64,000 nucleotides of DNA, taken from positions 62,001 through 126,000 of the forward strand of contig JAJXZL010000002.1 in assembly GCA_021780075.1 (NCBI GenBank), given 5' to 3'. Below are positions 1 through 64,000 of the stretch, piece after piece. A program made the translations under genes and the position numbers. Numbering within the stretch: the first letter of the stretch is position 1; every line of letters starts with the position of its first letter. The notes under the pieces were generated by a model. That model had not been told where the DNA came from. It searched no databases and was given only the letters and a program-made list of their open reading frames with translations. This DNA is from Acidobacteriota bacterium. Lineage in GTDB: Bacteria; Acidobacteriota; Terriglobia; Terriglobales; Acidobacteriaceae.

Positions 1-305
1 GCGGCATCCGTACCTATGAGACAGCCACGCGCAACACGATGGACATTTCAGCGATTCCAGTCGTAAAGAAGCTTTCGCACCTGCCGATCGTGGGTGACCC
101 CTCGCACGGCACGGGCCGCCGCGATATGGTGGGCCCAATGGCGCGAGCCGTCGTGGCAGCCGGAGCCGACGGAATCCTGGTCGAGGTACATCCCAACGCA
201 GACAAGGCCGCTTCGGATGCCGCGCAGACCTTGTATCTGGATCAGTTCGATAAGCTGATGAGGGAGCTGCAGGTGATTGCAGCGGCGGTGGGTAGAACAC
301 TGTAA
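1..305 (+). CDS. 3-deoxy-7-phosphoheptulonate (DAHP) synthase, C-terminal part
   Basis: The gene enters from the left edge; the reading frame begins at base 3 and about 100 residues are present. DAHP synthase condenses phosphoenolpyruvate with erythrose 4-phosphate, the first step of the shikimate pathway, in the cytoplasm. The visible part holds the family signatures [22 protein letters not shown]-like [11 protein letters not shown] (metal and phosphate ligands) and [12 protein letters not shown], in the order of the KDO8P-synthase-like (AroG-beta) type. The N-terminus, where an ACT or chorismate-mutase domain could sit, is outside the window. tyrA begins 21 bases after its stop, so the two are probably one aromatic amino acid operon. 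Identity is secure; subtype and feedback properties cannot be judged. Confidence 0.93.
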
Positions 306-326
306 GAAGAGTCAGAGACGGTCCGC

Positions 327-1187
327 ATGATCGAGCGCATCACCATTCTGGGTACAGGCCTGCTGGGTGCATCGGCAGGACTGGCGCTGCGCGCGGCGGG
401 ATTTCGCGGCTCCATCACAGGCTGGAATCGCAGCCCGGAGCAGGCACAGCTTGCGCTCGACATGGGTGCGCTCGATTCCATTGCAGAAGACCCGGTTGAA
501 GCGGCGCGAGCGAGCGACGTTGTGCTGCTGGCCGTGCCCATCTATGCCACTCTCGATTGGATGGAGAAGCTCTCCGGCGTGCTTGGGCCCGATCATCTGA
601 TTACCGACGTGGGGAGCACCAAGGCGGAAATCTCCGCTGCTGCCGCGCGGCTTTACAACACGCCGACGCGTGCGGCGTTTCTCCCCGGCCATCCCATGGC
701 GGGCAAGGAGCGTGGCGGCGCGGCGCTGGCGGATGCAAACCTGTTTCACGGTGCGGTGTGGCTCTTCACGGACGACCCGACCTGTGAGCGGTCGTCGCGC
801 GGGTCAGCTCTGGCGAAGGAGTGGCGGCAGTGGGTCATCTCACTGGGCTGCAAGGTCATCGACCTTGACCCCTCGCGCCACGACCAACTGGTGGCGTGGG
901 TCAGCCATCTGCCGCAGTTTGTGGCCACGGCCCTGAGTGCGTTGCTTGAGGACGAAGTAGGGGATGCGCCGGAACTGAAGCACGTGGGCGGGCGCGGCCT
1001 GCGTGAGATGACGCGGCTGGGAGCAAGTCCCTTTTCCATGTGGCGCGACATCGCCCACACCAACACCGAGGCCATCGAGGCCGCGCTTCAGGCCCTCGAG
1101 CAGCGCCTGGCGCATATCCGCGAAAACCTGCGCACCCCAGCGCTGCGCGATGAGTTTGAAAAGGCCAACCGCTTCCGACGCGAGTAG
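327..1187 (+). CDS. tyrA: Prephenate dehydrogenase
   Basis: A 286-residue protein that oxidatively decarboxylates prephenate to 4-hydroxyphenylpyruvate, the tyrosine branch of aromatic biosynthesis. An N-terminal Rossmann motif GTGLLGASAG (residues 9-18) binds NAD(P). DVVLLAVP, TDVGSTKAEI and LPGHPMAGKERGG are the conserved blocks of the family, the last containing the catalytic-histidine region. The helical dimerisation half contains HDQLVAWVSHLPQ and a GGRGLREMTRL segment. There is no fused chorismate mutase or ACT domain, so it is the short, monofunctional form. It lies 21 bases behind the DAHP synthase gene and 10 bases before the next gene. Arogenate preference cannot be excluded from sequence. 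Confidence 0.95.
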   Translation: MIERITILGTGLLGASAGLALRAAGFRGSITGWNRSPEQAQLALDMGALDSIAEDPVEAARASDVVLLAVPIYATLDWMEKLSGVLGPDHLITDVGSTKAEISAAAARLYNTPTRAAFLPGHPMAGKERGGAALADANLFHGAVWLFTDDPTCERSSRGSALAKEWRQWVISLGCKVIDLDPSRHDQLVAWVSHLPQFVATALSALLEDEVGDAPELKHVGGRGLREMTRLGASPFSMWRDIAHTNTEAIEAALQALEQRLAHIRENLRTPALRDEFEKANRFRRE

Positions 1188-1197
1188 AATTGCCCGC

Positions 1198-2328
1198 ATG
1201 AACAGGCAAATCCACGCATGGTTCGCAACCTTTGCTCTCTTGCTGGTGCTTACATGCGCGCAGCAAGCCTCCTCTGCGACAGGCGCTGCGGGCATGGCTG
1301 CTCAAGCATCCCCAGCCCAGGGGCCTGCGCTCAAAATGCGCCCCGCGCCCAAACCAGACGAGGGCAACATCCAGCTCGATGTCGTGGTCACCGATAAGCA
1401 AGGAATCCCCGTCACCGGTCTTGATCTCAAGGACTTCACTCTGCTCGACGACAAGAAGCCCGCAAAGATTGTTTCCTTTCGCGCAAACAACGCACTCTCT
1501 CAGCGGGCTGACGACTCCACGCAGGTCATTCTGCTTCTGGACGCAGTCAACCTTGACTACCTGACTTTGTCCCGTACGCGGGACGAAATCGCGAAATTCC
1601 TGCGCCAGAACGGCGGACACCTTGCCCAGCCGGTATCCGTCCTGTTGCTTTCCAACGACGGCGCAACGGTTTTGCTGCAGCCCTCCACCGACGGAAACGC
1701 GCTGGCCGCGGAACTAAATAAGACCAATGCAGCGTTGCGCGTGATCGACCGGGCCGGAGGCGTCAACGGCGATTCAGAGCGCGTGGGACTATCGATCAAA
1801 TGGCTCACGATCATCGCGGAGAATGAAGCGAAGCTGCCGGGCAGGAAGCTGTTGATCTGGACCGGCCCTGGATGGCCGATGTTCGACCGGGCGACCGTTA
1901 CGCCCTCGCTCGAGAGTGTGCGTCTGTTATTCGACTGGGCCGTAGACGTCTCCACCACACTGCGCAAAGCGCGCATGACGCTCTACGATGTTTCACTCCC
2001 AAGACATGACCCTAATTTGGACGCAAACCTTCTGGACGCCAACCTTTATGAAAGTTTTCTAAAGGGGGTAAAGACAGCCGATCAAGTGCAATCCGCGAAC
2101 CTGGACTTGAAAGTGATCGCCATCCAAAGCGGCGGAAGCGTAATGTTTCCGGATAACGATCTCGCCACTCAGATCAAACGTTGCGTTCAGGACGCAGGTG
2201 CCTTCTACACGCTCTCCTTTAACCCTCCTCATGCCGACCATGCAGACGAGTATCACGAGCTGAAAGTCGTGATTGACAAGCAAAAGATAATCGCCCGCAC
2301 CAACACCGGCTACTACAATCAGCCCTAG
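1198..2328 (+). CDS. Secreted VWFA-type protein of the acidobacterial family
   Basis: A 376-residue exported protein. I chose the ATG at 1198 because it is followed by a clear signal peptide (basic MNRQ, hydrophobic ATFALLLVLT, then ACAQQASSA-like cleavage region) and leaves a 10-base gap after tyrA; an upstream ATG at 1150 would overlap tyrA. After the leader comes a beta-rich segment IQLDVVVTDKQGIPVTGL with DFTLLDDKKP, then a von Willebrand A-like fold starting at VILLLDAVNLD. The metal site is of the D-x-x-N kind rather than the usual DxSxS. This architecture matches the VWFA-related family that is strongly expanded in Acidobacteria; its function is unknown. Despite the spacing, a role in aromatic synthesis is unlikely; it probably shares transcription only. 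Confidence 0.82.
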   Translation: MNRQIHAWFATFALLLVLTCAQQASSATGAAGMAAQASPAQGPALKMRPAPKPDEGNIQLDVVVTDKQGIPVTGLDLKDFTLLDDKKPAKIVSFRANNALSQRADDSTQVILLLDAVNLDYLTLSRTRDEIAKFLRQNGGHLAQPVSVLLLSNDGATVLLQPSTDGNALAAELNKTNAALRVIDRAGGVNGDSERVGLSIKWLTIIAENEAKLPGRKLLIWTGPGWPMFDRATVTPSLESVRLLFDWAVDVSTTLRKARMTLYDVSLPRHDPNLDANLLDANLYESFLKGVKTADQVQSANLDLKVIAIQSGGSVMFPDNDLATQIKRCVQDAGAFYTLSFNPPHADHADEYHELKVVIDKQKIIARTNTGYYNQP

Positions 2329-2393
2329 TCAGACCTCGATTACAAGGCATTGGATTCCTGCAATGTTTTTCATTTGATAGCTCGCGCGCCTGT

Positions 2394-2556
2394 CTATTTC
2401 ACCGGAATAGCAGCCTTCGTGGAGAAACTGAGTGAATCCTTCGCAAAGACAAAGAGGTTGCCTTCGGGATCCTCAACGGAGACACGCTTCTTCTGCTGCG
2501 TGACATGCAAATAGAAGAACAACGATAGGCAGCATCGCCGTGCGTCGTCCATTCAT
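2394..2556 (-). pseudogene. Decayed or frameshifted short secreted-protein gene
   Basis: On the minus strand an ATG at 2556 opens a perfect small signal peptide (MNGRRTAMLPIVVLLF, then ACHA) but this frame stops after 27 codons. The +1-shifted frame overlapping its end continues through QQKKRVSVEDPEGNLFVFAK to a stop at 2394. Joined by one frameshift, the two give a leader plus about 35 mature residues. The second frame is reminiscent of the C-terminal strand of glyoxalase/VOC proteins (VEDPEGN), but that may be chance in so short a stretch. No intact gene is seen from 2329 to 2747. Could instead be a sequencing error in a real small secreted protein gene. Confidence 0.35.
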
Positions 2557-2703
2557 GGTCACCAACTAGCCCCGTAGCCGATCAGGTCCGAGCCTGATTT
2601 CAGCCTTCCGCGCTGCTTCCTTCGCCCGCTCGATCGCATTGAAGCTTTCCGCTTTCGCGGTGGCTCTCTTCGCTGCGCAGTTTCAACATGACATGGTATC
2701 CCG

Positions 2704-2736
2704 GGAGGCGCAGGAAAATAGAGCGCCTGCGCCTCC
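2704..2736 (-). terminator. Hairpin downstream of the lipoprotein gene
   Basis: A perfect 11-bp inverted repeat (GGAGGCGCAGG, 2704-2714, with its complement 2726-2736) and an 11-base loop, starting 12 bases after the stop of the minus-strand lipoprotein gene. It has no T-run on either side, so intrinsic termination is unproven; it may stabilise the 3' end of the message. Confidence 0.5.
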
Positions 2737-2747
2737 GCCAGGATCCT

Positions 2748-3503
2748 TCAGAAGATCTGCACCTTCACGACTTTGCCATTCAAGAACCTGACTACCCATC
2801 GGTGCCCAGCTTTCATGTAGTACCAGGTTTCGTGAAGGTTATCGTCTGTCGAGTCATCCACCTTCTTTTGATCAGGCTCACCTGCGCTCAACAGAGCCAT
2901 CTGATAGGTCATGCCCTCGACAATCTTCTTTTCTTCAATAGCACTTTTAAACTCGGGCGGAACATTCTGCTGATCCAGCTTCTCCTGTATTCGGGATGTA
3001 TCCACAACGCGCGCAAGGATGGGAAGAAAAGCTTTGATCTGAATGTCCGCGTCTGTAAGATCCCTGCCATAGCGGAAGTTGATGCGCGAGCCTCCAGCTC
3101 TTTTGAATCCCGCGCCTTTCTTGCTGGCATTCTTGCTTGCTCCGCGGCCTTCGCCGCCCCCGCCAAGATGAACTTCCACCCGGTCGCTATCTACTTTCAC
3201 ATCCGTGATCGTTACCCACTCGTCGCGCTCGACGCCAACACCTTTCTCCTTGAGATATTTCGCCAGGTCCTTGAGATCCAACCCCCGGTCGTCAAGCCGC
3301 TTGTTTACTTTTGGATCAACATATAGATCCAGTCCATCCTTGTAAGCTGGCATGTCAAGGAGCGCTTTAACGTCCTTGCCGAGCAGCACTTTGCTTAACT
3401 CCGCCTTTGCTTCCTTGCTGGTGGATGCCATCAACGCGGTTCCGCAGCCAGAAAGAATCAGCAACAAGAGAACCAATCTGCACTGTTTTGGGATGATTTT
3501 CAT
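2748..3503 (-). CDS. Predicted lipoprotein, function unknown, BamE-like C-terminal segment
   Basis: A 251-residue protein beginning MKIIPKQCRL with a hydrophobic run and lipobox LSGC, so it should be lipid-anchored. The ATG at 3503 is preferred because it begins the signal peptide directly and follows a purine-rich GGGGGG run; longer forms would bury the leader. The middle is lysine- and aspartate-rich with a glycine-rich low-complexity stretch (GGGGEGRGASK, then more basic residues). The last 60 residues (GMTYQMALLSAGEPD ... HETWYYMKAG ... VVRFLNGKVVKVQ) resemble the SmpA/OmlA (BamE) fold: turn, G-E-P loop, W-Y strand, F-x-G-K-V hairpin. That likeness is my inference. It stands alone, convergent with the VWFA gene. 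Confidence 0.65.
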   Translation of the reverse strand: MKIIPKQCRLVLLLLILSGCGTALMASTSKEAKAELSKVLLGKDVKALLDMPAYKDGLDLYVDPKVNKRLDDRGLDLKDLAKYLKEKGVGVERDEWVTITDVKVDSDRVEVHLGGGGEGRGASKNASKKGAGFKRAGGSRINFRYGRDLTDADIQIKAFLPILARVVDTSRIQEKLDQQNVPPEFKSAIEEKKIVEGMTYQMALLSAGEPDQKKVDDSTDDNLHETWYYMKAGHRWVVRFLNGKVVKVQIF

Positions 3504-3816
3504 CCTGTAATGCCCCCCATTCGAATCGAGATTTGGACGACACGCCAATCGCGCCTGCGAGCTTTTCGAGGCACTCATTGGATTGAGGGGGAGAATGAGT
3601 TATACAGTTTTGCCGGTTGAACTCGATTCTGTCAAGCAAATTTTGGGAGGCAAGAAAGTCAATGCAGCGGAACCATGCCAGTTCCTGAGCTTGGGGTTAT
3701 CTCCGGCTTCTATCAGACATAACTCCGCCTTGAAAGAACTTAAGTCCCTTTCTATGTGCCGGGGGCCTGCATGTCGCTTCGGAGAGAAGGATGCATCTGC
3801 TGTTATTCAGTCTCCT
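3504..3816. other. Intergenic stretch between lipoprotein and PIN genes
   Basis: About 310 bases without a supported gene. The right part follows the stop of the PIN gene and the left part must carry the promoter of the minus-strand lipoprotein. I could not identify a convincing -10/-35 pair or terminator. Confidence 0.4.
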
Positions 3817-4278
3817 TCACCCGTTCTGCGCTTCCTTTGCCGGATCGAGGGTGTTAAAGCCCTCGGCTTTCGCGGCATCCAGAAGCTGCTCCGAGGCGGA
3901 GACAAAGTTGATCTCGGTGCCCTGAAACATGTCGCGTGCAACGATTGCTGCACCCAGTTGCAGGGCATCGGGCCAGCGCAGCGTGGTGCGATCCAGGAGC
4001 TGGCGCGCAGCCTCAAGCACGGCCGGATTCAGTGGCTGCTGCACCATGCGCGCGGCTTCAAGACGCAGGATGTCGAGGGCCGCCGTGGCGTTTTCAGGGC
4101 TGATGCTGCCGGCGCGCTCACGCCGCCGGATGGCCGCGTAGACCTCCAGCGGCGCGGAAGCCGAGATCAGCTTGCGATTATCCTCGACGGCCTCCATCAG
4201 GCGGATCAGAACATCGGTGCCTGGCTCCTGCACAAACAGCTTGGCGAAGGCCGTGGATTCGAGGAAGTAGCAGCTCAC
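3817..4278 (-). CDS. PIN-domain protein, VapC-like putative toxin
   Basis: A 153-residue PIN-fold protein, the family of small metal-dependent ribonucleases that includes VapC toxins. It shows the type order: first strand CYFLESTAFAKLFVQEPG (residues 3-20), LEVYAAIRRRERAG with Glu45, RWPDALQLGAAI with Asp104, and FVSASEQLLDAAKAEG near the end. Two acidic positions differ from the consensus: Glu7 where Asp is usual, and Ser129 where the last Asp (FVTAD) is usual, so activity may be reduced. The start is GTG at 4278, overlapping the upstream gene by four bases (GTGA) behind a strong GGGGGGAG ribosome site, so the pair is translationally coupled. Toxin function is inferred from family and arrangement. 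Confidence 0.75.
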   Translation of the reverse strand: MSCYFLESTAFAKLFVQEPGTDVLIRLMEAVEDNRKLISASAPLEVYAAIRRRERAGSISPENATAALDILRLEAARMVQQPLNPAVLEAARQLLDRTTLRWPDALQLGAAIVARDMFQGTEINFVSASEQLLDAAKAEGFNTLDPAKEAQNG

Positions 4279-4994
4279 ATCTCCCCCCGTTCCCCTTCGA
4301 TGGCCTCGGTCATGGAGCCTTCCTGGATGGCGACCGGGTGGAAGCGCTGGGCCTCTTCGGGGATGCCGGCCTCGGCGCGGTTGAGCCGGATGGTGGTGGT
4401 GGGATAAGCAGGGGTCTTGGGGTTGGCTATCTTGCTGGTGAGCACGACGCCGCGCTGGATGGCCTCTGCCAGCACTGCCTGGCGCGACTCGGGGTTCTGG
4501 TTCCAGCGGAAGGCTTTACGCGGAAGGAAGGAGTCGCGGAACCACTTGAGGGCGATAAAGGCATGGCCGCCCCGCTCGGCCTCAGCCAGCGCTGCACACA
4601 GCTCTTTGACGCGCGCATCCAGATCGGCGGGAATCACGGCTTCCTGGTTGTCTTCATCTTCATCGAAGGCATGCGACACAGCCGCGCGCATGGCGCGAGC
4701 CGGGCGCGCGACCGGCTCAGACGCGTCGATGCGTTCAAAGTAGATGCGCACCTCGTCTTCCTCAGGTGACCACGCTTCAGCCAGGGCGTTGCGGCGCTTG
4801 CTGCGTCCGTTTTCGCTGCACAGTTCCACAATCGCCTGGTATCCAGGGGGCGCCAGAAAATGGAGCGCACGCGCCATGCCGGGGTCGGAGGAAAACGCCA
4901 ACTCATTCAGTGCTTCTTCAATAATCTCTTCCGCATCTGGGATGCTCAGATTGGCTACATCTATGCTGTTTTGCACAGCTCTTGTCGCTTTCAT
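4275..4994 (-). CDS. Unrecognised partner of the PIN protein (antitoxin candidate)
   Basis: A 239-residue soluble, acidic protein that I do not recognise. Translation begins at ATG 4994 behind GGAGAAG. It has an acidic central run (FDEDEDNQE, around residue 110) and a C-terminal block that looks like a small winged-helix: HAFIALKWFRDSFLP, a basic/aromatic turn, ESRQAVLAEAIQRGVV, then NPKTPAYPTTTIRLNR as a strand pair. It is too long for a standard VapB, Phd or AbrB antitoxin, and no such DNA-binding motif is at the N-terminus. Its stop overlaps the PIN start by four bases, the order (partner first, nuclease second) usual for toxin-antitoxin pairs. Neutralisation or autoregulation is inference only. 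Confidence 0.6.
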   Translation of the reverse strand: MKATRAVQNSIDVANLSIPDAEEIIEEALNELAFSSDPGMARALHFLAPPGYQAIVELCSENGRSKRRNALAEAWSPEEDEVRIYFERIDASEPVARPARAMRAAVSHAFDEDEDNQEAVIPADLDARVKELCAALAEAERGGHAFIALKWFRDSFLPRKAFRWNQNPESRQAVLAEAIQRGVVLTSKIANPKTPAYPTTTIRLNRAEAGIPEEAQRFHPVAIQEGSMTEAIEGERGEM

Positions 4995-5424
4995 ATCTTC
5001 TTCTCCATATTCCGTATAAAGCCTATTTAGCCTGCATCGACTCTCCTCGCAGGAGGGGGTCCTGACGAGTTTGATGCTTAGTAAGCTGCCATGTTGGCAG
5101 AAGACACTTATCTATGCCAAGTGGATGCAAATGCATCATTTCTCGAATGGATATAGGGCAAATAATGGCGATAATGCGGTCATTAAATTAGCTGACTGCC
5201 CTTCATCGCTTCCCTTTTTTTTTGAAACCTAGGGCCCGAGAAATTTCTTGCGAATCCATCATGGAAGCTAACTGTGCAATAGTGTATACGAAATTTACAC
5301 CCCTTGAAACCCTGTTTGAGCAAATAAGTCAGTATTATGCAGCCTTTTGTAGCCTGCGCTAACGGAAAAGAAGTTGCTCATCAGAGACGAATTCCTCCCC
5401 GGTGCGTCTTCGTACAATGTGAGT
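4995..5424. other. Divergent promoter region, AT-rich
   Basis: About 430 bases, clearly richer in A+T than its surroundings, between the minus-strand PIN/partner operon and the plus-strand secreted-protein gene. It should hold both promoters. A TAATG...CATTA imperfect repeat (about 5164-5186) and a nine-base T-run near 5213 are visible, but no confident promoter or gene. Confidence 0.4.
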
Positions 5425-7998
5425 ATGCGGCGTTGTATACCTCTACTGGCAATCTGGCTGTTGTCCTGGTCTGGCCTTCGCGCCGGCGCCCAGGCGTTTG
5501 ACCTTGTTGGTCCCAAGGTGGATGTCCATGTCAAGCGGGGTGAGGTCACACTGCCAATTGGCGAAGTGCCCAATCTTCTCCCCGGCGACAGGATCTGGGT
5601 TCATCCCGACTTGCCCGACAGCCAGTCGGCGCGCTATGTGCTGGTGGTCGCATTTCTGCGCGGCGCCACCAATCCGCCCCCACCGGGGTGGTTTACCCGC
5701 GTGGAAACCTGGAAGCGCCAGGTGCGCAATGAAGGCCTGTTCGTCACCGTGCCGCAGGAGGCGCAGCAAGCGTTTATCTTCCTAGCGCCGGAGACGGGTG
5801 GGGATTTTTCCACGCTGCGCAACGCCGTGCGCGGACGACCTGGCATTTTTGTGCGTGCCGGCCAGAACCTGCAAGCGGCCAGTTGGGACCGGATGCGGCT
5901 GAATGCATACCTTGACCAGGTGAAAGTCACCTCCCTGACCGATCCGAAATTGCTCAAGGAGCGCTCTGAGGCGTCGGCCCGTAGCCTGGGCATCAAGGTC
6001 GACCAGAGTTGTTTCTTGAAGCCCGAGGACGAGCAGGCCACCTGCCTGTCGCAACACACCGAAGGGCTGGTGATGGACGACGCCAGTGCGCAGTCGCGAG
6101 TAGCGCAGATCGCCAATGGCTCGACCGCTGACCTGATGAACCAGCTTAGCTACTCCGGTGTGGGCGGGGCTGGCGTTTATAGCCCCTACGTCGGCGCCAT
6201 TGTGGATACCGTCAAGATCCTCTCGTCGCTGCACACGGCGCGCTTCCAGTACATTCCCGCTCTGGCCCTGCCCACCAAAGACACGTTGAACCTGCGACTG
6301 AGCGTGCCGCCGTCATTCCGCGACCCCAAGTCGGTGGTGGTGATCGCCTTGCCGCCGGTGGCTCCGGCAAGAATGCCGCCTCTTCATGCAGTAAATCCCG
6401 CCGAGAGCTACTGCGCGCAGAAGCCCAGCCTGGTGCTGCCGGCGGAGGGTGCCCCGCTCGTTCTGGCTACCAATCTGGCCTACGACCTGAATCTGCACTT
6501 CGAGCTGCCGGGCGGACCGGTGGATTTACCGGTAAAGGCTGACCCGGCCCGCGGTGGGCTGGTGCTGGAAGAGCCTGTGACGCGGCTCCCGGAGGGCGAT
6601 CTGACCGGGGTAGTGCGCGGCAAGTGGGGCTTCGATGACTGGGAGGGACCACGCTTTCATCTGCGTTCGGCCGGGCCGGGCAAGTGGACTATTGCTGCCG
6701 GCGACCAGTCGGCCCTGGTGGTGGGCCGCGAAGATACGCTGCACATCGAGGGCGAAAGCACATTGTGCGTCGACAAGGTGGAGCAGGAGTCAGCCATGGG
6801 CGCCATCCCGCTCACGTGGAAGTCCCCCAAGCCCGGAATACTGGAAGTGACGGTGCCTCTGAAGGACGCCGCTCCGGGGCCGGTGAGCATCAAAATTCGC
6901 CAATTCGGCGTGGATAAGCCCGATATTCTGCCCATGCAAGCCTATTCCGAGGCAGCCTCGCTGGACAGTCTCTCTCTCAGCGCCGGGGATACGGGGGCTG
7001 TGCTGACTGGCACCCGCCTGGACCAGGTCGCGAAGGCTTCCATGGACGGAATCAACTGGTTACCCGCCGCGTTGAGCCGCGTGCAGGATTCTGACCGGCT
7101 GGCAATGAATGCCGACAGCTCGACGGCCGGACTGGAACCCGCAAAGCGCTACTTTGCCCGCGTGCAACTGCTCGATGGACGCACCCTGAGGGTGCCGGTA
7201 GCGGTCGCTCCGCTGCGTCCGCAAGTGACACTGCTCAGCAAAGGCGCGCAGGACGCGGCTGGCGCGGAACCTTCGCCGGTCCAGCTCGGCAGTCCGGACG
7301 ATTTACCTATCGAACAACGGCTTGTGTTCTTTCTCAAGTCAAAGACTCCGGACAACTTTCCCCGCAACCAGAAGATTGAAGTGGCAGCAGTGGATGGCAG
7401 CTTTCGCACCGTGCTCTCCCTGGCCGAGGGCAGCCTGATGCTTGAGGACGCGAAGACCGCACTGGGTGTGGTGGAACCGCTCAGCCGCTTCGGCTCGTCT
7501 GCCTTCGGGCCGGTTGAGCTGCGCGCCGTCTCTGCCGAGGGAGTGACGGGGGACTGGCTCCCGCTGGGGACGCTGGTGCGTGTGCCCGGATTCAGGGAGC
7601 TGCGCTGCCCGCACTCGCCGGCCAAGGCCTGCACCCTTACGGGAAGCAACCTGTTTCTGGCCACCTCCATTGCCGCTACGCCGGAGTTTGAAAGCCCGGT
7701 TGATGTTCCGCCGGACTTTACCGGAACCCAGTTGACTGTTCCCCACCCGGTAAATGGCGCGCTTTACATAAAGCTGCGGGACGACCCGGCGACGGTACAG
7801 ACGCTGGAGCTGCCTGTCCTTCCCCTGGCATCCGGAGTGCTGACCCCGGCAAAAGCCCAGCCGACGGCAGCCCCGCCGGTTGACGCGGCACCGCCTGCAC
7901 TGCCCAAAGCTCTACCGGCCACGCAACCGGCAGCACCCCAATCCACGTCACAGTCCGCGCCCACCGCCGCACCGCCCGCGGCAAAGGACAAGCAGTAA
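5425..7998 (+). CDS. Large secreted protein of unknown function
   Basis: An 857-residue exported protein. The ATG at 5425 begins MRRCIPLLAIWLLSW and a GAQA-type cleavage site, so I prefer it to an in-frame ATG 51 bases upstream. The mature part begins with a strand-rich domain containing EVPNLLPGDRIWVHPDLP, followed by beta-sandwich-like repeats resembling IPT/Ig-like segments (for example DSLSLSAGDTGAVLTGTRLD and CTLTGSNLFLATS, both with the T-G-x-x-L pattern of such domains). The last 50 residues are a proline/alanine-rich tail. Few cysteines occur and no catalytic motif is apparent. It stands alone in its operon. Possible roles are surface or periplasmic scaffolding; no function is claimed. 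Confidence 0.7.
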   Translation: MRRCIPLLAIWLLSWSGLRAGAQAFDLVGPKVDVHVKRGEVTLPIGEVPNLLPGDRIWVHPDLPDSQSARYVLVVAFLRGATNPPPPGWFTRVETWKRQVRNEGLFVTVPQEAQQAFIFLAPETGGDFSTLRNAVRGRPGIFVRAGQNLQAASWDRMRLNAYLDQVKVTSLTDPKLLKERSEASARSLGIKVDQSCFLKPEDEQATCLSQHTEGLVMDDASAQSRVAQIANGSTADLMNQLSYSGVGGAGVYSPYVGAIVDTVKILSSLHTARFQYIPALALPTKDTLNLRLSVPPSFRDPKSVVVIALPPVAPARMPPLHAVNPAESYCAQKPSLVLPAEGAPLVLATNLAYDLNLHFELPGGPVDLPVKADPARGGLVLEEPVTRLPEGDLTGVVRGKWGFDDWEGPRFHLRSAGPGKWTIAAGDQSALVVGREDTLHIEGESTLCVDKVEQESAMGAIPLTWKSPKPGILEVTVPLKDAAPGPVSIKIRQFGVDKPDILPMQAYSEAASLDSLSLSAGDTGAVLTGTRLDQVAKASMDGINWLPAALSRVQDSDRLAMNADSSTAGLEPAKRYFARVQLLDGRTLRVPVAVAPLRPQVTLLSKGAQDAAGAEPSPVQLGSPDDLPIEQRLVFFLKSKTPDNFPRNQKIEVAAVDGSFRTVLSLAEGSLMLEDAKTALGVVEPLSRFGSSAFGPVELRAVSAEGVTGDWLPLGTLVRVPGFRELRCPHSPAKACTLTGSNLFLATSIAATPEFESPVDVPPDFTGTQLTVPHPVNGALYIKLRDDPATVQTLELPVLPLASGVLTPAKAQPTAAPPVDAAPPALPKALPATQPAAPQSTSQSAPTAAPPAAKDKQ

Positions 7999-8224
7999 GC
8001 AGTCGCAGAGCCACAATTACAAGCACGCCCCAAGGGATTCACCTCTCGCCCTCAACTTGAGCCCCTGTGCGGGCGTGCTCACGTCTCCGTAACTTGAAAA
8101 AGAAGCTTTGCAATTCCCGCACGCAGTTTCCCCTCCGAAAAATTCCTTGCGCCCGGCCAATCCAAAAGCCTACCTCGCCACGTACGTGATGTGTAAGTCA
8201 ATTCACGAGAGATGAATCAGGCAC

Positions 8225-8232
8225 AAAGGAGG
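8225..8232 (+). promoter_or_regulatory. Strong ribosome binding site for a GTG start
   Basis: AAAGGAGG lies seven bases before GTG 8240 and decides the start of the first ferritin-like gene, since there is no ATG before the Tat signal. Confidence 0.8.
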
Positions 8233-8239
8233 CAATATC

Positions 8240-9142
8240 GTGGCTCAACTGCATGAGTTCACCGCAAGAGCCGTTTCTCGCCGGGGATTCTTGGCCGGGA
8301 TGGGGTGCAGCGCGGGTGCGGCTGCAGCAATGACGCTGACTGGCTGCGGAGGCTACGGCATGGCCAGCTCGCCCTCGACGCCCACCATGCCCGCGACCGT
8401 GACGGATGCGGACATTCTGAATTTTGCTCTGAATCTTGAGTATCTTGAAGCGGAATTCTATCTGCGAGCCGCCACCGGCACGGGGCTCTCCGACGCGGAC
8501 GCAGGTTCGAACGCAGGAGCCGTGACTGGAGGATCGCAGGTTGCTTTCAGTACGCCGGCAATTCAGCAGTACGCTCTTGAGATAGCCAATGATGAGCTGG
8601 CGCATGTGCGCTTTTTGCGCGGCGCGCTCGGCTCGGCAGCCGTCAGCAGACCTGCCATCGACCTCAGCAACAGCTTCAATGCGGCTGCGATGGCGGCCGG
8701 CATCGGGCCAGCCTTCAACCCGTTTGCGGACGAAAACAGTTTCATTGTCGGTGCGTTCACCTTTGAAGACGTGGGCGTGACCGCATACCACGGAGCAGCG
8801 GGCCTGCTTACGAACAAGACCTACCTAAGCGCTGCGGCGGGCATCATGGCTACAGAGGCATATCACGCGGCGGAGATCCGGACCCTGCTCGCCGTCGTGG
8901 GCGGAAACTATCTCACCTATGCCAACCAGATCTCCGCGTTGCGTGCCGCGGCCGGAGGAGGCAATGAGGTCGCCGTATCCGGCAACACAATCGTGGCCGC
9001 TGACGCCAACTCCATCGCCTTCGATCGCACAACCGACCAGGTGCTGCACATTGTCTACCTCAATGGGACTGCCGGTCAGGTCAGCGCTGGCGGATTCTTT
9101 CCCAACGGGCTCAACGGCACCATCAAAGCCACAGCTTCCTAA
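8240..9142 (+). CDS. Tat-exported ferritin-like di-iron protein (paralogue 1)
   Basis: A 300-residue protein starting at GTG 8240. A twin-arginine signal (SRRGFLAG) runs into a hydrophobic stretch ending in LTGCGG, so it may also be lipidated. The mature part is a four-helix ferritin-like bundle with all six expected metal ligands in order: Glu in LEYLEAEFY, ExxH in DELAHVRF, Glu in FEDVGVTAYHG and ExxH in EAYHAAE. This is the PF13668-type family, often annotated as desiccation-associated or ferritin-like. A role in iron or peroxide handling outside the cytoplasm is inferred. Twelve bases separate it from its paralogue, with which it shares the bundle and the terminal FPNGLNGTIK motif. Confidence 0.85.
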   Translation: MAQLHEFTARAVSRRGFLAGMGCSAGAAAAMTLTGCGGYGMASSPSTPTMPATVTDADILNFALNLEYLEAEFYLRAATGTGLSDADAGSNAGAVTGGSQVAFSTPAIQQYALEIANDELAHVRFLRGALGSAAVSRPAIDLSNSFNAAAMAAGIGPAFNPFADENSFIVGAFTFEDVGVTAYHGAAGLLTNKTYLSAAAGIMATEAYHAAEIRTLLAVVGGNYLTYANQISALRAAAGGGNEVAVSGNTIVAADANSIAFDRTTDQVLHIVYLNGTAGQVSAGGFFPNGLNGTIKATAS

Positions 9143-9154
9143 GGAGAGACGCAC

Positions 9155-10051
9155 ATGGAAATCACAGCGATGAATCTGAAGAGTGCAGCAGAGCGCAGCG
9201 GGCTGGGACGCAGGGCAGCAATCCTGATGGGAGGCGCCGCTCTTGTCGGTCTCGCCGCGAGCCGCAAGGCACTAGCCCAGTCGGCCACGGTCACGGACGC
9301 AGACATCCTCAACTTCGCACTGAATCTTGAGTATCTCGAGGCGCAGTTTTATACCCTGGCCACAACAGGGCAAACCATTGACCAGCTTGGAATCGGGATT
9401 ACCGGGCCGAATGGCGCGGCGGGCGGGTCGGTTACGGTCAAATCAAATCCGAAGGTCCCCTTTGTCACTCCGCTGCTGCAGCAATTTGCAATGGAGACCG
9501 CGACCGATGAGCAAAATCATGTGAAGTTTCTGCGTGCGGCGCTCGGGGCCAACGCAGTGGCCATGCCGAACATTGATCTGGAGAACAGCTTCAATGCGCT
9601 GGCAAAGGCAGCCGGCCTCGGGTCAAGTTTTGACCCGTTTGCCAGCGAAACCAACTTCCTGCTCGGCGCATTCATCTTTGAGGACGTGGGTGTGACGGCA
9701 TACAGCGGAGCCGCCGGCCTTATTTCCGACAAGACCTATCTGGATAAGGCAGCAGGAATACTGGCGGTTGAGGCCTATCATGCGGGCAGCATCCGTCTGC
9801 GCATCTTTGCGGACGGGTCGGCCGCGCAGACAGCCTCAAGTCAGATCGCAGCTGCGCGCGCATCCCTCGACGGCACGGGCAATGACGATATCGGCGTGGG
9901 AGTCTCTGGCGGCGCTGCGACGATCGTCGATGCGGACCAGAATGCCATCGCCTTCAGCCGCACCACAACGCAGGTACTGAGCATTGTGTACGGCGGCGGC
10001 ACGTCCGGAGGCGCATTTTTCCCCAACGGACTCAACGGCACAATCAAATAA
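9155..10051 (+). CDS. Tat-exported ferritin-like di-iron protein (paralogue 2)
   Basis: A 298-residue paralogue of the preceding protein; AAGGAGAG ends eight bases before the ATG. The leader is twin-arginine-like (GRRAAILMGG) ending near ALAQ, without a lipobox, so this copy should be soluble in the periplasm or secreted while its neighbour may be membrane-attached. Ligands of the di-iron site are retained: LEYLEAQFY, ExxH in DEQNHVKF, FEDVGVTAY and EAYH. The two differ mainly in the loop after the first helix and in the leader, as expected from a tandem duplication followed by divergence. An intrinsic terminator lies 33 bases downstream, separating this pair from the sigma factor gene. Confidence 0.85.
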   Translation: MEITAMNLKSAAERSGLGRRAAILMGGAALVGLAASRKALAQSATVTDADILNFALNLEYLEAQFYTLATTGQTIDQLGIGITGPNGAAGGSVTVKSNPKVPFVTPLLQQFAMETATDEQNHVKFLRAALGANAVAMPNIDLENSFNALAKAAGLGSSFDPFASETNFLLGAFIFEDVGVTAYSGAAGLISDKTYLDKAAGILAVEAYHAGSIRLRIFADGSAAQTASSQIAAARASLDGTGNDDIGVGVSGGAATIVDADQNAIAFSRTTTQVLSIVYGGGTSGGAFFPNGLNGTIK

Positions 10052-10084
10052 TGCGCGCACGCTGCGGAATCCAGGATGAAGGGG

Positions 10085-10114
10085 ACGGGCCAGAGAATCT
10101 CTCTGGCCCGTTTT
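10085..10114 (+). terminator. Intrinsic terminator after the ferritin-like pair
   Basis: An 11-bp perfect stem (CGGGCCAGAGA, 10086-10096, complement 10100-10110), three-base loop and TTTT directly after it. A textbook rho-independent terminator for the two ferritin-like genes. Confidence 0.9.
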
Positions 10115-10225
10115 GCGCCGCAGGTTTTCATCCGGCCAAAGTCTTCCGTGGCGCTTTTCAAGAAATTACGGGGCCTGCTTCGTGCGACCAGTAGAATGAT
10201 CCTGTCTGATGCTTGCCCCTTCTTG

Positions 10226-10837
10226 ATGACTCAGAATCCCTCCAATCCGGACGAGGCGTCGATGCGTTCCATTGATGGAGATGCAGGCGGCCGCAAAGCC
10301 GCTGGAGACGTCGCGGAAAGCGATGCGCTTTTGCTGGACCGCGTGATGGCCAAAGACCAGCGGGCGATGACGATACTGTTCGATCGCTACGCCGGCATGG
10401 CGTACTCGGTGGCTCTGCGCGTCTTGAAAGACACGGGCCAGGCGCAGGACGTGATGCAGGAGGTATTCTTCCAGGTCTGGAACAAACCCGGCACGTACGT
10501 GCAGGATCGCGGATCGCTGGGCGCGTGGCTGGCTGTTGTGGCGAGGAACCGCGCGGTGGATGTGCTGCGGCGCAGAAAGCCTGTTGATTCAATCGATGTC
10601 GTGGTGCTCGCTTCAGACGTGAACCTGGCCTCTGAGGTCGAGCGCAATGCGATGATGGACAAGATTAGAGGCGTACTGAAGGACTTGCCACGGGAGCAGC
10701 AGTTGTCATTGGAACTCGCCTATTTTGAGGGGCTGAGCCACGCGGAAATTTCGGCGAAGACAGGAGATCCACTGGGGACCGTAAAAACAAGAATCAGGGC
10801 GGCACTGATGAGTCTAAGAAAGGCAATGAAGGCGTGA
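10226..10837 (+). CDS. ECF RNA polymerase sigma factor (SigK-like)
   Basis: A group-4 sigma factor of about 203 residues. Region 2 is seen from ILFDRYAGMAYSVALRVL through QDVMQEVFFQVW to LAVVARNRAVDVLRRRK; region 4 is LPREQQLSLELAYFEGLSHAEIS with TVKTRIRAALMSLRKAM as the recognition helix. Regions 1 and 3 are missing, as expected for extracytoplasmic-function sigma factors. The start is uncertain: ATGs at 10196, 10226 and 10262 are possible; an ATG at 10076 would run through the upstream terminator and is rejected. The stop overlaps the anti-sigma start by four bases (GTGA). The adjoining exported ferritin-like genes are natural candidates for its regulon, but no promoter motif was recognised. 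Confidence 0.88.
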   Translation: MTQNPSNPDEASMRSIDGDAGGRKAAGDVAESDALLLDRVMAKDQRAMTILFDRYAGMAYSVALRVLKDTGQAQDVMQEVFFQVWNKPGTYVQDRGSLGAWLAVVARNRAVDVLRRRKPVDSIDVVVLASDVNLASEVERNAMMDKIRGVLKDLPREQQLSLELAYFEGLSHAEISAKTGDPLGTVKTRIRAALMSLRKAMKA

Positions 10838-11640
10838 CCTACCACGACCACATCTCGCAGGAGGATCTTGAACTCCATGCAATGCAGGCTCTCTCCCCTG
10901 AGCAGTCTGCAGCAATCAGAGCACACCTGGAGGAGTGCGTTCTGTGCCGCGCCGGGCTGGATGAAGTCACCAGCAATCTGGCGCTGGTGGCCATGAGTGT
11001 GGAACAGCATCCGGTACCGGATGGAGCGCGGGAGAAATTCATCGAGAGCATCTCCTTGCGTGCGGCATCCCAGGAGCAGGAGACTCGCCGAACCGTCGTT
11101 TCCATGCCCGCGCGCCGGCCCGCATTCAGGCTCGTGTATTGGATTCCCTGGGCTTTGGTTGCTGCGCTTGTGATTGTCGCAGTCACCCTCGCCGTGAAAA
11201 TCGGCACGCTTAATGAGGAGTTGCAGAGACGCTCTGACCTTGTGGCAAGTGTGGCCGCGGAAAACTCGCATGCGCAAGAAGCTCTTGCCGTGCTTACGGC
11301 GCCTTCTGCCCAGCGCGTGCTGCTGACCGCGAGTAAGACCCGCCCCCAGCCGACAGGCCGCGCCGTCTACCTGGCAGAGCGCGGAGGCCTCATCTTCCAG
11401 GCGAACAATCTCAGCCCTGTGCCTCAGGGTAAGACGTATGAGCTTTGGGTCATCCCGGCAAATGGCGCCGCACCCATTCCGGCTGGACTCTTCCAGCCTG
11501 ACGCCGCGGGAAGCGCAAGTGTAGTGCTGCCTCCGCTGCCTAAAGGCGTGCCGGCCAAGGCCTTCGGCGTGACCATCGAGCGGGCCGAGGGCTCCGCTAC
11601 GCCCACCGCCCCCATCATCCTCTCCGGCGCTGGCGAATAA
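10834..11640 (+). CDS. Membrane anti-sigma factor, RskA-like
   Basis: A 268-residue protein translated from GTG 10834, coupled to the sigma gene. The N-terminal zinc-finger anti-sigma domain has the HxxxCxxC signature (His31, Cys35, Cys38). A single membrane span (about residues 103-121, WIPWALVAALVIVAVTLAV) is followed by a short coiled stretch and an outside anti-sigma-K (RskA) domain with the typical GKTYELWVIP and PAGLFQPDA-like motifs. The cytoplasmic half should hold the sigma factor at the membrane and release it by regulated proteolysis on an envelope or oxidative signal, as known for SigK/RskA. The signal here is unknown. Confidence 0.88.
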   Translation: MTYHDHISQEDLELHAMQALSPEQSAAIRAHLEECVLCRAGLDEVTSNLALVAMSVEQHPVPDGAREKFIESISLRAASQEQETRRTVVSMPARRPAFRLVYWIPWALVAALVIVAVTLAVKIGTLNEELQRRSDLVASVAAENSHAQEALAVLTAPSAQRVLLTASKTRPQPTGRAVYLAERGGLIFQANNLSPVPQGKTYELWVIPANGAAPIPAGLFQPDAAGSASVVLPPLPKGVPAKAFGVTIERAEGSATPTAPIILSGAGE

Positions 11641-12302
11641 GCCCCACAGCCAGACCATCGTCAAGAACAAATGCGAAGCAGGCGCAGGCCCTGCTGCTGC
11701 CTGACTTGCGCGCGGTGCTTTCTTGCACGTTAAGCTGAGCCCGTCGCCGGAAGCGTACGTGAAACCTCTCGATGGTATTCAGCCACTGGCAGAAACTCCC
11801 GGTCTCATCTGCACGCACAACACATGGCACGAAAGAATCCACGCCACGATTTACGGTGCGCAAGATGAGTTACGCCGCTATGTTCAGGCAACTGGCAGCT
11901 GCGCCTAAAAGACTGCAACGAATGTGTGCACTGCCGCAGTGTCGGTGCGCTACCTGCTCGACGTGTGCGGGGAATCGGATCGAGTGGGAGCCACTTGATT
12001 TACCTTCTTGCCGAGCCAGCATTCCTTGAAGCGCGAATGGTGGCAATTTCGATCTCCCCGTGCAACGTCTTTTGAAGATGGTCCAACAGCCAGCACGCTC
12101 AGCGTTCAACAAGAGTCTCGTTGCGCATCTGCAAAAACATCCAAAGTTGCGCGCGGATACGGCCGGGCGCTATGGTGACCGGATGATGTTCCGCCTCAGC
12201 AGAATCCGAATGTGCGCTCCAGTGCTTCTGTGCTGGTGCCGCAATCGGATGACATGGGAACAGAGCCTGGAAGGCGTGGCGCAGGCAGGAACGCGAGACG
12301 GG
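11641..12302. other. Long intergenic region without a recognisable gene
   Basis: About 660 bases before the GH36-like gene. Reading frames on both strands are short, cysteine/arginine-rich and without ribosome sites, so I call none. No terminator with a T-run was found after the anti-sigma gene. Confidence 0.45.
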
Positions 12303-14534
12303 ATGAAGGTACGAATGATAAGGGTTTGCGGTTGGTTCCACCGACTGCGGCAAGCCACCCCCCTTGTCGTCTTTGTGTTCGTGTGGTGCACGCATGCCAG
12401 CGGACTACAAAGATCAGCAGTGCTTTCCACGGCGGATGTGCACGTACGACTCAGCACCGACGCTCACGCGCCGCGTCTCACCAGCCTTTCAGGCGGAGCA
12501 GGTGCCCGATGGCGCAACCGGTGGAAGGAAACGCTGCCGGCGAGCGTCGAGGTCAACAGCAGGAACATTGCAGTGACTTGGAAGTTGATACCCGAACTGG
12601 GCAGAGCGGATGCGCATCACCTCACTTTTGTTTACGAATCCGCGCAGCCTCATCTGCGCCTGAGTTGGAACTGGGAATCGCGGGCGGGTTTTGGCCCGCT
12701 TGAGCATCGCATCGAAATTGAAAACCTCAGCGACCAGAACATCTCTCTTTCCATGGTGGATTCGCTCCGCCTGAACTGGCGCGCGCCCGTGAAAAATGCG
12801 CTGCTGAACCTCTACGTGGAGAAGGGCGCAGACACCCCCTCGGCACATGGAACACACCTGGATGTGGTGGAGAGCGGCTATCACTGGACCGGAACATCCT
12901 CTACCTATGCGCATCCAGTGCCGGGTGAGGCGCGCGAAATCATCCCTGCGGAAATTGTCTATTCGGCGGCGTATCCTCAGGTTGGCTGGTACGCAGGAAT
13001 TGAGTTCAGCGGCAGGACGCGAATCACGCTGATGCGTGATCGCGAAAGCCTGAAAACTGTGCTGGGCCTGAATCCTGATCCAGGGCCATTCCGCACGCGT
13101 GTCGGACCCGGAGAGAGCTTTACCACTCCTACTGTATTTCTGGGGGCCTTCACAGGTGGTCCCGATGGCGCGGGAAACCAATTGCGGCCCTGGGTGCGCG
13201 CGGTTCTCGGTAATCCGCTCACGTGGAAGGATCCTCAATATCCGCTGACGGTCAACAACAGCTGGGGCAGCGGAATGCAGGTGGATGAGTCGCTTGCGCT
13301 GCGGATGATCGGCGAGTCAAAGGAACTGGGCCTGGAGATGTTTCACGTGGATGCGGGCTGGTTTCGCGGTGTGGGCGACTGGTATCCGGATAAGAGGAAA
13401 TTTCCGCATGGCTTGGCCTATATTGCCGACGCGGCGCACAGGCAGGGTCTGCGTTTTGGCATCTGGGTTGATTGGACGCAGGCGGCGCTGGACAACGAGC
13501 CCGGCGCTCTGAACGCGCGCGATCCAAAAGTGCGCGACTGGCTGGTGCGCGATCTGCCGCCGAACTGGAAGCCCGAGGAGTTCAAGGGGCAGACCATCGA
13601 TCTGGGCGTGCCCGCCGCGCATAATTACTGCGCAAAAGAGGTGAAGCGAATAGTGGAGAGCTATCACCTGGACATGCTGGAGCACGACGGCTACCTGGTG
13701 GCGCAGGGCTGCACGCGTGACGACCATCCGCACGCTCCGCCGGATCGAAGTACGATGACCGTCATGCATGACTCAGGCGCGGATTTCGTGCTTGCATCAA
13801 ACTCGACAGACGTCAGTTACCATGCGGTGCGCGCCTATTACAGCATCTATGAGCAAACGCGCCGCGAGCATCCGGGATTGCTGTTCGAGATCTGCAATGA
13901 CGGCGGGCGCATGGTGGATTTTGGCTCGGCTGCGCACGGCGATTATTTCTCCATCACCGACACCTACGATCCTTTGTCGAACCGCCGCGCCTTTTACGAC
14001 GCGAGTCACCTGCTTCCGGCAGCGATGCTGGAAAGCTACGTGGAAAAATGGCCGGCGCCGCGCATGGAAAACTTTCTCTACATGCTGCGGAGCGGCATGA
14101 TGGGTTGGGTAACAATCATGGTGAACACGACAGCCTGGACACAGGAGGAGCATGAGGCGGCACGGCAGGCTATTGCACTCTATCAGCGAACACTGCGGCC
14201 TCTCATTCGCGATGCGCAGCTCTATCACGTTTCCGCAAGGCCTGATGGCGTGCATTGGGATGGGATGGAGTACTGGGATCCGGGCCGCGGCAAAGGAGTG
14301 CTCTTTGCCTTTCGTGGAAGCATCGCAGATGAAGCGCAGCATCGCTTCGTGCTGGCTGGACTGGACGCTGCAAAGCACTACAAGATTCACTATGAGGATG
14401 GAACCGCGCCGGACAGGGAAGCGAAGGGCAGCGAGTTGATGGGGAGTGGTGTGATGGTGAATTTGCAGACTCCGTTGAGTTCAGATCTGGTTTTTCTGGA
14501 AGATGTGTCAGCAGAGCCTGGGCCAGGTTTATAA
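12303..14534 (+). CDS. Secreted GH36-like glycosidase (alpha-galactosidase family)
   Basis: About 743 residues. The ATG at 12303 (or 12315, which has AAGG five bases before it) begins a signal peptide with TPLVVFVFVWCTHASG; a longer upstream frame has no leader and is rejected. An N-terminal beta-supersandwich is followed by a TIM barrel with family landmarks VDAGWFRGVGDWYPD, GLRFGIWVDW, DMLEHDGYL (the position of the KWD nucleophile block), EICNDGGRMVDFG (acid/base block) and ITDTYDPLSNR. The His and Glu beside the presumed nucleophile, in place of KW, set it apart from characterised alpha-galactosidases, so substrate is uncertain. It should act on plant-type oligosaccharides in the periplasm. 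It stands alone. Confidence 0.82.
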   Translation: MKVRMIRVCGWFHRLRQATPLVVFVFVWCTHASGLQRSAVLSTADVHVRLSTDAHAPRLTSLSGGAGARWRNRWKETLPASVEVNSRNIAVTWKLIPELGRADAHHLTFVYESAQPHLRLSWNWESRAGFGPLEHRIEIENLSDQNISLSMVDSLRLNWRAPVKNALLNLYVEKGADTPSAHGTHLDVVESGYHWTGTSSTYAHPVPGEAREIIPAEIVYSAAYPQVGWYAGIEFSGRTRITLMRDRESLKTVLGLNPDPGPFRTRVGPGESFTTPTVFLGAFTGGPDGAGNQLRPWVRAVLGNPLTWKDPQYPLTVNNSWGSGMQVDESLALRMIGESKELGLEMFHVDAGWFRGVGDWYPDKRKFPHGLAYIADAAHRQGLRFGIWVDWTQAALDNEPGALNARDPKVRDWLVRDLPPNWKPEEFKGQTIDLGVPAAHNYCAKEVKRIVESYHLDMLEHDGYLVAQGCTRDDHPHAPPDRSTMTVMHDSGADFVLASNSTDVSYHAVRAYYSIYEQTRREHPGLLFEICNDGGRMVDFGSAAHGDYFSITDTYDPLSNRRAFYDASHLLPAAMLESYVEKWPAPRMENFLYMLRSGMMGWVTIMVNTTAWTQEEHEAARQAIALYQRTLRPLIRDAQLYHVSARPDGVHWDGMEYWDPGRGKGVLFAFRGSIADEAQHRFVLAGLDAAKHYKIHYEDGTAPDREAKGSELMGSGVMVNLQTPLSSDLVFLEDVSAEPGPGL

Positions 14535-14847
14535 GCGCACCACACAGCGCACCTTGAGGAATGCCTGGTTCGTACGGTGATCGCCGAGCCGCTGGCCAAC
14601 ATCAAACATCTGTTCCGCATTGCAGCCAAGCAGCCGCTCTTCCACACGGGAATCGTGGGTTGAGGGACCATGGGACACTGGCGCAGCTGACTGCGTTGCG
14701 GCTTGGCGTCCTCGAGGTGCTGCGCTGGGAGAGGGATAGCACGCCTTTGACCGCATTGCTTCTGCTCCCAGCGGCACACTCAGGATGCTGCTTCGGGTAG
14801 GTCGCGCCAGGCAGGGATCTCCCGTGCAAGGCTGCCCTTGCATTGCC
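14535..14847. other. Intergenic, convergent
   Basis: About 310 bases between two converging genes. I see no supported gene, no strong T-tailed hairpin and no repeat. Confidence 0.4.
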
Positions 14848-15579
14848 TCAAGAGCCCTGCACGCGCAGCAAAATTCCGCTTCCACTATTAAGACTCAGCT
14901 TCCCCTTGTCAGTAGCAAGGATGATTGTCCCTGCCGGCTCTGTTCGCCCCGCATGCGCGATGCGGATATTGCTGAATCCGTAAACGCCGCATGCATCCGT
15001 TGAGAATAACCACAGCGCCTGCGACTGGGTATTGCTGCCGATCTGACCGCGGCAGTTTTGTCCAGGCTGGGCGCGCGGGATCGCAAGAACTCCGTATGCG
15101 GTCGGCTGTCCGACTGTCTCTACTCCCACTGCCACTGGGCCGCCTCCACGATAGACCTCATCGCCGCCGATCTGCTGCGTCGTGGCGTCTGCCGGTGTAA
15201 CACCTGAATCCGGCGAGTCCTCGGGAATCTGTGCATCCTGGACTTCCATGAACGAGGCCAGCGCTCGAAGGTTTGCCTTTAAGGGAATCACCTTGCCGTG
15301 CATTTTCACAGAATCAAAAGTGAATTCCAGCCTCGTCGGCCCGTTCTTGGATGAGGTCACGCGCACAACGTGTCCCAACACCTCGGCACCGCGTCGGATG
15401 GGCGTGCTGGGAATGTTTTGCATCACCACTCCCTTGATTGCTTGTCCGGCATGGGCCTTGCTGGCGTTAATCCCCTTGTCAAGACTGACAGGAATGATTG
15501 TTCCCGATGGCAATACGTTCTGTGCCTTCATTCCGAGCGGCAACAATGTCATTGCGACCAATAGCCATGTGTACTTCAC
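14848..15579 (-). CDS. Exported protein of unknown function
   Basis: A 243-residue protein from GTG 15579, chosen because GAGAGG lies just upstream and a signal peptide starts at once (KYTWLLVAMTLLPLG, cleavage near KAQ). The first mature segment, LPSGTIIPVSLDKGINASKA, followed by GQAIKGVVMQ and a GAEVLGHVV strand, resembles the beta-barrel start of TrbI/VirB10-like and related exported proteins that are frequent in Acidobacteria; the rest (central acidic loop, two cysteines near the C-terminus) is not recognised. No conjugation genes are nearby, so a transport role is not supported. It is divergent from the Tat-exported protein that follows. Confidence 0.6.
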   Translation of the reverse strand: MKYTWLLVAMTLLPLGMKAQNVLPSGTIIPVSLDKGINASKAHAGQAIKGVVMQNIPSTPIRRGAEVLGHVVRVTSSKNGPTRLEFTFDSVKMHGKVIPLKANLRALASFMEVQDAQIPEDSPDSGVTPADATTQQIGGDEVYRGGGPVAVGVETVGQPTAYGVLAIPRAQPGQNCRGQIGSNTQSQALWLFSTDACGVYGFSNIRIAHAGRTEPAGTIILATDKGKLSLNSGSGILLRVQGS

Positions 15580-15981
15580 AGTCGGATCCTCTCTCGCGGC
15601 CGCTGTGTCCTTTCTCGCAACCTGCTGCTTTTCGCTCACCTTGCAGCACATGTGGAATCGATGGAGGGCAGTCCAACCGCGTCCCGAAGAACGCGCAAGA
15701 CCGTTCAGAATCTCTTGTGTGAAAACGCCTGCACACGTCCTTCGTTGCTCTTAGAGTGTCCGAGTTCCTCCGGGGATGTCTGCCGGGGAAAAAACCTTTG
15801 CGCGGCATAGCAGGTCTTTCCTCCGATTGCATGAACTGTCCATAGAGCCGCCTTCTCCTCGCCACACAATCACTTTTGAATCCCTTGGCCGGTTCGTTCA
15901 TCGCGCTGGGGGCGACTGCTATCTGTATGATTGCTGGCGGGCTACAAACATGCGCGGCGAGCGCGTTCAGGGGAAATACAT
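15580..15981. other. Divergent intergenic region
   Basis: About 400 bases between oppositely oriented genes for exported proteins, so it should contain two promoters. A TATGAT hexamer near 15925 is a possible -10 for the plus gene but has no clear -35. No gene or repeat recognised. Confidence 0.35.
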
Positions 15982-17352
15982 ATGGGTAATGACTGGAACA
16001 GAAGGCAGTTCCTCGGTGGAGCAGCAGGTTCGGCAGCTGCTTTGGCGCTCGCTCGGTCGGCTAGGAACTTGCCAGTGCTGGCCGCTGCGATCAGTCCTTT
16101 GCGCGGCCGATTCTTGACCCACATCTCCGTGGTGCGTGTAAACCAGATTGAAGTTACCCCCAGTCGCTCGATTGGCGCTGACGAGGCCTCCGATAACAGG
16201 CCTGAGCGTATCCGCGCGCGCAGGGAAGCCTTTGCTAGAGGATGCCCGGACGGCAGAATGACATGGGCAATCAGTTGGCTGGCGCTCAACGACACCCGCA
16301 AGGAGTACAAGGAAGCACGCCGGCTGCTCGCCTCGTATCACGACCATTACGGCGATGAAATCACGTTCATTCCCGGCGGCTATTTTGCGCCTATGTTCGA
16401 CACGCGCGAGCACATCCGCGACACGATCCACAATGCGCTGAAGCAGATCTCCGTGATGGCCGGGAACAACTATCGTCCGCAGTGCATTGTTGCGGGCTTT
16501 ATGGATGCGGAAAATCAAAGGCTTCTTGCCGCGGATGAAGGCATTCACGTTTGCCAGGGCCAGATATGGAGCCAGCACGGCATTGACAACGGCGATGGCG
16601 ATGGAGGCATCTGCTATCCCTATTACCCCAGCACCGAGCACTACCTGAAGCCCGCCCAGGGCAGGAGCGACTTGATTGACTGCGTGTGCCTCGATGGCTG
16701 GACCTGCGACTTTCTGGCAGCGCGCCGCGAGGGATTCAAGGGCGGATTCAACAGTAGGATGGGCGTGGGTCCGATCGAGACGGTGGGCAACCTGGGCACG
16801 GCCTCGGGACGCAGGGAAATGATGGATGTCACCGCGACGCACTTTGACCGCGGTCATGCGCTGAACGGCTTCGGCTGGGTAACTGCAATCTGGGAAGTCT
16901 CCGTGGGCCATGATGACGATCTGACGTACTGGCTGCAGGCAGTGCGTGAAAAGTGGCCCGATACGCAGGCAATGACTGAAGGCGCATTTGGTATGGAATG
17001 GCGCAAGCATACACCCAGTAATGCGTCACTCAACTACAGGTTTGACGCCAAAGGCACTGGTGCGCCGGGCTCGGAGACGAATCTGGAGATCCAGTGGTTC
17101 ATGAACCGCGAGTTTCGCCTCGCGCTGTTACATGACTGGACAAACAACAGTCCCTGGATGGCCATTGACTTTACCCGCTACGATTTGAAAGCGGAAGAGC
17201 CACGCGCGCCGCAGCGTGAGTGGAGCCTGATGAACGTGCTGAATCAGAAGGGTAACCGGCCCCAGGACAAGCCGGTTCGCCTTGGTCAACTCAGTGCTGA
17301 TAATCAGCGCCTCATCTTTGCACGGTATCCAGAGTTGAAGAAGCAGGCGTAA
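15982..17352 (+). CDS. Tat-exported protein, possibly DUF3863-like
   Basis: A 456-residue protein. The ATG at 15982 gives MGNDWNRRQFLGGAAG, a clear twin-arginine signal; a start 51 bases earlier would displace it. The mature protein has the look of a glycosidase/deacetylase-type barrel: FLTHISVVRVNQIE at the start, then MTWAISWLAL, ITFIPGGYFAP, CIVAGFMDAENQRLL and VCQGQIWSQHGIDNGDGDGG, with many His, Asp and Trp. I tentatively relate it to the DUF3863/DUF3864 proteins described from Bacteroides; this is from memory and needs a profile search. Tat export suggests it folds before leaving, possibly with a cofactor. Its neighbours (GH36-like enzyme, TonB receptor, GH2) favour a carbohydrate role. 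Confidence 0.6.
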   Translation: MGNDWNRRQFLGGAAGSAAALALARSARNLPVLAAAISPLRGRFLTHISVVRVNQIEVTPSRSIGADEASDNRPERIRARREAFARGCPDGRMTWAISWLALNDTRKEYKEARRLLASYHDHYGDEITFIPGGYFAPMFDTREHIRDTIHNALKQISVMAGNNYRPQCIVAGFMDAENQRLLAADEGIHVCQGQIWSQHGIDNGDGDGGICYPYYPSTEHYLKPAQGRSDLIDCVCLDGWTCDFLAARREGFKGGFNSRMGVGPIETVGNLGTASGRREMMDVTATHFDRGHALNGFGWVTAIWEVSVGHDDDLTYWLQAVREKWPDTQAMTEGAFGMEWRKHTPSNASLNYRFDAKGTGAPGSETNLEIQWFMNREFRLALLHDWTNNSPWMAIDFTRYDLKAEEPRAPQREWSLMNVLNQKGNRPQDKPVRLGQLSADNQRLIFARYPELKKQA

Positions 17353-17449
17353 TGCAAGCCAGCCAATCTGTCTGCGCGGTTGTCCTTTCGCGGCTGCAGC
17401 ACAGCCGGCTTGGAAGCACATTCGCGTCCTTGTGCTAGCGTGAAAGTAA

Positions 17450-18190
17450 ATGAGCCGCCGCACTCCTTCAGCGTCACTCTCCCTCATCGTGGTTGTGCTG
17501 ATTCTTGTTTTTCTATACGTCGCTCGCCAAAGCCGAGGACCGGCGCGTTCGCCCATGACTGGCGGACAACACACTTACCCTGAGTCCAGGCGAGAGCGGC
17601 GTTATGAATCCAGAAGTGAACAGGAGCAGGCGCCGCAAGAAGAGGCGCTTTGCCAGGCCTTCGGAGTCACATGCACCTCTGAATACTTTCAGGCATGGCA
17701 AAGGCCGGCCCGCGGCACGTGCAGCACCTCGATTCGAAACGGCTATCCGGTGCCCGACCCGCGTTGTACGCCCGGCGGCGTCAATCCCTCTGTGACTGCC
17801 GACATCCTGAGGAATCCAAACTGGAGAACCCGCTGCGACCGCAACTGCGAAACGAGCGAGTCCGAGAAGCATGTGGCGTATCGCTGGTATGGAATCCATG
17901 CGCCGCATCGCAACTCAGGGGACAATCAGGTATGCGAGCTGGATCATCTGGTGCCTCTGGAACTTGGCGGCGCCGATGGACTGGGAAATATCTGGCCGGA
18001 ATGTGGACCAGATGCAACCGAGCTTGATAGCCGCTATTTCAAGATCAAGGATCGCGTAGAAAACTACCTGGCGGACGAGGTGAAGGCCGGGCGCATGCAG
18101 TTGGATGCGGCTCAAAGGGGCATCGCTTCGGACTGGACTCAGTACACGGCGGCAGCGGATCAGTATTGCGCATCGCGCGGGCGCTGCTGA
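17450..18190 (+). CDS. Membrane-anchored HNH-family protein
   Basis: A 246-residue protein with an N-terminal anchor or uncleaved leader (LIVVVLILVFLYVA, residues 12-25), a low-complexity Arg/Glu/Gln linker to residue 65, and a C-terminal domain with eight or more cysteines. The HNH core is CELDHLVPLELGG (Asp165, His166) and GNIWPE (Asn180), preceded by a C-rich knuckle region. Many small bacterial HNH proteins with this exact LDHLVPLELGG signature are known; few are characterised, and nuclease activity is inferred. Orientation of the leader would put the domain outside the cytoplasm, unusual for a DNA-repair enzyme and more like a scavenging or competitive nuclease. A strong hairpin follows at 18235. 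Confidence 0.75.
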   Translation: MSRRTPSASLSLIVVVLILVFLYVARQSRGPARSPMTGGQHTYPESRRERRYESRSEQEQAPQEEALCQAFGVTCTSEYFQAWQRPARGTCSTSIRNGYPVPDPRCTPGGVNPSVTADILRNPNWRTRCDRNCETSESEKHVAYRWYGIHAPHRNSGDNQVCELDHLVPLELGGADGLGNIWPECGPDATELDSRYFKIKDRVENYLADEVKAGRMQLDAAQRGIASDWTQYTAAADQYCASRGRC

Positions 18191-18234
18191 ACATTCGAGC
18201 GCTGCACTGCAATGGAATACCACCACAAACATGC

Positions 18235-18267
18235 TGCCGTCAGGCTTCTTCCTGCAGCCTGACGGCA
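18235..18267 (+). terminator. Hairpin after the HNH gene
   Basis: A perfect 12-bp inverted repeat (TGCCGTCAGGCT, 18235-18246, complement 18256-18267) with a nine-base loop. Only TTG follows, so it is a hairpin without a proper T-run; it lies between two converging genes and may serve both. Confidence 0.55.
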
Positions 18268-18396
18268 TTGAAGTTTCAAGAGGAAGATCGCTTTGCTCGA
18301 ACGTGCCTGACATCGCCGACGAGCGCGATTAGATCCTTCCGTTTCGATTCAATTGAAACTCCCAGTCCTGGAATCAACTGCGAACTCCCGACTCGA

Positions 18397-21300
18397 TCAG
18401 AAGGTGAACCGCGATCCGAATTGAAATTGGCGCGGCGTGTTGGAGTCCGCAGTAATCATGCCGAAGGGAGTGCTGTTATATGGATTGTTGTTTGTGTCCA
18501 GCGGGTATTCCGCACTCAGGCCTGGTGGGCCAAACTGCGCCTTGTTCGCGACGTTGAAGGAAGAAATGTCAAAGCGGACGTTGCCTCGTTTACCCAGTTT
18601 GAAGTTCTTTGAAAGCGTTAGATCCAGATCGTTGGCTCCCATGGTGCGGACATGGTCAAGATACGCCGGCGCATTTCCGGCAACGAACGGACTTTGATTG
18701 TCGCTAGGCGTAGAGAAGCAGCTCGGCGTGAACCATTGTGCCGCCGTATGCGGTGCCCCTTTGCTTGGATCACAGGTCAAGTTGGGCCGCTGGTTAAAGT
18801 AGGAGGTCGGCGCATTCACAATCGGCGAAGCAATGGGAATGCCGCTGCTCATGTAGAAAATGCCGTCTGCCGTCCAGCCGCCTAAGACGGCATTCCCCAC
18901 TCCGCTCAAGTTGAGCGCTCTGCCTTTGCCAACGGGCAGGTCATACGATGCATGCCAGGTAAATTGATACTTCACATCCTGCGGGCTGATGGAGTGTTCC
19001 AGGCTCATGTTCTTCGAGTCCTGCGGCAAACCAGCGTGAGAACCAACGAATCCGAGCGGAGGGTTTCCGTCGTCCGTCATGATCTTTCCCCATGTAAACG
19101 AGGCCAGCGTTGTGAAATGCTCCGTCAGTCGCTTTTGCACTTTGGTCTGCAGCGAGCTGTACTCGGAGTCTCCGCCCGGGAAGCCATGAACATTCACGCC
19201 ATTGTTGGCGCCATAGTTTCCATTTCCGAATTGCGGGTACTGCTGCAAGCTGACCCACAGCGGAACGGTGCCTGCCCCGTAGTTGGCATTGGTGGCCGGC
19301 TGGGTACTCGCCCACGCGTTGGGAACCATGACGCAATTCGGATTGGAGGTATCGACGCACAATGCGTAACCGTTCGACGCGATAACGTTGAGTGGGAGCT
19401 GATTCAGATCGAGATTGCCCAGCGGCAAAAATAGACCTCTGCTGCCTACATACCCGGCACTCAAAACGATGTCGTGTGGCAATTGGTACTCAACGCCGAA
19501 GTTGAAATTGTAGATTTCCTGCGTGCGCTGCGAGTGCAGCATTGTATTCAGCGTTGTCCCAAGATTATTCGTCAGGCCCTTCGGTGAGCTGATGAGCGGA
19601 ACAACCCCTGTCGGGAATGGATTGGTGAGCGAATAAATGCCTGTTGTGCTGGGTGCGGGGCCGCCGGTTGCGCCTACGCATTGATTCGTGCCGTTGTATA
19701 CGGTGTTTCCATCCGCGTTAAAACAAGTTGCGTTCCAGTTCGTTGACGAGGAGTATCCATCGCTGTCCAGACCGGCCCCGCCGACCATCTGAGCGCTTGG
19801 GCCAAAGTAGAAGCCGCCGCCGCCCCGGACGACAAGACGGGTCGCCGGTTGCCAGGCGAAGCCTAGCCGTGGTCCAAAATCTGTCAGATTGGTGGTGAAA
19901 GGAGAGCGGCTGCCACTGTTTGCGTAAACCTCTGCCCCGGTGAAGTTGACGCCATTCAGATTCGCCGCGGCAGTCGGAGCAAAGTATTCCAAACGGTTAT
20001 GGCGCTCGGTTTTACCGCCGAAGATATCCCAGCGAATACCCGCGGTGATCGTGAGAGCGTGGTTGGGATGGTACGTATCCTGGAAAAACGCCGCATAATA
20101 CGGATTTGCTTCCGCTACGAACAGGTCCTTCGTAAAATTCGGAGCGTCATTGCCTTCATATCCCGGCTGCTCTCCCATGCCCATGAGGAACGAAGCAAAG
20201 TCGCTGCCTCCAATGCCACTGGCTGTCGTTTGATCAGTGGCGGAAACGTCAAAGGCATAGGCGCCTGAAGGCGCCGGCGGCTGGCCGACATTCAGGAATC
20301 GCTTCATATATTCGAAGCCCGTGCTGATTTCATGCTTGCCCATCACTTTGGTCAGCGTCGCACTTACGTCGCTGTTCTCGCTGGCATAGATAAACGTGTT
20401 GTAGTTTGCAGTGCCGCCGATACCGCCTCCCACATCGTCGAAATTCACATAGGGAAGAGTTTTGTACACCTCATCGGCTGCCGTCGGCGTAACAAAGCCC
20501 AGAGCAGAGAGGCTGCTTATTGCGCTCTGCCCAGGATCGCCTCCCTGATTCTCATAGTGGCGCGTAAAGGAATAACGCAACTGCAAGACTGTCGTGGGAT
20601 TGATGGTGTAGTCGTCACCAATAATGAAATTACGTCCGTTGGTAATGTTTTGCGCGTAGTTCAGATCCCACGGATTGTTGAAGGCGTTAACACCCGAGGT
20701 GAAGAGCCGGTCAAAGGAGAAGCGGCCGAAGATGCGCTGCTCCTCACTCTTGTAATAGTCCAAGCGAATGTCGAACTTTTGCATGGTTGTGGGGTCAAGA
20801 CCCGGTACATAGAGGTTCGGCGAGACGTCCGTCGTGGCCGAGTCGCATGTGGAGGCACTCGGGTAATTACACTTCGGAAACTCCGACAGAAATTTCAATG
20901 CGATGGGATTGGGGTTGGCAATCTTGTTTCCAGCCACGGGCTGGCGTGTCCCATCGGGATTATCAGGCAACGTCGGATCGTAGATCGTAAAGCCCATATT
21001 CGAAAAATCGCCGGTCCGCTCCGCCATGGTGGGAACGGCAAAGGTGTTGGACCCGTCAAACATTTCCTGTTGCGTGGCCTCGTAGTCGCCAAAGAAGAAA
21101 AGCTTCTTGTGCAGAATGGGACCACTGATCGCGCCGCCCTCCTGATAACGGTGAAAGTCAGGAGACTGATTCGGCGCGCCGTTTGCCAGTTGGCTTTGCT
21201 TGTTGAAGTAATCGTTAGCGGCAAGCACATCGGGACGCAGAACCACAAACGCATCGCCATGGAACTGGTCGCCTCCCGACTTGCTCACCAGGCTGATGAC

Positions 21301-22080
21301 GCCCGCACCACCACTCTGATAAGAGGCTGGGGTGTTCTGCGTCTCGACACGGTACTCGTCCACGCCGTCCTCGGGAATTTCCATTGCCGGGATAATGGCG
21401 GCGGCGTTGTTTTCAGCAATCCCCAGCGGACTGCCGTCCAGCATGTAATATACCGAGCCGATGATGGCGCCATTGATGGTGTAGGACGAGACATCAACTC
21501 CCGGACGCCCCGAGGAGATATTGATGATGGCCTCAGAACTGGAAGAGTTGGGCGATCCATTCGCCGGGGTAACGCCTGCGCTCAATTGCACAAGGTCATA
21601 AACGTTGCGCGTGAGCAACGGAACGCGGTCGATGGTATCTGAAGAAATGAGCTGGCCTACCGTGGAATTGTTCGTATCCACCAGTGAAGAGGAGCCCGTG
21701 ACAGTCACCACCTCCGTCACATTGCCGACTTGCAGCACGATATTTACGGTGGAGGTCTGATCCACAGTGACAGGCACGTTGTCTTGAGAGACGCTTGCAA
21801 ATCCCTTACGGCTCGCAGTCACCGAATAGGAGCCGGGAGTGAGCGACACAAATGAGTACAAGCCCGCCCCGGTTGTAACCGTAGACTGTGCGATCCCCGT
21901 TGCGTGGTTCAGCGCCGTCACCTTGGCTCCGGGGACGATTGCGCCGCTGGGATCGGTGACAAGTCCATTGATCGCTCCCCTGCCGGCCTGGGCAAATACG
22001 GTCGCACCCGCGCAGAGGACAAGGATCGAAACACAGAGAAATCTGCAAATTGTCGAAATGTCCGGATTCTGGTTTTTCAT
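18397..22080 (-). CDS. TonB-dependent outer-membrane receptor, Oar-like
   Basis: A 1227-residue outer-membrane protein. ATG 22080 follows GGGGCC and opens a signal peptide ending near VFAQ. The mature N-terminus is a carboxypeptidase-regulatory-like domain (GAINGLVTDPSGAIVPGAKV ... GLYSFVSLTPGSYSV), then a plug domain (VVTVTGSSSLVDT, SDTIDRVPLLTRNVYDL) and a long barrel that ends in aromatic RFTF, as outer-membrane barrels do. Such receptors are very numerous in Acidobacteria and usually take up oligosaccharides. Its promoter (minus strand, 22132-22160) carries an ATTCAAAC/GTTTGAAT palindrome shared with the GH2 gene, tying it to the LacI regulator between them. Import of glucosamine-containing oligosaccharides is inferred from that partnership. 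Confidence 0.9.
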   Translation of the reverse strand: MKNQNPDISTICRFLCVSILVLCAGATVFAQAGRGAINGLVTDPSGAIVPGAKVTALNHATGIAQSTVTTGAGLYSFVSLTPGSYSVTASRKGFASVSQDNVPVTVDQTSTVNIVLQVGNVTEVVTVTGSSSLVDTNNSTVGQLISSDTIDRVPLLTRNVYDLVQLSAGVTPANGSPNSSSSEAIINISSGRPGVDVSSYTINGAIIGSVYYMLDGSPLGIAENNAAAIIPAMEIPEDGVDEYRVETQNTPASYQSGGAGVISLVSKSGGDQFHGDAFVVLRPDVLAANDYFNKQSQLANGAPNQSPDFHRYQEGGAISGPILHKKLFFFGDYEATQQEMFDGSNTFAVPTMAERTGDFSNMGFTIYDPTLPDNPDGTRQPVAGNKIANPNPIALKFLSEFPKCNYPSASTCDSATTDVSPNLYVPGLDPTTMQKFDIRLDYYKSEEQRIFGRFSFDRLFTSGVNAFNNPWDLNYAQNITNGRNFIIGDDYTINPTTVLQLRYSFTRHYENQGGDPGQSAISSLSALGFVTPTAADEVYKTLPYVNFDDVGGGIGGTANYNTFIYASENSDVSATLTKVMGKHEISTGFEYMKRFLNVGQPPAPSGAYAFDVSATDQTTASGIGGSDFASFLMGMGEQPGYEGNDAPNFTKDLFVAEANPYYAAFFQDTYHPNHALTITAGIRWDIFGGKTERHNRLEYFAPTAAANLNGVNFTGAEVYANSGSRSPFTTNLTDFGPRLGFAWQPATRLVVRGGGGFYFGPSAQMVGGAGLDSDGYSSSTNWNATCFNADGNTVYNGTNQCVGATGGPAPSTTGIYSLTNPFPTGVVPLISSPKGLTNNLGTTLNTMLHSQRTQEIYNFNFGVEYQLPHDIVLSAGYVGSRGLFLPLGNLDLNQLPLNVIASNGYALCVDTSNPNCVMVPNAWASTQPATNANYGAGTVPLWVSLQQYPQFGNGNYGANNGVNVHGFPGGDSEYSSLQTKVQKRLTEHFTTLASFTWGKIMTDDGNPPLGFVGSHAGLPQDSKNMSLEHSISPQDVKYQFTWHASYDLPVGKGRALNLSGVGNAVLGGWTADGIFYMSSGIPIASPIVNAPTSYFNQRPNLTCDPSKGAPHTAAQWFTPSCFSTPSDNQSPFVAGNAPAYLDHVRTMGANDLDLTLSKNFKLGKRGNVRFDISSFNVANKAQFGPPGLSAEYPLDTNNNPYNSTPFGMITADSNTPRQFQFGSRFTF

Positions 22081-22104
22081 GGCGGCCCCAAATTGAATGT
22101 TGAC

Positions 22105-22120
22105 ATTCAAACGTTTGAAT
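22105..22120. promoter_or_regulatory. Perfect 16-bp operator palindrome, receptor side
   Basis: ATTCAAACGTTTGAAT is a perfect dyad with a central CG, the form usual for LacI-family operators. It begins 11 bases downstream of the receptor's -10 hexamer, where a bound repressor would block initiation. A near-identical copy lies before the GH2 gene. Confidence 0.8.
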
Positions 22121-22131
22121 ATTAGAAACCG

Positions 22132-22160
22132 AATGTAGGAGCAAACGCGTAGCGTGTCAA
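22132..22160 (-). promoter_or_regulatory. Promoter of the TonB-dependent receptor gene
   Basis: Read on the minus strand: consensus TTGACA (22155-22160), 17-base spacer, TACATT (22132-22137). The downstream operator and start codon are in register with it. Confidence 0.7.
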
Positions 22161-22404
22161 GCTAAAAATCAATTGACCTCGAAGTTTTCTGCGACCGCGG
22201 TCGCGGAGTATCCGGTGTCAAGATAATTTCGTTCAGTGCAAAGGCCCTTGAATGAGCGAAAGAACGTGCGGAAGATGACGCGCTGGCTTGCATCCCTGAT
22301 ATTGTGGCTGCACATCGCGGGCTTGGCTGCTGTGGCAGAATAGCTTGAAATCTCTGTGCACTGCTGCAGGATGCGTGGACAGGAATGCGAGGGAGGGAAA
22401 AGAA

Positions 22405-23493
22405 GTGGCCCAGCAAAAGTCAGGCCATGTGACGTTGCTCGACATTGCACGCGCCTGTGGTTTCTCAGTATCCACAGTCTCAATCGTGCTCAGCGAGGCA
22501 CCGCTGTCGCAAAACGTGGCTGCCTCCACTCGCGAGCAGATTCGCACGATGGCGCGGCAGCTTGGTTACCATCCTGACGCCTTTGCCCGTTCACTCCGCC
22601 GCCGCCACAGCCAGACGATTGGAGTTCTGGCTTACGACCTGACTGACCCATACTGCATTCCCATCGTGCGCGGAATTCAGGCAGGACTTCATCCCACTAA
22701 CTACCTGCCACTTCTGATGGATGCACAGATCCAGAGAAGGCTTTTCGACAGCTATTTGAAGATGATCCTCGAGCGGCGCGCCGAAGGCGTCATCGTGATT
22801 GCGAGCTGGATTTTCGAGGAGACTAATCTGCTGGCCGATATCGAAAAGAACCACGTCCCAATCATCATTGTGGGCCGCGATCTCACCAGCAGGAGAATCA
22901 GTTCCGTGTTTGTAGACAACGAGGCGGGCGGCTCAATGGCAATGCGCCATCTGTGCGAACTGGGACATCGCAGAATCGCCGTGATCCGCGGCCCTGAGGA
23001 GCTTTTCGATAGCAAACCGCGCTGGACGGGCGTGCGCAAGGCAGCTACTGAAGCGGGGATCCGGATCGATCCGCGGCTCGTCTTTCAATTGCCGAACTCG
23101 GTCGATCCCTTTTCAAGCTTTGAGGGTGGACTGCACTGTGCAAAACAGATGCTGGCCTCTGGCCGCTCGTTCACTGCGGTACTTGCCTTCGACGATCTGA
23201 CCGCCCTCGGCGTAGTGCGAGGATTGAGCGAAGTCGGGCTGAGGGTTCCGGAGGATTGTTCGGTACTTGGATTCGACGACGTGTTGCCCGCAACGGTGTC
23301 CACCCCGGCGATCACCACCATCCGTCAGCCGCTGAAAGAGATGGGATTGCAGGCAGTGGAGTGGGCATTGAAGGCACTGGAAAAAAGAGAACAAGGGGTG
23401 GACCTCAACCCGCAATCGCACAAGGCGGTGCCCGAGCTGGTGGTACGAAAGTCCTCGTCTCGTCCTCCGGAGAGAAAGTCGCAAATGCGCTGA
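22405..23493 (+). CDS. LacI-family transcriptional repressor
   Basis: A 362-residue regulator. GTG 22405 is preferred: it has GGGAGG at 22391 and brings the helix-turn-helix (VTLLDIARACGFSVSTVSIV) to the N-terminus as in all LacI proteins; upstream codons encode no domain. The hinge (ARSLRRRHSQTIGVL) leads to a periplasmic-binding-protein-like effector domain with LAYDLTDPYCIPIVRGIQ, AVIRGPEELFDSKPRW and the family's VLGFDDVLPA and TTIRQP motifs. It is flanked by the receptor (divergent) and the GH2 gene (same strand), both with a matching palindrome at the promoter. It should repress both until a sugar, perhaps a glucosamine derivative, binds. Confidence 0.93.
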   Translation: MAQQKSGHVTLLDIARACGFSVSTVSIVLSEAPLSQNVAASTREQIRTMARQLGYHPDAFARSLRRRHSQTIGVLAYDLTDPYCIPIVRGIQAGLHPTNYLPLLMDAQIQRRLFDSYLKMILERRAEGVIVIASWIFEETNLLADIEKNHVPIIIVGRDLTSRRISSVFVDNEAGGSMAMRHLCELGHRRIAVIRGPEELFDSKPRWTGVRKAATEAGIRIDPRLVFQLPNSVDPFSSFEGGLHCAKQMLASGRSFTAVLAFDDLTALGVVRGLSEVGLRVPEDCSVLGFDDVLPATVSTPAITTIRQPLKEMGLQAVEWALKALEKREQGVDLNPQSHKAVPELVVRKSSSRPPERKSQMR

Positions 23494-23510
23494 GAATGCA
23501 AAAAACGCAC

Positions 23511-23539
23511 TTGACAGGGCGCATAAATTGGAGGATATT
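23511..23539 (+). promoter_or_regulatory. Promoter of the GH2 gene
   Basis: TTGACA (23511-23516), 17-base spacer, GATATT (23534-23539), 18 bases after the LacI stop. The operator begins six bases downstream of the -10. Confidence 0.7.
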
Positions 23540-23545
23540 CCCTTT

Positions 23546-23561
23546 ATTCAAACGATTGAAT
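23546..23561. promoter_or_regulatory. Operator palindrome, GH2 side
   Basis: ATTCAAACGATTGAAT differs from the receptor-side palindrome by one base and keeps the central CG. It overlaps the expected transcription start of the GH2 gene. Confidence 0.78.
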
Positions 23562-23653
23562 CTCCTACCGCGGTGATTCAACCTGAAATCTCCGGCTTAC
23601 GCATATCTTCTTAAATAGCCGTCACTCCGGCTGAACAGGAAACGCTGGTGCCC

Positions 23654-26308
23654 ATGAACAAAATTTTCGCTCCGTGTCTCGTTGCCATGCTTGCGTTGCC
23701 GATAGCTCTGCATGCAGAAGCCGTCACCCATCTTCGTGATGACTGGCGCGTACAATCGGCCTGCAAACTCAATGTGATTGGCGAAACCATTTCGACCGCC
23801 GGATTCACGGTCGATGGATGGCTAAAGACCTCAGTGCCCAGTACTGTGCTGGCTGCGCAGGTCGCGAACGGAGTGCTCCCGGACCCCTACTATGGTTCCA
23901 ACCTCCGCCAGATCCCCGGCACAGACTATCCAGTCGGGAGAAATTTTTCCAACCTTCCGATGTCGCAGGATAGCCCATACCGCTGCGGCTGGTGGTATCG
24001 GAGCGAGTTCACCGCGCCAGCAGCATCCCTCCAGAATCAGCGTTTTTGGCTGCACTTTGCCGGCATCAACTATCGCGCCGAGATTTGGCTCAACGGACAC
24101 CGGATCGCGGATTCGACAACAGTGGCCGGCGCCTATCGCACCTACGACTTCGATGTCACCGAGTTGCTAAAACCGGGCAAGACGAATGTGCTTGCAGTTG
24201 AGACTTTCGCGCCAACTGAAAAGGACCTGGGCATCAACTGGGTCGACTGGAATCCCTGCCCGCCCGATAAGGACATGGGTCTATGGGGTGCGGTCGATCT
24301 GGTCACAAGTGGTGCGGTCACCCTGCGCTCGCCTATGGCCGTAACGCATTTTGAAAATGCCGAGCTCGCAACCGCGGACCTGACCGTGTACGCCGAGTTG
24401 CACAATTCAACCGGAGCCACCGTGAAGGGTGTCGTCACCGGCTCGGCTGCAGGAGTGCAATTCGAGCAGCCGATTGAACTGGCGGCACACGAAGACCGTA
24501 CCGTGATCTTTAATCCGGAACAATTCCCCGCCTTGCGCATCCGAAATCCGAAGCCGTGGTGGCCCTACCAGATGGGCAATCCGCATCTCGAGCGCCTTTC
24601 CATGAGCTTCAGCGCAAAGGGCCAGATCACGGACCAGAAAAGCGTGGACTTCGGCATCCGCGAGGTCACCTCGGAGCTTACGTCCAATGGCAGCCGGCTG
24701 TTTCGCATCAACGGGAAACCAATCCTGATTCGAGGCGCCGGCTGGTCGCAGGATATGCTGCTGCGCTCGAATGACAACCGCCTGCGCGATCAGATACGCA
24801 TGGTGCGCGATATGAATCTGAATACGATTCGCTTGGAAGGCAAACTGGAGACCGATAAGTTCTTTCAGCTGGCCGACCAGCAGGGCATCCTGGTAATGCT
24901 CGGATGGTGCTGTTGCGATCATTGGGAACGGTGGAATACATGGACTCCGGAAGACCATACAATCGCCACCGCTTCTCTGCGCGCGCAACTTCTTCGCCTC
25001 CGCCAGCACGCCAGCCTGCTCGTCTGGCTGAATGGAAGCGACAATCCGCCACCGGCCGACGTAGAGAGTGCATATCTGAAAGTTGAATCTGAGACACATT
25101 GGCCCAATCCGGTACTCTCGTCGGCAACAGGCACACCCACTACAGTAACCGGCGAAAGCGGAGTAAAGATGTCTGGCCCCTACGATTACGTCGCGCCGAG
25201 CTACTGGTATGTGGGCACGCACTACGGAGGCGCTTCGGGATTCAATACCGAAACAAGCCCCGGTCCAGCCATTCCGTCGCTGGCGAGCCGCCAGAAGTTC
25301 CTGCCCGACCCGGATGTCTGGCCTCCTTCATCCACATGGAGCCTGCATTACGGCGGCGGTGAATTTGTAAACCTGAAAGTCTTCGACGAAGCCATGGATG
25401 CCGTGTACGCCAAACCACGCTCCGCTGCTGAATATGAACGCATGGCGCAGACCATGGAATACGACTCCGAGCGTGCAATGTTCGAGGCCTACGCCAAAAA
25501 CAAGTATGTGTCCACGGGAGTCATTCAATGGATGCTCAACAATGCCTGGCCCTCGATGATCTGGCATCTGTACGACTACTACCTCGATGCGGGAGGCGGC
25601 TATTTTGGCACCAAGAAGGCTTGCGAGCCGTTGCACATTCAGTATTCCTACGATGACCGTTCGATTGTGGTGGTCAACAGCACCGCTCAATCCGTCTCAG
25701 GACTGCATGCCAGCATCAGCGTCCACAACCTTGGCTGGAAGGAAGTCTACCGCGCAGAGACGGTCGTAAATTCGGGCATCGATAGCGCCCAGCGCATCTT
25801 CGACATACCTGACAGTCTTTATTCTGGCGACGATAGAATCTTCTTCATCGATCTGTCTCTGAAGGATGCGGCGGGCCATGAGGTCAGCCACAACTTCTAC
25901 TGGGTGCCGGTCACGCTCACTACATTTGATTGGGAGAAGACCGACTACACGCATACGCCAGCGGAGCGCCATGAAGACCTTACTGCGCTCACAAATTTGC
26001 CCCCAGCCAAAGTTCTGGCGCACGCTGAAATCGCGAACACGCCCCGCGGCCGTGAGGTCCGTCTGCATCTCGAGAACACATCCGCTGCACTCGCCTTCCA
26101 GATCCGTGCTGCTGTCCGCACGCCGTCCGGAGGCCTCATCGCGCCCGTGTTCTGGTCAGACAACTGGATCGAGCTGCCTCCGGGTGAATCGACGACGCTG
26201 ACGGCGCTGCTGCCGGAAGGCGCCGACGGCGTGCCCGCCGTGCAGATCGAAGGCTGGAATATTGCCTCCGTAAGCATCGCACCCACAGCCGTTGCGGCGG
26301 CAAACTGA
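23654..26308 (+). CDS. GH2 glycosidase, exo-beta-D-glucosaminidase-like
   Basis: An 884-residue secreted enzyme. ATG 23654 starts MNKIFAPCLVAMLALPIAL with cleavage near LHA; a GTG two codons earlier is possible. Domain order is that of GH2: jelly-roll sugar-binding domain (WYRSEFTAPA, FAGINYRAEIWLNG), two Ig-like domains, TIM barrel and C-terminal beta domains. The closest remembered match is the exo-beta-glucosaminidase CsxA of Amycolatopsis, sharing WLNGSDNPPP (its Asp is the acid/base), GPYDYVAPSYWY, FNTETSPG (its Glu is the nucleophile), STGVIQWMLNNAWPS and KKACEPLHIQYS. It would release glucosamine from the non-reducing end of chitosan oligomers; beta-mannosidase is the main alternative. 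Promoter and operator lie just upstream. Confidence 0.85.
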   Translation: MNKIFAPCLVAMLALPIALHAEAVTHLRDDWRVQSACKLNVIGETISTAGFTVDGWLKTSVPSTVLAAQVANGVLPDPYYGSNLRQIPGTDYPVGRNFSNLPMSQDSPYRCGWWYRSEFTAPAASLQNQRFWLHFAGINYRAEIWLNGHRIADSTTVAGAYRTYDFDVTELLKPGKTNVLAVETFAPTEKDLGINWVDWNPCPPDKDMGLWGAVDLVTSGAVTLRSPMAVTHFENAELATADLTVYAELHNSTGATVKGVVTGSAAGVQFEQPIELAAHEDRTVIFNPEQFPALRIRNPKPWWPYQMGNPHLERLSMSFSAKGQITDQKSVDFGIREVTSELTSNGSRLFRINGKPILIRGAGWSQDMLLRSNDNRLRDQIRMVRDMNLNTIRLEGKLETDKFFQLADQQGILVMLGWCCCDHWERWNTWTPEDHTIATASLRAQLLRLRQHASLLVWLNGSDNPPPADVESAYLKVESETHWPNPVLSSATGTPTTVTGESGVKMSGPYDYVAPSYWYVGTHYGGASGFNTETSPGPAIPSLASRQKFLPDPDVWPPSSTWSLHYGGGEFVNLKVFDEAMDAVYAKPRSAAEYERMAQTMEYDSERAMFEAYAKNKYVSTGVIQWMLNNAWPSMIWHLYDYYLDAGGGYFGTKKACEPLHIQYSYDDRSIVVVNSTAQSVSGLHASISVHNLGWKEVYRAETVVNSGIDSAQRIFDIPDSLYSGDDRIFFIDLSLKDAAGHEVSHNFYWVPVTLTTFDWEKTDYTHTPAERHEDLTALTNLPPAKVLAHAEIANTPRGREVRLHLENTSAALAFQIRAAVRTPSGGLIAPVFWSDNWIELPPGESTTLTALLPEGADGVPAVQIEGWNIASVSIAPTAVAAAN

Positions 26309-26375
26309 TTTTTGCCGCAATCCAGCCTTTCAGGGGCAACCTCGGGCACGGACGCAATCGGCAGAGCAAGGTAAA

Positions 26376-26410
26376 GAGGCTCCTCATACTTTTGCCGGAT
26401 GAGGAGCCTC
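26376..26410. terminator. Bidirectional hairpin between converging genes
   Basis: A perfect 12-bp stem (GAGGCTCCTCAT, 26376-26387, complement 26399-26410), 11-base loop, between the GH2 gene and ggt. A short T-stretch follows only on the minus strand. The remaining bases of 26309-26598 hold nothing else recognisable. Confidence 0.55.
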
Positions 26411-26598
26411 GATTGAAGTCTGCGCCGCGCGTGCGTAGAACATACTTCAGCATCGAAAAAGGACGGTTCACGCAGAGTATTGTGCAAAGAGAACGCGCTG
26501 CGACGGCAACGCAAGATACTTTCTGCAAATGGCCTATCTCACTGAACGTCGGCGCTTGATCTAACGGAGTGCTGCCTGCGGCGCGACTGCCGCTGCCC

Positions 26599-28467
26599 TC
26601 AATAAGCCAACGCCACGCCGTCCGCGCGCATCTCGCTCGCTGCAATGTACACCCTGTCGCTCCCGTTCCTGCGTGGCTCAATGCATTCGTACCGTCCAAA
26701 GCCACCGTCAGAAGGCCCTATCGGCCAACCCATTGCCTTCAGCGCCCTGCGCGTCTCCGCCGGGATGCCCGTCTCCAGATGCAGAAGTCCCATCGGCCCC
26801 ATGCCTGGAGCATCTTCTCCCATGCTTTGCGATGAGCCTTCGTGGTGCCAGCGCGGACTGTCGCCGGCCGCCTGCGCATCCAGCCCAAAATCCACGCGGT
26901 TCAGCACAATCTGCACCTGCCCCTGCGGCTGCATGTCGCCTCCCATCACGCCAAACGACATCCATGGTGCGCCATCCTTCGTCGCAAAGCCGGGAATGAT
27001 GGTCTGGAAGGGCCTCTTGCCGGGCGCATACAGGTTCGGGTGCCCATCCTTGAGTGAAAACAGTTCGCCCCGGTCCTGAAACATGAATCCCAGTCCGTCG
27101 GCAACCAGCCCCGACCCCATACCGCGAAAGTTCGACTGAATCATTGACACCATCATCCCGTCTGAATCGGCCGTGGTGAAGTAGGTCGTATCACCGTGGC
27201 TCGGCGCTTGGCCTGGGTACACCGGCGTTAGAATCCGGTCTTGCCGGATCAGCCGTGCCCGCTCGCGCGCATACTCCTTGGAGTTCAGCCACTCAGTGGG
27301 AATCTTCGCGAAGTGCGGGTCTGCATAGTAGCGGGCGCGGTCTTCATACGCCAGCCTCTTGGCCTCCACCTGCGTATGAAGCGCCGCCGTGGACTGGAAT
27401 CCCATCTCTCGCAGATCAAAGTTCTCCAGGATGTTCAGGATCTGTAGCGTTGCCAGGCCTTGGGTATTCGCGGCCATGCCGTACACGTCCACGCCACGGT
27501 AGTTCGTCACCAGCGGATCGGACCACTCCGCATGTTGGTCGCGCAGATCGTCATAGGAAAGCCACCCGCCGATTCTCTTAAAGTACGCATCGATCGTGTG
27601 CGCAATGGGCCCGTCATAAAACGCATCACGGCCGCCCTGCGCAACCAGCCGGTAGGTGTGCGCCAGGTCCGGATTCCTGAAGACGTCTCCCTCGCCCGGC
27701 GCTTTGCCGCTCGGAGCATAGGTGTGCAGCGCATTGGCCGTCTCTTCCACGCCAGATCCCGGCCGTACAAAAATCGCCATGTTGCGCTTGATGTAGAACC
27801 CGATAATCTGCGGCACTGGCACGCCGCTCTCGCACAGGTGGATCGCCGGCTCAAACAGCTCTGCCCACTTTAACCGGCCGTATCGCTGGTGCAGCGTCCA
27901 CCATGCGTCCAAAGCGCCGGGCGTCGAAACTGCGATAGCTCCCAGCCGCGGAATCACACCGTTCTTTGCGCGGGAACGCACAGTCTCAAGGCTCAACGAC
28001 CTGGGCGAGCGGCCGGACCCAGCCAGGCTCACAACCTTATGCAGCTTTGGATCCCACACCATCGCAAAGCAGTCCCCGCCAAGCCCTGAGCTTGTCGGCT
28101 CCAGAAAGCCCAGGCACGCGTTGGCCGCAATCGCCGCATCTGCAGCCGACCCGCCCCGCTTCAGAATCTCAATCGCCGTGAGCGTGGCAATCGGCTGTGC
28201 CGTGCCTGCGGCGCCGGAGCAGCCCATGGCCGCAGACCGGCTTGCAAAGCTCGCTCCAGAGACCCGGTCGCCTGCGTGCACATCCGGCCTCACAAACCGC
28301 TCGGCACCGGCTGGCTGAAACTTGGGAAGCTGTTCTACGGGCACGCCGGCGGCGCCAGCTTCAGTTTGCTTGGACCCCGTGGCTTGTGCGCTGGCCGAAG
28401 CGCTCTGCGGCGAAAAACCGCCGGCAGCAGCCAGTGGAAGAGAAGCAAGAAATGTACGGCGACGCAT
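26599..28467 (-). CDS. ggt: Gamma-glutamyltransferase
   Basis: A 622-residue exported enzyme that cleaves and transfers gamma-glutamyl groups from glutathione and related amides. ATG 28467 has AGGAGG just upstream and begins MRRRTFLASLPLAAAGGF, a Tat-like leader; a further upstream start has no ribosome site. The large-subunit part shows GCSGAAGTAQPIAT, ILKRGGSAADAAIAAN and EPTSSGLGGDCFA. Autoprocessing should expose the threonine of GDTTYFTTAD as nucleophile, and SNFRGMGSGLV plus the late SFGVMGGDMQPQGQ block complete the small subunit, the latter matching the GGxxxPQ signature. The gene is transcribed alone. It may instead act on other gamma-glutamyl or acyl-amide substrates, as many family members do. 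Confidence 0.9.
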   Translation of the reverse strand: MRRRTFLASLPLAAAGGFSPQSASASAQATGSKQTEAGAAGVPVEQLPKFQPAGAERFVRPDVHAGDRVSGASFASRSAAMGCSGAAGTAQPIATLTAIEILKRGGSAADAAIAANACLGFLEPTSSGLGGDCFAMVWDPKLHKVVSLAGSGRSPRSLSLETVRSRAKNGVIPRLGAIAVSTPGALDAWWTLHQRYGRLKWAELFEPAIHLCESGVPVPQIIGFYIKRNMAIFVRPGSGVEETANALHTYAPSGKAPGEGDVFRNPDLAHTYRLVAQGGRDAFYDGPIAHTIDAYFKRIGGWLSYDDLRDQHAEWSDPLVTNYRGVDVYGMAANTQGLATLQILNILENFDLREMGFQSTAALHTQVEAKRLAYEDRARYYADPHFAKIPTEWLNSKEYARERARLIRQDRILTPVYPGQAPSHGDTTYFTTADSDGMMVSMIQSNFRGMGSGLVADGLGFMFQDRGELFSLKDGHPNLYAPGKRPFQTIIPGFATKDGAPWMSFGVMGGDMQPQGQVQIVLNRVDFGLDAQAAGDSPRWHHEGSSQSMGEDAPGMGPMGLLHLETGIPAETRRALKAMGWPIGPSDGGFGRYECIEPRRNGSDRVYIAASEMRADGVALAY

Positions 28468-28775
28468 GGGAGCCTCCTGCGACTGTGACGCCCATTGTGC
28501 ATAAAGAGCGTTCAAGAAGGCAATGCAATTGCCCGATGACGACGAATTTCGTTGCAGCATGGCATATCTTGGCCCCGCAGGCGCTTGAAGGACTTATTGG
28601 TCTTGAGTGGTGCGGCGTCGACGGTTCGCCGGCCATGTTGAGCCCGATTCTTTTTGATCTGAAGATGAATACGACAACTCGGCACGAATTGCGGTACACT
28701 GCTGTTCCCCAACAACGAAGGTAGTCCAAAACGGTTAAGCGGTGGCAGGCGGTTGCCAAAGGCAAGGAGGGTTCG
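28468..28775. other. Divergent intergenic region between ggt and the CBS gene
   Basis: About 308 bases. The CBS gene has a good GGAGGG ribosome site at 28765; promoters for both genes must lie here but none could be assigned with confidence. No additional gene. Confidence 0.4.
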
Positions 28776-29228
28776 ATGAAAATTACCGACACGATTGGAA
28801 TGGTGCTGAAGGGAAAGGCGCAAAACGAAGTTCTGTCGATAGCGCCCGAGCAGTCAGTCTATGAAGCGATCAAGAAGTTGGCTGCATACGATATCGGCGC
28901 CTTGCTGGTCATCTCTGACGGCCACCTGGTTGGCATCCTGTCAGAGCGCGATTACGCGCGCAAGGGAGTTCTTATGGGCCACCACTCCAAAGAGACCCTG
29001 GTCCACGAGATCATGACCAGTACGGTTATTTTCGTCACTCCGCAGCACACCGTGGACGAATGTATGGCCATGATGACACAGCATCATTTTCGCCATCTCC
29101 CTGTGATGCAGGGTGATACGGTGATCGGCGTCATCTCCATTGGCGATCTGGTGAAATGGGTGATCTCCGGCCAGGAAAAGGCCATTCAAGCACTGGAGGG
29201 TTACATCACGGGAGCGTATCCAGGGTAG
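28776..29228 (+). CDS. CBS-domain pair protein
   Basis: A 150-residue cytoplasmic protein consisting only of two CBS motifs: [20 protein letters not shown] ... [12 protein letters not shown] (residues 20-62) and [18 protein letters not shown] ... [11 protein letters not shown] (residues 83-127). Such pairs form a disc that binds adenine nucleotides; SERD and SIGD are the usual phosphate-contacting sites. As a stand-alone module it may sense cellular energy state, but no partner is encoded beside it and similar proteins remain without defined function. An 11-bp hairpin follows. Confidence 0.88.
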
Positions 29229-29263
29229 ACTGCGCAATCGGCATCCCAATTTTCAGCGCCATT

Positions 29264-29291
29264 CGCAAGGTCGCACATTCGCGACCTTGCG
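29264..29291. terminator. Hairpin between CBS gene and fah
   Basis: A perfect 11-bp stem (CGCAAGGTCGC, 29264-29274, complement 29281-29291) with a six-base loop, lying between converging genes. No T-run on either strand. Confidence 0.55.
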
Positions 29292-29337
29292 CAAGATACA
29301 ACGCGCGCCACCAATCCGGTCGTGGTCTCCCGGCTGC

Positions 29338-30633
29338 CTACAACACGGCGCCAGCGGCGGCAATCGTCCCCGTACATTCGCCAAAGCCAATCCTCGGCAG
29401 GCCCGCCTTGTGCGCATAAGCGCGAAGCGTAATTTGATCGCCATCTTCCAGAAAAGTGCGCAGTTCGCCGCCGGTCAGTGTGATCGGCCCCTGCGCGCGG
29501 GTCTTCTCCAGCAGGCAGCCTTCCGATCCCGTCGCGGCGCCGGAGATCGTTCCCGTTGCAAACAAATCGCCGGGGCGAAGATTGCAGCCGTTACTGGCAT
29601 GGTGCGTAATCAGTTGCGCAATGCTCCAATAGAGTTCGCGCAGATTCCCCGTGCTCAGCCGCATCGGCGCCATGCCCGTTTGCCGCATATGCCGCGATTC
29701 CAGATCAACATCCAGCGTAAGGTCGATGCCATCCTTGTCCGATGACGGCGAAAGCAGGTATGCAAGCGGCGCCGGGTCACCTGCTGCACGTTCAGCCACG
29801 GGAACGCGGTAGGGAGCCAACGCTTCCAGCGGCACAATCCACGGCGAGACGGTGGTGGCAAAATTCTTTGCCAGAAACGGGCCCAGCGGCTGGTATTCCC
29901 ATGCCTGAATGTCGCGTGCGGACCAGTCGTTCACCAGGCACAAACCAAAAATATGCTGCTCGGCTTCAGAAATGGGAATGCTGCTCCCCAGCGCATTGCC
30001 TGGGCCAACAAACACGCCAACCTCCAGCTCGTAGTCCAGAGACTTGGTTGGCCCGAACAGCGGGTCACCTGCCGGCGGTTTTGTCTGCCCTCTCGGCCTG
30101 CGAATCTCCTGGCCGCTGACCACAATCGATGAAGCGCGCCCATGATATCCGATGGGAACATGCTTGTAGTTCGGCAGCAGCGGGTTGTCCGGACGGAACA
30201 ATTTGCCAACCCGTGTTGCGTGATGAATCGAAGCGTAGAAGTCGGTATAATCCCCAATCTGCGCAGGCAATTGCATCACCGCATCGTTCATCAGGACGAG
30301 CAGCTTCTCCACGCGATCCCGCGTTCCCTTGCTCGAATCCTCCGCATCAAGCAACTCGGTGATCCTGTCCCGCAACGCACGCCATGCAGCCGGACCAAGG
30401 GACATCAGCGGATTGAGCAAATCAGCGCCGCAAGCAGCCACGACCTCTTCCGCCAGTCCGGCCAGTAAGCCTTCGCGCGCGCAGCTTCGCAAATCGAGAA
30501 TCCGGTCACCGATGGCCACGCCAATGCGTGTTCGCTCTTCATGACGAAAAACGCCGTAAGGCAAATTCTGAATGGGAAAATCGCACCCAGCATCATTGGC
30601 GGAGGCAACCCAGCTTCTTTTGCTCAGAGCCAT
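29338..30633 (-). CDS. fah: Fumarylacetoacetase
   Basis: A 431-residue enzyme that hydrolyses fumarylacetoacetate to fumarate and acetoacetate, the last step of phenylalanine/tyrosine breakdown. ATG 30633 gives MALSKRSWV and the usual length; longer forms extend into the upstream gene. N-terminal SH3-like domain (FPIQNLPYGVF, RIGVAIGD) precedes the FAH fold with DYTDFYASIHHATRVG, PIGYHGRASSIVVSG (catalytic-histidine region), LDYELEVGVFVG (metal ligands), VNDWSARDIQAWEY and the PGDLFATGTISG block. It is the last gene of the hpd-phhA-hmgA-orf284-fah operon, overlapping orf284 by ten bases. The assignment is secure. Confidence 0.95.
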   Translation of the reverse strand: MALSKRSWVASANDAGCDFPIQNLPYGVFRHEERTRIGVAIGDRILDLRSCAREGLLAGLAEEVVAACGADLLNPLMSLGPAAWRALRDRITELLDAEDSSKGTRDRVEKLLVLMNDAVMQLPAQIGDYTDFYASIHHATRVGKLFRPDNPLLPNYKHVPIGYHGRASSIVVSGQEIRRPRGQTKPPAGDPLFGPTKSLDYELEVGVFVGPGNALGSSIPISEAEQHIFGLCLVNDWSARDIQAWEYQPLGPFLAKNFATTVSPWIVPLEALAPYRVPVAERAAGDPAPLAYLLSPSSDKDGIDLTLDVDLESRHMRQTGMAPMRLSTGNLRELYWSIAQLITHHASNGCNLRPGDLFATGTISGAATGSEGCLLEKTRAQGPITLTGGELRTFLEDGDQITLRAYAHKAGLPRIGFGECTGTIAAAGAVL

Positions 30634-31478
30634 CCCAAGGCCTCCAGGTCGCGCATCGGCTCCACAAGGGAGCAAGAGCCAAAGCTGATTAAAAATTTCC
30701 GGCGGACTGCGCGCAGTTGCTCGGTGCTCCAGTGGTGCGTACGCCAGCCAATCGCATCCTGCGTCACCTGCCACGCAAAGGGGTCTTCTTCTTCGAGAAT
30801 CTGTTGCGCCTCGCCCGCCTCACCGCCGAAGTGTAGCAGGGCCGCGGCGCAACATAGATTGACGAAGCCATGCATCATGCCCACAGCGCCGTCCAGCTCT
30901 GCCGTCAATGCATGCCGCGAGCGAATGGGATGATGCAGTCCGGCGGTCGCCTTGAAAGGGATGCGCCGCGCAGCGAGAGCCCACAGCATGCCGGCCACCT
31001 CCTGCGTCCCTGGGAACGCTTCGGCAGTCACCCCGCCCATGCGCAACTTTGCCCGCGCGCCTGATGCGGCAATAGCCTCAAGCGCTGCGGACGCGTCGCC
31101 GGAAACCGCTATCTCAAAGTAGGCCGTCACGCCTGCAGGAAGGGATCCGCTCAGGTCTCTGATCTCGGATGGCCGATCCGTTTTGAACTCCATCATCTCA
31201 ATCCGTGCGTCATCGCTGATGAGTTGTGACAGACCTGCGCAATCGGCATTGGGTGGGGCAATGACGCTGAGCTTCATCGAGCGTAGTCGATCGCCAGCCG
31301 CTTCGCGCAACTCGCTGAGCCTCTCCATATTGACAACAAAGCACCCCAGCACCGCCGCATGCGCGCTTTGACTGTAGCTCAGATAGTTCCGCACAGCGGA
31401 GCGCATGTCCAGCGCCGCAGGCGGATACAAGCCGGCGTAGTCAATCAGGCCCTCCAGCAGGCTGTTGATTGCATTCAT
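30624..31478 (-). CDS. Unrecognised protein in the homogentisate operon (orf284)
   Basis: A 284-residue cytoplasmic protein. ATG 31478 is chosen because it sits eight bases after the hmgA stop; earlier codons lie inside hmgA. It overlaps fah by ten bases, so it belongs to this operon. I do not recognise the family. Alternating strand-helix pattern suggests a TIM barrel: MKLSVIAP, RIEMMEFK, VTAYFEIAV, AKLRMGG, PFKATAGLHHP, MMHGFVNL and a closing FGSCSLVEPMRDLEALG. The conserved-looking Lys/His block (FKATAGLHH) could be an active site. It occupies the place where maleylacetoacetate isomerase (a zeta-class GST) would be expected, but lacks the Ser-Ser-Cys GST motif. A replacement isomerase is one possibility, not shown. 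Confidence 0.7.
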   Translation of the reverse strand: MNAINSLLEGLIDYAGLYPPAALDMRSAVRNYLSYSQSAHAAVLGCFVVNMERLSELREAAGDRLRSMKLSVIAPPNADCAGLSQLISDDARIEMMEFKTDRPSEIRDLSGSLPAGVTAYFEIAVSGDASAALEAIAASGARAKLRMGGVTAEAFPGTQEVAGMLWALAARRIPFKATAGLHHPIRSRHALTAELDGAVGMMHGFVNLCCAAALLHFGGEAGEAQQILEEEDPFAWQVTQDAIGWRTHHWSTEQLRAVRRKFLISFGSCSLVEPMRDLEALGWL

Positions 31479-31486
31479 CCCCGTAT

Positions 31487-32794
31487 TCACGCTGCGCCTG
31501 CTGGCGGCACAAAGCGCTTCTTTAATGCCTGCCAGCATTCGTAGTACTCGTGTTGCAGAATTCTGGATTGCATCGCAAACTCAGTGGGACGCACGATGAG
31601 CTGCGTCTCAAACATGAATGCCAGAGTGTTGTCCAAATACTGCGGCTTCAGTGCGGCATTGCTCGCGCGCTCAAACGTCTCGGCGTCCGGCCCGTGCCCT
31701 GCCATGCAGTTGTGCAGGCTTGCTCCGCCGGGCACAAAGCCCTCGGCCTTGGCGTCATACGCGCCAAACACTAGTCCCATGAATTCATTCATCAGGTTGC
31801 GATGAAACCACGGTGGCCTGAAGGTATGCTCGGCCACCATCCAGCGCGGAGGAAAAATGGCAAAGTCGCAGTTGGCTGTACCGGCAACGGCCGACGGCGA
31901 ACTCAGCACGGTATAAATCGATGGGTCAGGATGGTCGAATGTCACCGTGTTGATGCAGTTGAAGAGCGCCAGATCATACTTGTATGGCGCATAGTTTCCG
32001 TGCCACGCAACTACATCCAGAGGCGAGTGATCAATCGCCGCGTCCCACAGCTTGCCCAGAAACTTGGCGACAATATGGAAGTCCCCGTCCCGATCCTCAT
32101 AACTCGCTACTGGACTTTTGAAGTCGCGCGCATTGGCCAATCCATTCGCGCCGATGGGTCCAAGCTCAGGCAGCCGGAATGGCAGTCCGTAGTTTTCGCA
32201 GATGTATCCGCGGGCTTGCGTCTCTGCCAGCACAACGCGAAACTTCACTCCGCGCGGAATCACGCATATCTCGCCGGGAGCTACCTCAAGAGCGCCCAGC
32301 TCTGTTTGAAGGCGCAATGCTCCCATCTGCGGAACAAGCAGCAGTTCCCCATCTGCGTTGTAGAAGAAGCGGTCGTGCATCGAAGCATTTGCGGCATACA
32401 AATGGAGAGCTACGCCGGTTTGCATGGCCGGATCGCCATTGCCGCCAAGCGTGACGATGCCATCGACAAAATCGGTGGCCTCCGTAGGCAATGGCAAGGG
32501 GTCCCAGCGCAGTTGATTCGGCGTGGTCGGGACGGCGGTGAACGGCCCGCTGCGAATCAGCCGCGCTGGTATCTCCTGGTAAGGGCGGTGCGTGACCGAT
32601 GGACGTATGCGATACGTCCACGTGCGGCGATTCGTCGCGCGCGGCGCAGTAAACGACGTGCCGCTGAACTGCTCGGTATACAACCCAAGCGGATGCTTCT
32701 GAGGCGCATTCTGCCCGGTCGGCAACCCTCCCGCAACGGCCTCCGTGGCAAATTCGTTGCCGAAGCCGCTCTGGTACTCAAGCTCAACAGACAT
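31487..32794 (-). CDS. hmgA: Homogentisate 1,2-dioxygenase
   Basis: A 435-residue non-haem iron enzyme that opens homogentisate to maleylacetoacetate. ATG 32794 has GAGAGGTG eight bases before it; the GTG three codons upstream is weaker. Starts [18 protein letters not shown], the hallmark N-terminus, and contains [58 protein letters not shown], the metal region [20 protein letters not shown] with [10 protein letters not shown], and [17 protein letters not shown]. These give the expected His/Glu ligands. Position between phhA and orf284 in a tight operon fits the pathway. The length agrees with the bacterial family. Confidence 0.97.
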
Positions 32795-32806
32795 GGTCGT
32801 CACCTC

Positions 32807-33559
32807 TCACAGACAGTTGCATGAGGCTCGCCGCTCTGCCTCGTGCATCGCCTCATAGATTTGGTCAAAGCTGCTCACGGCAAACAGCTCCTTATGCAAT
32901 TCATCCACCTTCACAGGCGTGTTCACCACTTCATCCAGCGCAAACTCGCGAATCGCGCAATGGCCGTCCATCACATTCCGGCATTCGCCGTGCGAACTGA
33001 TCAAACCGCTGCCATACACCTTGATCTCTCCGCGTTGCCGGATCACTCCAAACTCAACCGTGTACCAGAAGAGACGGCCCAATTTCTCCAGCACCCTGGC
33101 ATCCGCGACGGATGCACAGACACGGCCATAGTGTTCAAGGAAGTCTGCAAACACCGCGTGCGCATGCATCGGCACATGTCCAAATACGTCATGAAAGATA
33201 TCCGGCTCGGGCGTGTATTCGAGCGAGTCCCGGCTGCGCAGCCAGGTTGTCGTCGGAAAGCGACGCGTCGCAAGCATCTCAAAAAATGCCGGCGCAGGAA
33301 GAAATCCGCTGACCGGCGTGGAGTTCCATCCTGTCCTCGGCGCAAGGCGCGCGCTAATGGATGCCAGGTTGGGCAGGCGATCGTTTTGCAGTCCGATAAT
33401 TTCAAAGCCATCCAGATACTCCCGCGCCGCATGTCTTTCCAGCTCGGGAAGCATGTGCCCCACAAGTTCCGCCCACACGCTGTGCTGCTCCTCTGTGTAG
33501 GCCGGATAGTCCTGCTGAATGATGTAGGGCGATGCGTGTGATACGACTCCGGTGCTCAT
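32807..33559 (-). CDS. phhA: Phenylalanine 4-monooxygenase
   Basis: A 250-residue single-domain aromatic amino acid hydroxylase converting phenylalanine to tyrosine with tetrahydropterin. ATG 33559 follows GGGGAGAG. Iron ligands are in HDVFGHVPMH (two His) and the Glu of FWYTVEFGVI; YTPEPDIFHD and GEIKVYGSGLISSHGE are further signatures. It has no regulatory ACT domain, as usual for bacteria. Spaced 21 bases from hpd and 12 from hmgA. It feeds dietary or released phenylalanine into the tyrosine route. The transaminase and pterin-recycling dehydratase are not within the window. Confidence 0.95.
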   Translation of the reverse strand: MSTGVVSHASPYIIQQDYPAYTEEQHSVWAELVGHMLPELERHAAREYLDGFEIIGLQNDRLPNLASISARLAPRTGWNSTPVSGFLPAPAFFEMLATRRFPTTTWLRSRDSLEYTPEPDIFHDVFGHVPMHAHAVFADFLEHYGRVCASVADARVLEKLGRLFWYTVEFGVIRQRGEIKVYGSGLISSHGECRNVMDGHCAIREFALDEVVNTPVKVDELHKELFAVSSFDQIYEAMHEAERRASCNCL

Positions 33560-33580
33560 CTCATCTCTCCCCGCGTGCAT

Positions 33581-34741
33581 CTACAAATTGCCGCGCGCCT
33601 GCTGCTCGCGTTCGATTGCCTCGAAGAGTGCTTTAAAGTTTCCCTTGCCGAAGCTGCGGCTTCCCTTGCGCTGGATGATTTCAAAAAACAGCGTCGGGCG
33701 GTCCTCCACGGGGCGCGTGAAAATCTGCAACATGTATCCTTCATCATCGCGATCAACCAGAATGCCCAGCTTCTCCAGCTCATCAATCGGTTCGTCAATC
33801 GTGCCCACGCGCCTCTGCAGTTCGCTGTAGTAGGTGTGCGGCACGCGCAGAAACTCAACACCCTGCTCTTGCAGCATGCTCACAGTGTGCAGAATGTCGT
33901 TGGTCGCCAGAGCGATGTGCTGCACGCCTGGACCGGCATAGAAGTCCAGGAATTCCTCCACCTGCGACCTCCGCTTTCCCTCCGCTGGCTCATTGATGGG
34001 AAACTTCACGTAGCCATTGCCATTGGCCATCACCTTCGACATCAGCGCCGAATATTCAGTTGAAATATCCTTGTCATCAAAATGCTGGTAGAGCGTAAAC
34101 CCCATCACGTTGGCGTAGAAGTTCACCCACTCATCCATTTCGTGCCAGCCCACATTGCCTACCATGTGATCGATGTGCAGCAGCCCCACGGGCCTCGCGA
34201 TCGGGTCGTTGTCGATGGCGCGAAAATTGGGAAGAAACGCTCCCGTATACTTTCCGCGTTCAACGAATGTGTGAATCGTGTCGCCGTAGGCACGAATGCT
34301 CGACAGCACGACTTCGCCATGCTCGTCTGACAGAACATGCGGTTCAGCAACGCTCACCGCACCCCGCTTCGTCGTCTCGTGCCATGCGCGGCGCGCGTCG
34401 TCCACCCACAGAGCCACCGCGCGCACACCATCTCCGTGGCACTGCACGTGCCCGGCAATGGCATCACTTCTGCGCAGCGATGTCGTCAGCACAAAGCGAA
34501 TCTTGCCCTGCTGCACAACATACGACGCTCGATCGCGCTGCCCGGTCTCCGGCCCGGCGTAGGCCACCAGCGACATGCCAAATGCTGCCCGGTAAAAGTA
34601 CGCAGCCTGGCGCGCATTGCCAACATAGAACTCAACATGGTCGGTCCCCTTCAGCGGCAGAAAATCAGTGCCGCCAGAGAGCTGTTCGACCGCGCCATGA
34701 GACAAAGACAGGGCAGAAGCTGAGTGCAGGGAAGCGCTCAT
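33581..34741 (-). CDS. hpd: 4-hydroxyphenylpyruvate dioxygenase
   Basis: A 386-residue Fe(II) enzyme converting 4-hydroxyphenylpyruvate to homogentisate. ATG 34741 has GGAGG eight bases upstream. Two VOC-fold halves: FLPLKGTDHVEFYVGNA at the N-terminus, and the catalytic C-terminal half with LLHIDHMVGNV (His), GPGVQHIALATNDI (His) and LFFEIIQR (Glu), the classic facial triad. The gating-helix region GKGNFKALFEAIEREQ ends the protein. First gene of the operon; the divergent Lrp/AsnC gene begins 173 bases away. Confidence 0.97.
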   Translation of the reverse strand: MSASLHSASALSLSHGAVEQLSGGTDFLPLKGTDHVEFYVGNARQAAYFYRAAFGMSLVAYAGPETGQRDRASYVVQQGKIRFVLTTSLRRSDAIAGHVQCHGDGVRAVALWVDDARRAWHETTKRGAVSVAEPHVLSDEHGEVVLSSIRAYGDTIHTFVERGKYTGAFLPNFRAIDNDPIARPVGLLHIDHMVGNVGWHEMDEWVNFYANVMGFTLYQHFDDKDISTEYSALMSKVMANGNGYVKFPINEPAEGKRRSQVEEFLDFYAGPGVQHIALATNDILHTVSMLQEQGVEFLRVPHTYYSELQRRVGTIDEPIDELEKLGILVDRDDEGYMLQIFTRPVEDRPTLFFEIIQRKGSRSFGKGNFKALFEAIEREQQARGNL

Positions 34742-34864
34742 GCCTGAACCTCCAGGGCCGGAAACACAATGGGGCGTGCAAAGGGAAGAGTTCCCGGCTA
34801 CGCGATACGATAGGCCTGCCGCGCGCTGCAGAGAAGAGCGGTTTGAAGAAAAAGCCGTGCCAGA

Positions 34865-34881
34865 GCCTAAAGAGATTAGGC
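34865..34881. promoter_or_regulatory. Inverted repeat in the hpd/Lrp divergent region
   Basis: GCCTAA-AGAGA-TTAGGC, a perfect six-base dyad with a five-base centre, 34 bases before the Lrp-type start. It partly overlaps a possible -10 (CATAAT, 34881-34886). Lrp/AsnC proteins bind such interrupted dyads, so it is a candidate operator for autoregulation and for hpd. Confidence 0.5.
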
Positions 34882-34914
34882 ATAATAGCTGAACTGCTTA
34901 AGGAATGCTGGCAT

Positions 34915-35415
34915 ATGACGCATAAGACTTCCCCCAATCTCGTTGAGCTGGATGCAATTGCCTGGCGAATTCTCGAATGTCTGCAACAGAATGCCCGCAT
35001 GTCGTTTGCCGAGCTCGGGAGAAAGGTTTCCTTGTCAACTCCGGCGGTTGCGGAACGTGTTCATCGCCTGGAGGATGCGGGTGTGATTACCGGCTATCAT
35101 GCTGCACTCGACCTCGCGAAGCTCGGCCTTTCCATTCGCGCCCTGGTGCGCCTCACCATACCTGGCGGAGACGTGCAGGTTAGCCGCGCCGTCGCAGCCA
35201 TCAAAGAACTCCCTGAGATCACCCGCTGCCATCGCATCACCGGCGATGAGTCATTTGTCCTTGAAGCAAGAGTCGTTTCCATCCGGCATCTGGAAGCGCT
35301 CATTGACAAGCTGTCCGCGCTCGGCGCTACGTCTACCTCAACCGTGTTGTCGTCGCCGGTTGAGCGGCGCGAGTATCACGCCAGCCACATCAAATCCTTT
35401 GACCGATACAGTTAG
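34915..35415 (+). CDS. Lrp/AsnC-family transcriptional regulator
   Basis: A 166-residue protein with an N-terminal winged helix-turn-helix (LDAIAWRILECLQQNARMS and FAELGRKVSLSTPAVAERVHRLEDAGVI) and a C-terminal RAM/ACT-like effector domain (ALVRLTIPGG, CHRITGDESFVLEARV, HLEALIDKLSALG). ATG 34915 is preceded by AAGGA; the much longer frame upstream is antisense to hpd and is rejected. Being divergent from hpd, it is likely to control the Phe/Tyr operon, with an aromatic amino acid as effector by analogy with Lrp-type regulators of catabolic operons. An inverted repeat lies in the shared promoter region. It converges with the permease gene. Confidence 0.92.
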   Translation: MTHKTSPNLVELDAIAWRILECLQQNARMSFAELGRKVSLSTPAVAERVHRLEDAGVITGYHAALDLAKLGLSIRALVRLTIPGGDVQVSRAVAAIKELPEITRCHRITGDESFVLEARVVSIRHLEALIDKLSALGATSTSTVLSSPVERREYHASHIKSFDRYS

Positions 35416-35439
35416 GCTCAAGCCCTGGACGCGTTGACG

Positions 35440-36876
35440 CTACTGCGACTCAGCCTTCTTCGTCCGCGCACCGCGCCAATACAAGGTGAGCCCAAGCAGC
35501 ACCGACGCGACTGTTCCCCCAACCAGCTTCAGCTCAAAGCCCAACTTGTCTGCCGAGTCGCCAGGCGGCACCAGCGAAACAAGAATGCCTATGAGAACGA
35601 CGATAAAGCCCAGCCCGCCGGAAATCCACACGCCGGCGATTCCTCCCGGCACCAGGACAGCCTGCGGGTTTTGCTTGCGGTCTTTGCGGTGCGCCAGTTT
35701 GATAACGGCTGCAAACATATAGAGAAACGGAATGAAGTAGAGAATAATTGCCGCGTCAATCAGAAACTGGTACGCGCCGCGCGTCGTCTCATTGATCTGG
35801 CTCCCCAGAAGAATTGCTCCGGATACAGAGGCCTGCACAAGAATCGAGACATACGGTGTCTTCCAGCGAGGATGAATCTTGCCGAATGCGGCGGGCAGGT
35901 AGCGATCGACTCCCACAACAAAGGGCACGCGCGCAATGCCCGCCACAGTACTGCCCACTCCGCCTGCGTTGCCCACGGTCACCAGCACAGCGGCAAGTAT
36001 GCCCAGAAGGCCAACACGCATCGCGACGGACCCAACCGTGATCGCGTGAAACACGCCGCTTTGCGGATCCAGATTGGCAGCAGGCACCAGCGAGAGAATC
36101 GCGAATGTCCCAACAATGTACATCAGCGCAATCAGTGCGCCTGCACCGAAGACGGCACGCGGCAGCGTCCGGCGCGGATCGCGCACCTCTTCGCTCATGG
36201 CAGACACAAGTTCCAGCCCGGTAAATGCAAAGGCAATCTGCGACCAGAAGTTGACCGTGTCCCAGTTCCATGCGGGCAGCATGTTCTTCACGGTAAAATG
36301 CGTCACCGATCCATAGCGCCAGCTCACAACCGCCGCGATGCCCACCAGCATCAGCAGTGGCACATACGTGCCCACGCCGCCCGCATTCTGCAGCCACTTG
36401 CCGATGTTCAGCCCGATGATGTTCAGAATCACCGCGACCAGAAGCAGTGAGAGTGAAACTGTCAGCAGAAACGGCCGGCTCTGTGCAAGCGCCGCGCCGT
36501 GGCCACCCATGATATAGGCGGCCATCGATGCACTCGCAAGCAGCAAGCCAGGAAAATAGAAGACCGTGTAAATCCAGTAAGTCCAGCCGGCGATAAATCC
36601 GTGAAAGTCGCCAAAGGCTTCTCGCGACCACGCATACAGCCCGCCCTCTTCAGGAAAGCGCGACGAAAGCTCATTGATCACAAGTGCCCCAGGCACAAAA
36701 AAGAAGACTGCGGCAATGCCCCAAAGGCTGATCGACGAAGTTCCGTTGTGCCCCGCGGCCGCAATCCAGCGCGGTCCAAGCACGGTGGCGATATTGAACA
36801 GAAGCACATCCCAGAACCCCATTGTCCTGGGCAGTTGCGATTTTGGGTCGCGTGCGGCCGGCGCAGAGATCGTCAT
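35440..36876 (-). CDS. APC-family amino acid permease
   Basis: A 478-residue inner-membrane transporter with about 12 predicted membrane helices. ATG 36876 starts MTISAPAARDPKSQLPR, then GFWDVLLFNIATVLGPRWIA, the first broken helix of the APC fold. FPEEGGLYAWSREAFGDF is the conserved loop of the amino acid/polyamine/organocation family, and FWSQIAFAFTGLELVSAMSEEVRDPRRTLPRA the helix 6-7 signature. The substrate cannot be read from sequence; glutamate/GABA-type or aromatic amino acids are possible. It lies behind thpR on the same strand (61-base gap) and converges with the Lrp-type regulator; uptake of an amino acid degraded by the flanking operons is an attractive inference. Confidence 0.9.
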   Translation of the reverse strand: MTISAPAARDPKSQLPRTMGFWDVLLFNIATVLGPRWIAAAGHNGTSSISLWGIAAVFFFVPGALVINELSSRFPEEGGLYAWSREAFGDFHGFIAGWTYWIYTVFYFPGLLLASASMAAYIMGGHGAALAQSRPFLLTVSLSLLLVAVILNIIGLNIGKWLQNAGGVGTYVPLLMLVGIAAVVSWRYGSVTHFTVKNMLPAWNWDTVNFWSQIAFAFTGLELVSAMSEEVRDPRRTLPRAVFGAGALIALMYIVGTFAILSLVPAANLDPQSGVFHAITVGSVAMRVGLLGILAAVLVTVGNAGGVGSTVAGIARVPFVVGVDRYLPAAFGKIHPRWKTPYVSILVQASVSGAILLGSQINETTRGAYQFLIDAAIILYFIPFLYMFAAVIKLAHRKDRKQNPQAVLVPGGIAGVWISGGLGFIVVLIGILVSLVPPGDSADKLGFELKLVGGTVASVLLGLTLYWRGARTKKAESQ

Positions 36877-36937
36877 CGAGTCACCAGGAGCTCCTGAAGG
36901 AGCCCATCCTGCAACCACAAATCATAAAGGATGAGGC

Positions 36938-37501
36938 TCACGCGAGATTCGCTTCGCCCGCGCCAAGCCGGAAGCGCGCGCGTATTTCATAACGGGACCC
37001 CGACGCTCCAAGAAAACTCTCGTAGAGAAGAAACTCCGGCGCAACAAACCGGGTGAGCCTTGGCTGACGGCGAATCTGGGTTCGCAGCGCAATCAGGCTC
37101 TGCCGCTGCTCTTTGCCTTTGCTGCGCGCGAGCGTGATGTGGGGCTGGTAAGAACGCGCTTCGGGAATGTATCCGCAAAACTTCGTCGCCGCCGTAATGC
37201 TCTCCTGCAGCGAGAGCAACTCGGGCACAAGCCGGACGCCGACAAAGAAAACTCCGGCGCGATCAAAACAACTGAGCCCCTCAAGATGGATGGGAACCGG
37301 CGGCAAGCGCAACGCACGCAGTCGCGCGACAACTGCTTCGTACTGCGCCTCGCCTGCTTTACCCAGAAACTGCAGTGTGATGTGCCACGATTCGGGAGGC
37401 AGCCAGCGGAGCCCATCCCTGGACGACCTCAGCCGCGCTGAGATTGCCACAAGCTCGTCGCTTGTCACAGGTGCCAGCGGTATCCCAATAAAGAGGCGCA
37501 T
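36938..37501 (-). CDS. thpR: RNA 2',3'-cyclic phosphodiesterase (2H family)
   Basis: A 187-residue member of the LigT/2H phosphoesterase family that opens 2',3'-cyclic phosphate RNA ends. Begins MRLFIGIPLAP; the two catalytic HxTx motifs are SWHITLQFLG (about residue 40) and PHITLARSKG (about residue 120), each followed by a strand as expected. ATG 37501 lacks a strong ribosome site; a GTG five codons upstream is an alternative. It sits 45 bases behind cimA and before the permease in a co-directional group with no obvious shared function. Confidence 0.88.
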   Translation of the reverse strand: MRLFIGIPLAPVTSDELVAISARLRSSRDGLRWLPPESWHITLQFLGKAGEAQYEAVVARLRALRLPPVPIHLEGLSCFDRAGVFFVGVRLVPELLSLQESITAATKFCGYIPEARSYQPHITLARSKGKEQRQSLIALRTQIRRQPRLTRFVAPEFLLYESFLGASGSRYEIRARFRLGAGEANLA

Positions 37502-37546
37502 ACACAGACAGTCCACTGCCTTGCACAGGCAACTGTGGCTGGCGCA

Positions 37547-39226
37547 CTACCCTTGGCGAGCGGCCTCTGCAGAACTCTCCACCGCCTGCTCCGCTTCGCC
37601 GGAGCTATGCAGAAGCCAGTAGTGGAAACCGTCCTCAATCGCCATCAGCGCAGCCTGGTTCATGTCGCTGCTCACGCCCGCTGTGATCCACGGCTCATGG
37701 TTTTCGGCGTGGAAGCTCACCGTCACGCGAACGTGGGCCGCCGAGTCGTGGGCTGAAACATCAATGGCCGTCACGCTGAACGTGCCAAGGCGCATCCGCT
37801 TGAGCGCCGGATACCAGTTCTCCAGTTCGTGCCGCATCGCCTTGGTCAACGCGTCCACCGGGCCGGCGCCTTCCGCCGTGGTGGTCACAGTGGTATCGCC
37901 AATCTGCAGCAGCATGGTTGCCTGCACGCATCGATTCCCGGCCACGTCCGACTCGTCCACAACCCGCCAGCCCTTCACGCTGAAGCGATTGTGCAGTGTC
38001 TTCAACACCTTCATGCAGGCCAGCCTGAACGAGACCTCGCTCACCGTGAAGCCGCCGCCATCAATCATCGCCAGGTTGGTGTCCATAAACAACTGCGCCT
38101 GCGCGGAATCGAGAGCTGCGCCCAGCGCCTCAGACAACAACATGATGTTCGCTCTGCCCGAAAGGCTGTTCACACCGATAGTCGGATTCGCGCCCACCTC
38201 CGCGGGATTGCACCAGAGATAGGCTCCGGGATTTTTGCGCTCGCTGCTGCCGTGCATTCCGGCCCACGTGCCAAAGGCCCCCGGGCCTACAATGGGAGCG
38301 CCATGCGGCACCTCAAGGCTGAAAGCCGCATACGCCGAATGAGCCAGGCCGGTAAGCCCAGCAAGCGACTCGGACGGAACAAATTCCGCCTCGCCCCGCA
38401 GTTGCATGCCGCCAATCACCGTCGTCAGATTCACGTTCCCGCATCGTTCTCCCGTGCCAAGCAAAGTGCCCTGCACCTGCACGGCGCCGGCAAGAACGGC
38501 GGCTCGCGTGTTGGCCACTCCCAGGCCGCGATCTGTGTGACCGTGGAATCCGAATCTGGCCTTGGGATATGCGCTCGTCAGGCCGCCGATCACCTGCGCC
38601 ACTTCTTCCGGGCTCGCTCCGCCGGTCGTGTCGCACACCACGATGCGGCTCACATTCTGCCGCACGCATTGCTCCATCAACTGGTTAAAGTAGTCCAGAC
38701 TGCGCTGTTTGAAGTCGGGATCGCATTCGATGCCGTTTTCGCGACGCCCGCACGCCGCATCCATGGCGTGCTCAAAATCAACAAACACCTCGAGGCCGTT
38801 GTCGTGCAAACACGCAATCGTCTCGAATGCCATCAGAAGATTTTCTTCCGGCGTGGTCTCCAGCGACTTCATCACGTCCAGAAGCCGGGACTTCACCACA
38901 ATCACTGCGACTGGAATGCGTTCCTTATGACGAACGATGTACTGTACGTCTGCCCAGTCCTGAACCCGGGTTCCGCGGCCGCGCGTCCTGCCAAATAGCG
39001 CCAGTTGAATCGCGCCCGTATCCACCAGAGACAGCGCGCTCGTCAGATCGCCCACAAACTGGTTTGCTCCAGCAAAACCAATCTCCGCATAGCGGACGCC
39101 GAAGGCGGACATGCGCTGCAAAAGGCCGACAGCACCCGGCACTGAAATTTCAAGGTTTGGCTGCTGCAACCCGTCCCGAAGGCTGGTATCAAACAACTCC
39201 ACCTTCCTGGCTTCAATCACTTTCAA
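37547..39226 (-). CDS. cimA: (R)-citramalate synthase
   Basis: A 559-residue enzyme of the isopropylmalate-synthase family, likely to condense pyruvate with acetyl-CoA to citramalate, giving 2-oxobutyrate for isoleucine without threonine deaminase. The TIM barrel starts VELFDTSLRDGLQQPN and has SRIVVCDTTGGASPEE, FGFHGHTDRGLGVANT (metal His) and VQGTLLGTGERCGNVNL. The segment VFVDFEHAMDAACG is characteristic of CimA rather than LeuA. A C-terminal LeuA-dimer regulatory domain (GDTTVTTTAEGAGPVDAL) is complete, so feedback by isoleucine is likely. A homocitrate or isopropylmalate synthase is less likely because of these motifs. It precedes thpR and the permease. Confidence 0.85.
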   Translation of the reverse strand: MKVIEARKVELFDTSLRDGLQQPNLEISVPGAVGLLQRMSAFGVRYAEIGFAGANQFVGDLTSALSLVDTGAIQLALFGRTRGRGTRVQDWADVQYIVRHKERIPVAVIVVKSRLLDVMKSLETTPEENLLMAFETIACLHDNGLEVFVDFEHAMDAACGRRENGIECDPDFKQRSLDYFNQLMEQCVRQNVSRIVVCDTTGGASPEEVAQVIGGLTSAYPKARFGFHGHTDRGLGVANTRAAVLAGAVQVQGTLLGTGERCGNVNLTTVIGGMQLRGEAEFVPSESLAGLTGLAHSAYAAFSLEVPHGAPIVGPGAFGTWAGMHGSSERKNPGAYLWCNPAEVGANPTIGVNSLSGRANIMLLSEALGAALDSAQAQLFMDTNLAMIDGGGFTVSEVSFRLACMKVLKTLHNRFSVKGWRVVDESDVAGNRCVQATMLLQIGDTTVTTTAEGAGPVDALTKAMRHELENWYPALKRMRLGTFSVTAIDVSAHDSAAHVRVTVSFHAENHEPWITAGVSSDMNQAALMAIEDGFHYWLLHSSGEAEQAVESSAEAARQG

Positions 39227-39506
39227 TTGTCACAACTCCCGGTAGTCACAGTGGCCTTCGCGGCGGACGGTCCTGCAAGAATATTCCTTCTTATCATCAT
39301 ATCTCTACTTACACTTCAAACGTGTAAATAAGCCTTTACCGCCACACCTGCAACGCGGTTGCACTATATCTGCAGCATGGCTGCGGCCAGCGCCACCCGA
39401 TCGGCTCGGGACGGTCAATCCCTGCACATGGCTTTTTCTCGCCGCTTGCGGGATGCACGCCGTCTGTCTAAGGTGCTATAGTCTGCGAGTTTCAGTGGGT
39501 GGCAAA
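39227..39506. other. Divergent region between cimA and the carboxyltransferase gene
   Basis: About 280 bases, two promoters expected. I see no leader peptide, T-box or clear operator; the plus gene has only a weak ribosome site (GGTGGC). Confidence 0.35.
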
Positions 39507-41240
39507 ATGGCGGATGCTCTGCAACCGGACAACACGCTGCGCTCGTTGCTGGACGTCGGCTCCGCGCGTGCCCGAACAAACAGTGATGCGCTGATGGCGC
39601 TTATGGATAAACTGCGCGCCCAGGCAGATCAGATTCGGCTGGGCGGCGGTGCCAAGGCTGCTGAAGCGCAGCATGCCAAGGGCAGGCTCACCGTGCGCGA
39701 ACGGCTGAAGCTGCTGCTGGATGAAGACACGGAACTGCTTGAGCTCGGCCTCTGGGCCGCCTACGACATGTATGCCGACTATGGCGGCGCGCCCGGCGCT
39801 GGAGTGGTCACCGGCCTGGGCCGCGTCTGCGGGCGCCTGTGCATGATCATCGCCAACGACGCCACGGTCAAGGCCGGCGCCTTCTTCCCCATGACTGCAA
39901 AAAAGGTGCTCCGCGCGCAGACCATCGCCCTTGAAAATCGCATTCCCACGCTCTATCTGGTCGACTCCGCCGGCGTCTTCCTGCCGCTCCAGGAGGACGT
40001 ATTCCCCGATACCGATGATTTCGGCCGCGTCTTCAGAAACAACGCGGTCATGAGCTCGCTCGGCATCCCGCAAATCACCGCCATCATGGGCATGTGTGTA
40101 GCCGGCGGCGCATATCTGCCGGTCATGACGGATACCGTCCTCATGACCGAAGGGTCAGGGCTGTTCCTCGCCGGGCCTTCGCTCGTGCAGGCGGCCATCG
40201 GCCAGAGAACCGGCGCGGAAGAGCTCGGCGGCGCAGCGATGCATGCTGAGGTCTCCGGAACGGTAGACTTCAAGGAGCCCGACGACCGGCATTGCCTCGC
40301 ACGCCTGCGCTCCCTGGTGGATAAGATCGGACAGCGCCCGGCGGCTGCTTCGTCGTCGCATGTCTTTTCTCGCATTGCATTCGACGCGGGCCGCGATGAG
40401 CCTGCATATCCGCCCGAAGATGTGTACGCCCTGCTGAACCCTGCGCCCGGCGCAAGCAATGTCTACGACATGCGCGAGGTAATTGCGCGCATTGTTGACC
40501 GCAGCGAGTTCGACGAGTACAAGGCGGAGTTTGGCCGCACGGTTCTCTGTGGGTATGCACGCATCGGCGGCCACGCCGTCGGCATCGTCGCCAACCAGAA
40601 GACCAACCAGATGCAGACCGTCGCCATGGGGCCTGCCGCCGGAGCAAAGCGCATCGAAGTCGGCGGTGTCATCTACACCGAGGGCGCGCAAAAGGCGGCC
40701 CGCTTCATCATGGACTGCAATCAGAACCTGGTGCCGCTGATCTTTCTGCACGACGTCAACGGATTCATGGTAGGCAAGGACGCAGAGTGGTCGGGCATTA
40801 TTCGCGCTGGAGCAAAAATGGTCACTGCCGTCAGCACCAGCGTCGTTCCCAAAATCGCCGTCATCATCGGCGGCAGCTTTGGCGCCGGTCATTACGCCAT
40901 GTGCGGCAAGGCCTACGACCCGCGCTTCCTGTTCGCCTGGCCCACCGCACGCTATGCGGTCATGAGCGGAGCCTCGGCGGCAAACACGCTGTCCGAGGTG
41001 CGCGCACGGCAAATGGAGCGCGGCGGCAAAACGCTCTCAGAAGCAGAGAAGACCGCCCTCCACGATGAGATTCAGGCAACTTATGACGCGCAGGCCGATC
41101 CACGTTACGGCGCGGCCCGCCTGTGGATAGACGCAATCATCGATCCCGCAAAGACCCGCGAAGTACTGATATCCGCGCTCGATGCCTGCGCACTTAATCC
41201 CGAGATACCGCGCTTCAATCCGGGAGTCTTACAGACCTGA
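39507..41240 (+). CDS. Acyl-CoA carboxylase carboxyltransferase subunit (methylcrotonyl-CoA type)
   Basis: A 577-residue biotin-dependent carboxyltransferase with the two crotonase-like halves. ATG 39507 is used; an in-frame start 54 bases upstream encodes no conserved residues. The segment [24 protein letters not shown] and the [15 protein letters not shown] and [16 protein letters not shown] blocks are those of methylcrotonyl-CoA carboxylase beta rather than propionyl- or acetyl-CoA carboxylase. The second half carries the acyl/biotin sites [14 protein letters not shown] and [13 protein letters not shown]. It should form 3-methylglutaconyl-CoA. The biotin carboxylase/carrier subunit is not in the window, so it must be elsewhere. 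First gene of the plus-strand acyl-CoA cluster. Confidence 0.88.
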
Positions 41241-41386
41241 GCACGCCGCGGCGGCTGCGGATTTCGCAGAGTTCAAAAGTTTTTGGATGTTTCGCTTTTT
41301 GTGAGGTACGGCGCCGCATATGCGGCATCTTAATCAGGCAGCAGGAAGAGCATCGCGCCGCAATATGGACGCACTGGAGCATAAGA

Positions 41387-42577
41387 ATGAACATTGCGCT
41401 GGAGACAATGGAAAGTTTGTATCCGTTTGTGCTGACCGAAGATCAGGAACAACTAAGGCGTGAGATTCGCGACTTTGCGGCGCGAGAGATTGCGCCCAAC
41501 GTAATGGCCTGGGATGATGCAAGCGAGTTCCCGCTGCCCGTGGTGAGGAAGATGGGAGCCATGGGTCTGCTCGGCGTAATTTTTCCCGCACAGTATGGCG
41601 GCGCGGGCCTGGGCTACGTGGACTACGTGCTCGCCATTGAGGAACTCTCTGCCGTGGACGGCTCGATGGGCATCACTGTGGCAGCGCATAACTCCCTCGG
41701 GAGCAATCACATTTTTCTTGCCAGCAACGAGGCGCAGAAGCAAAAGTACATGCCGCGCCTGGCAAGCGGTGAGTGGCTGGCAGCTTGGGGACTCACCGAA
41801 CCAGGCTCAGGATCGGATGCCAGCAGCGCCCGCACCACCGCCGTAAAGAAGGGCGATCGCTATGTGTTGAACGGAACCAAAACCTTCATCACCAATGGGC
41901 ATTACGCAGACGTCACAGTCGTGATTGCCGTAACAGATAAGGACAAAGGTACGCATGGGCTCTCCGCCTTTGTGGTTGAAAAGGGCACCAAGGGCTTTCG
42001 CCCCGGCAAAAAGGAAAACAAACTCGGCCTGCGCGCCAGCGACACCAGCGAGCTGATCTTCGAAGACTGTGAGATTCCCGCGGAAAATCTGCTCGGCGCG
42101 GAGGGCGAGGGATTCGTCGACGCCATGCGCGTGCTCGACGGCGGTCGCATCTCCATCGCGGCTCTGTCCCTGGGCATCGCCCGCGGCGCGCTCGATGCAG
42201 CGCTGAAGTATGTCAAGGAGCGCCGGCAGTTTGGCAAGGCCATCGCAGAGTTTCAGGGCATCCAGTGGAAACTGGCCGACATGGCCACCGAACTGGAAGC
42301 AGCGCGCCTGCTCACACAGCGGGCCGCGGTGCTCAAGGATGCGGGCCGCAAGGTGACGCGTGAGTCGGCAATGGCCAAGCTCTTCGCCAGCGAAGTGGCC
42401 GTGCGCATCTGCAATGAGGCAGTGCAGCTCTTCGGCGGCTACGGCTTCATCAAAGACTATCCGGCAGAGAAGTTTTATCGCGACGTTAAACTCTGCACCA
42501 TCGGCGAAGGCACCAGTGAGATTCAGCGCATGGTCATTGCACGCGAGATTCTCAAGGTCTACCCGTCGCGCGGGTGA
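41387..42577 (+). CDS. Acyl-CoA dehydrogenase (short or branched chain)
   Basis: A 396-residue flavoprotein that oxidises short or branched acyl-CoA to enoyl-CoA. ATG 41387 follows GGAGC. N-terminal helices ([20 protein letters not shown]), the FAD-binding [17 protein letters not shown] and [14 protein letters not shown] strands, [21 protein letters not shown] and the C-terminal [20 protein letters not shown] are all present. The catalytic glutamate appears in [10 protein letters not shown], the site used by short/medium-chain and short/branched enzymes. Isovaleryl-CoA dehydrogenase has Ala or Gly there, so despite its neighbours it may act on 2-methylbutyryl- or butyryl-CoA. Gap of 146 bases after the carboxyltransferase gene. 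Confidence 0.92.
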
Positions 42578-42642
42578 CTGGCCGTCACGGGCGGGCGCGC
42601 CTGCGGCGCCTTCAATGCTACATCGCAGCAGTTCAGGAATAA

Positions 42643-43515
42643 ATGGACGACCCGATCAAGATCATCGAGTGCCCCCGCGACGCCTGGCAGGCGCTGCCCC
42701 GGAAGATCCCGCCCGAAATCAAGGCCGAATACCTGCGCAAGCTCATCGGCGCAGGCTTCACCCACATCGATGCCGTCAGCTTTGTCTCGCCCGCCGCCGT
42801 CCCGCAAATGGCAGACTCCGAGCAGGTGCTTGCGCATCTTGAGCCTCCCGATCACGTTGAAATCATCGGCATCGTCGTCAACGAAAAAGGCGCTGAACGC
42901 GCCATCCGCACCGGCGCCGTGCAGACACTGGGCTTTCCCTATTCAATCTCTCCCCAGTTTCTCGCGCGCAATCAGCATCAGACACTCGAAGAGGCACTCG
43001 ACTCGCTCGAGGCGATAGGGATGCAGGCACACAAGGCCAGCCTCGACGTGGTTGCCTATATCTCCATGGCTTTCGGAAATCCTTACGGCGATGCGTGGAG
43101 CATCAGCGAGGTGGTTGACGCCTGCGATCTGCTCGTCGACTCCGGCGTTGAGCAAATCTCACTCGCCGACACCGTGGGCCTCGCGACGGCCGATCAGATT
43201 GCAGAAACCGTGGCGGCCGTTCTCGATGCCCACCGCGAAATCGAGATTGGCGTGCATCTGCATGCGCGGCGCGATCAGGCAGAGACGCGCATTCGGGCTG
43301 CCTATGAGGCCGGCTGCAGGCGATTCGATGCGGCAATCGGCGGCCTTGGCGGCTGCCCGTTTGCGCAGGATGCGCTCGTGGGAAACATCCCCACCGAAAC
43401 GTTGGTCGCAGTGCTGGCGCAGTGTGGCGCCGCGCTGCCTGCGCTCGGACCGCTTCAAGAATTGATACGCACGAACGCGGAGCTTGCTAGCAGCTTTGGA
43501 ACCCAGACGCAGTAG
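42643..43515 (+). CDS. Hydroxymethylglutaryl-CoA lyase
   Basis: A 290-residue DRE-TIM metallolyase that splits HMG-CoA into acetyl-CoA and acetoacetate. Starts DDPIKIIECPRDAWQ, where Arg12 is the catalytic arginine of the usual VGPRDGLQ motif, here altered around it. Other signatures: HIDAVSFVSPAAVPQMAD, LADTVGLATADQI, EIGVHLHARRDQAETRI and GGLGGCPFAQDALVGN with the catalytic-loop cysteine. Length and motif order fit HMG-CoA lyase; the changes near Arg12 leave open a related lyase or aldolase. Gene spacing (65 bases before, 28 after) suggests an operon with the dehydrogenase and hydratase, as in leucine-degradation (liu) clusters. Confidence 0.85.
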   Translation: MDDPIKIIECPRDAWQALPRKIPPEIKAEYLRKLIGAGFTHIDAVSFVSPAAVPQMADSEQVLAHLEPPDHVEIIGIVVNEKGAERAIRTGAVQTLGFPYSISPQFLARNQHQTLEEALDSLEAIGMQAHKASLDVVAYISMAFGNPYGDAWSISEVVDACDLLVDSGVEQISLADTVGLATADQIAETVAAVLDAHREIEIGVHLHARRDQAETRIRAAYEAGCRRFDAAIGGLGGCPFAQDALVGNIPTETLVAVLAQCGAALPALGPLQELIRTNAELASSFGTQTQ

Positions 43516-43543
43516 CGGGTCCGGCTGCGGCTCGGAGAACAGA

Positions 43544-44323
43544 ATGAGTTACATCACGATTGCGGTTGAAGACAATCCTCCTTTGCGCACAATTAAGCTC
43601 AATCGCCCTGAGCGCCGCAATGCAATGACGCCGGCGATGCAGGAGGAGATGATTGCAGCGATGGAAGGGGCCGCCGCAAGCCGCTGCCGCGTGCTCGCAT
43701 TCACCGGCGAGGGCGACGCCTTCTGCGCCGGCCTCGACCTCCAATCGCTCCAGTCCATGCAGGACAAGTCCGCCAGCGAACACCGCGCCGACGCCGAACG
43801 CATCGCCAGACTCTTTCGCACGTTATATGAACTGCCCTTGCCCACCATCGCAGCCGTAAACGGCCCGGCCATCGCCGGCGGCACAGGACTGGCCATGATC
43901 TGCGACTTCACGCTCGCGGTTCCCACAGCGAAATTCGGATTCACCGAGGCGCGCATCGGCTTTGTGCCTGCGCTCGTATCCGCTTTTCTCGCCCTGCAGG
44001 TCGGCGACAAGCGAAGCCGTGACCTGCTCCTCACCGCCCGCCTCTTCGACGCCGCAGAAGCCCACAGCCTCGGCCTGGTCAATGAAGTGGTTTTGCCCGA
44101 TCAGCTCGCCACGCACGCGCAGGCGCTCGCGCAATTGCTCGCCGCCAACAGCCCGCAATCTCTTGCCGCAACCAAGCGCCTCATGGCCGCGCAACACAAG
44201 CCCTGGCTCGACGCCGCCATCGAGCACGCGATGGCAGCCAATGCGCAGGCCCGCGACACCGCCGACTTCCGCGAAGGCATCGCTGCCTTCCTCGAAAAAC
44301 GCAAGCCCGCCTGGAAAAAATAG
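43544..44323 (+). CDS. Enoyl-CoA hydratase/isomerase family protein (methylglutaconyl-CoA hydratase-like)
   Basis: A 259-residue crotonase-fold protein. ATG 43544 starts MSYITIAVEDNP; an earlier in-frame start overlaps the lyase gene. Key features: LNRPERRNAMTPAM, the oxyanion-hole segment FTGEGDAFCAGLDLQSL, PTIAAVNGPAIAGGTGLAMICDF and FGFTEARIGFVPA, the last containing the conserved catalytic glutamate. Genome context points to hydration of 3-methylglutaconyl-CoA to HMG-CoA, between the carboxylase and the lyase, but general enoyl-CoA hydratase activity is equally compatible. It converges with scoB, whose stop is ten bases away. Confidence 0.85.
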   Translation: MSYITIAVEDNPPLRTIKLNRPERRNAMTPAMQEEMIAAMEGAAASRCRVLAFTGEGDAFCAGLDLQSLQSMQDKSASEHRADAERIARLFRTLYELPLPTIAAVNGPAIAGGTGLAMICDFTLAVPTAKFGFTEARIGFVPALVSAFLALQVGDKRSRDLLLTARLFDAAEAHSLGLVNEVVLPDQLATHAQALAQLLAANSPQSLAATKRLMAAQHKPWLDAAIEHAMAANAQARDTADFREGIAAFLEKRKPAWKK

Positions 44324-44333
44324 ATGCCGCGCA

Positions 44334-44981
44334 TTACAGAGTCAGTGCATCGCTGAAGTGCAGAACAGCTCCGGTTCGCTGCTCCACCATCTCGCGTGTT
44401 ACGCCATCGGCAAGCTCCACCGCCTCGAAGCCCGCCGACGTCACATCCAGCACGCACAGATCCGTAATAATGCGATGCACAACGCCCGCGCCCGTCAGCG
44501 GCAGCGTGCATTTCGGCAGCAACTTCGCCCCGCCGTCCGGAGTCGTGTGTTCCATCACCACCAGCACGCGTCGCACGCCGCTCACCAGATCCATGGCCCC
44601 GCCCATGCCCTTTACACGCTTGCCGGGAATCATCCAGTTCGCCAGATCGCCACGCTCTGACACCTGCATCGCCCCCAGAATCGCCAGGTCAATATGACCG
44701 CCGCGAATCATCGCAAACGATTCCGCGCTGGAGAACGTCGAAGCGCCGGGGACAAACGTCACCGTCTCCTTGCCCGCATTAATCAGGTCCGCATCCACTT
44801 CCTCCGCCCGCGGAAACGGCCCCATTCCCAGCAGCCCGTTCTCCGACTGCAGCGTCACCGTCATCCCCGCCGGAATGTGATTCGCCACCAGCGTCGGTAT
44901 CCCGATACCCAGGTTCACATAGAAGCCGTCTTCCAGCTCCCGCGCCGCGCGCGCGGCCATCTCATCGCGAGTCCATGCCAC
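44334..44981 (-). CDS. scoB: 3-oxoacid CoA-transferase subunit B
   Basis: A 215-residue small subunit of the succinyl-CoA:3-oxoacid (or acetate:acetoacetate) CoA-transferase. The catalytic glutamate is Glu47 of [21 protein letters not shown] precedes it and GGAMDLVSG and [16 protein letters not shown] follow, all diagnostic of subunit B. Only three bases separate its start from the scoA stop, so the two are translated together. It should pass CoA to acetoacetate released by fumarylacetoacetase and HMG-CoA lyase encoded nearby, which would send it to thiolysis. CoA donor cannot be decided from sequence. Confidence 0.94.
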
Positions 44982-44984
44982 AGC

Positions 44985-45683
44985 TCATCCCTCCCGCACC
45001 GTTCTCATTTCGATGCGCTTCTCCGGATGCGGATTATGGACCACGCGCTGCACATAGATCCCCGGCGTGTGAATCTCATCCGGATCCAGCGCGCCCGCCT
45101 CCACCACAATCTCCGCCTCTGCCACAGTCACCCTGCCGCACGTCGCCGCCAGTGGATTGAAATTCCGCGCCGTGCGCCTGTAAATCAGGTTCCCGTGCAA
45201 ATCCGCCTTCCACGCCTTCACCAACGCCACGTCCGCGCGAATCCCGCGCTCCAGAATGTACACCACTCCGTCGAACTCCTTGTGCTCCTTGCCTTCGGCC
45301 ACCACCGTCCCGATGCCCGTCCGCGTGTAGAAGCCCGGAATCCCCGCGCCGCCCGCGCGCATCCGCTCCGCCAGCGTTCCCTGCGGGCAAAACTCCACCT
45401 CCAGCTCGCCGGCCAGATACTGCCGCTCAAACTCCGCATTTTCGCCCACGTAGCTTGAGATCATCTTCCGCACCTGCCGCGTGCGTAGCAGTTGCCCCAG
45501 CCCCCAGTCATCCACGCCCGCGTTGTTGCTTGCGATGGTCAGATCCCGCACGCCCGTATCGCGCAATGCCGCAATCAGCGCCTCCGGAATTCCGCACAGC
45601 CCAAACCCGCCAATCGCCAGCAGCATCCCGTCGCGCATAATTCCATCCAGCGCCGCGCGCGCATCCGGCCACAGCTTGTTCAT
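44985..45683 (-). CDS. scoA: 3-oxoacid CoA-transferase subunit A
   Basis: A 232-residue subunit with [16 protein letters not shown] at the start, where family members begin, then [17 protein letters not shown] (CoA-binding glycine loop), [37 protein letters not shown] and [15 protein letters not shown] with [14 protein letters not shown] use ATG 45683; ATGs at 45707 and 45749 are in frame and cannot be excluded, neither having a convincing ribosome site. It is the first gene of scoAB and diverges from the ABC-F gene, 122 bases away. Confidence 0.92.
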
Positions 45684-45805
45684 CCCTTGCGCTTGTTGCC
45701 CGCTCATCTCCGCCACGCTCCCATCGCTCAGCCCAACGCGACCATCCATGCTAGTTCATTTCCGCGCCGCGTGGGAACTCTGCCCATCTGCGAAAATAGA
45801 GAGCA

Positions 45806-47779
<1,974 letters not shown>

Positions 47780-47794
47780 CTCCACCTACCTACT

Positions 47795-48597
47795 GGGTTG
47801 CCCCATCCTTGTCCTTCGCGCCAGCAAAGGACAGGGTGGGATAGCGATAAACCCGGAACCTGCAAGATATCCAACCCCACCATGCCTGGGTTGCCCCATC
47901 CTTGTCCTTTGCGCCAGCGAAGGACAGGGTGGGATAGCGATGAACCCGGAATCTCCAAGAAATCTAGCTTCACCATGCCTGGGTTGCCCCATCCTTGTCC
48001 TTTGCGCCAGCGAAGGACAGGGTGGGATAGCGATGAACCCGGAACCTGCAAGATATCCAACCCCGCCATGCCGGGTTGCCCCATCCTTGTCCTTTGCGCC
48101 AGCAAAGGACAGGGTGGGATAGCGATGAACCCGGAATCTCCAAGAAATCTAGCTTCACCATGCCTGGGTTGCCCCACCCTTGTCCTTCGCGCCAGCAAAG
48201 GACAGGGTGGGATACCGATGAACCCGGAACCTTCAAGAAATCTGGCTTCACCATGCCTGGGTTGCCCCATCCTTGTCCTTTGCGCCAGCGAAGGACAGGG
48301 TGGGATAGCGATAAATCCGTAACCTGCAAGATATCCAACCCCGCCATGCCGGGTTGCCCCATCCTTGTCCTTCGCGCCAGCAAAGGACAGGGTGGGATGG
48401 CGATAAACCCGGAACCTGCAAGATATCCAACCCCACCATGCCTGGGTTGCCCCATCCTTGTCCTTCGCGCCAGCAAAGGACAGGGTGGGATAGCGATAAA
48501 CCCGGAACCTGCAAGATATCTAGCTTCACCATGCCTGGGTTGCCCCACCCTTGTCCTTCGCGCAGCGAAGGACAGGGTGGGATAGCGATGAACCTCA
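47795..48597. repeat. Tandem array of nine REP-like palindromic units
   Basis: Units begin GGGTTGCCCC at 47795, 47888, 47981, 48073, 48166, 48259, 48351, 48444 and 48537, a period of 92-93 bases; the last is a 60-base partial copy. Each unit has a near-perfect hairpin: CCCATCCTTGTCCTTYGC, short GCC loop, and GCRAAGGACAGGGTGGG. A 45-base tail follows, in two versions (CTGCAAGATATCCAACC and CTCCAAGAAATCTAGCTTC). The 93-base period keeps frames open on both strands, but these are not genes. The array sits between the ABC-F stop and the RAYT gene, the usual place for the substrate of such a transposase. Confidence 0.92.
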
Positions 48598-48630
48598 GCA
48601 GAGCGTGGGAGTAGAATCTCGTCAGCGAAA

Positions 48631-49206
48631 ATGCCCAAGCCCAAACGCTATCAACACCAGCGCTGCCTGCACTTCATCACCGTCAGTTGCTACCGACGCA
48701 TGGCGCTGCTCAATACCGAAGAAGCGCGGGACACCTTCGAGCAGACACTGGAACGTGTTCGCCGCTGGTACGGTTGTCGCGTAACCGGCTACGTCGTCAT
48801 GCCGGAGCATGTTCATCTACTGATCAGTGAACCGGAACGAAGCGAACTCTCCGTCGTGTTGCAGATGCTCAAGCAGACCACCTCGCGCAATCTTCGCGCG
48901 CCGCTGTTAGAGCATTTCTGGCAGCCACGCTATTACGATTTTCCCGTGTGGAGTGAAGACAAGAGCATTGAGAAGCTCCGCTACATCCACCGCAACCCGG
49001 TCAGGCGCGGATTGGCAGCGCGCCCCGAGGATTGGCGCTGGAGCAGTTTTGTGCACCATGCAACAGGAAAAGAGGGCCCGGTAGAAATCGGGTCACGCTG
49101 GACCGCGGCAAAGCAAGAGCAAACAAGCCTACTGCCAGCTCTCATCACAGCCCGCCCTTCGCCAACACAAGGCGAAAGGACGGGGCAACTCATTGAGAAG
49201 CCATGA
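48631..49206 (+). CDS. REP-associated tyrosine transposase (RAYT)
   Basis: A 191-residue single-strand transposase of the Y1/HUH superfamily. The N-terminus YQHQRCLHFITVSCYRR is the family opening; the HUH motif is EHVHLL (His60, His62) after VTGYVVMP, and the catalytic tyrosine is Tyr118 in LRYIHRNPVRRGL, followed by WRWSSFVHH. All catalytic residues are present. The tail after residue 150 is unrelated and low in motifs. RAYTs are domesticated, single-copy relatives of IS200/IS605 TnpA that cut and join REP palindromes; they have no terminal repeats of their own. Nine REP-like units lie directly upstream, so this one very likely recognises them. ATG 48631 is 34 bases past the array. Confidence 0.93.
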   Translation: MPKPKRYQHQRCLHFITVSCYRRMALLNTEEARDTFEQTLERVRRWYGCRVTGYVVMPEHVHLLISEPERSELSVVLQMLKQTTSRNLRAPLLEHFWQPRYYDFPVWSEDKSIEKLRYIHRNPVRRGLAARPEDWRWSSFVHHATGKEGPVEIGSRWTAAKQEQTSLLPALITARPSPTQGERTGQLIEKP

Positions 49207-49297
49207 TGCGAAAGGCCGGACCAACCCGCCAACCGGCAACTCTTCAATGTGAAACTAGTAAACAGTCCACCCTTTGCGGGCCCATCCCCCGGGGAAC

Positions 49298-49320
49298 CTC
49301 CAGTCTGGCTGGAGCCTTTT
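49298..49320 (+). terminator. Possible weak terminator after the RAYT gene
   Basis: CTCCAG (49298-49303), five-base loop, CTGGAG (49309-49314), then CCTTTT. The stem is short, so it is only a candidate. Confidence 0.4.
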
Positions 49321-49433
49321 CGGGTCTGTCCAGATTGCAGACGAAGAAGCATGGTGCTGGCTTGCCGCTTTCAATCATGGCAGGTTGACCGCCTATGTCG
49401 GATATTCAAGAGACGTGTTACCCTGTCCGCACC

Positions 49434-50489
49434 ATGCGACTTCGACTTTTCTTGTCCCTGTCTCTTGTTGCCTGGTTGCAGGTGTTCTGTCAGCAGCCTA
49501 CCTCTGTTCCTTCGGCTTCGATCCTGCCGAAAGATCCGCGGGCGATCCTCGAAGCGGCTCGGGCTCATTACAACTTCACTGACCCAAGCCTTAAGCCATG
49601 GCACTTGAAGGCGAGTTATCGGCTTAACGATGCGAATGGTCAGCTCGATCAGCAGGGTACGTGGGAATACTGGTGGGCTTCACCTTCGGTGCATCGCAGC
49701 AGTGTGACAAGACAGGGCGAATCACACTCCGAATGGGCACTCGCGAACGGCACAGTCTACAAAAAGTTTGATGGTGTGCCGTTGAAATACTTCGAGAGAA
49801 ATTTAGATACGATTCTTCTGCGCCAGTTGCCACAACAAAGCTTCGTCGATTCTGGTAAATCGAGTCTTGGCCTCAAGATGATCGGCAAGGGTTCATCAAG
49901 CACTGCATGTGTGACCTTCGCCTCTTTGCCCCTAAAACCAATCGCCGCACAAGACTACTACTGCTTCGATCCCACAACGCTTGCGCTGATCGAGAGATTC
50001 ACGGATCCAATTGATTACAGATATGGTCAATTCGTCAAAATGGGAGACCGCTACATTCCACGCCAGACCATCGTCACAATTGGAAAGCGAGCCGCATTGA
50101 CGATCTCGATCGAGACAATCGAGGTTATCGATGCCAGGAATCCGGCGTTCATACCCGCGACTGACGCAGTGTTGGTACACGACGCCGCACCGCGTGAGGT
50201 GTTCGAGAATTCTGTATTCGAGCAAGTAAAAATGTTCATGAAGAAGATGCCGCCCGTTTACCCGCAGGCCGCAAAGAAACAACGCATACAAGGAGCCGTT
50301 GTACTTGGAGTAACAATCGGAGCCGATGGGAAGATCCGCGATCTTGAGGTGCTGGGTTCGCCTTCGCCACTATTTAGCAAATCAGCGTCAGACTACGTTA
50401 AGAACTGGGAATTTCGGACCTTCACTTTCAATGGGCAACCCGTGGAAGTAGAAACCAGGATCGTGATCCATTACACGATGAGCGGTTAA
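49434..50489 (+). CDS. Exported protein with TonB C-terminal domain
   Basis: A 351-residue protein. ATG 49434 starts a signal peptide MRLRLFLSLSLVAWLQVFC, possibly with the Cys near the cleavage site lipidated; an upstream start lacks a leader. Residues 50-255 form a strand-rich domain without a recognised family (WHLKASYRLNDANGQLDQQG and later DYYCFDP). The last 80 residues are a TonB C-terminal domain: PPVYPQAAKKQRIQGAVVLG, VTIGADGKIRDLEVLG, VKNWEFRTFTFNGQPVEVE. It lacks the N-terminal anchor and proline-rich spacer of a real TonB energy transducer, so it may be a scaffold or sensor using the fold; such proteins are frequent in Acidobacteria. Confidence 0.8.
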   Translation: MRLRLFLSLSLVAWLQVFCQQPTSVPSASILPKDPRAILEAARAHYNFTDPSLKPWHLKASYRLNDANGQLDQQGTWEYWWASPSVHRSSVTRQGESHSEWALANGTVYKKFDGVPLKYFERNLDTILLRQLPQQSFVDSGKSSLGLKMIGKGSSSTACVTFASLPLKPIAAQDYYCFDPTTLALIERFTDPIDYRYGQFVKMGDRYIPRQTIVTIGKRAALTISIETIEVIDARNPAFIPATDAVLVHDAAPREVFENSVFEQVKMFMKKMPPVYPQAAKKQRIQGAVVLGVTIGADGKIRDLEVLGSPSPLFSKSASDYVKNWEFRTFTFNGQPVEVETRIVIHYTMSG

Positions 50490-50523
50490 GAGCCCGCAAT
50501 TCTTGCAAAGTCCTTCTCGGGAG

Positions 50524-50580
50524 CCGGGTTGCCCCGCCCAGTCCTTCGCGCAGCCAACGGCAGGGTGGGCGTTGAACCCC
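50524..50580. repeat. Dispersed REP-like element, degenerate
   Basis: Begins CGGGTTGCCCCGCCCAGTCC and ends in AGGGTGGGCGTTGAACCC, the frame of the array unit with mutated arms; it starts 34 bases after the TonB-type stop. Confidence 0.75.
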
Positions 50581-50681
50581 ACTTCAGGGGCAGACCGATC
50601 TGGGTAGCACGGCGGTGGAGTTCTACGAAGCTGGCGATGTCCCATTCCAGCATCAGCATCGGCTGGGGACGGAGGCGGGTG

Positions 50682-50723
50682 CCCCATCCATGGCGTTCGC
50701 CGCAGGCGGGCGACATGGGTGGG
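50682..50723. repeat. REP-like inverted repeat, diverged arms
   Basis: CCCATCCATG (50683-50692) pairs with CATGGGTGGG (50714-50723) with one wobble; the outer bases match the REP consensus while the inner arm sequence differs from the array. Confidence 0.65.
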
Positions 50724-50748
50724 AGACCACAATCCCAACCCAGCCACG

Positions 50749-50808
50749 GGGTTGCCCCATCCTTGTCCTTCGCCCCAGCGAAGGACAGGGTGGGATACCG
50801 ACGCCCCT
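50749..50808. repeat. Dispersed REP-like element, near-consensus
   Basis: GGGGTTGCCCCATCCTTGTC, a CCCCAGC loop, and GAAGGACAGGGTGGGAT. Nearly identical to the array hairpin but lacking its tail. Confidence 0.85.
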
Positions 50809-50939
50809 CAGGGTCCAAAAAATCTTCCCTCCATTTTGCAGATCATTTCCCCTCAATCCCGCACAATGGAATTGCAGCAGTAGAAATCCATCAGGTATGC
50901 CCCGGTTTAATGTGTCAGACTTGTCCCCGGTCCGTACCA

Positions 50940-50972
50940 CCCCCTACCCCCCTACCCCCCCTTTTTGGCCCC
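50940..50972 (-). other. Four C-tracts, possible G-quadruplex on the minus strand
   Basis: C-runs of 5, 6, 7 and 4 bases at 50940-50944, 50947-50952, 50955-50961 and 50969-50972, separated by TA, TA and TTTTTGG. On the minus strand this is a G4-capable sequence about 130 bases upstream of ppc. Confidence 0.6.
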
Positions 50973-51100
50973 TGAAAAAATCGGCGGTTTTCCACAAAAT
51001 CTTGCAGAGAATTACGCAGTCCTGCAGTCCGCCAGCGCACCGCGCCCAGCCTCCACCCCCTGAGACGCCCACCACATCCCGTCAGGCATAATCAAATAAG

Positions 51101-53947
<2,847 letters not shown>

Positions 53948-54145
53948 CCTGAACAGCCACGCAGCTGCGACAGCACCAAAAGAAGGCGACAGGAGTAACT
54001 TCTTAGCGGCCAGCGACCGTGCGTCGGACACGGCACGGGTGGGTGGCGTACTTCTGACACACATTCCACCGTGTACCTAACGGAAAAATACTCCGCAAAG
54101 TGCCAGAGGGTTCTTGCCGGTTGCAGAAGTGGCTACCGAGACGGT

Positions 54146-54871
54146 TCAGTGACCGGCGGTAAGGGCTAGGTCACGGCGGACATAGCGGCGACCCTGGATT
54201 TCGTATTCGCCACTGGCGACGAGGGCGATGGCCTCGGAGTAGGCCTGGTGCTCCTCTTTCAGGATGCGGGCGGAGAGGGTCTTTGCGTCGTCGGTCTCAA
54301 GCACGGAAACAACCCTCTGGACGATGATGACGCCGTTGTCCAGATGCTCATCGACAAAGTGGACGGTGCACCCGGCGAACTTGACGCCGTAATCGAAGGC
54401 CTGCTGCTGCGCTTCAAGGCCGGGAAAGGCCGGAAGCAGCGAGGGATGGATGTTGAGGATGCGGCTGGGAAAAGCGGCGATGAACTCGGGCGAGAGCAGG
54501 CGCATGTAGCCGGCCAGGATAACCAGATCCACCTTGTGCTCCCGCAGGCAGGCAATCACGTCGGCATCGTGCTCGGCGCGCGGGCGGCCCTTGGAGATGA
54601 ACACCGCAGAGGGAAGACCGAGTTCACGCGTGACCGCCAGGCCGCAGGCATTGTTCATGTTCGAGATGACAACGGCGATCTCTACGCCCGCGAGCCGCCC
54701 TTCGCGAATGGCATGGGCAATGGCCACCAGGTTGGAGCCGCGGCCGGAGATGAGGACTCCCAGCCGAAGGGGGGTCTGCCGAACAGACGGCAGGGCGCTT
54801 TGCGCGCTTTCATCGTGCGGTGCTGCAGCGGGTAGGTTCAGTGGATTGCCCTCGGGAGCTAAAGCCCCCAT
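54146..54871 (-). CDS. purN: Phosphoribosylglycinamide formyltransferase
   Basis: A 241-residue enzyme that formylates GAR with 10-formyl-tetrahydrofolate, third step of purine synthesis. LRLGVLISGRGSNLVAI starts the fold (about residue 36) after an unusual 35-residue N-terminal extension; catalytic ILNIHPSLLPAFPG (Asn, His) and HFVDEHLDNGVIIVQ (Asp) are intact. If the true start lies inside, nearer residue 36, the length would be typical (about 205). Follows purM by 111 bases on the same strand. Confidence 0.95.
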   Translation of the reverse strand: MGALAPEGNPLNLPAAAPHDESAQSALPSVRQTPLRLGVLISGRGSNLVAIAHAIREGRLAGVEIAVVISNMNNACGLAVTRELGLPSAVFISKGRPRAEHDADVIACLREHKVDLVILAGYMRLLSPEFIAAFPSRILNIHPSLLPAFPGLEAQQQAFDYGVKFAGCTVHFVDEHLDNGVIIVQRVVSVLETDDAKTLSARILKEEHQAYSEAIALVASGEYEIQGRRYVRRDLALTAGH

Positions 54872-54982
54872 TGCTTCGGTTGGATCGCTCTGTACGAATT
54901 AAAACCCGTACCCTTCATCTGTAAACTTGTGCTCTCACGGTCCGCGGCAAATCAGTTCGCACCCTGCGCTCAGTGGCAAAGC

Positions 54983-56026
54983 TCACGTGTATTGCACCCG
55001 GCGTTCGCCCTTGACCACCCGGCCGATAACGTAGAACTTCTCTTCGGAGCGGTCGAGCAGGTTTTTTGCGCGCGTGAATTTTGCTGCGGGGATGGCGGCA
55101 ATGAGGCCGATACCCATGTTGAAGGTGCGCATCATCTCATCCTGCGACACTTGGCCGAGATCGCGGAGATACTCAAAAATGGGCAACACGGGCCACGAGC
55201 CCAGTTCGATTTGGGCGGCGGTGCCCTTGGGCAGAATGCGCGGCAGATTCTCAGTGATTCCGCCGCCGGTGATGTGGGCCATGCCTGTCGTCATTCCCGC
55301 CGCAACCAGCTTTTGAATGACGTGCAGGTAGCTGCGGTGGGTCTTCATCAGGGCCGCGCCCGCTTTGTCCTTGATGGCGGTGACGTATTGCGTGGGCTTG
55401 TAGCCGGCCACCTCAAAGAGCAGCTTGCGGGCCAGCGAATAGCCGTTGGTGTGCAGCCCGGTGGAGGGCAGGCCGATAAGGACGTCGCCGGGCTTGATCT
55501 CCGCGCCGGTGACCATCTTGTCGCGGTCCACCGCGCCGACGATGAAGCCGGCCAGGTCATACTCTCCGTCGGCGTAGAAGCCGGGCATCTGGGCGGTTTC
55601 GCCACCGATGAGGGCGCAGCCGTTGGCTTTGCAGGCTTCGGCCAAGCCGGTGACGACGCTCTCGGTCACATGCGGGTCGAGGCGGCCGCTGGCCAGATAG
55701 TCCAGGAAGAACAGCGGCGTGGCGCCCTGCACGGCAATGTCATTGACGCAGTGGTTCACAAGGTCGGCACCCACGGTATGGTGCATGCCCAGTTCAAAAG
55801 CCACCTTGAGCTTGGTGCCCACGCCGTCCGCCGAGCTGACCAGAATGGGGCTCTTCCAGCGCTGCAGATCAAGCCGGAAGAGCGCTCCAAAGCCGCCGAT
55901 GCCTCCCAACACATTGCGGTTAAATGTCTTTTGCGCCAGATACTTAATGCGTTCTTTGGCGCGGTCGCCGCCGGTAATGTCGACCCCGGCGTCGGCGTAG
56001 GTAACGGACTTGGGTTGGTTGGGCAC
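54983..56026 (-). CDS. purM: Phosphoribosylformylglycinamidine cyclo-ligase
   Basis: A 347-residue ATP-dependent synthetase making AIR from FGAM, fifth purine step. GTG 56026 starts PNQPKSVTYADAGVDI, the usual N-terminus. SSADGVGTKLKVAF, NHCVNDIAVQGATPLFFLDY, LIGGETAQMPGFY, GLPSTGLHTNGYSLAR and AHITGGGITENLPRILP are the family blocks. Upstream of purN on the minus strand, a purMN arrangement as in many bacteria. Confidence 0.97.
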   Translation of the reverse strand: MPNQPKSVTYADAGVDITGGDRAKERIKYLAQKTFNRNVLGGIGGFGALFRLDLQRWKSPILVSSADGVGTKLKVAFELGMHHTVGADLVNHCVNDIAVQGATPLFFLDYLASGRLDPHVTESVVTGLAEACKANGCALIGGETAQMPGFYADGEYDLAGFIVGAVDRDKMVTGAEIKPGDVLIGLPSTGLHTNGYSLARKLLFEVAGYKPTQYVTAIKDKAGAALMKTHRSYLHVIQKLVAAGMTTGMAHITGGGITENLPRILPKGTAAQIELGSWPVLPIFEYLRDLGQVSQDEMMRTFNMGIGLIAAIPAAKFTRAKNLLDRSEEKFYVIGRVVKGERRVQYT

Positions 56027-56176
56027 GGTGCGGGCTTTCTGCGTATGGAATCGCGCGCGGCCTGGCTGGCCGGAAATGTCGATTTTAGCAGGATTTCGGC
56101 GACGCAGCCGTGAGATGCGCGGTCTGCACTAATCCCGATGCAGAGGTACTGGCGAACCCGGCCGAGCCGCAGGGCC

Positions 56177-59100
56177 CTAGCGCGGCAGGCCCTGGTTGTG
56201 GTGGCTTTGGAGGCCGTTGAGCTTTTCAAACAGGGCATCGCGCAGGCCGTACAGCTCGGTCAGGCCAGTCAGAGCCGCCCCAGTTTGCCCCCGGGCCTTG
56301 AGCGCGACCAGCTCGGCCCCCAGTGCGTGCATCTCCTGGTGCAGGGAATTCATCTGCACGAAAGCCGACAGCCTGCCGCGTTGCGTCTGGGCCTCAGATT
56401 GCAGCCAGATGCCGAACTTGCAGTGGCTGTAATCGAGGGACGGCTCCTTGTGGCGCAGGCCCTTGAGAAAGTCTTCGATCCCCACAACCAATGCGCGATG
56501 TTCGACGCCGGCATGGAGCAGCGGCCAGTCATCCGTGGCAGCCGGCGCAACGTTGACCCACTGCGGGTGCGGACGCCAGGAGGCCGCCCAAGAGGGCAGC
56601 TCGTGCGCCGGCATGGGGCGGGCAATGCCGAAACCTTGCGCCAACTGACAGCCCAGGCGCAGCAGCATGAGTCCGTGGTCCACGGTCTCAACGCCCTCGG
56701 CAATAGCCCGTCGGCGGAAGGCGGTGGCCAGCCCAAGCACACCCTCAAGAATCGCGAGATCCTCGGGGTCGTCGAGCATGTCGTGGACAAAGCTCTGATC
56801 GATCTTGAGCACGTCCACGGGCAGGCGCTTGAGATAGGCAAGCGAGGAGTAGCCGGTGCCAAAATCATCCAGGGCGAAGGAAACACCCAGCCGGCTGCAG
56901 GCGCGCATGACCTGGGAGACCTGGCCTATATCCTGCAGGGCGCTGCTTTCAAGCACCTCCAGCTCCAGGTTGGATGGCGCGATGCCGGGGTGCTCGGCGA
57001 GCAGGGCCTGGAGCCGCTCGGCAAACACGGCTTGCTGCAAATGCTGAGCCGCGATGTTCACGCTGACAGGAATGTTAAGGCCGTCGGCGCGCCAGCGCGC
57101 CATCTGGGCGAGAGCGTTGTGGATGACCCACTCGCCAATGTCAATGGCCAGCGGATCACCTTCCACGACAGGCAGGAATTGCGTGGGCAGTATCAGGCCC
57201 CGCTCAGGGTGCTGCCAGCGAATAAGCGCCTCTGCGCCCAGAATGGCGCCCGTACTCATGTTGACCCTGGGCTGGAAGTAGAGCACGAACTCATTGCCCT
57301 CAAGAGCCTGACGGATGCGCCCCAGGTCCTCATGATGGCCGCGCATGCTGCGGTCGAGCCGGGGATCAAAGATGTGGTAACGGTTTTTGCCTTCAAGCTT
57401 GGCGTGGTACATGGCCTGGCTGGCCTGGCGCAGCAACTGGTCCGCATCCACGTCGTCGGCCTGGGGAAAGAAAGTAACACCGAGGCTGGCCGATATCGGC
57501 AGGGTAAGATCGCCCACCTGCACAGGTTCCGCCGCGGCCTGCTGGAGACGGGAAATGAGGGGCATGCCTTCCTGGATGGTGGAGAGATCGAGCAGCACGG
57601 CAGCAAACTCGTCGCCCCCGAGACGGGAAAGCGTGTCACCTTCGCGCAAGACGAGATTGATGCGCTGGGTGAAGGCGGTGAGCAACTGGTCGCCGATATT
57701 GTGGCCGTAGCGGTCATTGACGGCTTTGAAGTTGTCGAGGTCGAGACAGACGACTGCCGTCATCTGGCCGCGGCGGTGCGCATGAGCCATGGCCTGATGC
57801 AGGCGGTCGGCGACAAGGGTTCGGTTGGGCAGGCCGGTCAGCAAATCGTAGTGGGTGACATGCTCGAGCTTGAGTTCCTGTTCCTTGATTGAGGTGATGT
57901 CTGAGAACATTGCCACATATTGCCTGGGCTTGCCCTCTTCATCGGGCACGGCTGTGATGGTCAGATTCTCGGCATAGATGCGGCCGTTCTTGGCGCGATT
58001 CCAGATTTCGCCGGACCATGTGCCGCAGTCGGTGAGCTGGCTCCACATGTCTGCGTAAAACTCTCTGCTGTATCGGCCGGATTGCAGCACGCGCGGATTG
58101 CGACCCAGAACCTCTGCGCGAGCGTAGCCGGTGATGCGGGTGAAGGCATCATTGACGTCGAGAATGGAGCCGTTGGCGTCCGTAATCAGGATGCCTTCAG
58201 AAGCGTGCGTGAAGACGCTGGCCGCCAGGTGAAGCCGTTCGTCTGCCTGCTTCTGGCGGGTAATGTCTTCAGCGAAGAGGATGATGCCGCCGATGGTGCC
58301 GTTGCCGGCGAGCCAGGGACGCACCTTCCGGCGCACCCACATGACAGCGCCATCCGGCCGGCAAAAGGTGTCCTCGCCTGCCTCGATCGCTTCTCCGGCA
58401 AGGGCGCGGCGATGCGACTGCTTCCATCTCTCGGGCAGATCGGTAAAGATGTCGTAGTGGCAGCGCCCGACTAGCTCCTGCCCGTCCAGCCCGTGGCTCT
58501 CAACCCAGCGCCGGCTCGCAACAAGGTAGCGCATCTCACGGTCAAACATGGCCAGGGCGGCCGGAGCGTGCTGGATAAAAAGCTGAAGCAGTTCCCGGCT
58601 TTCGCGCAGTGCCGCCTCAGTGCGCTTGCGCTCGGTGATGTCCTGGATCGTGCCGCGCAGGACTGTGGGCCGCCCCTGCGCATCGCACACCACGCTTGCC
58701 ATTCCGTGCACCCAGCGCTCAGCGCCATCGCAATGGCGGATAATGCGAAACTCGCTGCTGAATGAGCTGCCCAAACCCACAAGATCATCGGCCAGACGGG
58801 CGGAAATCCTCGCACAATTCTCGGGATGAATAAGCGCCCGCCATCCTGCTTCGGTACGCTCGTACTCCTTGCCAATGCCGAGGATTTCGTCCATCACTTC
58901 TGAAGCCGACCAGCCGCCGGTGGCGATATCCAAAACATAGCTGCCTATGCCGGCGATCCTCTGCGCCTCGCGCAGCGACTCCTCGCTCTCGCGCAGTGAT
59001 TTCTCTACCTCCCGGGAGTGGAGATTCGCCGGCAGCGTCTGTTCATCCGGGCTGAAATGCGGGCTCTCCGCTTCCTGCAGCGTCAGATGCAGAAGAAGTC

Positions 59101-59383
59101 CGCCGCCGGAGCCAGCCTGCTTTGCGCATTGGCCGCGCGCGCTGCGCATGTCGCCCTGCGCGTGGCGCAGGCGGATTTTGAAGCCGTCCGGCTTATTCCA
59201 GTGCTCAGCGGAGAAAAGTTCGTCTGCGATGGCTGCATCGTCGGGGTGCACGCGGTCCTGCAAATGCACCTTGGCGGAGAGAAAGTCCTCCGGCTTGAAA
59301 CCCAGCAAAGCTTCAACCTCTTCGCTCACCGACAGGACTTGTGGGTATTCGCCCAGCAGAAAGCGAAAGGTGGCTTTAACCAT
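56177..59383 (-). CDS. PAS-GGDEF-EAL protein with C-terminal CZB zinc-binding domain
   Basis: About 1068 residues, no membrane spans. Four PAS-like domains (about 15-105, 140-258, 265-385, 390-505) lead to a diguanylate cyclase domain with intact LGGDEFAAV (about 597), then an EAL phosphodiesterase domain (GAEALIRWQHP, SLELEV-like LELEVLESS, ALDDFGTGYSS, IAEGVET). The last 100 residues form a chemoreceptor zinc-binding (CZB) domain: EHRALVVGIEDFL, DYSHCKFGIWLQSE, LHQEMHALG, giving the His-Cys-His-His ligand set. It would make or break c-di-GMP in response to redox/ligand signals at PAS and to zinc or oxidants at CZB. ATG 59383 is preferred over TTG 59401. Net activity cannot be predicted. Confidence 0.9.
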   Translation of the reverse strand: MVKATFRFLLGEYPQVLSVSEEVEALLGFKPEDFLSAKVHLQDRVHPDDAAIADELFSAEHWNKPDGFKIRLRHAQGDMRSARGQCAKQAGSGGGLLLHLTLQEAESPHFSPDEQTLPANLHSREVEKSLRESEESLREAQRIAGIGSYVLDIATGGWSASEVMDEILGIGKEYERTEAGWRALIHPENCARISARLADDLVGLGSSFSSEFRIIRHCDGAERWVHGMASVVCDAQGRPTVLRGTIQDITERKRTEAALRESRELLQLFIQHAPAALAMFDREMRYLVASRRWVESHGLDGQELVGRCHYDIFTDLPERWKQSHRRALAGEAIEAGEDTFCRPDGAVMWVRRKVRPWLAGNGTIGGIILFAEDITRQKQADERLHLAASVFTHASEGILITDANGSILDVNDAFTRITGYARAEVLGRNPRVLQSGRYSREFYADMWSQLTDCGTWSGEIWNRAKNGRIYAENLTITAVPDEEGKPRQYVAMFSDITSIKEQELKLEHVTHYDLLTGLPNRTLVADRLHQAMAHAHRRGQMTAVVCLDLDNFKAVNDRYGHNIGDQLLTAFTQRINLVLREGDTLSRLGGDEFAAVLLDLSTIQEGMPLISRLQQAAAEPVQVGDLTLPISASLGVTFFPQADDVDADQLLRQASQAMYHAKLEGKNRYHIFDPRLDRSMRGHHEDLGRIRQALEGNEFVLYFQPRVNMSTGAILGAEALIRWQHPERGLILPTQFLPVVEGDPLAIDIGEWVIHNALAQMARWRADGLNIPVSVNIAAQHLQQAVFAERLQALLAEHPGIAPSNLELEVLESSALQDIGQVSQVMRACSRLGVSFALDDFGTGYSSLAYLKRLPVDVLKIDQSFVHDMLDDPEDLAILEGVLGLATAFRRRAIAEGVETVDHGLMLLRLGCQLAQGFGIARPMPAHELPSWAASWRPHPQWVNVAPAATDDWPLLHAGVEHRALVVGIEDFLKGLRHKEPSLDYSHCKFGIWLQSEAQTQRGRLSAFVQMNSLHQEMHALGAELVALKARGQTGAALTGLTELYGLRDALFEKLNGLQSHHNQGLPR

Positions 59384-59796
59384 GGATTCATTCCATTCCA
59401 AGAGGCCGCGACGAGGGTGCTGCGCGGCAAAAAATTTGAAAGCTCAACTCAGCATAAGAGGGCGGCTTACAAGACACAATATGACCGTCGTGCAATGCCG
59501 CAGTGCATACCTTCGGGGATGTGTTGTGCTCGGTGGATTTGCGCGCTGCTTTTCCACAGCAGCGCCGCTTCACGCCTTCCGTGAACCAAATCAGGTACGG
59601 GTTATCCACTCACTTTTTCTTGCTGCGGCAATTGATGTCTGCTTATCCACGCATATTATTGGCATAATCACAGCAAGAGCGGTTCCTCCGTAACTGTTCC
59701 AAGAGCAACGTCCGGGACAAACGTTGGGAATTCGAACTTCAGAAGCACAGTTCGCGACCCGAGGCTAAACCGGACCCACCACGGGAGCATGGAAGA
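59384..59796. other. Divergent promoter region
   Basis: About 410 bases between the c-di-GMP gene (minus) and the MerR-TPR gene (plus), AT-richer than its surroundings. No gene seen. The plus-strand promoter candidate is listed separately. Confidence 0.4.
59632..59659 (+). promoter_or_regulatory. Candidate promoter for the MerR-TPR gene
   Basis: TTGATG (59632-59637), 16-base spacer, TATTAT (59654-59659). The transcript leader would be about 130 bases. Not the 19-20-base spacer of MerR-activated promoters. Confidence 0.45.
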
Positions 59797-60750
59797 GTGA
59801 CCAGCTATACCCGCCAGGATGTATTGCGGATACTGCAAATCAGTTCCCGCCAGTTGCAGGGTTGGGAGAAGGCCGGCCTCATTCCTGCACAGCAAATCTA
59901 CACATTTCAGGATCTCAGGCAGTTAAAAACCCTGCGCGCGCTGCGCGAGGACTCTGTTTCGGCGGCCTCGATACGGCACTCGATCGTGGCGATGAAGTCC
60001 GTGGCCGGCCTGTCCAATCCCCTGCTTGAGGCTAGCCTGGTACGGACTGGCACGAGGCTGGCCTTTCGCTGCGAAGGGACTATGGTCGATCCGATCCGGC
60101 GGCAGTTTCTCTTCGACTTCGAGCGCCTTGACCGGGACCAGGGATTGCCGCAGCCCTCACCACTGCGCAGGCCGCGCGGGAGCAATGCACAAGGGGTACA
60201 GGAGTCCTTCCTTGCCGCCGTGCAGGCAGAGGAGACAGGCGACAAACAGAGGGCCGCTGCTCTCTATGAAGAGATTCTGGCGCGGACCCCCGACTACGCG
60301 CCAGCCTGCATCAATCTCGGAACCATCCACTTCCATCTGCACCAATACGGCCGGGCCGAGGAACTCTATCGCCGCGCTACGGAGGCCGACCCCGGCTACG
60401 TGCTGGCGTTCTTTGATCTGGGCAACGTTCTGGACGAGCTGGAGCGGCCGGATGAATCGATCGCCGCCTACAGACAAGCCGTAGCTCTGGCCCCCCACTA
60501 TGCGGATGCGCACTACAACCTGGCCCTGGCCTTTGAGCGCAAGGGAGAGCGTCGCGCGGCGCTTCGCCACTGGCAGGCCTACCTGCGGTTGGACAGGACC
60601 GGACCCTGGGCGGACCACGCGCGCGGCCAGATTCGCGCTCTGCTGGGCCGCGAAAGGCTGGCGATTGCCTGGCGCGCAAGCCGGTTTGTTGCACCGCGCA
60701 AATCAATACCAGCCTTGGAGTTGGTAAGCCCCCCACCCCCGGCCGGCTAG
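59797..60750 (+). CDS. MerR-type HTH fused to TPR repeats
   Basis: A 317-residue protein from GTG 59797. Residues 1-70 are a MerR-like winged helix (YTRQDVLRILQISSRQLQGW, EKAGLI, YTFQDLRQLKTLRAL). A linker with a strand-rich piece follows, then about three tetratricopeptide repeats (residues 135-270): AAALYEEILARTPDYAPACI, AEELYRRATEADPGYVLAFF, SIAAYRQAVALAPHYADAHY. The coiled-coil dimer helix and metal/drug domain of real MerR proteins are absent. TPRs usually bind partner proteins, so this may be a DNA-binding adaptor. Related fusions occur in Acidobacteria; function unknown. It faces away from the c-di-GMP gene. Confidence 0.82.
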   Translation: MTSYTRQDVLRILQISSRQLQGWEKAGLIPAQQIYTFQDLRQLKTLRALREDSVSAASIRHSIVAMKSVAGLSNPLLEASLVRTGTRLAFRCEGTMVDPIRRQFLFDFERLDRDQGLPQPSPLRRPRGSNAQGVQESFLAAVQAEETGDKQRAAALYEEILARTPDYAPACINLGTIHFHLHQYGRAEELYRRATEADPGYVLAFFDLGNVLDELERPDESIAAYRQAVALAPHYADAHYNLALAFERKGERRAALRHWQAYLRLDRTGPWADHARGQIRALLGRERLAIAWRASRFVAPRKSIPALELVSPPPPAG

Positions 60751-61087
60751 GCTGGAGCCTCTTCCTGGCCTGAAAGCCCCTTGAAAATGACGCCGCCGGC
60801 GGCCGGGACGATTGCGCACCACCCGGCCATCCAAATTGGACCTGCCGCCCGAGCAACTTTGTATAAGAATCCGAGTCTAAACATAAATAGATAGGTACGC
60901 TTTGTCTCTTCTGGAGGCTGCTCCGGGGATGCGGCGGAAGCAAATACGCCGATATCCTCGTTCATCCTTTGCCACTCCGGAAACTGGCTAGAGCGTCATC
61001 GTGTAGGCTTCATAAACGCGGATATCAAAGTATTCTGTCCGTACCAGCAAAGTTGGACTCGCAACGCTCCACCGAACAAGGATGATT
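60751..61087. other. Intergenic region before the sedolisin gene
   Basis: About 340 bases. A 72-codon minus-strand frame (60747-60965) with a hydrophobic stretch is possible but unsupported. No clear promoter or terminator was found. Confidence 0.35.
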
Positions 61088-64000
61088 ATGAAGACGATGA
61101 TTGCACTCTCAAAGCACAAGTGGTTTCGGATTGGCGGATGGATCGCCAGCTGCTTCCTTGCGGCCAGCGCTTTTGCCGCGCAGGCGCCTGCGCCCCGCAT
61201 TCGCTCCGCGATTACCAATGAAATGTCCATGTTGAAAGGTTCGCCGCAGGTGGAGGCGCAGTTTGACGCCGGCCCGATGCCCGCCGCTACGCGCCTCACT
61301 GGCATCAGCATCGTCTTCAATCGCTCGGCTGCCCAGCAGGCTGACCTTGTTGCGCTGCTCGCCGCGCAACAGAATCCCGCCTCGCCGCTCTATCACCAGT
61401 GGCTGACCCCCGACCAGTTTGCGGCACGCTTCGGCATGGCGCAGACTGACATCGACAAGGTGCAGCTCTGGCTTCAGCAGCAGGGCTTCTCCATCGATTA
61501 CACCGCCCGCAGTCGAAACATGATCCGCTTCTCCGGCACCGTGGGCCAGGTACAACAGGCGTTTCAGACCCAGATGCACTTCTACACCGTCAACGGAACA
61601 AAGCACTTTGCTCCGACCTCAGCGCTCTCAGTGCCGTCGGCCATTGCGCCGGTGGTTGAGGGCATCAGGAATCTGAGCGACTTCAAGCCGCGTTCCATGC
61701 GCATTTCCCACAACGCTCCCACCGCGAACCCAGCGTTTACGTCGTCCATTTCAGGGAGTGTGTTCTTTGCCCCCGGCGACATCAAAATGGCCTATGACCC
61801 GCTTGGCACCCTGACCAAGAACTACGACGGCACAGGGCAGACGATTGCCATCATGGGCCAGTCGGCCGTTGAACCCGGCGATATTCAGAACTTCCAGAAG
61901 GCGGCTGGGCTACCCGTCAAAGCACCCACGATGGTGCTCGTGCCGGGCTCGGGCAACCCGGTTATCACCTCCGGCGACGAGAGCGAGTCCGATCTTGACC
62001 TGGAATGGTCCGGCGCCATGGCTCCCGGAGCCGACATTTACTTTGTCTACACAGGTGACAGCACCAGCTCCAATGGCGTTTTTGACTCGATGACCTATGC
62101 CATCGATCAGAAAATCGGAGACATCATCAGCGTGAGCTATGGTGCCTGCGAGCCTGCCCTGCAGGGCTTCTCACTGGAGTCGACATTCCAGCAGGCCGCG
62201 TCCCAGGGACAAACTATCCTTGCCGCCTCAGGCGACCAGGGATCCACCTCGTGTAATGGACAGTCCAACCTGAGCACATCGGTGCAGACGTCGCTCGCCG
62301 TCAACTACCCCGCCAGCAGCCCCTGGGTCACTGCCGTGGGCGGCACGGAGATTGATAACCCCAACACGGCCTATTACACCTCGAGCATCGCCTACAAACC
62401 GGACTACTACACGGCAACCGGCACCTACTGGGCTGACAAGCAGAGCACCGACGTGATTACCTCCGCGCTGCAGTGGCTGCCTGAAGTGGCGTGGAATGAC
62501 GACGCCAGCGCCTATGGCCTAAGTTCCACCGGCGGAGGCGTGAGCACTCTGTTCAAAAAACCCACATGGCAGGCGGGCGTTCCCGGCATTCCCACCGACA
62601 CAATGCGCGATGTTCCGGATATCGCTCTCTACTCCTCGCCGAACTACGTTACCTATCTCTACTGCAGCAGCGATACGACCGCGTGGACTACAACATCGCC
62701 GGCGCAGGCATCCAGTTGTACCGATGGCACGAGTTTTCGTGACACCGTCTCTGGCGGGAATTGGCTGACGCTGGCCGGCGGCACCAGCTTTGCCACGCCG
62801 GTCTTTGCCGGGATGCTGGCGCTCATCAACCAGCAGAAGAACTACACAACCGGACAGGGACAGATTAACCCGACGCTCTATACGCTGGCCTCGAACAGCA
62901 CCACGTATGCGGCGGCCTTCCACGACATCACGATCGGCAACAACAACTGCCTTGCCGGATCAACCTATTGCGGCTCCAGCACGGCAGGCTACTCCGCGGG
63001 CACGGGCTACGACCAGGTGACAGGGCTGGGATCCGTCATCCTGAGCGGTTTGTCAACGGCATGGCCAGCAAACACCGGTGCTTCCGCCGGCCTGATCGAC
63101 ACCACCACGGCCGTGACATCGTCGACGAACACGCCGACCACCAGTACTCCGGTCACCTTCACCATCAAAGTCGCCTCGACCAGCGGATCGACCGTTCCCA
63201 CAGGCACGGTGAACCTCTCCATTGATCAAACCGTCAGCGGCGGCGGCACAACATCGAGCGTGGTGCTGGACTCAACGGGCACCGCAACCTATCAGATGAC
63301 TTTCACCACCACCGGCGCGCACACGGTTACGGCAAACTATGCGGGCGACACAACCCACGCCGCCTCAACAGGCGCAATCTCGATTGGTGCAAGCATTGCC
63401 TCTGCGCCCTTCAGGGTGAGCGCCACTCCCGCAACGCTCACCGTCAAGCAGGGCTCCTCGGGCCAGGAGACGCTCACGATTACACCTTTGAATGGCTACA
63501 CGGGCACGGTGTATCTGAGCTTCACGACCTCCAACTCCAGCGCACTCACCAACCTGTGCTACAACTTCACAACCATCGCCCCCGATGGCTCAAGTGGCTC
63601 GGTAACGGTGAGCGGAGCAGCCCCCGCAAGCACTACCTTTACGCTGGACACCAACGCCATGGATTGCAGCAGCGGTGGCGGCGGTTACGGCGGCTACTAC
63701 GGCTACTACAGCGGCAAGAGCCACATGCTGCCCTTGCGCGTGATGCAGGGCACGGGTACCTCACGCAACAACGGACCGAATCCGGCTCCCGCAGGGCTGG
63801 CGTTTGCCGGGCTGCTGCTAGCAGGGTTCATGGCCCGCTATTCAAAGAAGCTGCGCGGCGTGGCTGGCGTCATCGCCCTGGTGGCGCTGAGCTTGACGAT
63901 CTCCGCCTGCGGTGGAGGCGGCGTGAGCGTCTCGAATCCACCCACGGGCACCTACACTGTGACCGTAACGGCCAAGGATTCGGTCACAACCTCCCAGAGC
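61088..64000 (+). CDS. Sedolisin-family (S53) protease with Ig-like and anchor regions, 3' end cut
   Basis: An exported serine-carboxyl protease, 971 codons visible and open at the window edge. Signal peptide MKTMIALSKHKWFRIGGWIA to near AFA; an activation prodomain with SPLYHQWLTPDQFAARFG and VQQAFQTQMHFYTVNG; the catalytic domain has the Glu/Asp pair of GDESESDLDLEW, oxyanion Asp in AASGDQGSTS, and nucleophile Ser in GGTSFATPVFAG, followed by the calcium-site glycine region (GYDQVTGLGS). An Ig-like Big_3-type domain (about 670-770) and a second beta domain follow. Near the end come a Gly/Tyr-rich segment, two hydrophobic helices and an internal ISACGGGG, then new strand sequence (GTYTVTVTAKD). 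Acid-active extracellular proteolysis is inferred. Confidence 0.92.
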   Translation, partial: MKTMIALSKHKWFRIGGWIASCFLAASAFAAQAPAPRIRSAITNEMSMLKGSPQVEAQFDAGPMPAATRLTGISIVFNRSAAQQADLVALLAAQQNPASPLYHQWLTPDQFAARFGMAQTDIDKVQLWLQQQGFSIDYTARSRNMIRFSGTVGQVQQAFQTQMHFYTVNGTKHFAPTSALSVPSAIAPVVEGIRNLSDFKPRSMRISHNAPTANPAFTSSISGSVFFAPGDIKMAYDPLGTLTKNYDGTGQTIAIMGQSAVEPGDIQNFQKAAGLPVKAPTMVLVPGSGNPVITSGDESESDLDLEWSGAMAPGADIYFVYTGDSTSSNGVFDSMTYAIDQKIGDIISVSYGACEPALQGFSLESTFQQAASQGQTILAASGDQGSTSCNGQSNLSTSVQTSLAVNYPASSPWVTAVGGTEIDNPNTAYYTSSIAYKPDYYTATGTYWADKQSTDVITSALQWLPEVAWNDDASAYGLSSTGGGVSTLFKKPTWQAGVPGIPTDTMRDVPDIALYSSPNYVTYLYCSSDTTAWTTTSPAQASSCTDGTSFRDTVSGGNWLTLAGGTSFATPVFAGMLALINQQKNYTTGQGQINPTLYTLASNSTTYAAAFHDITIGNNNCLAGSTYCGSSTAGYSAGTGYDQVTGLGSVILSGLSTAWPANTGASAGLIDTTTAVTSSTNTPTTSTPVTFTIKVASTSGSTVPTGTVNLSIDQTVSGGGTTSSVVLDSTGTATYQMTFTTTGAHTVTANYAGDTTHAASTGAISIGASIASAPFRVSATPATLTVKQGSSGQETLTITPLNGYTGTVYLSFTTSNSSALTNLCYNFTTIAPDGSSGSVTVSGAAPASTTFTLDTNAMDCSSGGGGYGGYYGYYSGKSHMLPLRVMQGTGTSRNNGPNPAPAGLAFAGLLLAGFMARYSKKLRGVAGVIALVALSLTISACGGGGVSVSNPPTGTYTVTVTAKDSVTTSQS

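Follow-up and report, generated by a model that had tools for sequence, protein, structure and literature searches.

The homogentisate pathway is textbook knowledge, and its usual maleylacetoacetate isomerase requires glutathione. To our knowledge, this isomerase is known only as a glutathione-dependent glutathione S-transferase (GST), MaiA/GSTZ1 of the zeta class (TIGR01262, EC 5.2.1.2). Because the GST-type isomerase needs glutathione, it cannot account for the pathway in bacteria without this thiol.

A glutathione-free solution to a parallel cis-trans step is found in the gentisate pathway, for which PMC3937715 describes a mycothiol-dependent maleylpyruvate isomerase (DinB/MDMPI) in Rhodococcus. 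In Aspergillus fumigatus, a tyrosine-degradation cluster that also contains maiA includes HmgX, an unrecognised protein that works at the 4-hydroxyphenylpyruvate dioxygenase (hpd) step (PMC3203155). In the hmgA-fahA cluster of Rhodococcus opacus R7, the gene named 'mai' encodes an enoyl-CoA hydratase-isomerase (AII08877.1; table in PMC4591350). A glutathione-independent maleylacetoacetate isomerase of the kind proposed below is not named in the open-access literature searched, which leaves subscription journals mostly outside, nor in passages of PMC11889516, PMC10950700, PMC3203155, PMC10005059, PMC10970868, PMC3937715, PMC4591350 and PMC13269418.

The protein considered here, termed X, resembles MaiA/GSTZ1 in the pathway gap that it occupies, in having fah as a neighbour and in its inferred reaction. 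It is likened to HmgX by description, not by sequence, and to the R. opacus R7 'mai' by its role as the candidate isomerase of its cluster.

The operon containing X

The window, i.e. the whole stretch of 64,000 nt that was analysed, corresponds to positions 62,001-126,000 (forward strand) of contig JAJXZL010000002.1 of Acidobacteriota bacterium (GCA_021780075.1), and the genome is 99.5% complete. The genes hpd, phhA, hmgA, X and fah lie in this order in one operon (Table 1). A sequence-only reading had considered this operon complete except for the isomerase, and the profile searches agree: fah, hmgA and hpd exceed their cut-offs, and phhA exceeds that of NF008877, although it scores 226 bits against a second model (TIGR01267, cut-off 265). 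X was also found exactly where that reading had placed it, between hmgA and fah on the minus strand. A longer frame, opening at 31538, is less likely, as the starts of close homologues coincide with 31478. Only 8 bp separate the end of hmgA (31487) from X, and the start of fah (30633) lies inside the end of X with an overlap of 10 bp; therefore, the translational coupling of X to fah suggested previously is a fair reading. The Lrp/AsnC-type gene is divergent from hpd, and its product is a possible regulator of the operon. A promoter and terminator scan of the locus scored below the mean of shuffles.

Table 1. Positions of the operon genes, the divergent gene and selected X segments in the window
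Feature	Position	Strand	Basis or remark
Lrp/AsnC-type regulator	34915..35415	+	PF13404, PF01037; start codon chosen by eye
hpd, 4-hydroxyphenylpyruvate dioxygenase	33581..34741 (start provisional)	-	Operon gene 1; TIGR01263, 447 bits (cut-off 277)
phhA, phenylalanine 4-monooxygenase	32807..33580	-	NF008877, 294 bits (cut-off 247)
hmgA, homogentisate 1,2-dioxygenase	31487..32803	-	TIGR01015, 695 bits (cut-off 511)
X	30624..31478	-	284 aa; ATG at 31478, TGA at 30626-30624; predicted TIM-barrel protein, candidate glutathione-independent maleylacetoacetate isomerase; ORF, family and model
A143-K144-L145-R146, strand 6 (142-146) of X	31041..31052	-	K144 and R146 invariant (137/137); place computed from residue numbers
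F175-K176-A177-T178, strand 7 (175-178) of X	30945..30956	-	K176 and T178 invariant (137/137); place computed from residue numbers
F266-G267-S268-C269, end of strand 8 (263-268) of X	30672..30683	-	C269 invariant (137/137); place computed
fah, fumarylacetoacetase, 431 aa	29338..30633	-	TIGR01266, 525 bits (cut-off 375); start checked

Sequence and predicted structure of X

X is a real gene and not a chance frame, with relatives in 56 of the 297 phylum genomes sampled and key residues invariant in 137 of 137 sequences. Its description as an unrecognised protein is upheld by the lack of any credible match in Pfam, NCBIfam or the sequences of solved structures. The NCBIfam search (E ≤ 1) returned no family, including MaiA (TIGR01262) and deoxyribose-phosphate aldolase (DERA; TIGR00126). 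The sole Pfam match at E ≤ 10 was to PF10126, which at 11.6 bits falls short of its cut-off (23.8); there was no GST domain, and neither X nor 50 relatives matched the DinB or MDMPI Pfam families. Among 51 family members, six Pfam families each matched a single member (best, Amidohydro_2, 0.0054), and these matches were taken as chance. Two PDB matches, of X to FlhE (E 0.15) and of the X profile to a glucanotransferase (E 0.0044), cover partial stretches and were set aside.

The structure model (mean pLDDT 96) consists of alternating strands and helices forming a TIM barrel rather than the thioredoxin-like and helical domains of the GST fold, which bears out the earlier suggestion of a barrel-type protein and sets X apart from MaiA/GSTZ1, to which it also has no sequence match. 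Foldseek with this model gave no match at E ≤ 1e-3. The nearest solved folds found by VIA-align are deoxyribose-phosphate aldolases or one design (Z 15.1, rmsd 3.4-3.5, 213-214 residues); the design, one of the top entries, is presumably built on a deoxyribose-phosphate aldolase. Going by entry titles alone, the list also includes re-engineered DERAs that catalyse Michael additions.

Eight residues, E97, E122, K144, R146, K176, T178, N207 and C269, are invariant in all 137 sequences, and most of them are located at the C-terminal ends of barrel strands in the model. The motifs FKATAGLHH and FGSCSLVEP pointed out previously are both present, and GLHH is near-invariant across the family. In the model, strands 6 and 7 each bear a lysine and strand 4 bears an acid, which is how the catalytic site of DERA, a class I aldolase, is laid out. 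From their positions, K144 is a candidate Schiff-base lysine and C269 a candidate nucleophile.

At the sequence level, the relationship to DERA is not significant. The 137-row alignment, made from 145 loci (all with a match) by dropping nine with a domain of <200 aa and adding the X of the window, showed no significant similarity to 28 DERAs by hhalign (P 0.013, probability 3%), and P was 0.083 with alignments A1 and A2. A1 comprised the 55 X loci of the phylum minus five (L054, L060, L074, L076 and L085) that were near-copies, in which the motif was not found at the start or which had a split frame. In the best local profile alignment, which is not significant, K144 and K176 of X pair with K167 and K201 of DERA. 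Assignment of X to DERA by sequence was not established; X further differs from DERA in its invariant GSCS-type cysteine, its GLHH and its association with fah. The genome of the window has a separate deoC.

Distribution of X, fah and maiA

In the sample of 297 genomes from the same phylum, fah (over the cut-off) accompanies X in 55 of the 56 X genomes; 12 genomes contain fah only, one contains X only and 229 contain neither, and the Fisher P value for this co-occurrence is descriptive only, the genomes being related. A divergent X-like gene was found in G193, where fah is not over the cut-off. The earlier reading had suggested looking for a zeta-class GST isomerase elsewhere in the genome; in the genome of the window, no maiA match was obtained at E ≤ 1e-3. 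In the whole sample, maiA exceeds the cut-off in a single genome (G198), which lacks X and contains gshB. Co-occurrence of maiA with X, set beforehand as the refuting case, was not observed: maiA is over the cut-off in none of the 56 X genomes of the phylum and in none of 45 X genomes from several phyla, 43 of which contain fah over the cut-off. These 45 were drawn from the best 80 loci among at least 571 stretches of GTDB species genomes containing the X family; at least five of the 80 loci are in genomes also included in the 56 (L106/L033, L129/L038, L122/L039, L151/L044 and L185/L061). The multi-phylum sample consists of X carriers only, and X-free genomes come from the one phylum. With no maiA in X genomes and X tracking fah, the specific link of X to this pathway is well supported.

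The gene order is also conserved. In 45 of the 56 phylum loci and 67 of the best 80 multi-phylum loci, a same-strand fah gene follows X at a distance of ≤1 kb, and an HmgA or HmgA-like gene is directly upstream of X in 20 of the 56 and 24 of the 80, respectively; eight and nine loci, respectively, have no fah in the examined flank (e.g. G233). Of the 55 genomes carrying X together with fah, the FAH tree includes the 47 whose fah lay in the stretches covered; it requires seven gains or losses of X.

X is also carried by plasmids. In actinobacterial and Priestia plasmids, it is located directly before fahA and annotated as 'hypothetical protein'. Ten of the 24 plasmid records with X were inspected, and in all nine annotated ones, fahA directly follows X, with a homogentisate dioxygenase or cupin gene before X in six. 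CoA-transferase genes follow fah in two of three plasmid hmgA-X-fah sets. On plasmids, maiA adjoins fah on its downstream side (15-73 bp away by coordinates in 14 of the 60 listed fah records; beside fah by annotation in seven more), and all of these records are proteobacterial. Among the 60 listed fah records, 21 have maiA and seven have X beside fah, the remaining 32 being unclassified. The records listed were 60 of 119 and 60 of 197, and none among the matches listed contains both genes. As X precedes fah and maiA follows it, the two differ in placement and share no exact position.

Proposed function and alternatives

The usual isomerase would lack its coenzyme in the genome of the window, because no match to gshB (glutathione synthetase gene; the synthesis gene searched) was found. 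MaiA would need glutathione, whereas gshB exceeds the cut-off in just one of the phylum's 56 X genomes; it does so in two of 69 genomes overall, one being G198, with lower-scoring matches in 12 more. Judging from these gene contents, X carriers seem mostly unable to make glutathione. The suggestion that X is either an unrelated, non-GST isomerase or a factor specific to this pathway is therefore supported by the absence of maiA from X genomes, the tracking of fah by X, its usual place directly before fah and the missing gshB match.

It is likely that X isomerises maleylacetoacetate. We also regard as likely, with slightly more reserve, the fuller proposal that X acts as this operon's maleylacetoacetate isomerase and is glutathione-independent, unrelated to the zeta-class GST and built as a class I aldolase-type TIM barrel; X is probably an unrelated, barrel-shaped replacement isomerase that occurs in several phyla. 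Given this reaction, a lysine/cysteine mechanism suggested by residue positions has about an even chance of being correct. Lys144 (strand 6) would condense with the ketone next to the cis double bond to give a Schiff base, assisted by Lys176 (strand 7) and Glu97/Glu122, and the carboxylates would be held by Arg146, the GLHH loop and the strand-8 loop. Cys269 would attack the double bond thus activated, rotation about C2-C3 would follow, Cys269 would depart, and hydrolysis would free fumarylacetoacetate for FAH. Only tentatively do we propose the broadest version, in which X represents a new family of cofactor-free cis-trans isomerases, using a lysine iminium and their own cysteine in an aldolase-type barrel, present in many glutathione-less bacteria and plasmid-borne with hmgA and fah.

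X may instead be a pathway enzyme other than the isomerase, for example a DERA-like enzyme whose substrate is a tautomer, an adduct or a toxic by-product of maleyl- or fumarylacetoacetate, or it may be an auxiliary protein of FAH, with the isomerisation being spontaneous or driven by bacillithiol or mycothiol. This is unlikely but deserves consideration, as the main evidence against the isomerase reading is that 12 of the 67 fah genomes have neither X (profile at E ≤ 1) nor a maiA match, apart from one 10.7-bit X match containing a stop. Two of them (G036 and G195) retain hpd-phhA-hmgA-fah with X simply missing; in these two, X can evidently be dispensed with or replaced. For the X-free genomes, a screen of the first 30 shared-ORF groups (in ≥3 genomes) and the gene lists of nine loci near fah/hmgA yielded, as possible replacements, only pathway genes, their antisense frames and shared genus surroundings. 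The 12 genomes also contain bshA over the cut-off more often (11 of 12 versus 37 of the 56 X genomes; P = 0.09, a weak difference), and X is nearest to fah but not always near hmgA. Also counting against the isomerase reading are the seven gains or losses on the FAH tree, the X loci with no fah in the examined flank, the X-like gene of G193, the differing placement of X and maiA, and the absence of significant sequence similarity to DERA and of a Foldseek match at E ≤ 1e-3. However, maiA over the cut-off never occurs together with X in either the 56 or the 45 X genomes, and X is retained in the plasmid hmgA-X-fah sets, in which no other gene is a candidate for the missing step.

A third reading, that X is an isomerase requiring bacillithiol, mycothiol or another low-molecular-weight thiol, is improbable. 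The mycothiol-dependent maleylpyruvate isomerase of Rhodococcus (PMC3937715) provides a precedent, and bshA is over the cut-off in the genome of the window (545 bits) as well as in the 37 X genomes mentioned above, but in 19 of the 56 X genomes, bshA and gshB both fail to exceed the cut-off. X also has its own invariant cysteine and, without a DinB/MDMPI match, belongs to another family than that thiol-dependent enzyme. The best reading is that X acts independently of a thiol cofactor.

A role in phenylalanine hydroxylation (pterin recycling) or as an hpd helper, for which the shared operon with phhA and hpd and the requirement of HmgX for the hpd step (PMC3203155) could be cited, was rejected as very unlikely. 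The partner of X is fah: neither phhA nor hpd occurs in the examined flank of many X-fah loci, and three plasmid hmgA-X-fah stretches of ~16.8 kb lack both. For HmgX, PMC3203155 reports the best matches within Ascomycota.

If X is the isomerase, one unnamed family, present in at least 571 GTDB stretches, fills the isomerase gap, the 'hypothetical protein' annotations of X can be corrected, and cis-trans isomerisation acquires a new chemistry. The R. opacus R7 cluster may offer a further case: 'mai' has an accession that comes after that of fahA (AII08876.1), and one protein, not in the table of PMC4591350, falls between hmgA (AII08874.1) and fahA; by accession numbers alone, this protein is possibly X.

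A conserved gene in the isomerase gap

The sequence-only reading had described X as an unrecognised gene in the operon hpd-phhA-hmgA-X-fah. This was borne out, because the neighbouring genes scored over the cut-offs of NCBIfam models and generous-threshold searches of Pfam, NCBIfam and PDB sequences with X yielded no credible match. The same was true of the family as a whole (Pfam and PDB sequences) and of two plasmid relatives (Pfam). X represents a real, widespread and unnamed family that occupies the maleylacetoacetate isomerase gap.

The operon containing X and neighbouring genes in the window
Feature	Position	Strand	Remarks
hpd	34741-33581	-	over the cut-off of an NCBIfam equivalog model
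phhA	33580-32807	-	over the NF008877 cut-off, under the TIGR01267 cut-off
hmgA	32803-31487	-	over the cut-off of an NCBIfam equivalog model
X	31478-30624	-	8 bp downstream of hmgA; 10-bp overlap with fah
fah	30633-29338	-	over the cut-off of an NCBIfam equivalog model
Lrp/AsnC-type regulator	34915-35415	+	divergent from hpd
Amino acid permease	35440-36918	-	upstream of the operon, same strand; possibly phenylalanine/tyrosine uptake
Small CBS-domain protein	28776-29228	+	adjoins the end of the operon
Gamma-glutamyltranspeptidase family	26599-28560	-	PF01019, 454 bits; near the operon, in a genome with no gshB match
Glycoside hydrolase family 2	23648-26308	+	exo-beta-D-glucosaminidase Ig-like domain

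The genome containing the window (99.5% complete) lacks the usual glutathione-dependent isomerase, MaiA, and, judged by the glutathione synthetase gene gshB, seems to lack the coenzyme of this enzyme as well. The proposed search for a zeta-class GST isomerase elsewhere in the genome found none (TIGR01262, E ≤ 1e-3), and TIGR01380 (gshB) gave no match. As controls, TIGR01262 matched 3 of 14 genomes (1 over the cut-off), and TIGR01380 was over the cut-off in 3 of 14. BshA, of bacillithiol synthesis, was detected over the cut-off (545 bits).

Distribution of X, maiA and fah

In one set of 297 genomes of the phylum, X was found in 56, and fah, hmgA and maiA were over the cut-off in 67, 51 and 1, respectively. 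Both fah and X were present in 55 genomes, fah only in 12, X only in 1 and neither in 229 (Fisher P 8e-47, which is descriptive only because the genomes are related). The suggested mutual exclusivity of X and maiA held in that the sole maiA genome (G198) contains no X. GST-like matches under the maiA cut-off were present in 6 of the 56 X genomes, and the other 50 had none at E ≤ 1e-3. Among 69 genomes searched, gshB was over the cut-off in two, G198 and the X-containing G152. The remaining 55 X genomes had no gshB over the cut-off (12 with sub-cut-off matches), and neither gshB nor bshA reached the cut-off in 19 of the 56.

X is more closely associated with fah than with canonical hmgA, which is present in 32 of the 56 X genomes. 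In several X genomes, its place is taken by a divergent HmgA relative that is shorter and scores below the cut-off, in some of them directly before X. Such relatives (∼390 aa; loci L068, L070, L081, L210, L211 and others) appear to serve as the dioxygenase in these X pathways; those of the phylum score far below the TIGR01015 cut-off. A divergent X relative (L085:3-1115), which carries Asn instead of His182 and FGGCR instead of FGSCS, is present in G193, a genome without fah over the cut-off, and is perhaps a paralogue with another substrate. In one genus (G089, G117, G126, G135, G160, G168 and G222, with G108 as a possible eighth), a GST-like match lies ∼170 bp upstream of hmgA, X is absent and fah is not over the cut-off; Pfam identified the gene in G160 (L227:6028-6714) as a GST.

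Across GTDB species, at least 571 of 589 candidate stretches proved to contain X relatives. The 80 stretches retained include, by record titles, which may mislead for MAGs, Acidobacteria, Gemmatimonadetes, Cyanobacteria, Chloroflexi, Planctomycetes, Chlorobi/Ignavibacteria, Fibrobacteres, Opitutaceae and others. The co-occurrence of maiA with X, named earlier as evidence against the proposal, was not seen in any of 45 GTDB X genomes from several phyla (maiA over the cut-off); 8 contain sub-cut-off GSTs (6 of these cyanobacteria by title), and fah was over the cut-off in 43 and split into two pieces in the other 2. Gene order is also conserved: fah is co-oriented with X and ≤1 kb downstream of it at 45 of 56 phylum and 67 of 80 GTDB loci, lies farther away at 2 and 1, and is absent from the flank examined at 8 and 9, respectively, the contig ending before any fah at 1 and 3. 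An HmgA or HmgA-like gene is immediately upstream of X at 20 of 56 and 24 of 80 loci.

X relatives were also detected on 24 plasmid records (E ≤ 1e-3; Streptomyces 11, Priestia 6, Pseudonocardia 2, Rhodococcus 2, Kovacikia 1, Nonomuraea 1 and Tsukamurella 1), none of which is from proteobacteria. Ten were examined, some Streptomyces regions being near-copies. In all nine annotated records, X is named a hypothetical protein and fahA is directly next, and in six the gene before X encodes a homogentisate dioxygenase or a cupin. Lrp/AsnC genes are located near the pathway genes on Priestia and Tsukamurella plasmids as well. Among 60 listed of the 119 plasmid records with fah (32 of the 60 left unassigned), maiA lies 15-73 bp from fah by coordinates in 14, always downstream by strand, and is annotated under the fah match in 7 more; all 21 are from Proteobacteria. 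X directly precedes fah in seven (Kovacikia and six Priestia), and none of the 60 contains X and maiA together. Therefore, both genes neighbour fah, on opposite sides.

Proposed function and predicted structure

X probably functions as the maleylacetoacetate isomerase. We regard this as a strong inference and not as proof, because the 12 fah genomes without X also have no maiA match. A profile search at E ≤ 1 detected no X in them, except for a single stop-containing match of 10.7 bits, taken as spurious. These strains may have either a third isomerase or thiols that are enough by themselves; bshA is over the cut-off in 11 of the 12 versus 37 of the 56 X genomes (P 0.09). Nine of the 12 belong to the window's own family, and when the presence of X is mapped on a tree of 59 FAH proteins, 47 from X genomes and 12 from X-free ones, it takes 7 changes versus 11.1 in shuffles. 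G036 and G195 (L086 and L087), in which the window's operon is otherwise intact and X is cleanly missing, are natural test cases for the necessity of X.

The earlier suggestion of a barrel-type protein agrees with the predicted structure of X, an eight-stranded TIM barrel (mean pLDDT 96, pTM 0.93). Foldseek found nothing in the PDB at E ≤ 1e-3. When the 1000 top-ranked Foldseek chains were aligned with VIA-align, deoxyribose-phosphate aldolases (DERA) and Kemp eliminase KE70, a design built on such an aldolase, ranked first (Z 15.1, rmsd 3.4-3.5, 213-214 residues), followed by, among others, PdxJ (Z 13.0) and KGPDC (Z 12.1).

Residues invariant in all 137 sequences compared include E97, E122, K144, R146, G148, G149, P156, K176, T178, G180, L181, G204, N207, G267 and C269; H182 has one exception. 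In the predicted secondary structure, E97 and E122 are near the ends of strands 4 and 5, strand 6 contains K144 and R146, strand 7 contains K176 and T178, and C269 comes immediately after strand 8, positions that in the model would form the active-site rim of such barrels. DERA has catalytic lysines on strands 6 and 7 and an aspartate on strand 4, an arrangement similar to that in X. In the best profile alignment, K144 and K176 stand opposite K167 and K201 of the E. coli enzyme; this alignment falls short of significance (probability 3%, P 0.013) and does not establish membership in the DERA family.

If X is the isomerase, the chances are roughly even that it acts through a Schiff base. This would form at the ketone adjoining the cis double bond, followed by conjugate addition of Cys269, bond rotation, loss of Cys269 and hydrolysis. 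The nucleophile would be provided by the side chains of X itself, whereas in MaiA it is provided by GSH.

The portion of the open-access literature covered by our search does not name the X family as the isomerase. One report gives the name 'mai' to an enoyl-CoA hydratase in Rhodococcus (PMC4591350); judged from the accession numbers in that report, a further protein that it does not list is encoded between hmgA and fahA and may be X.
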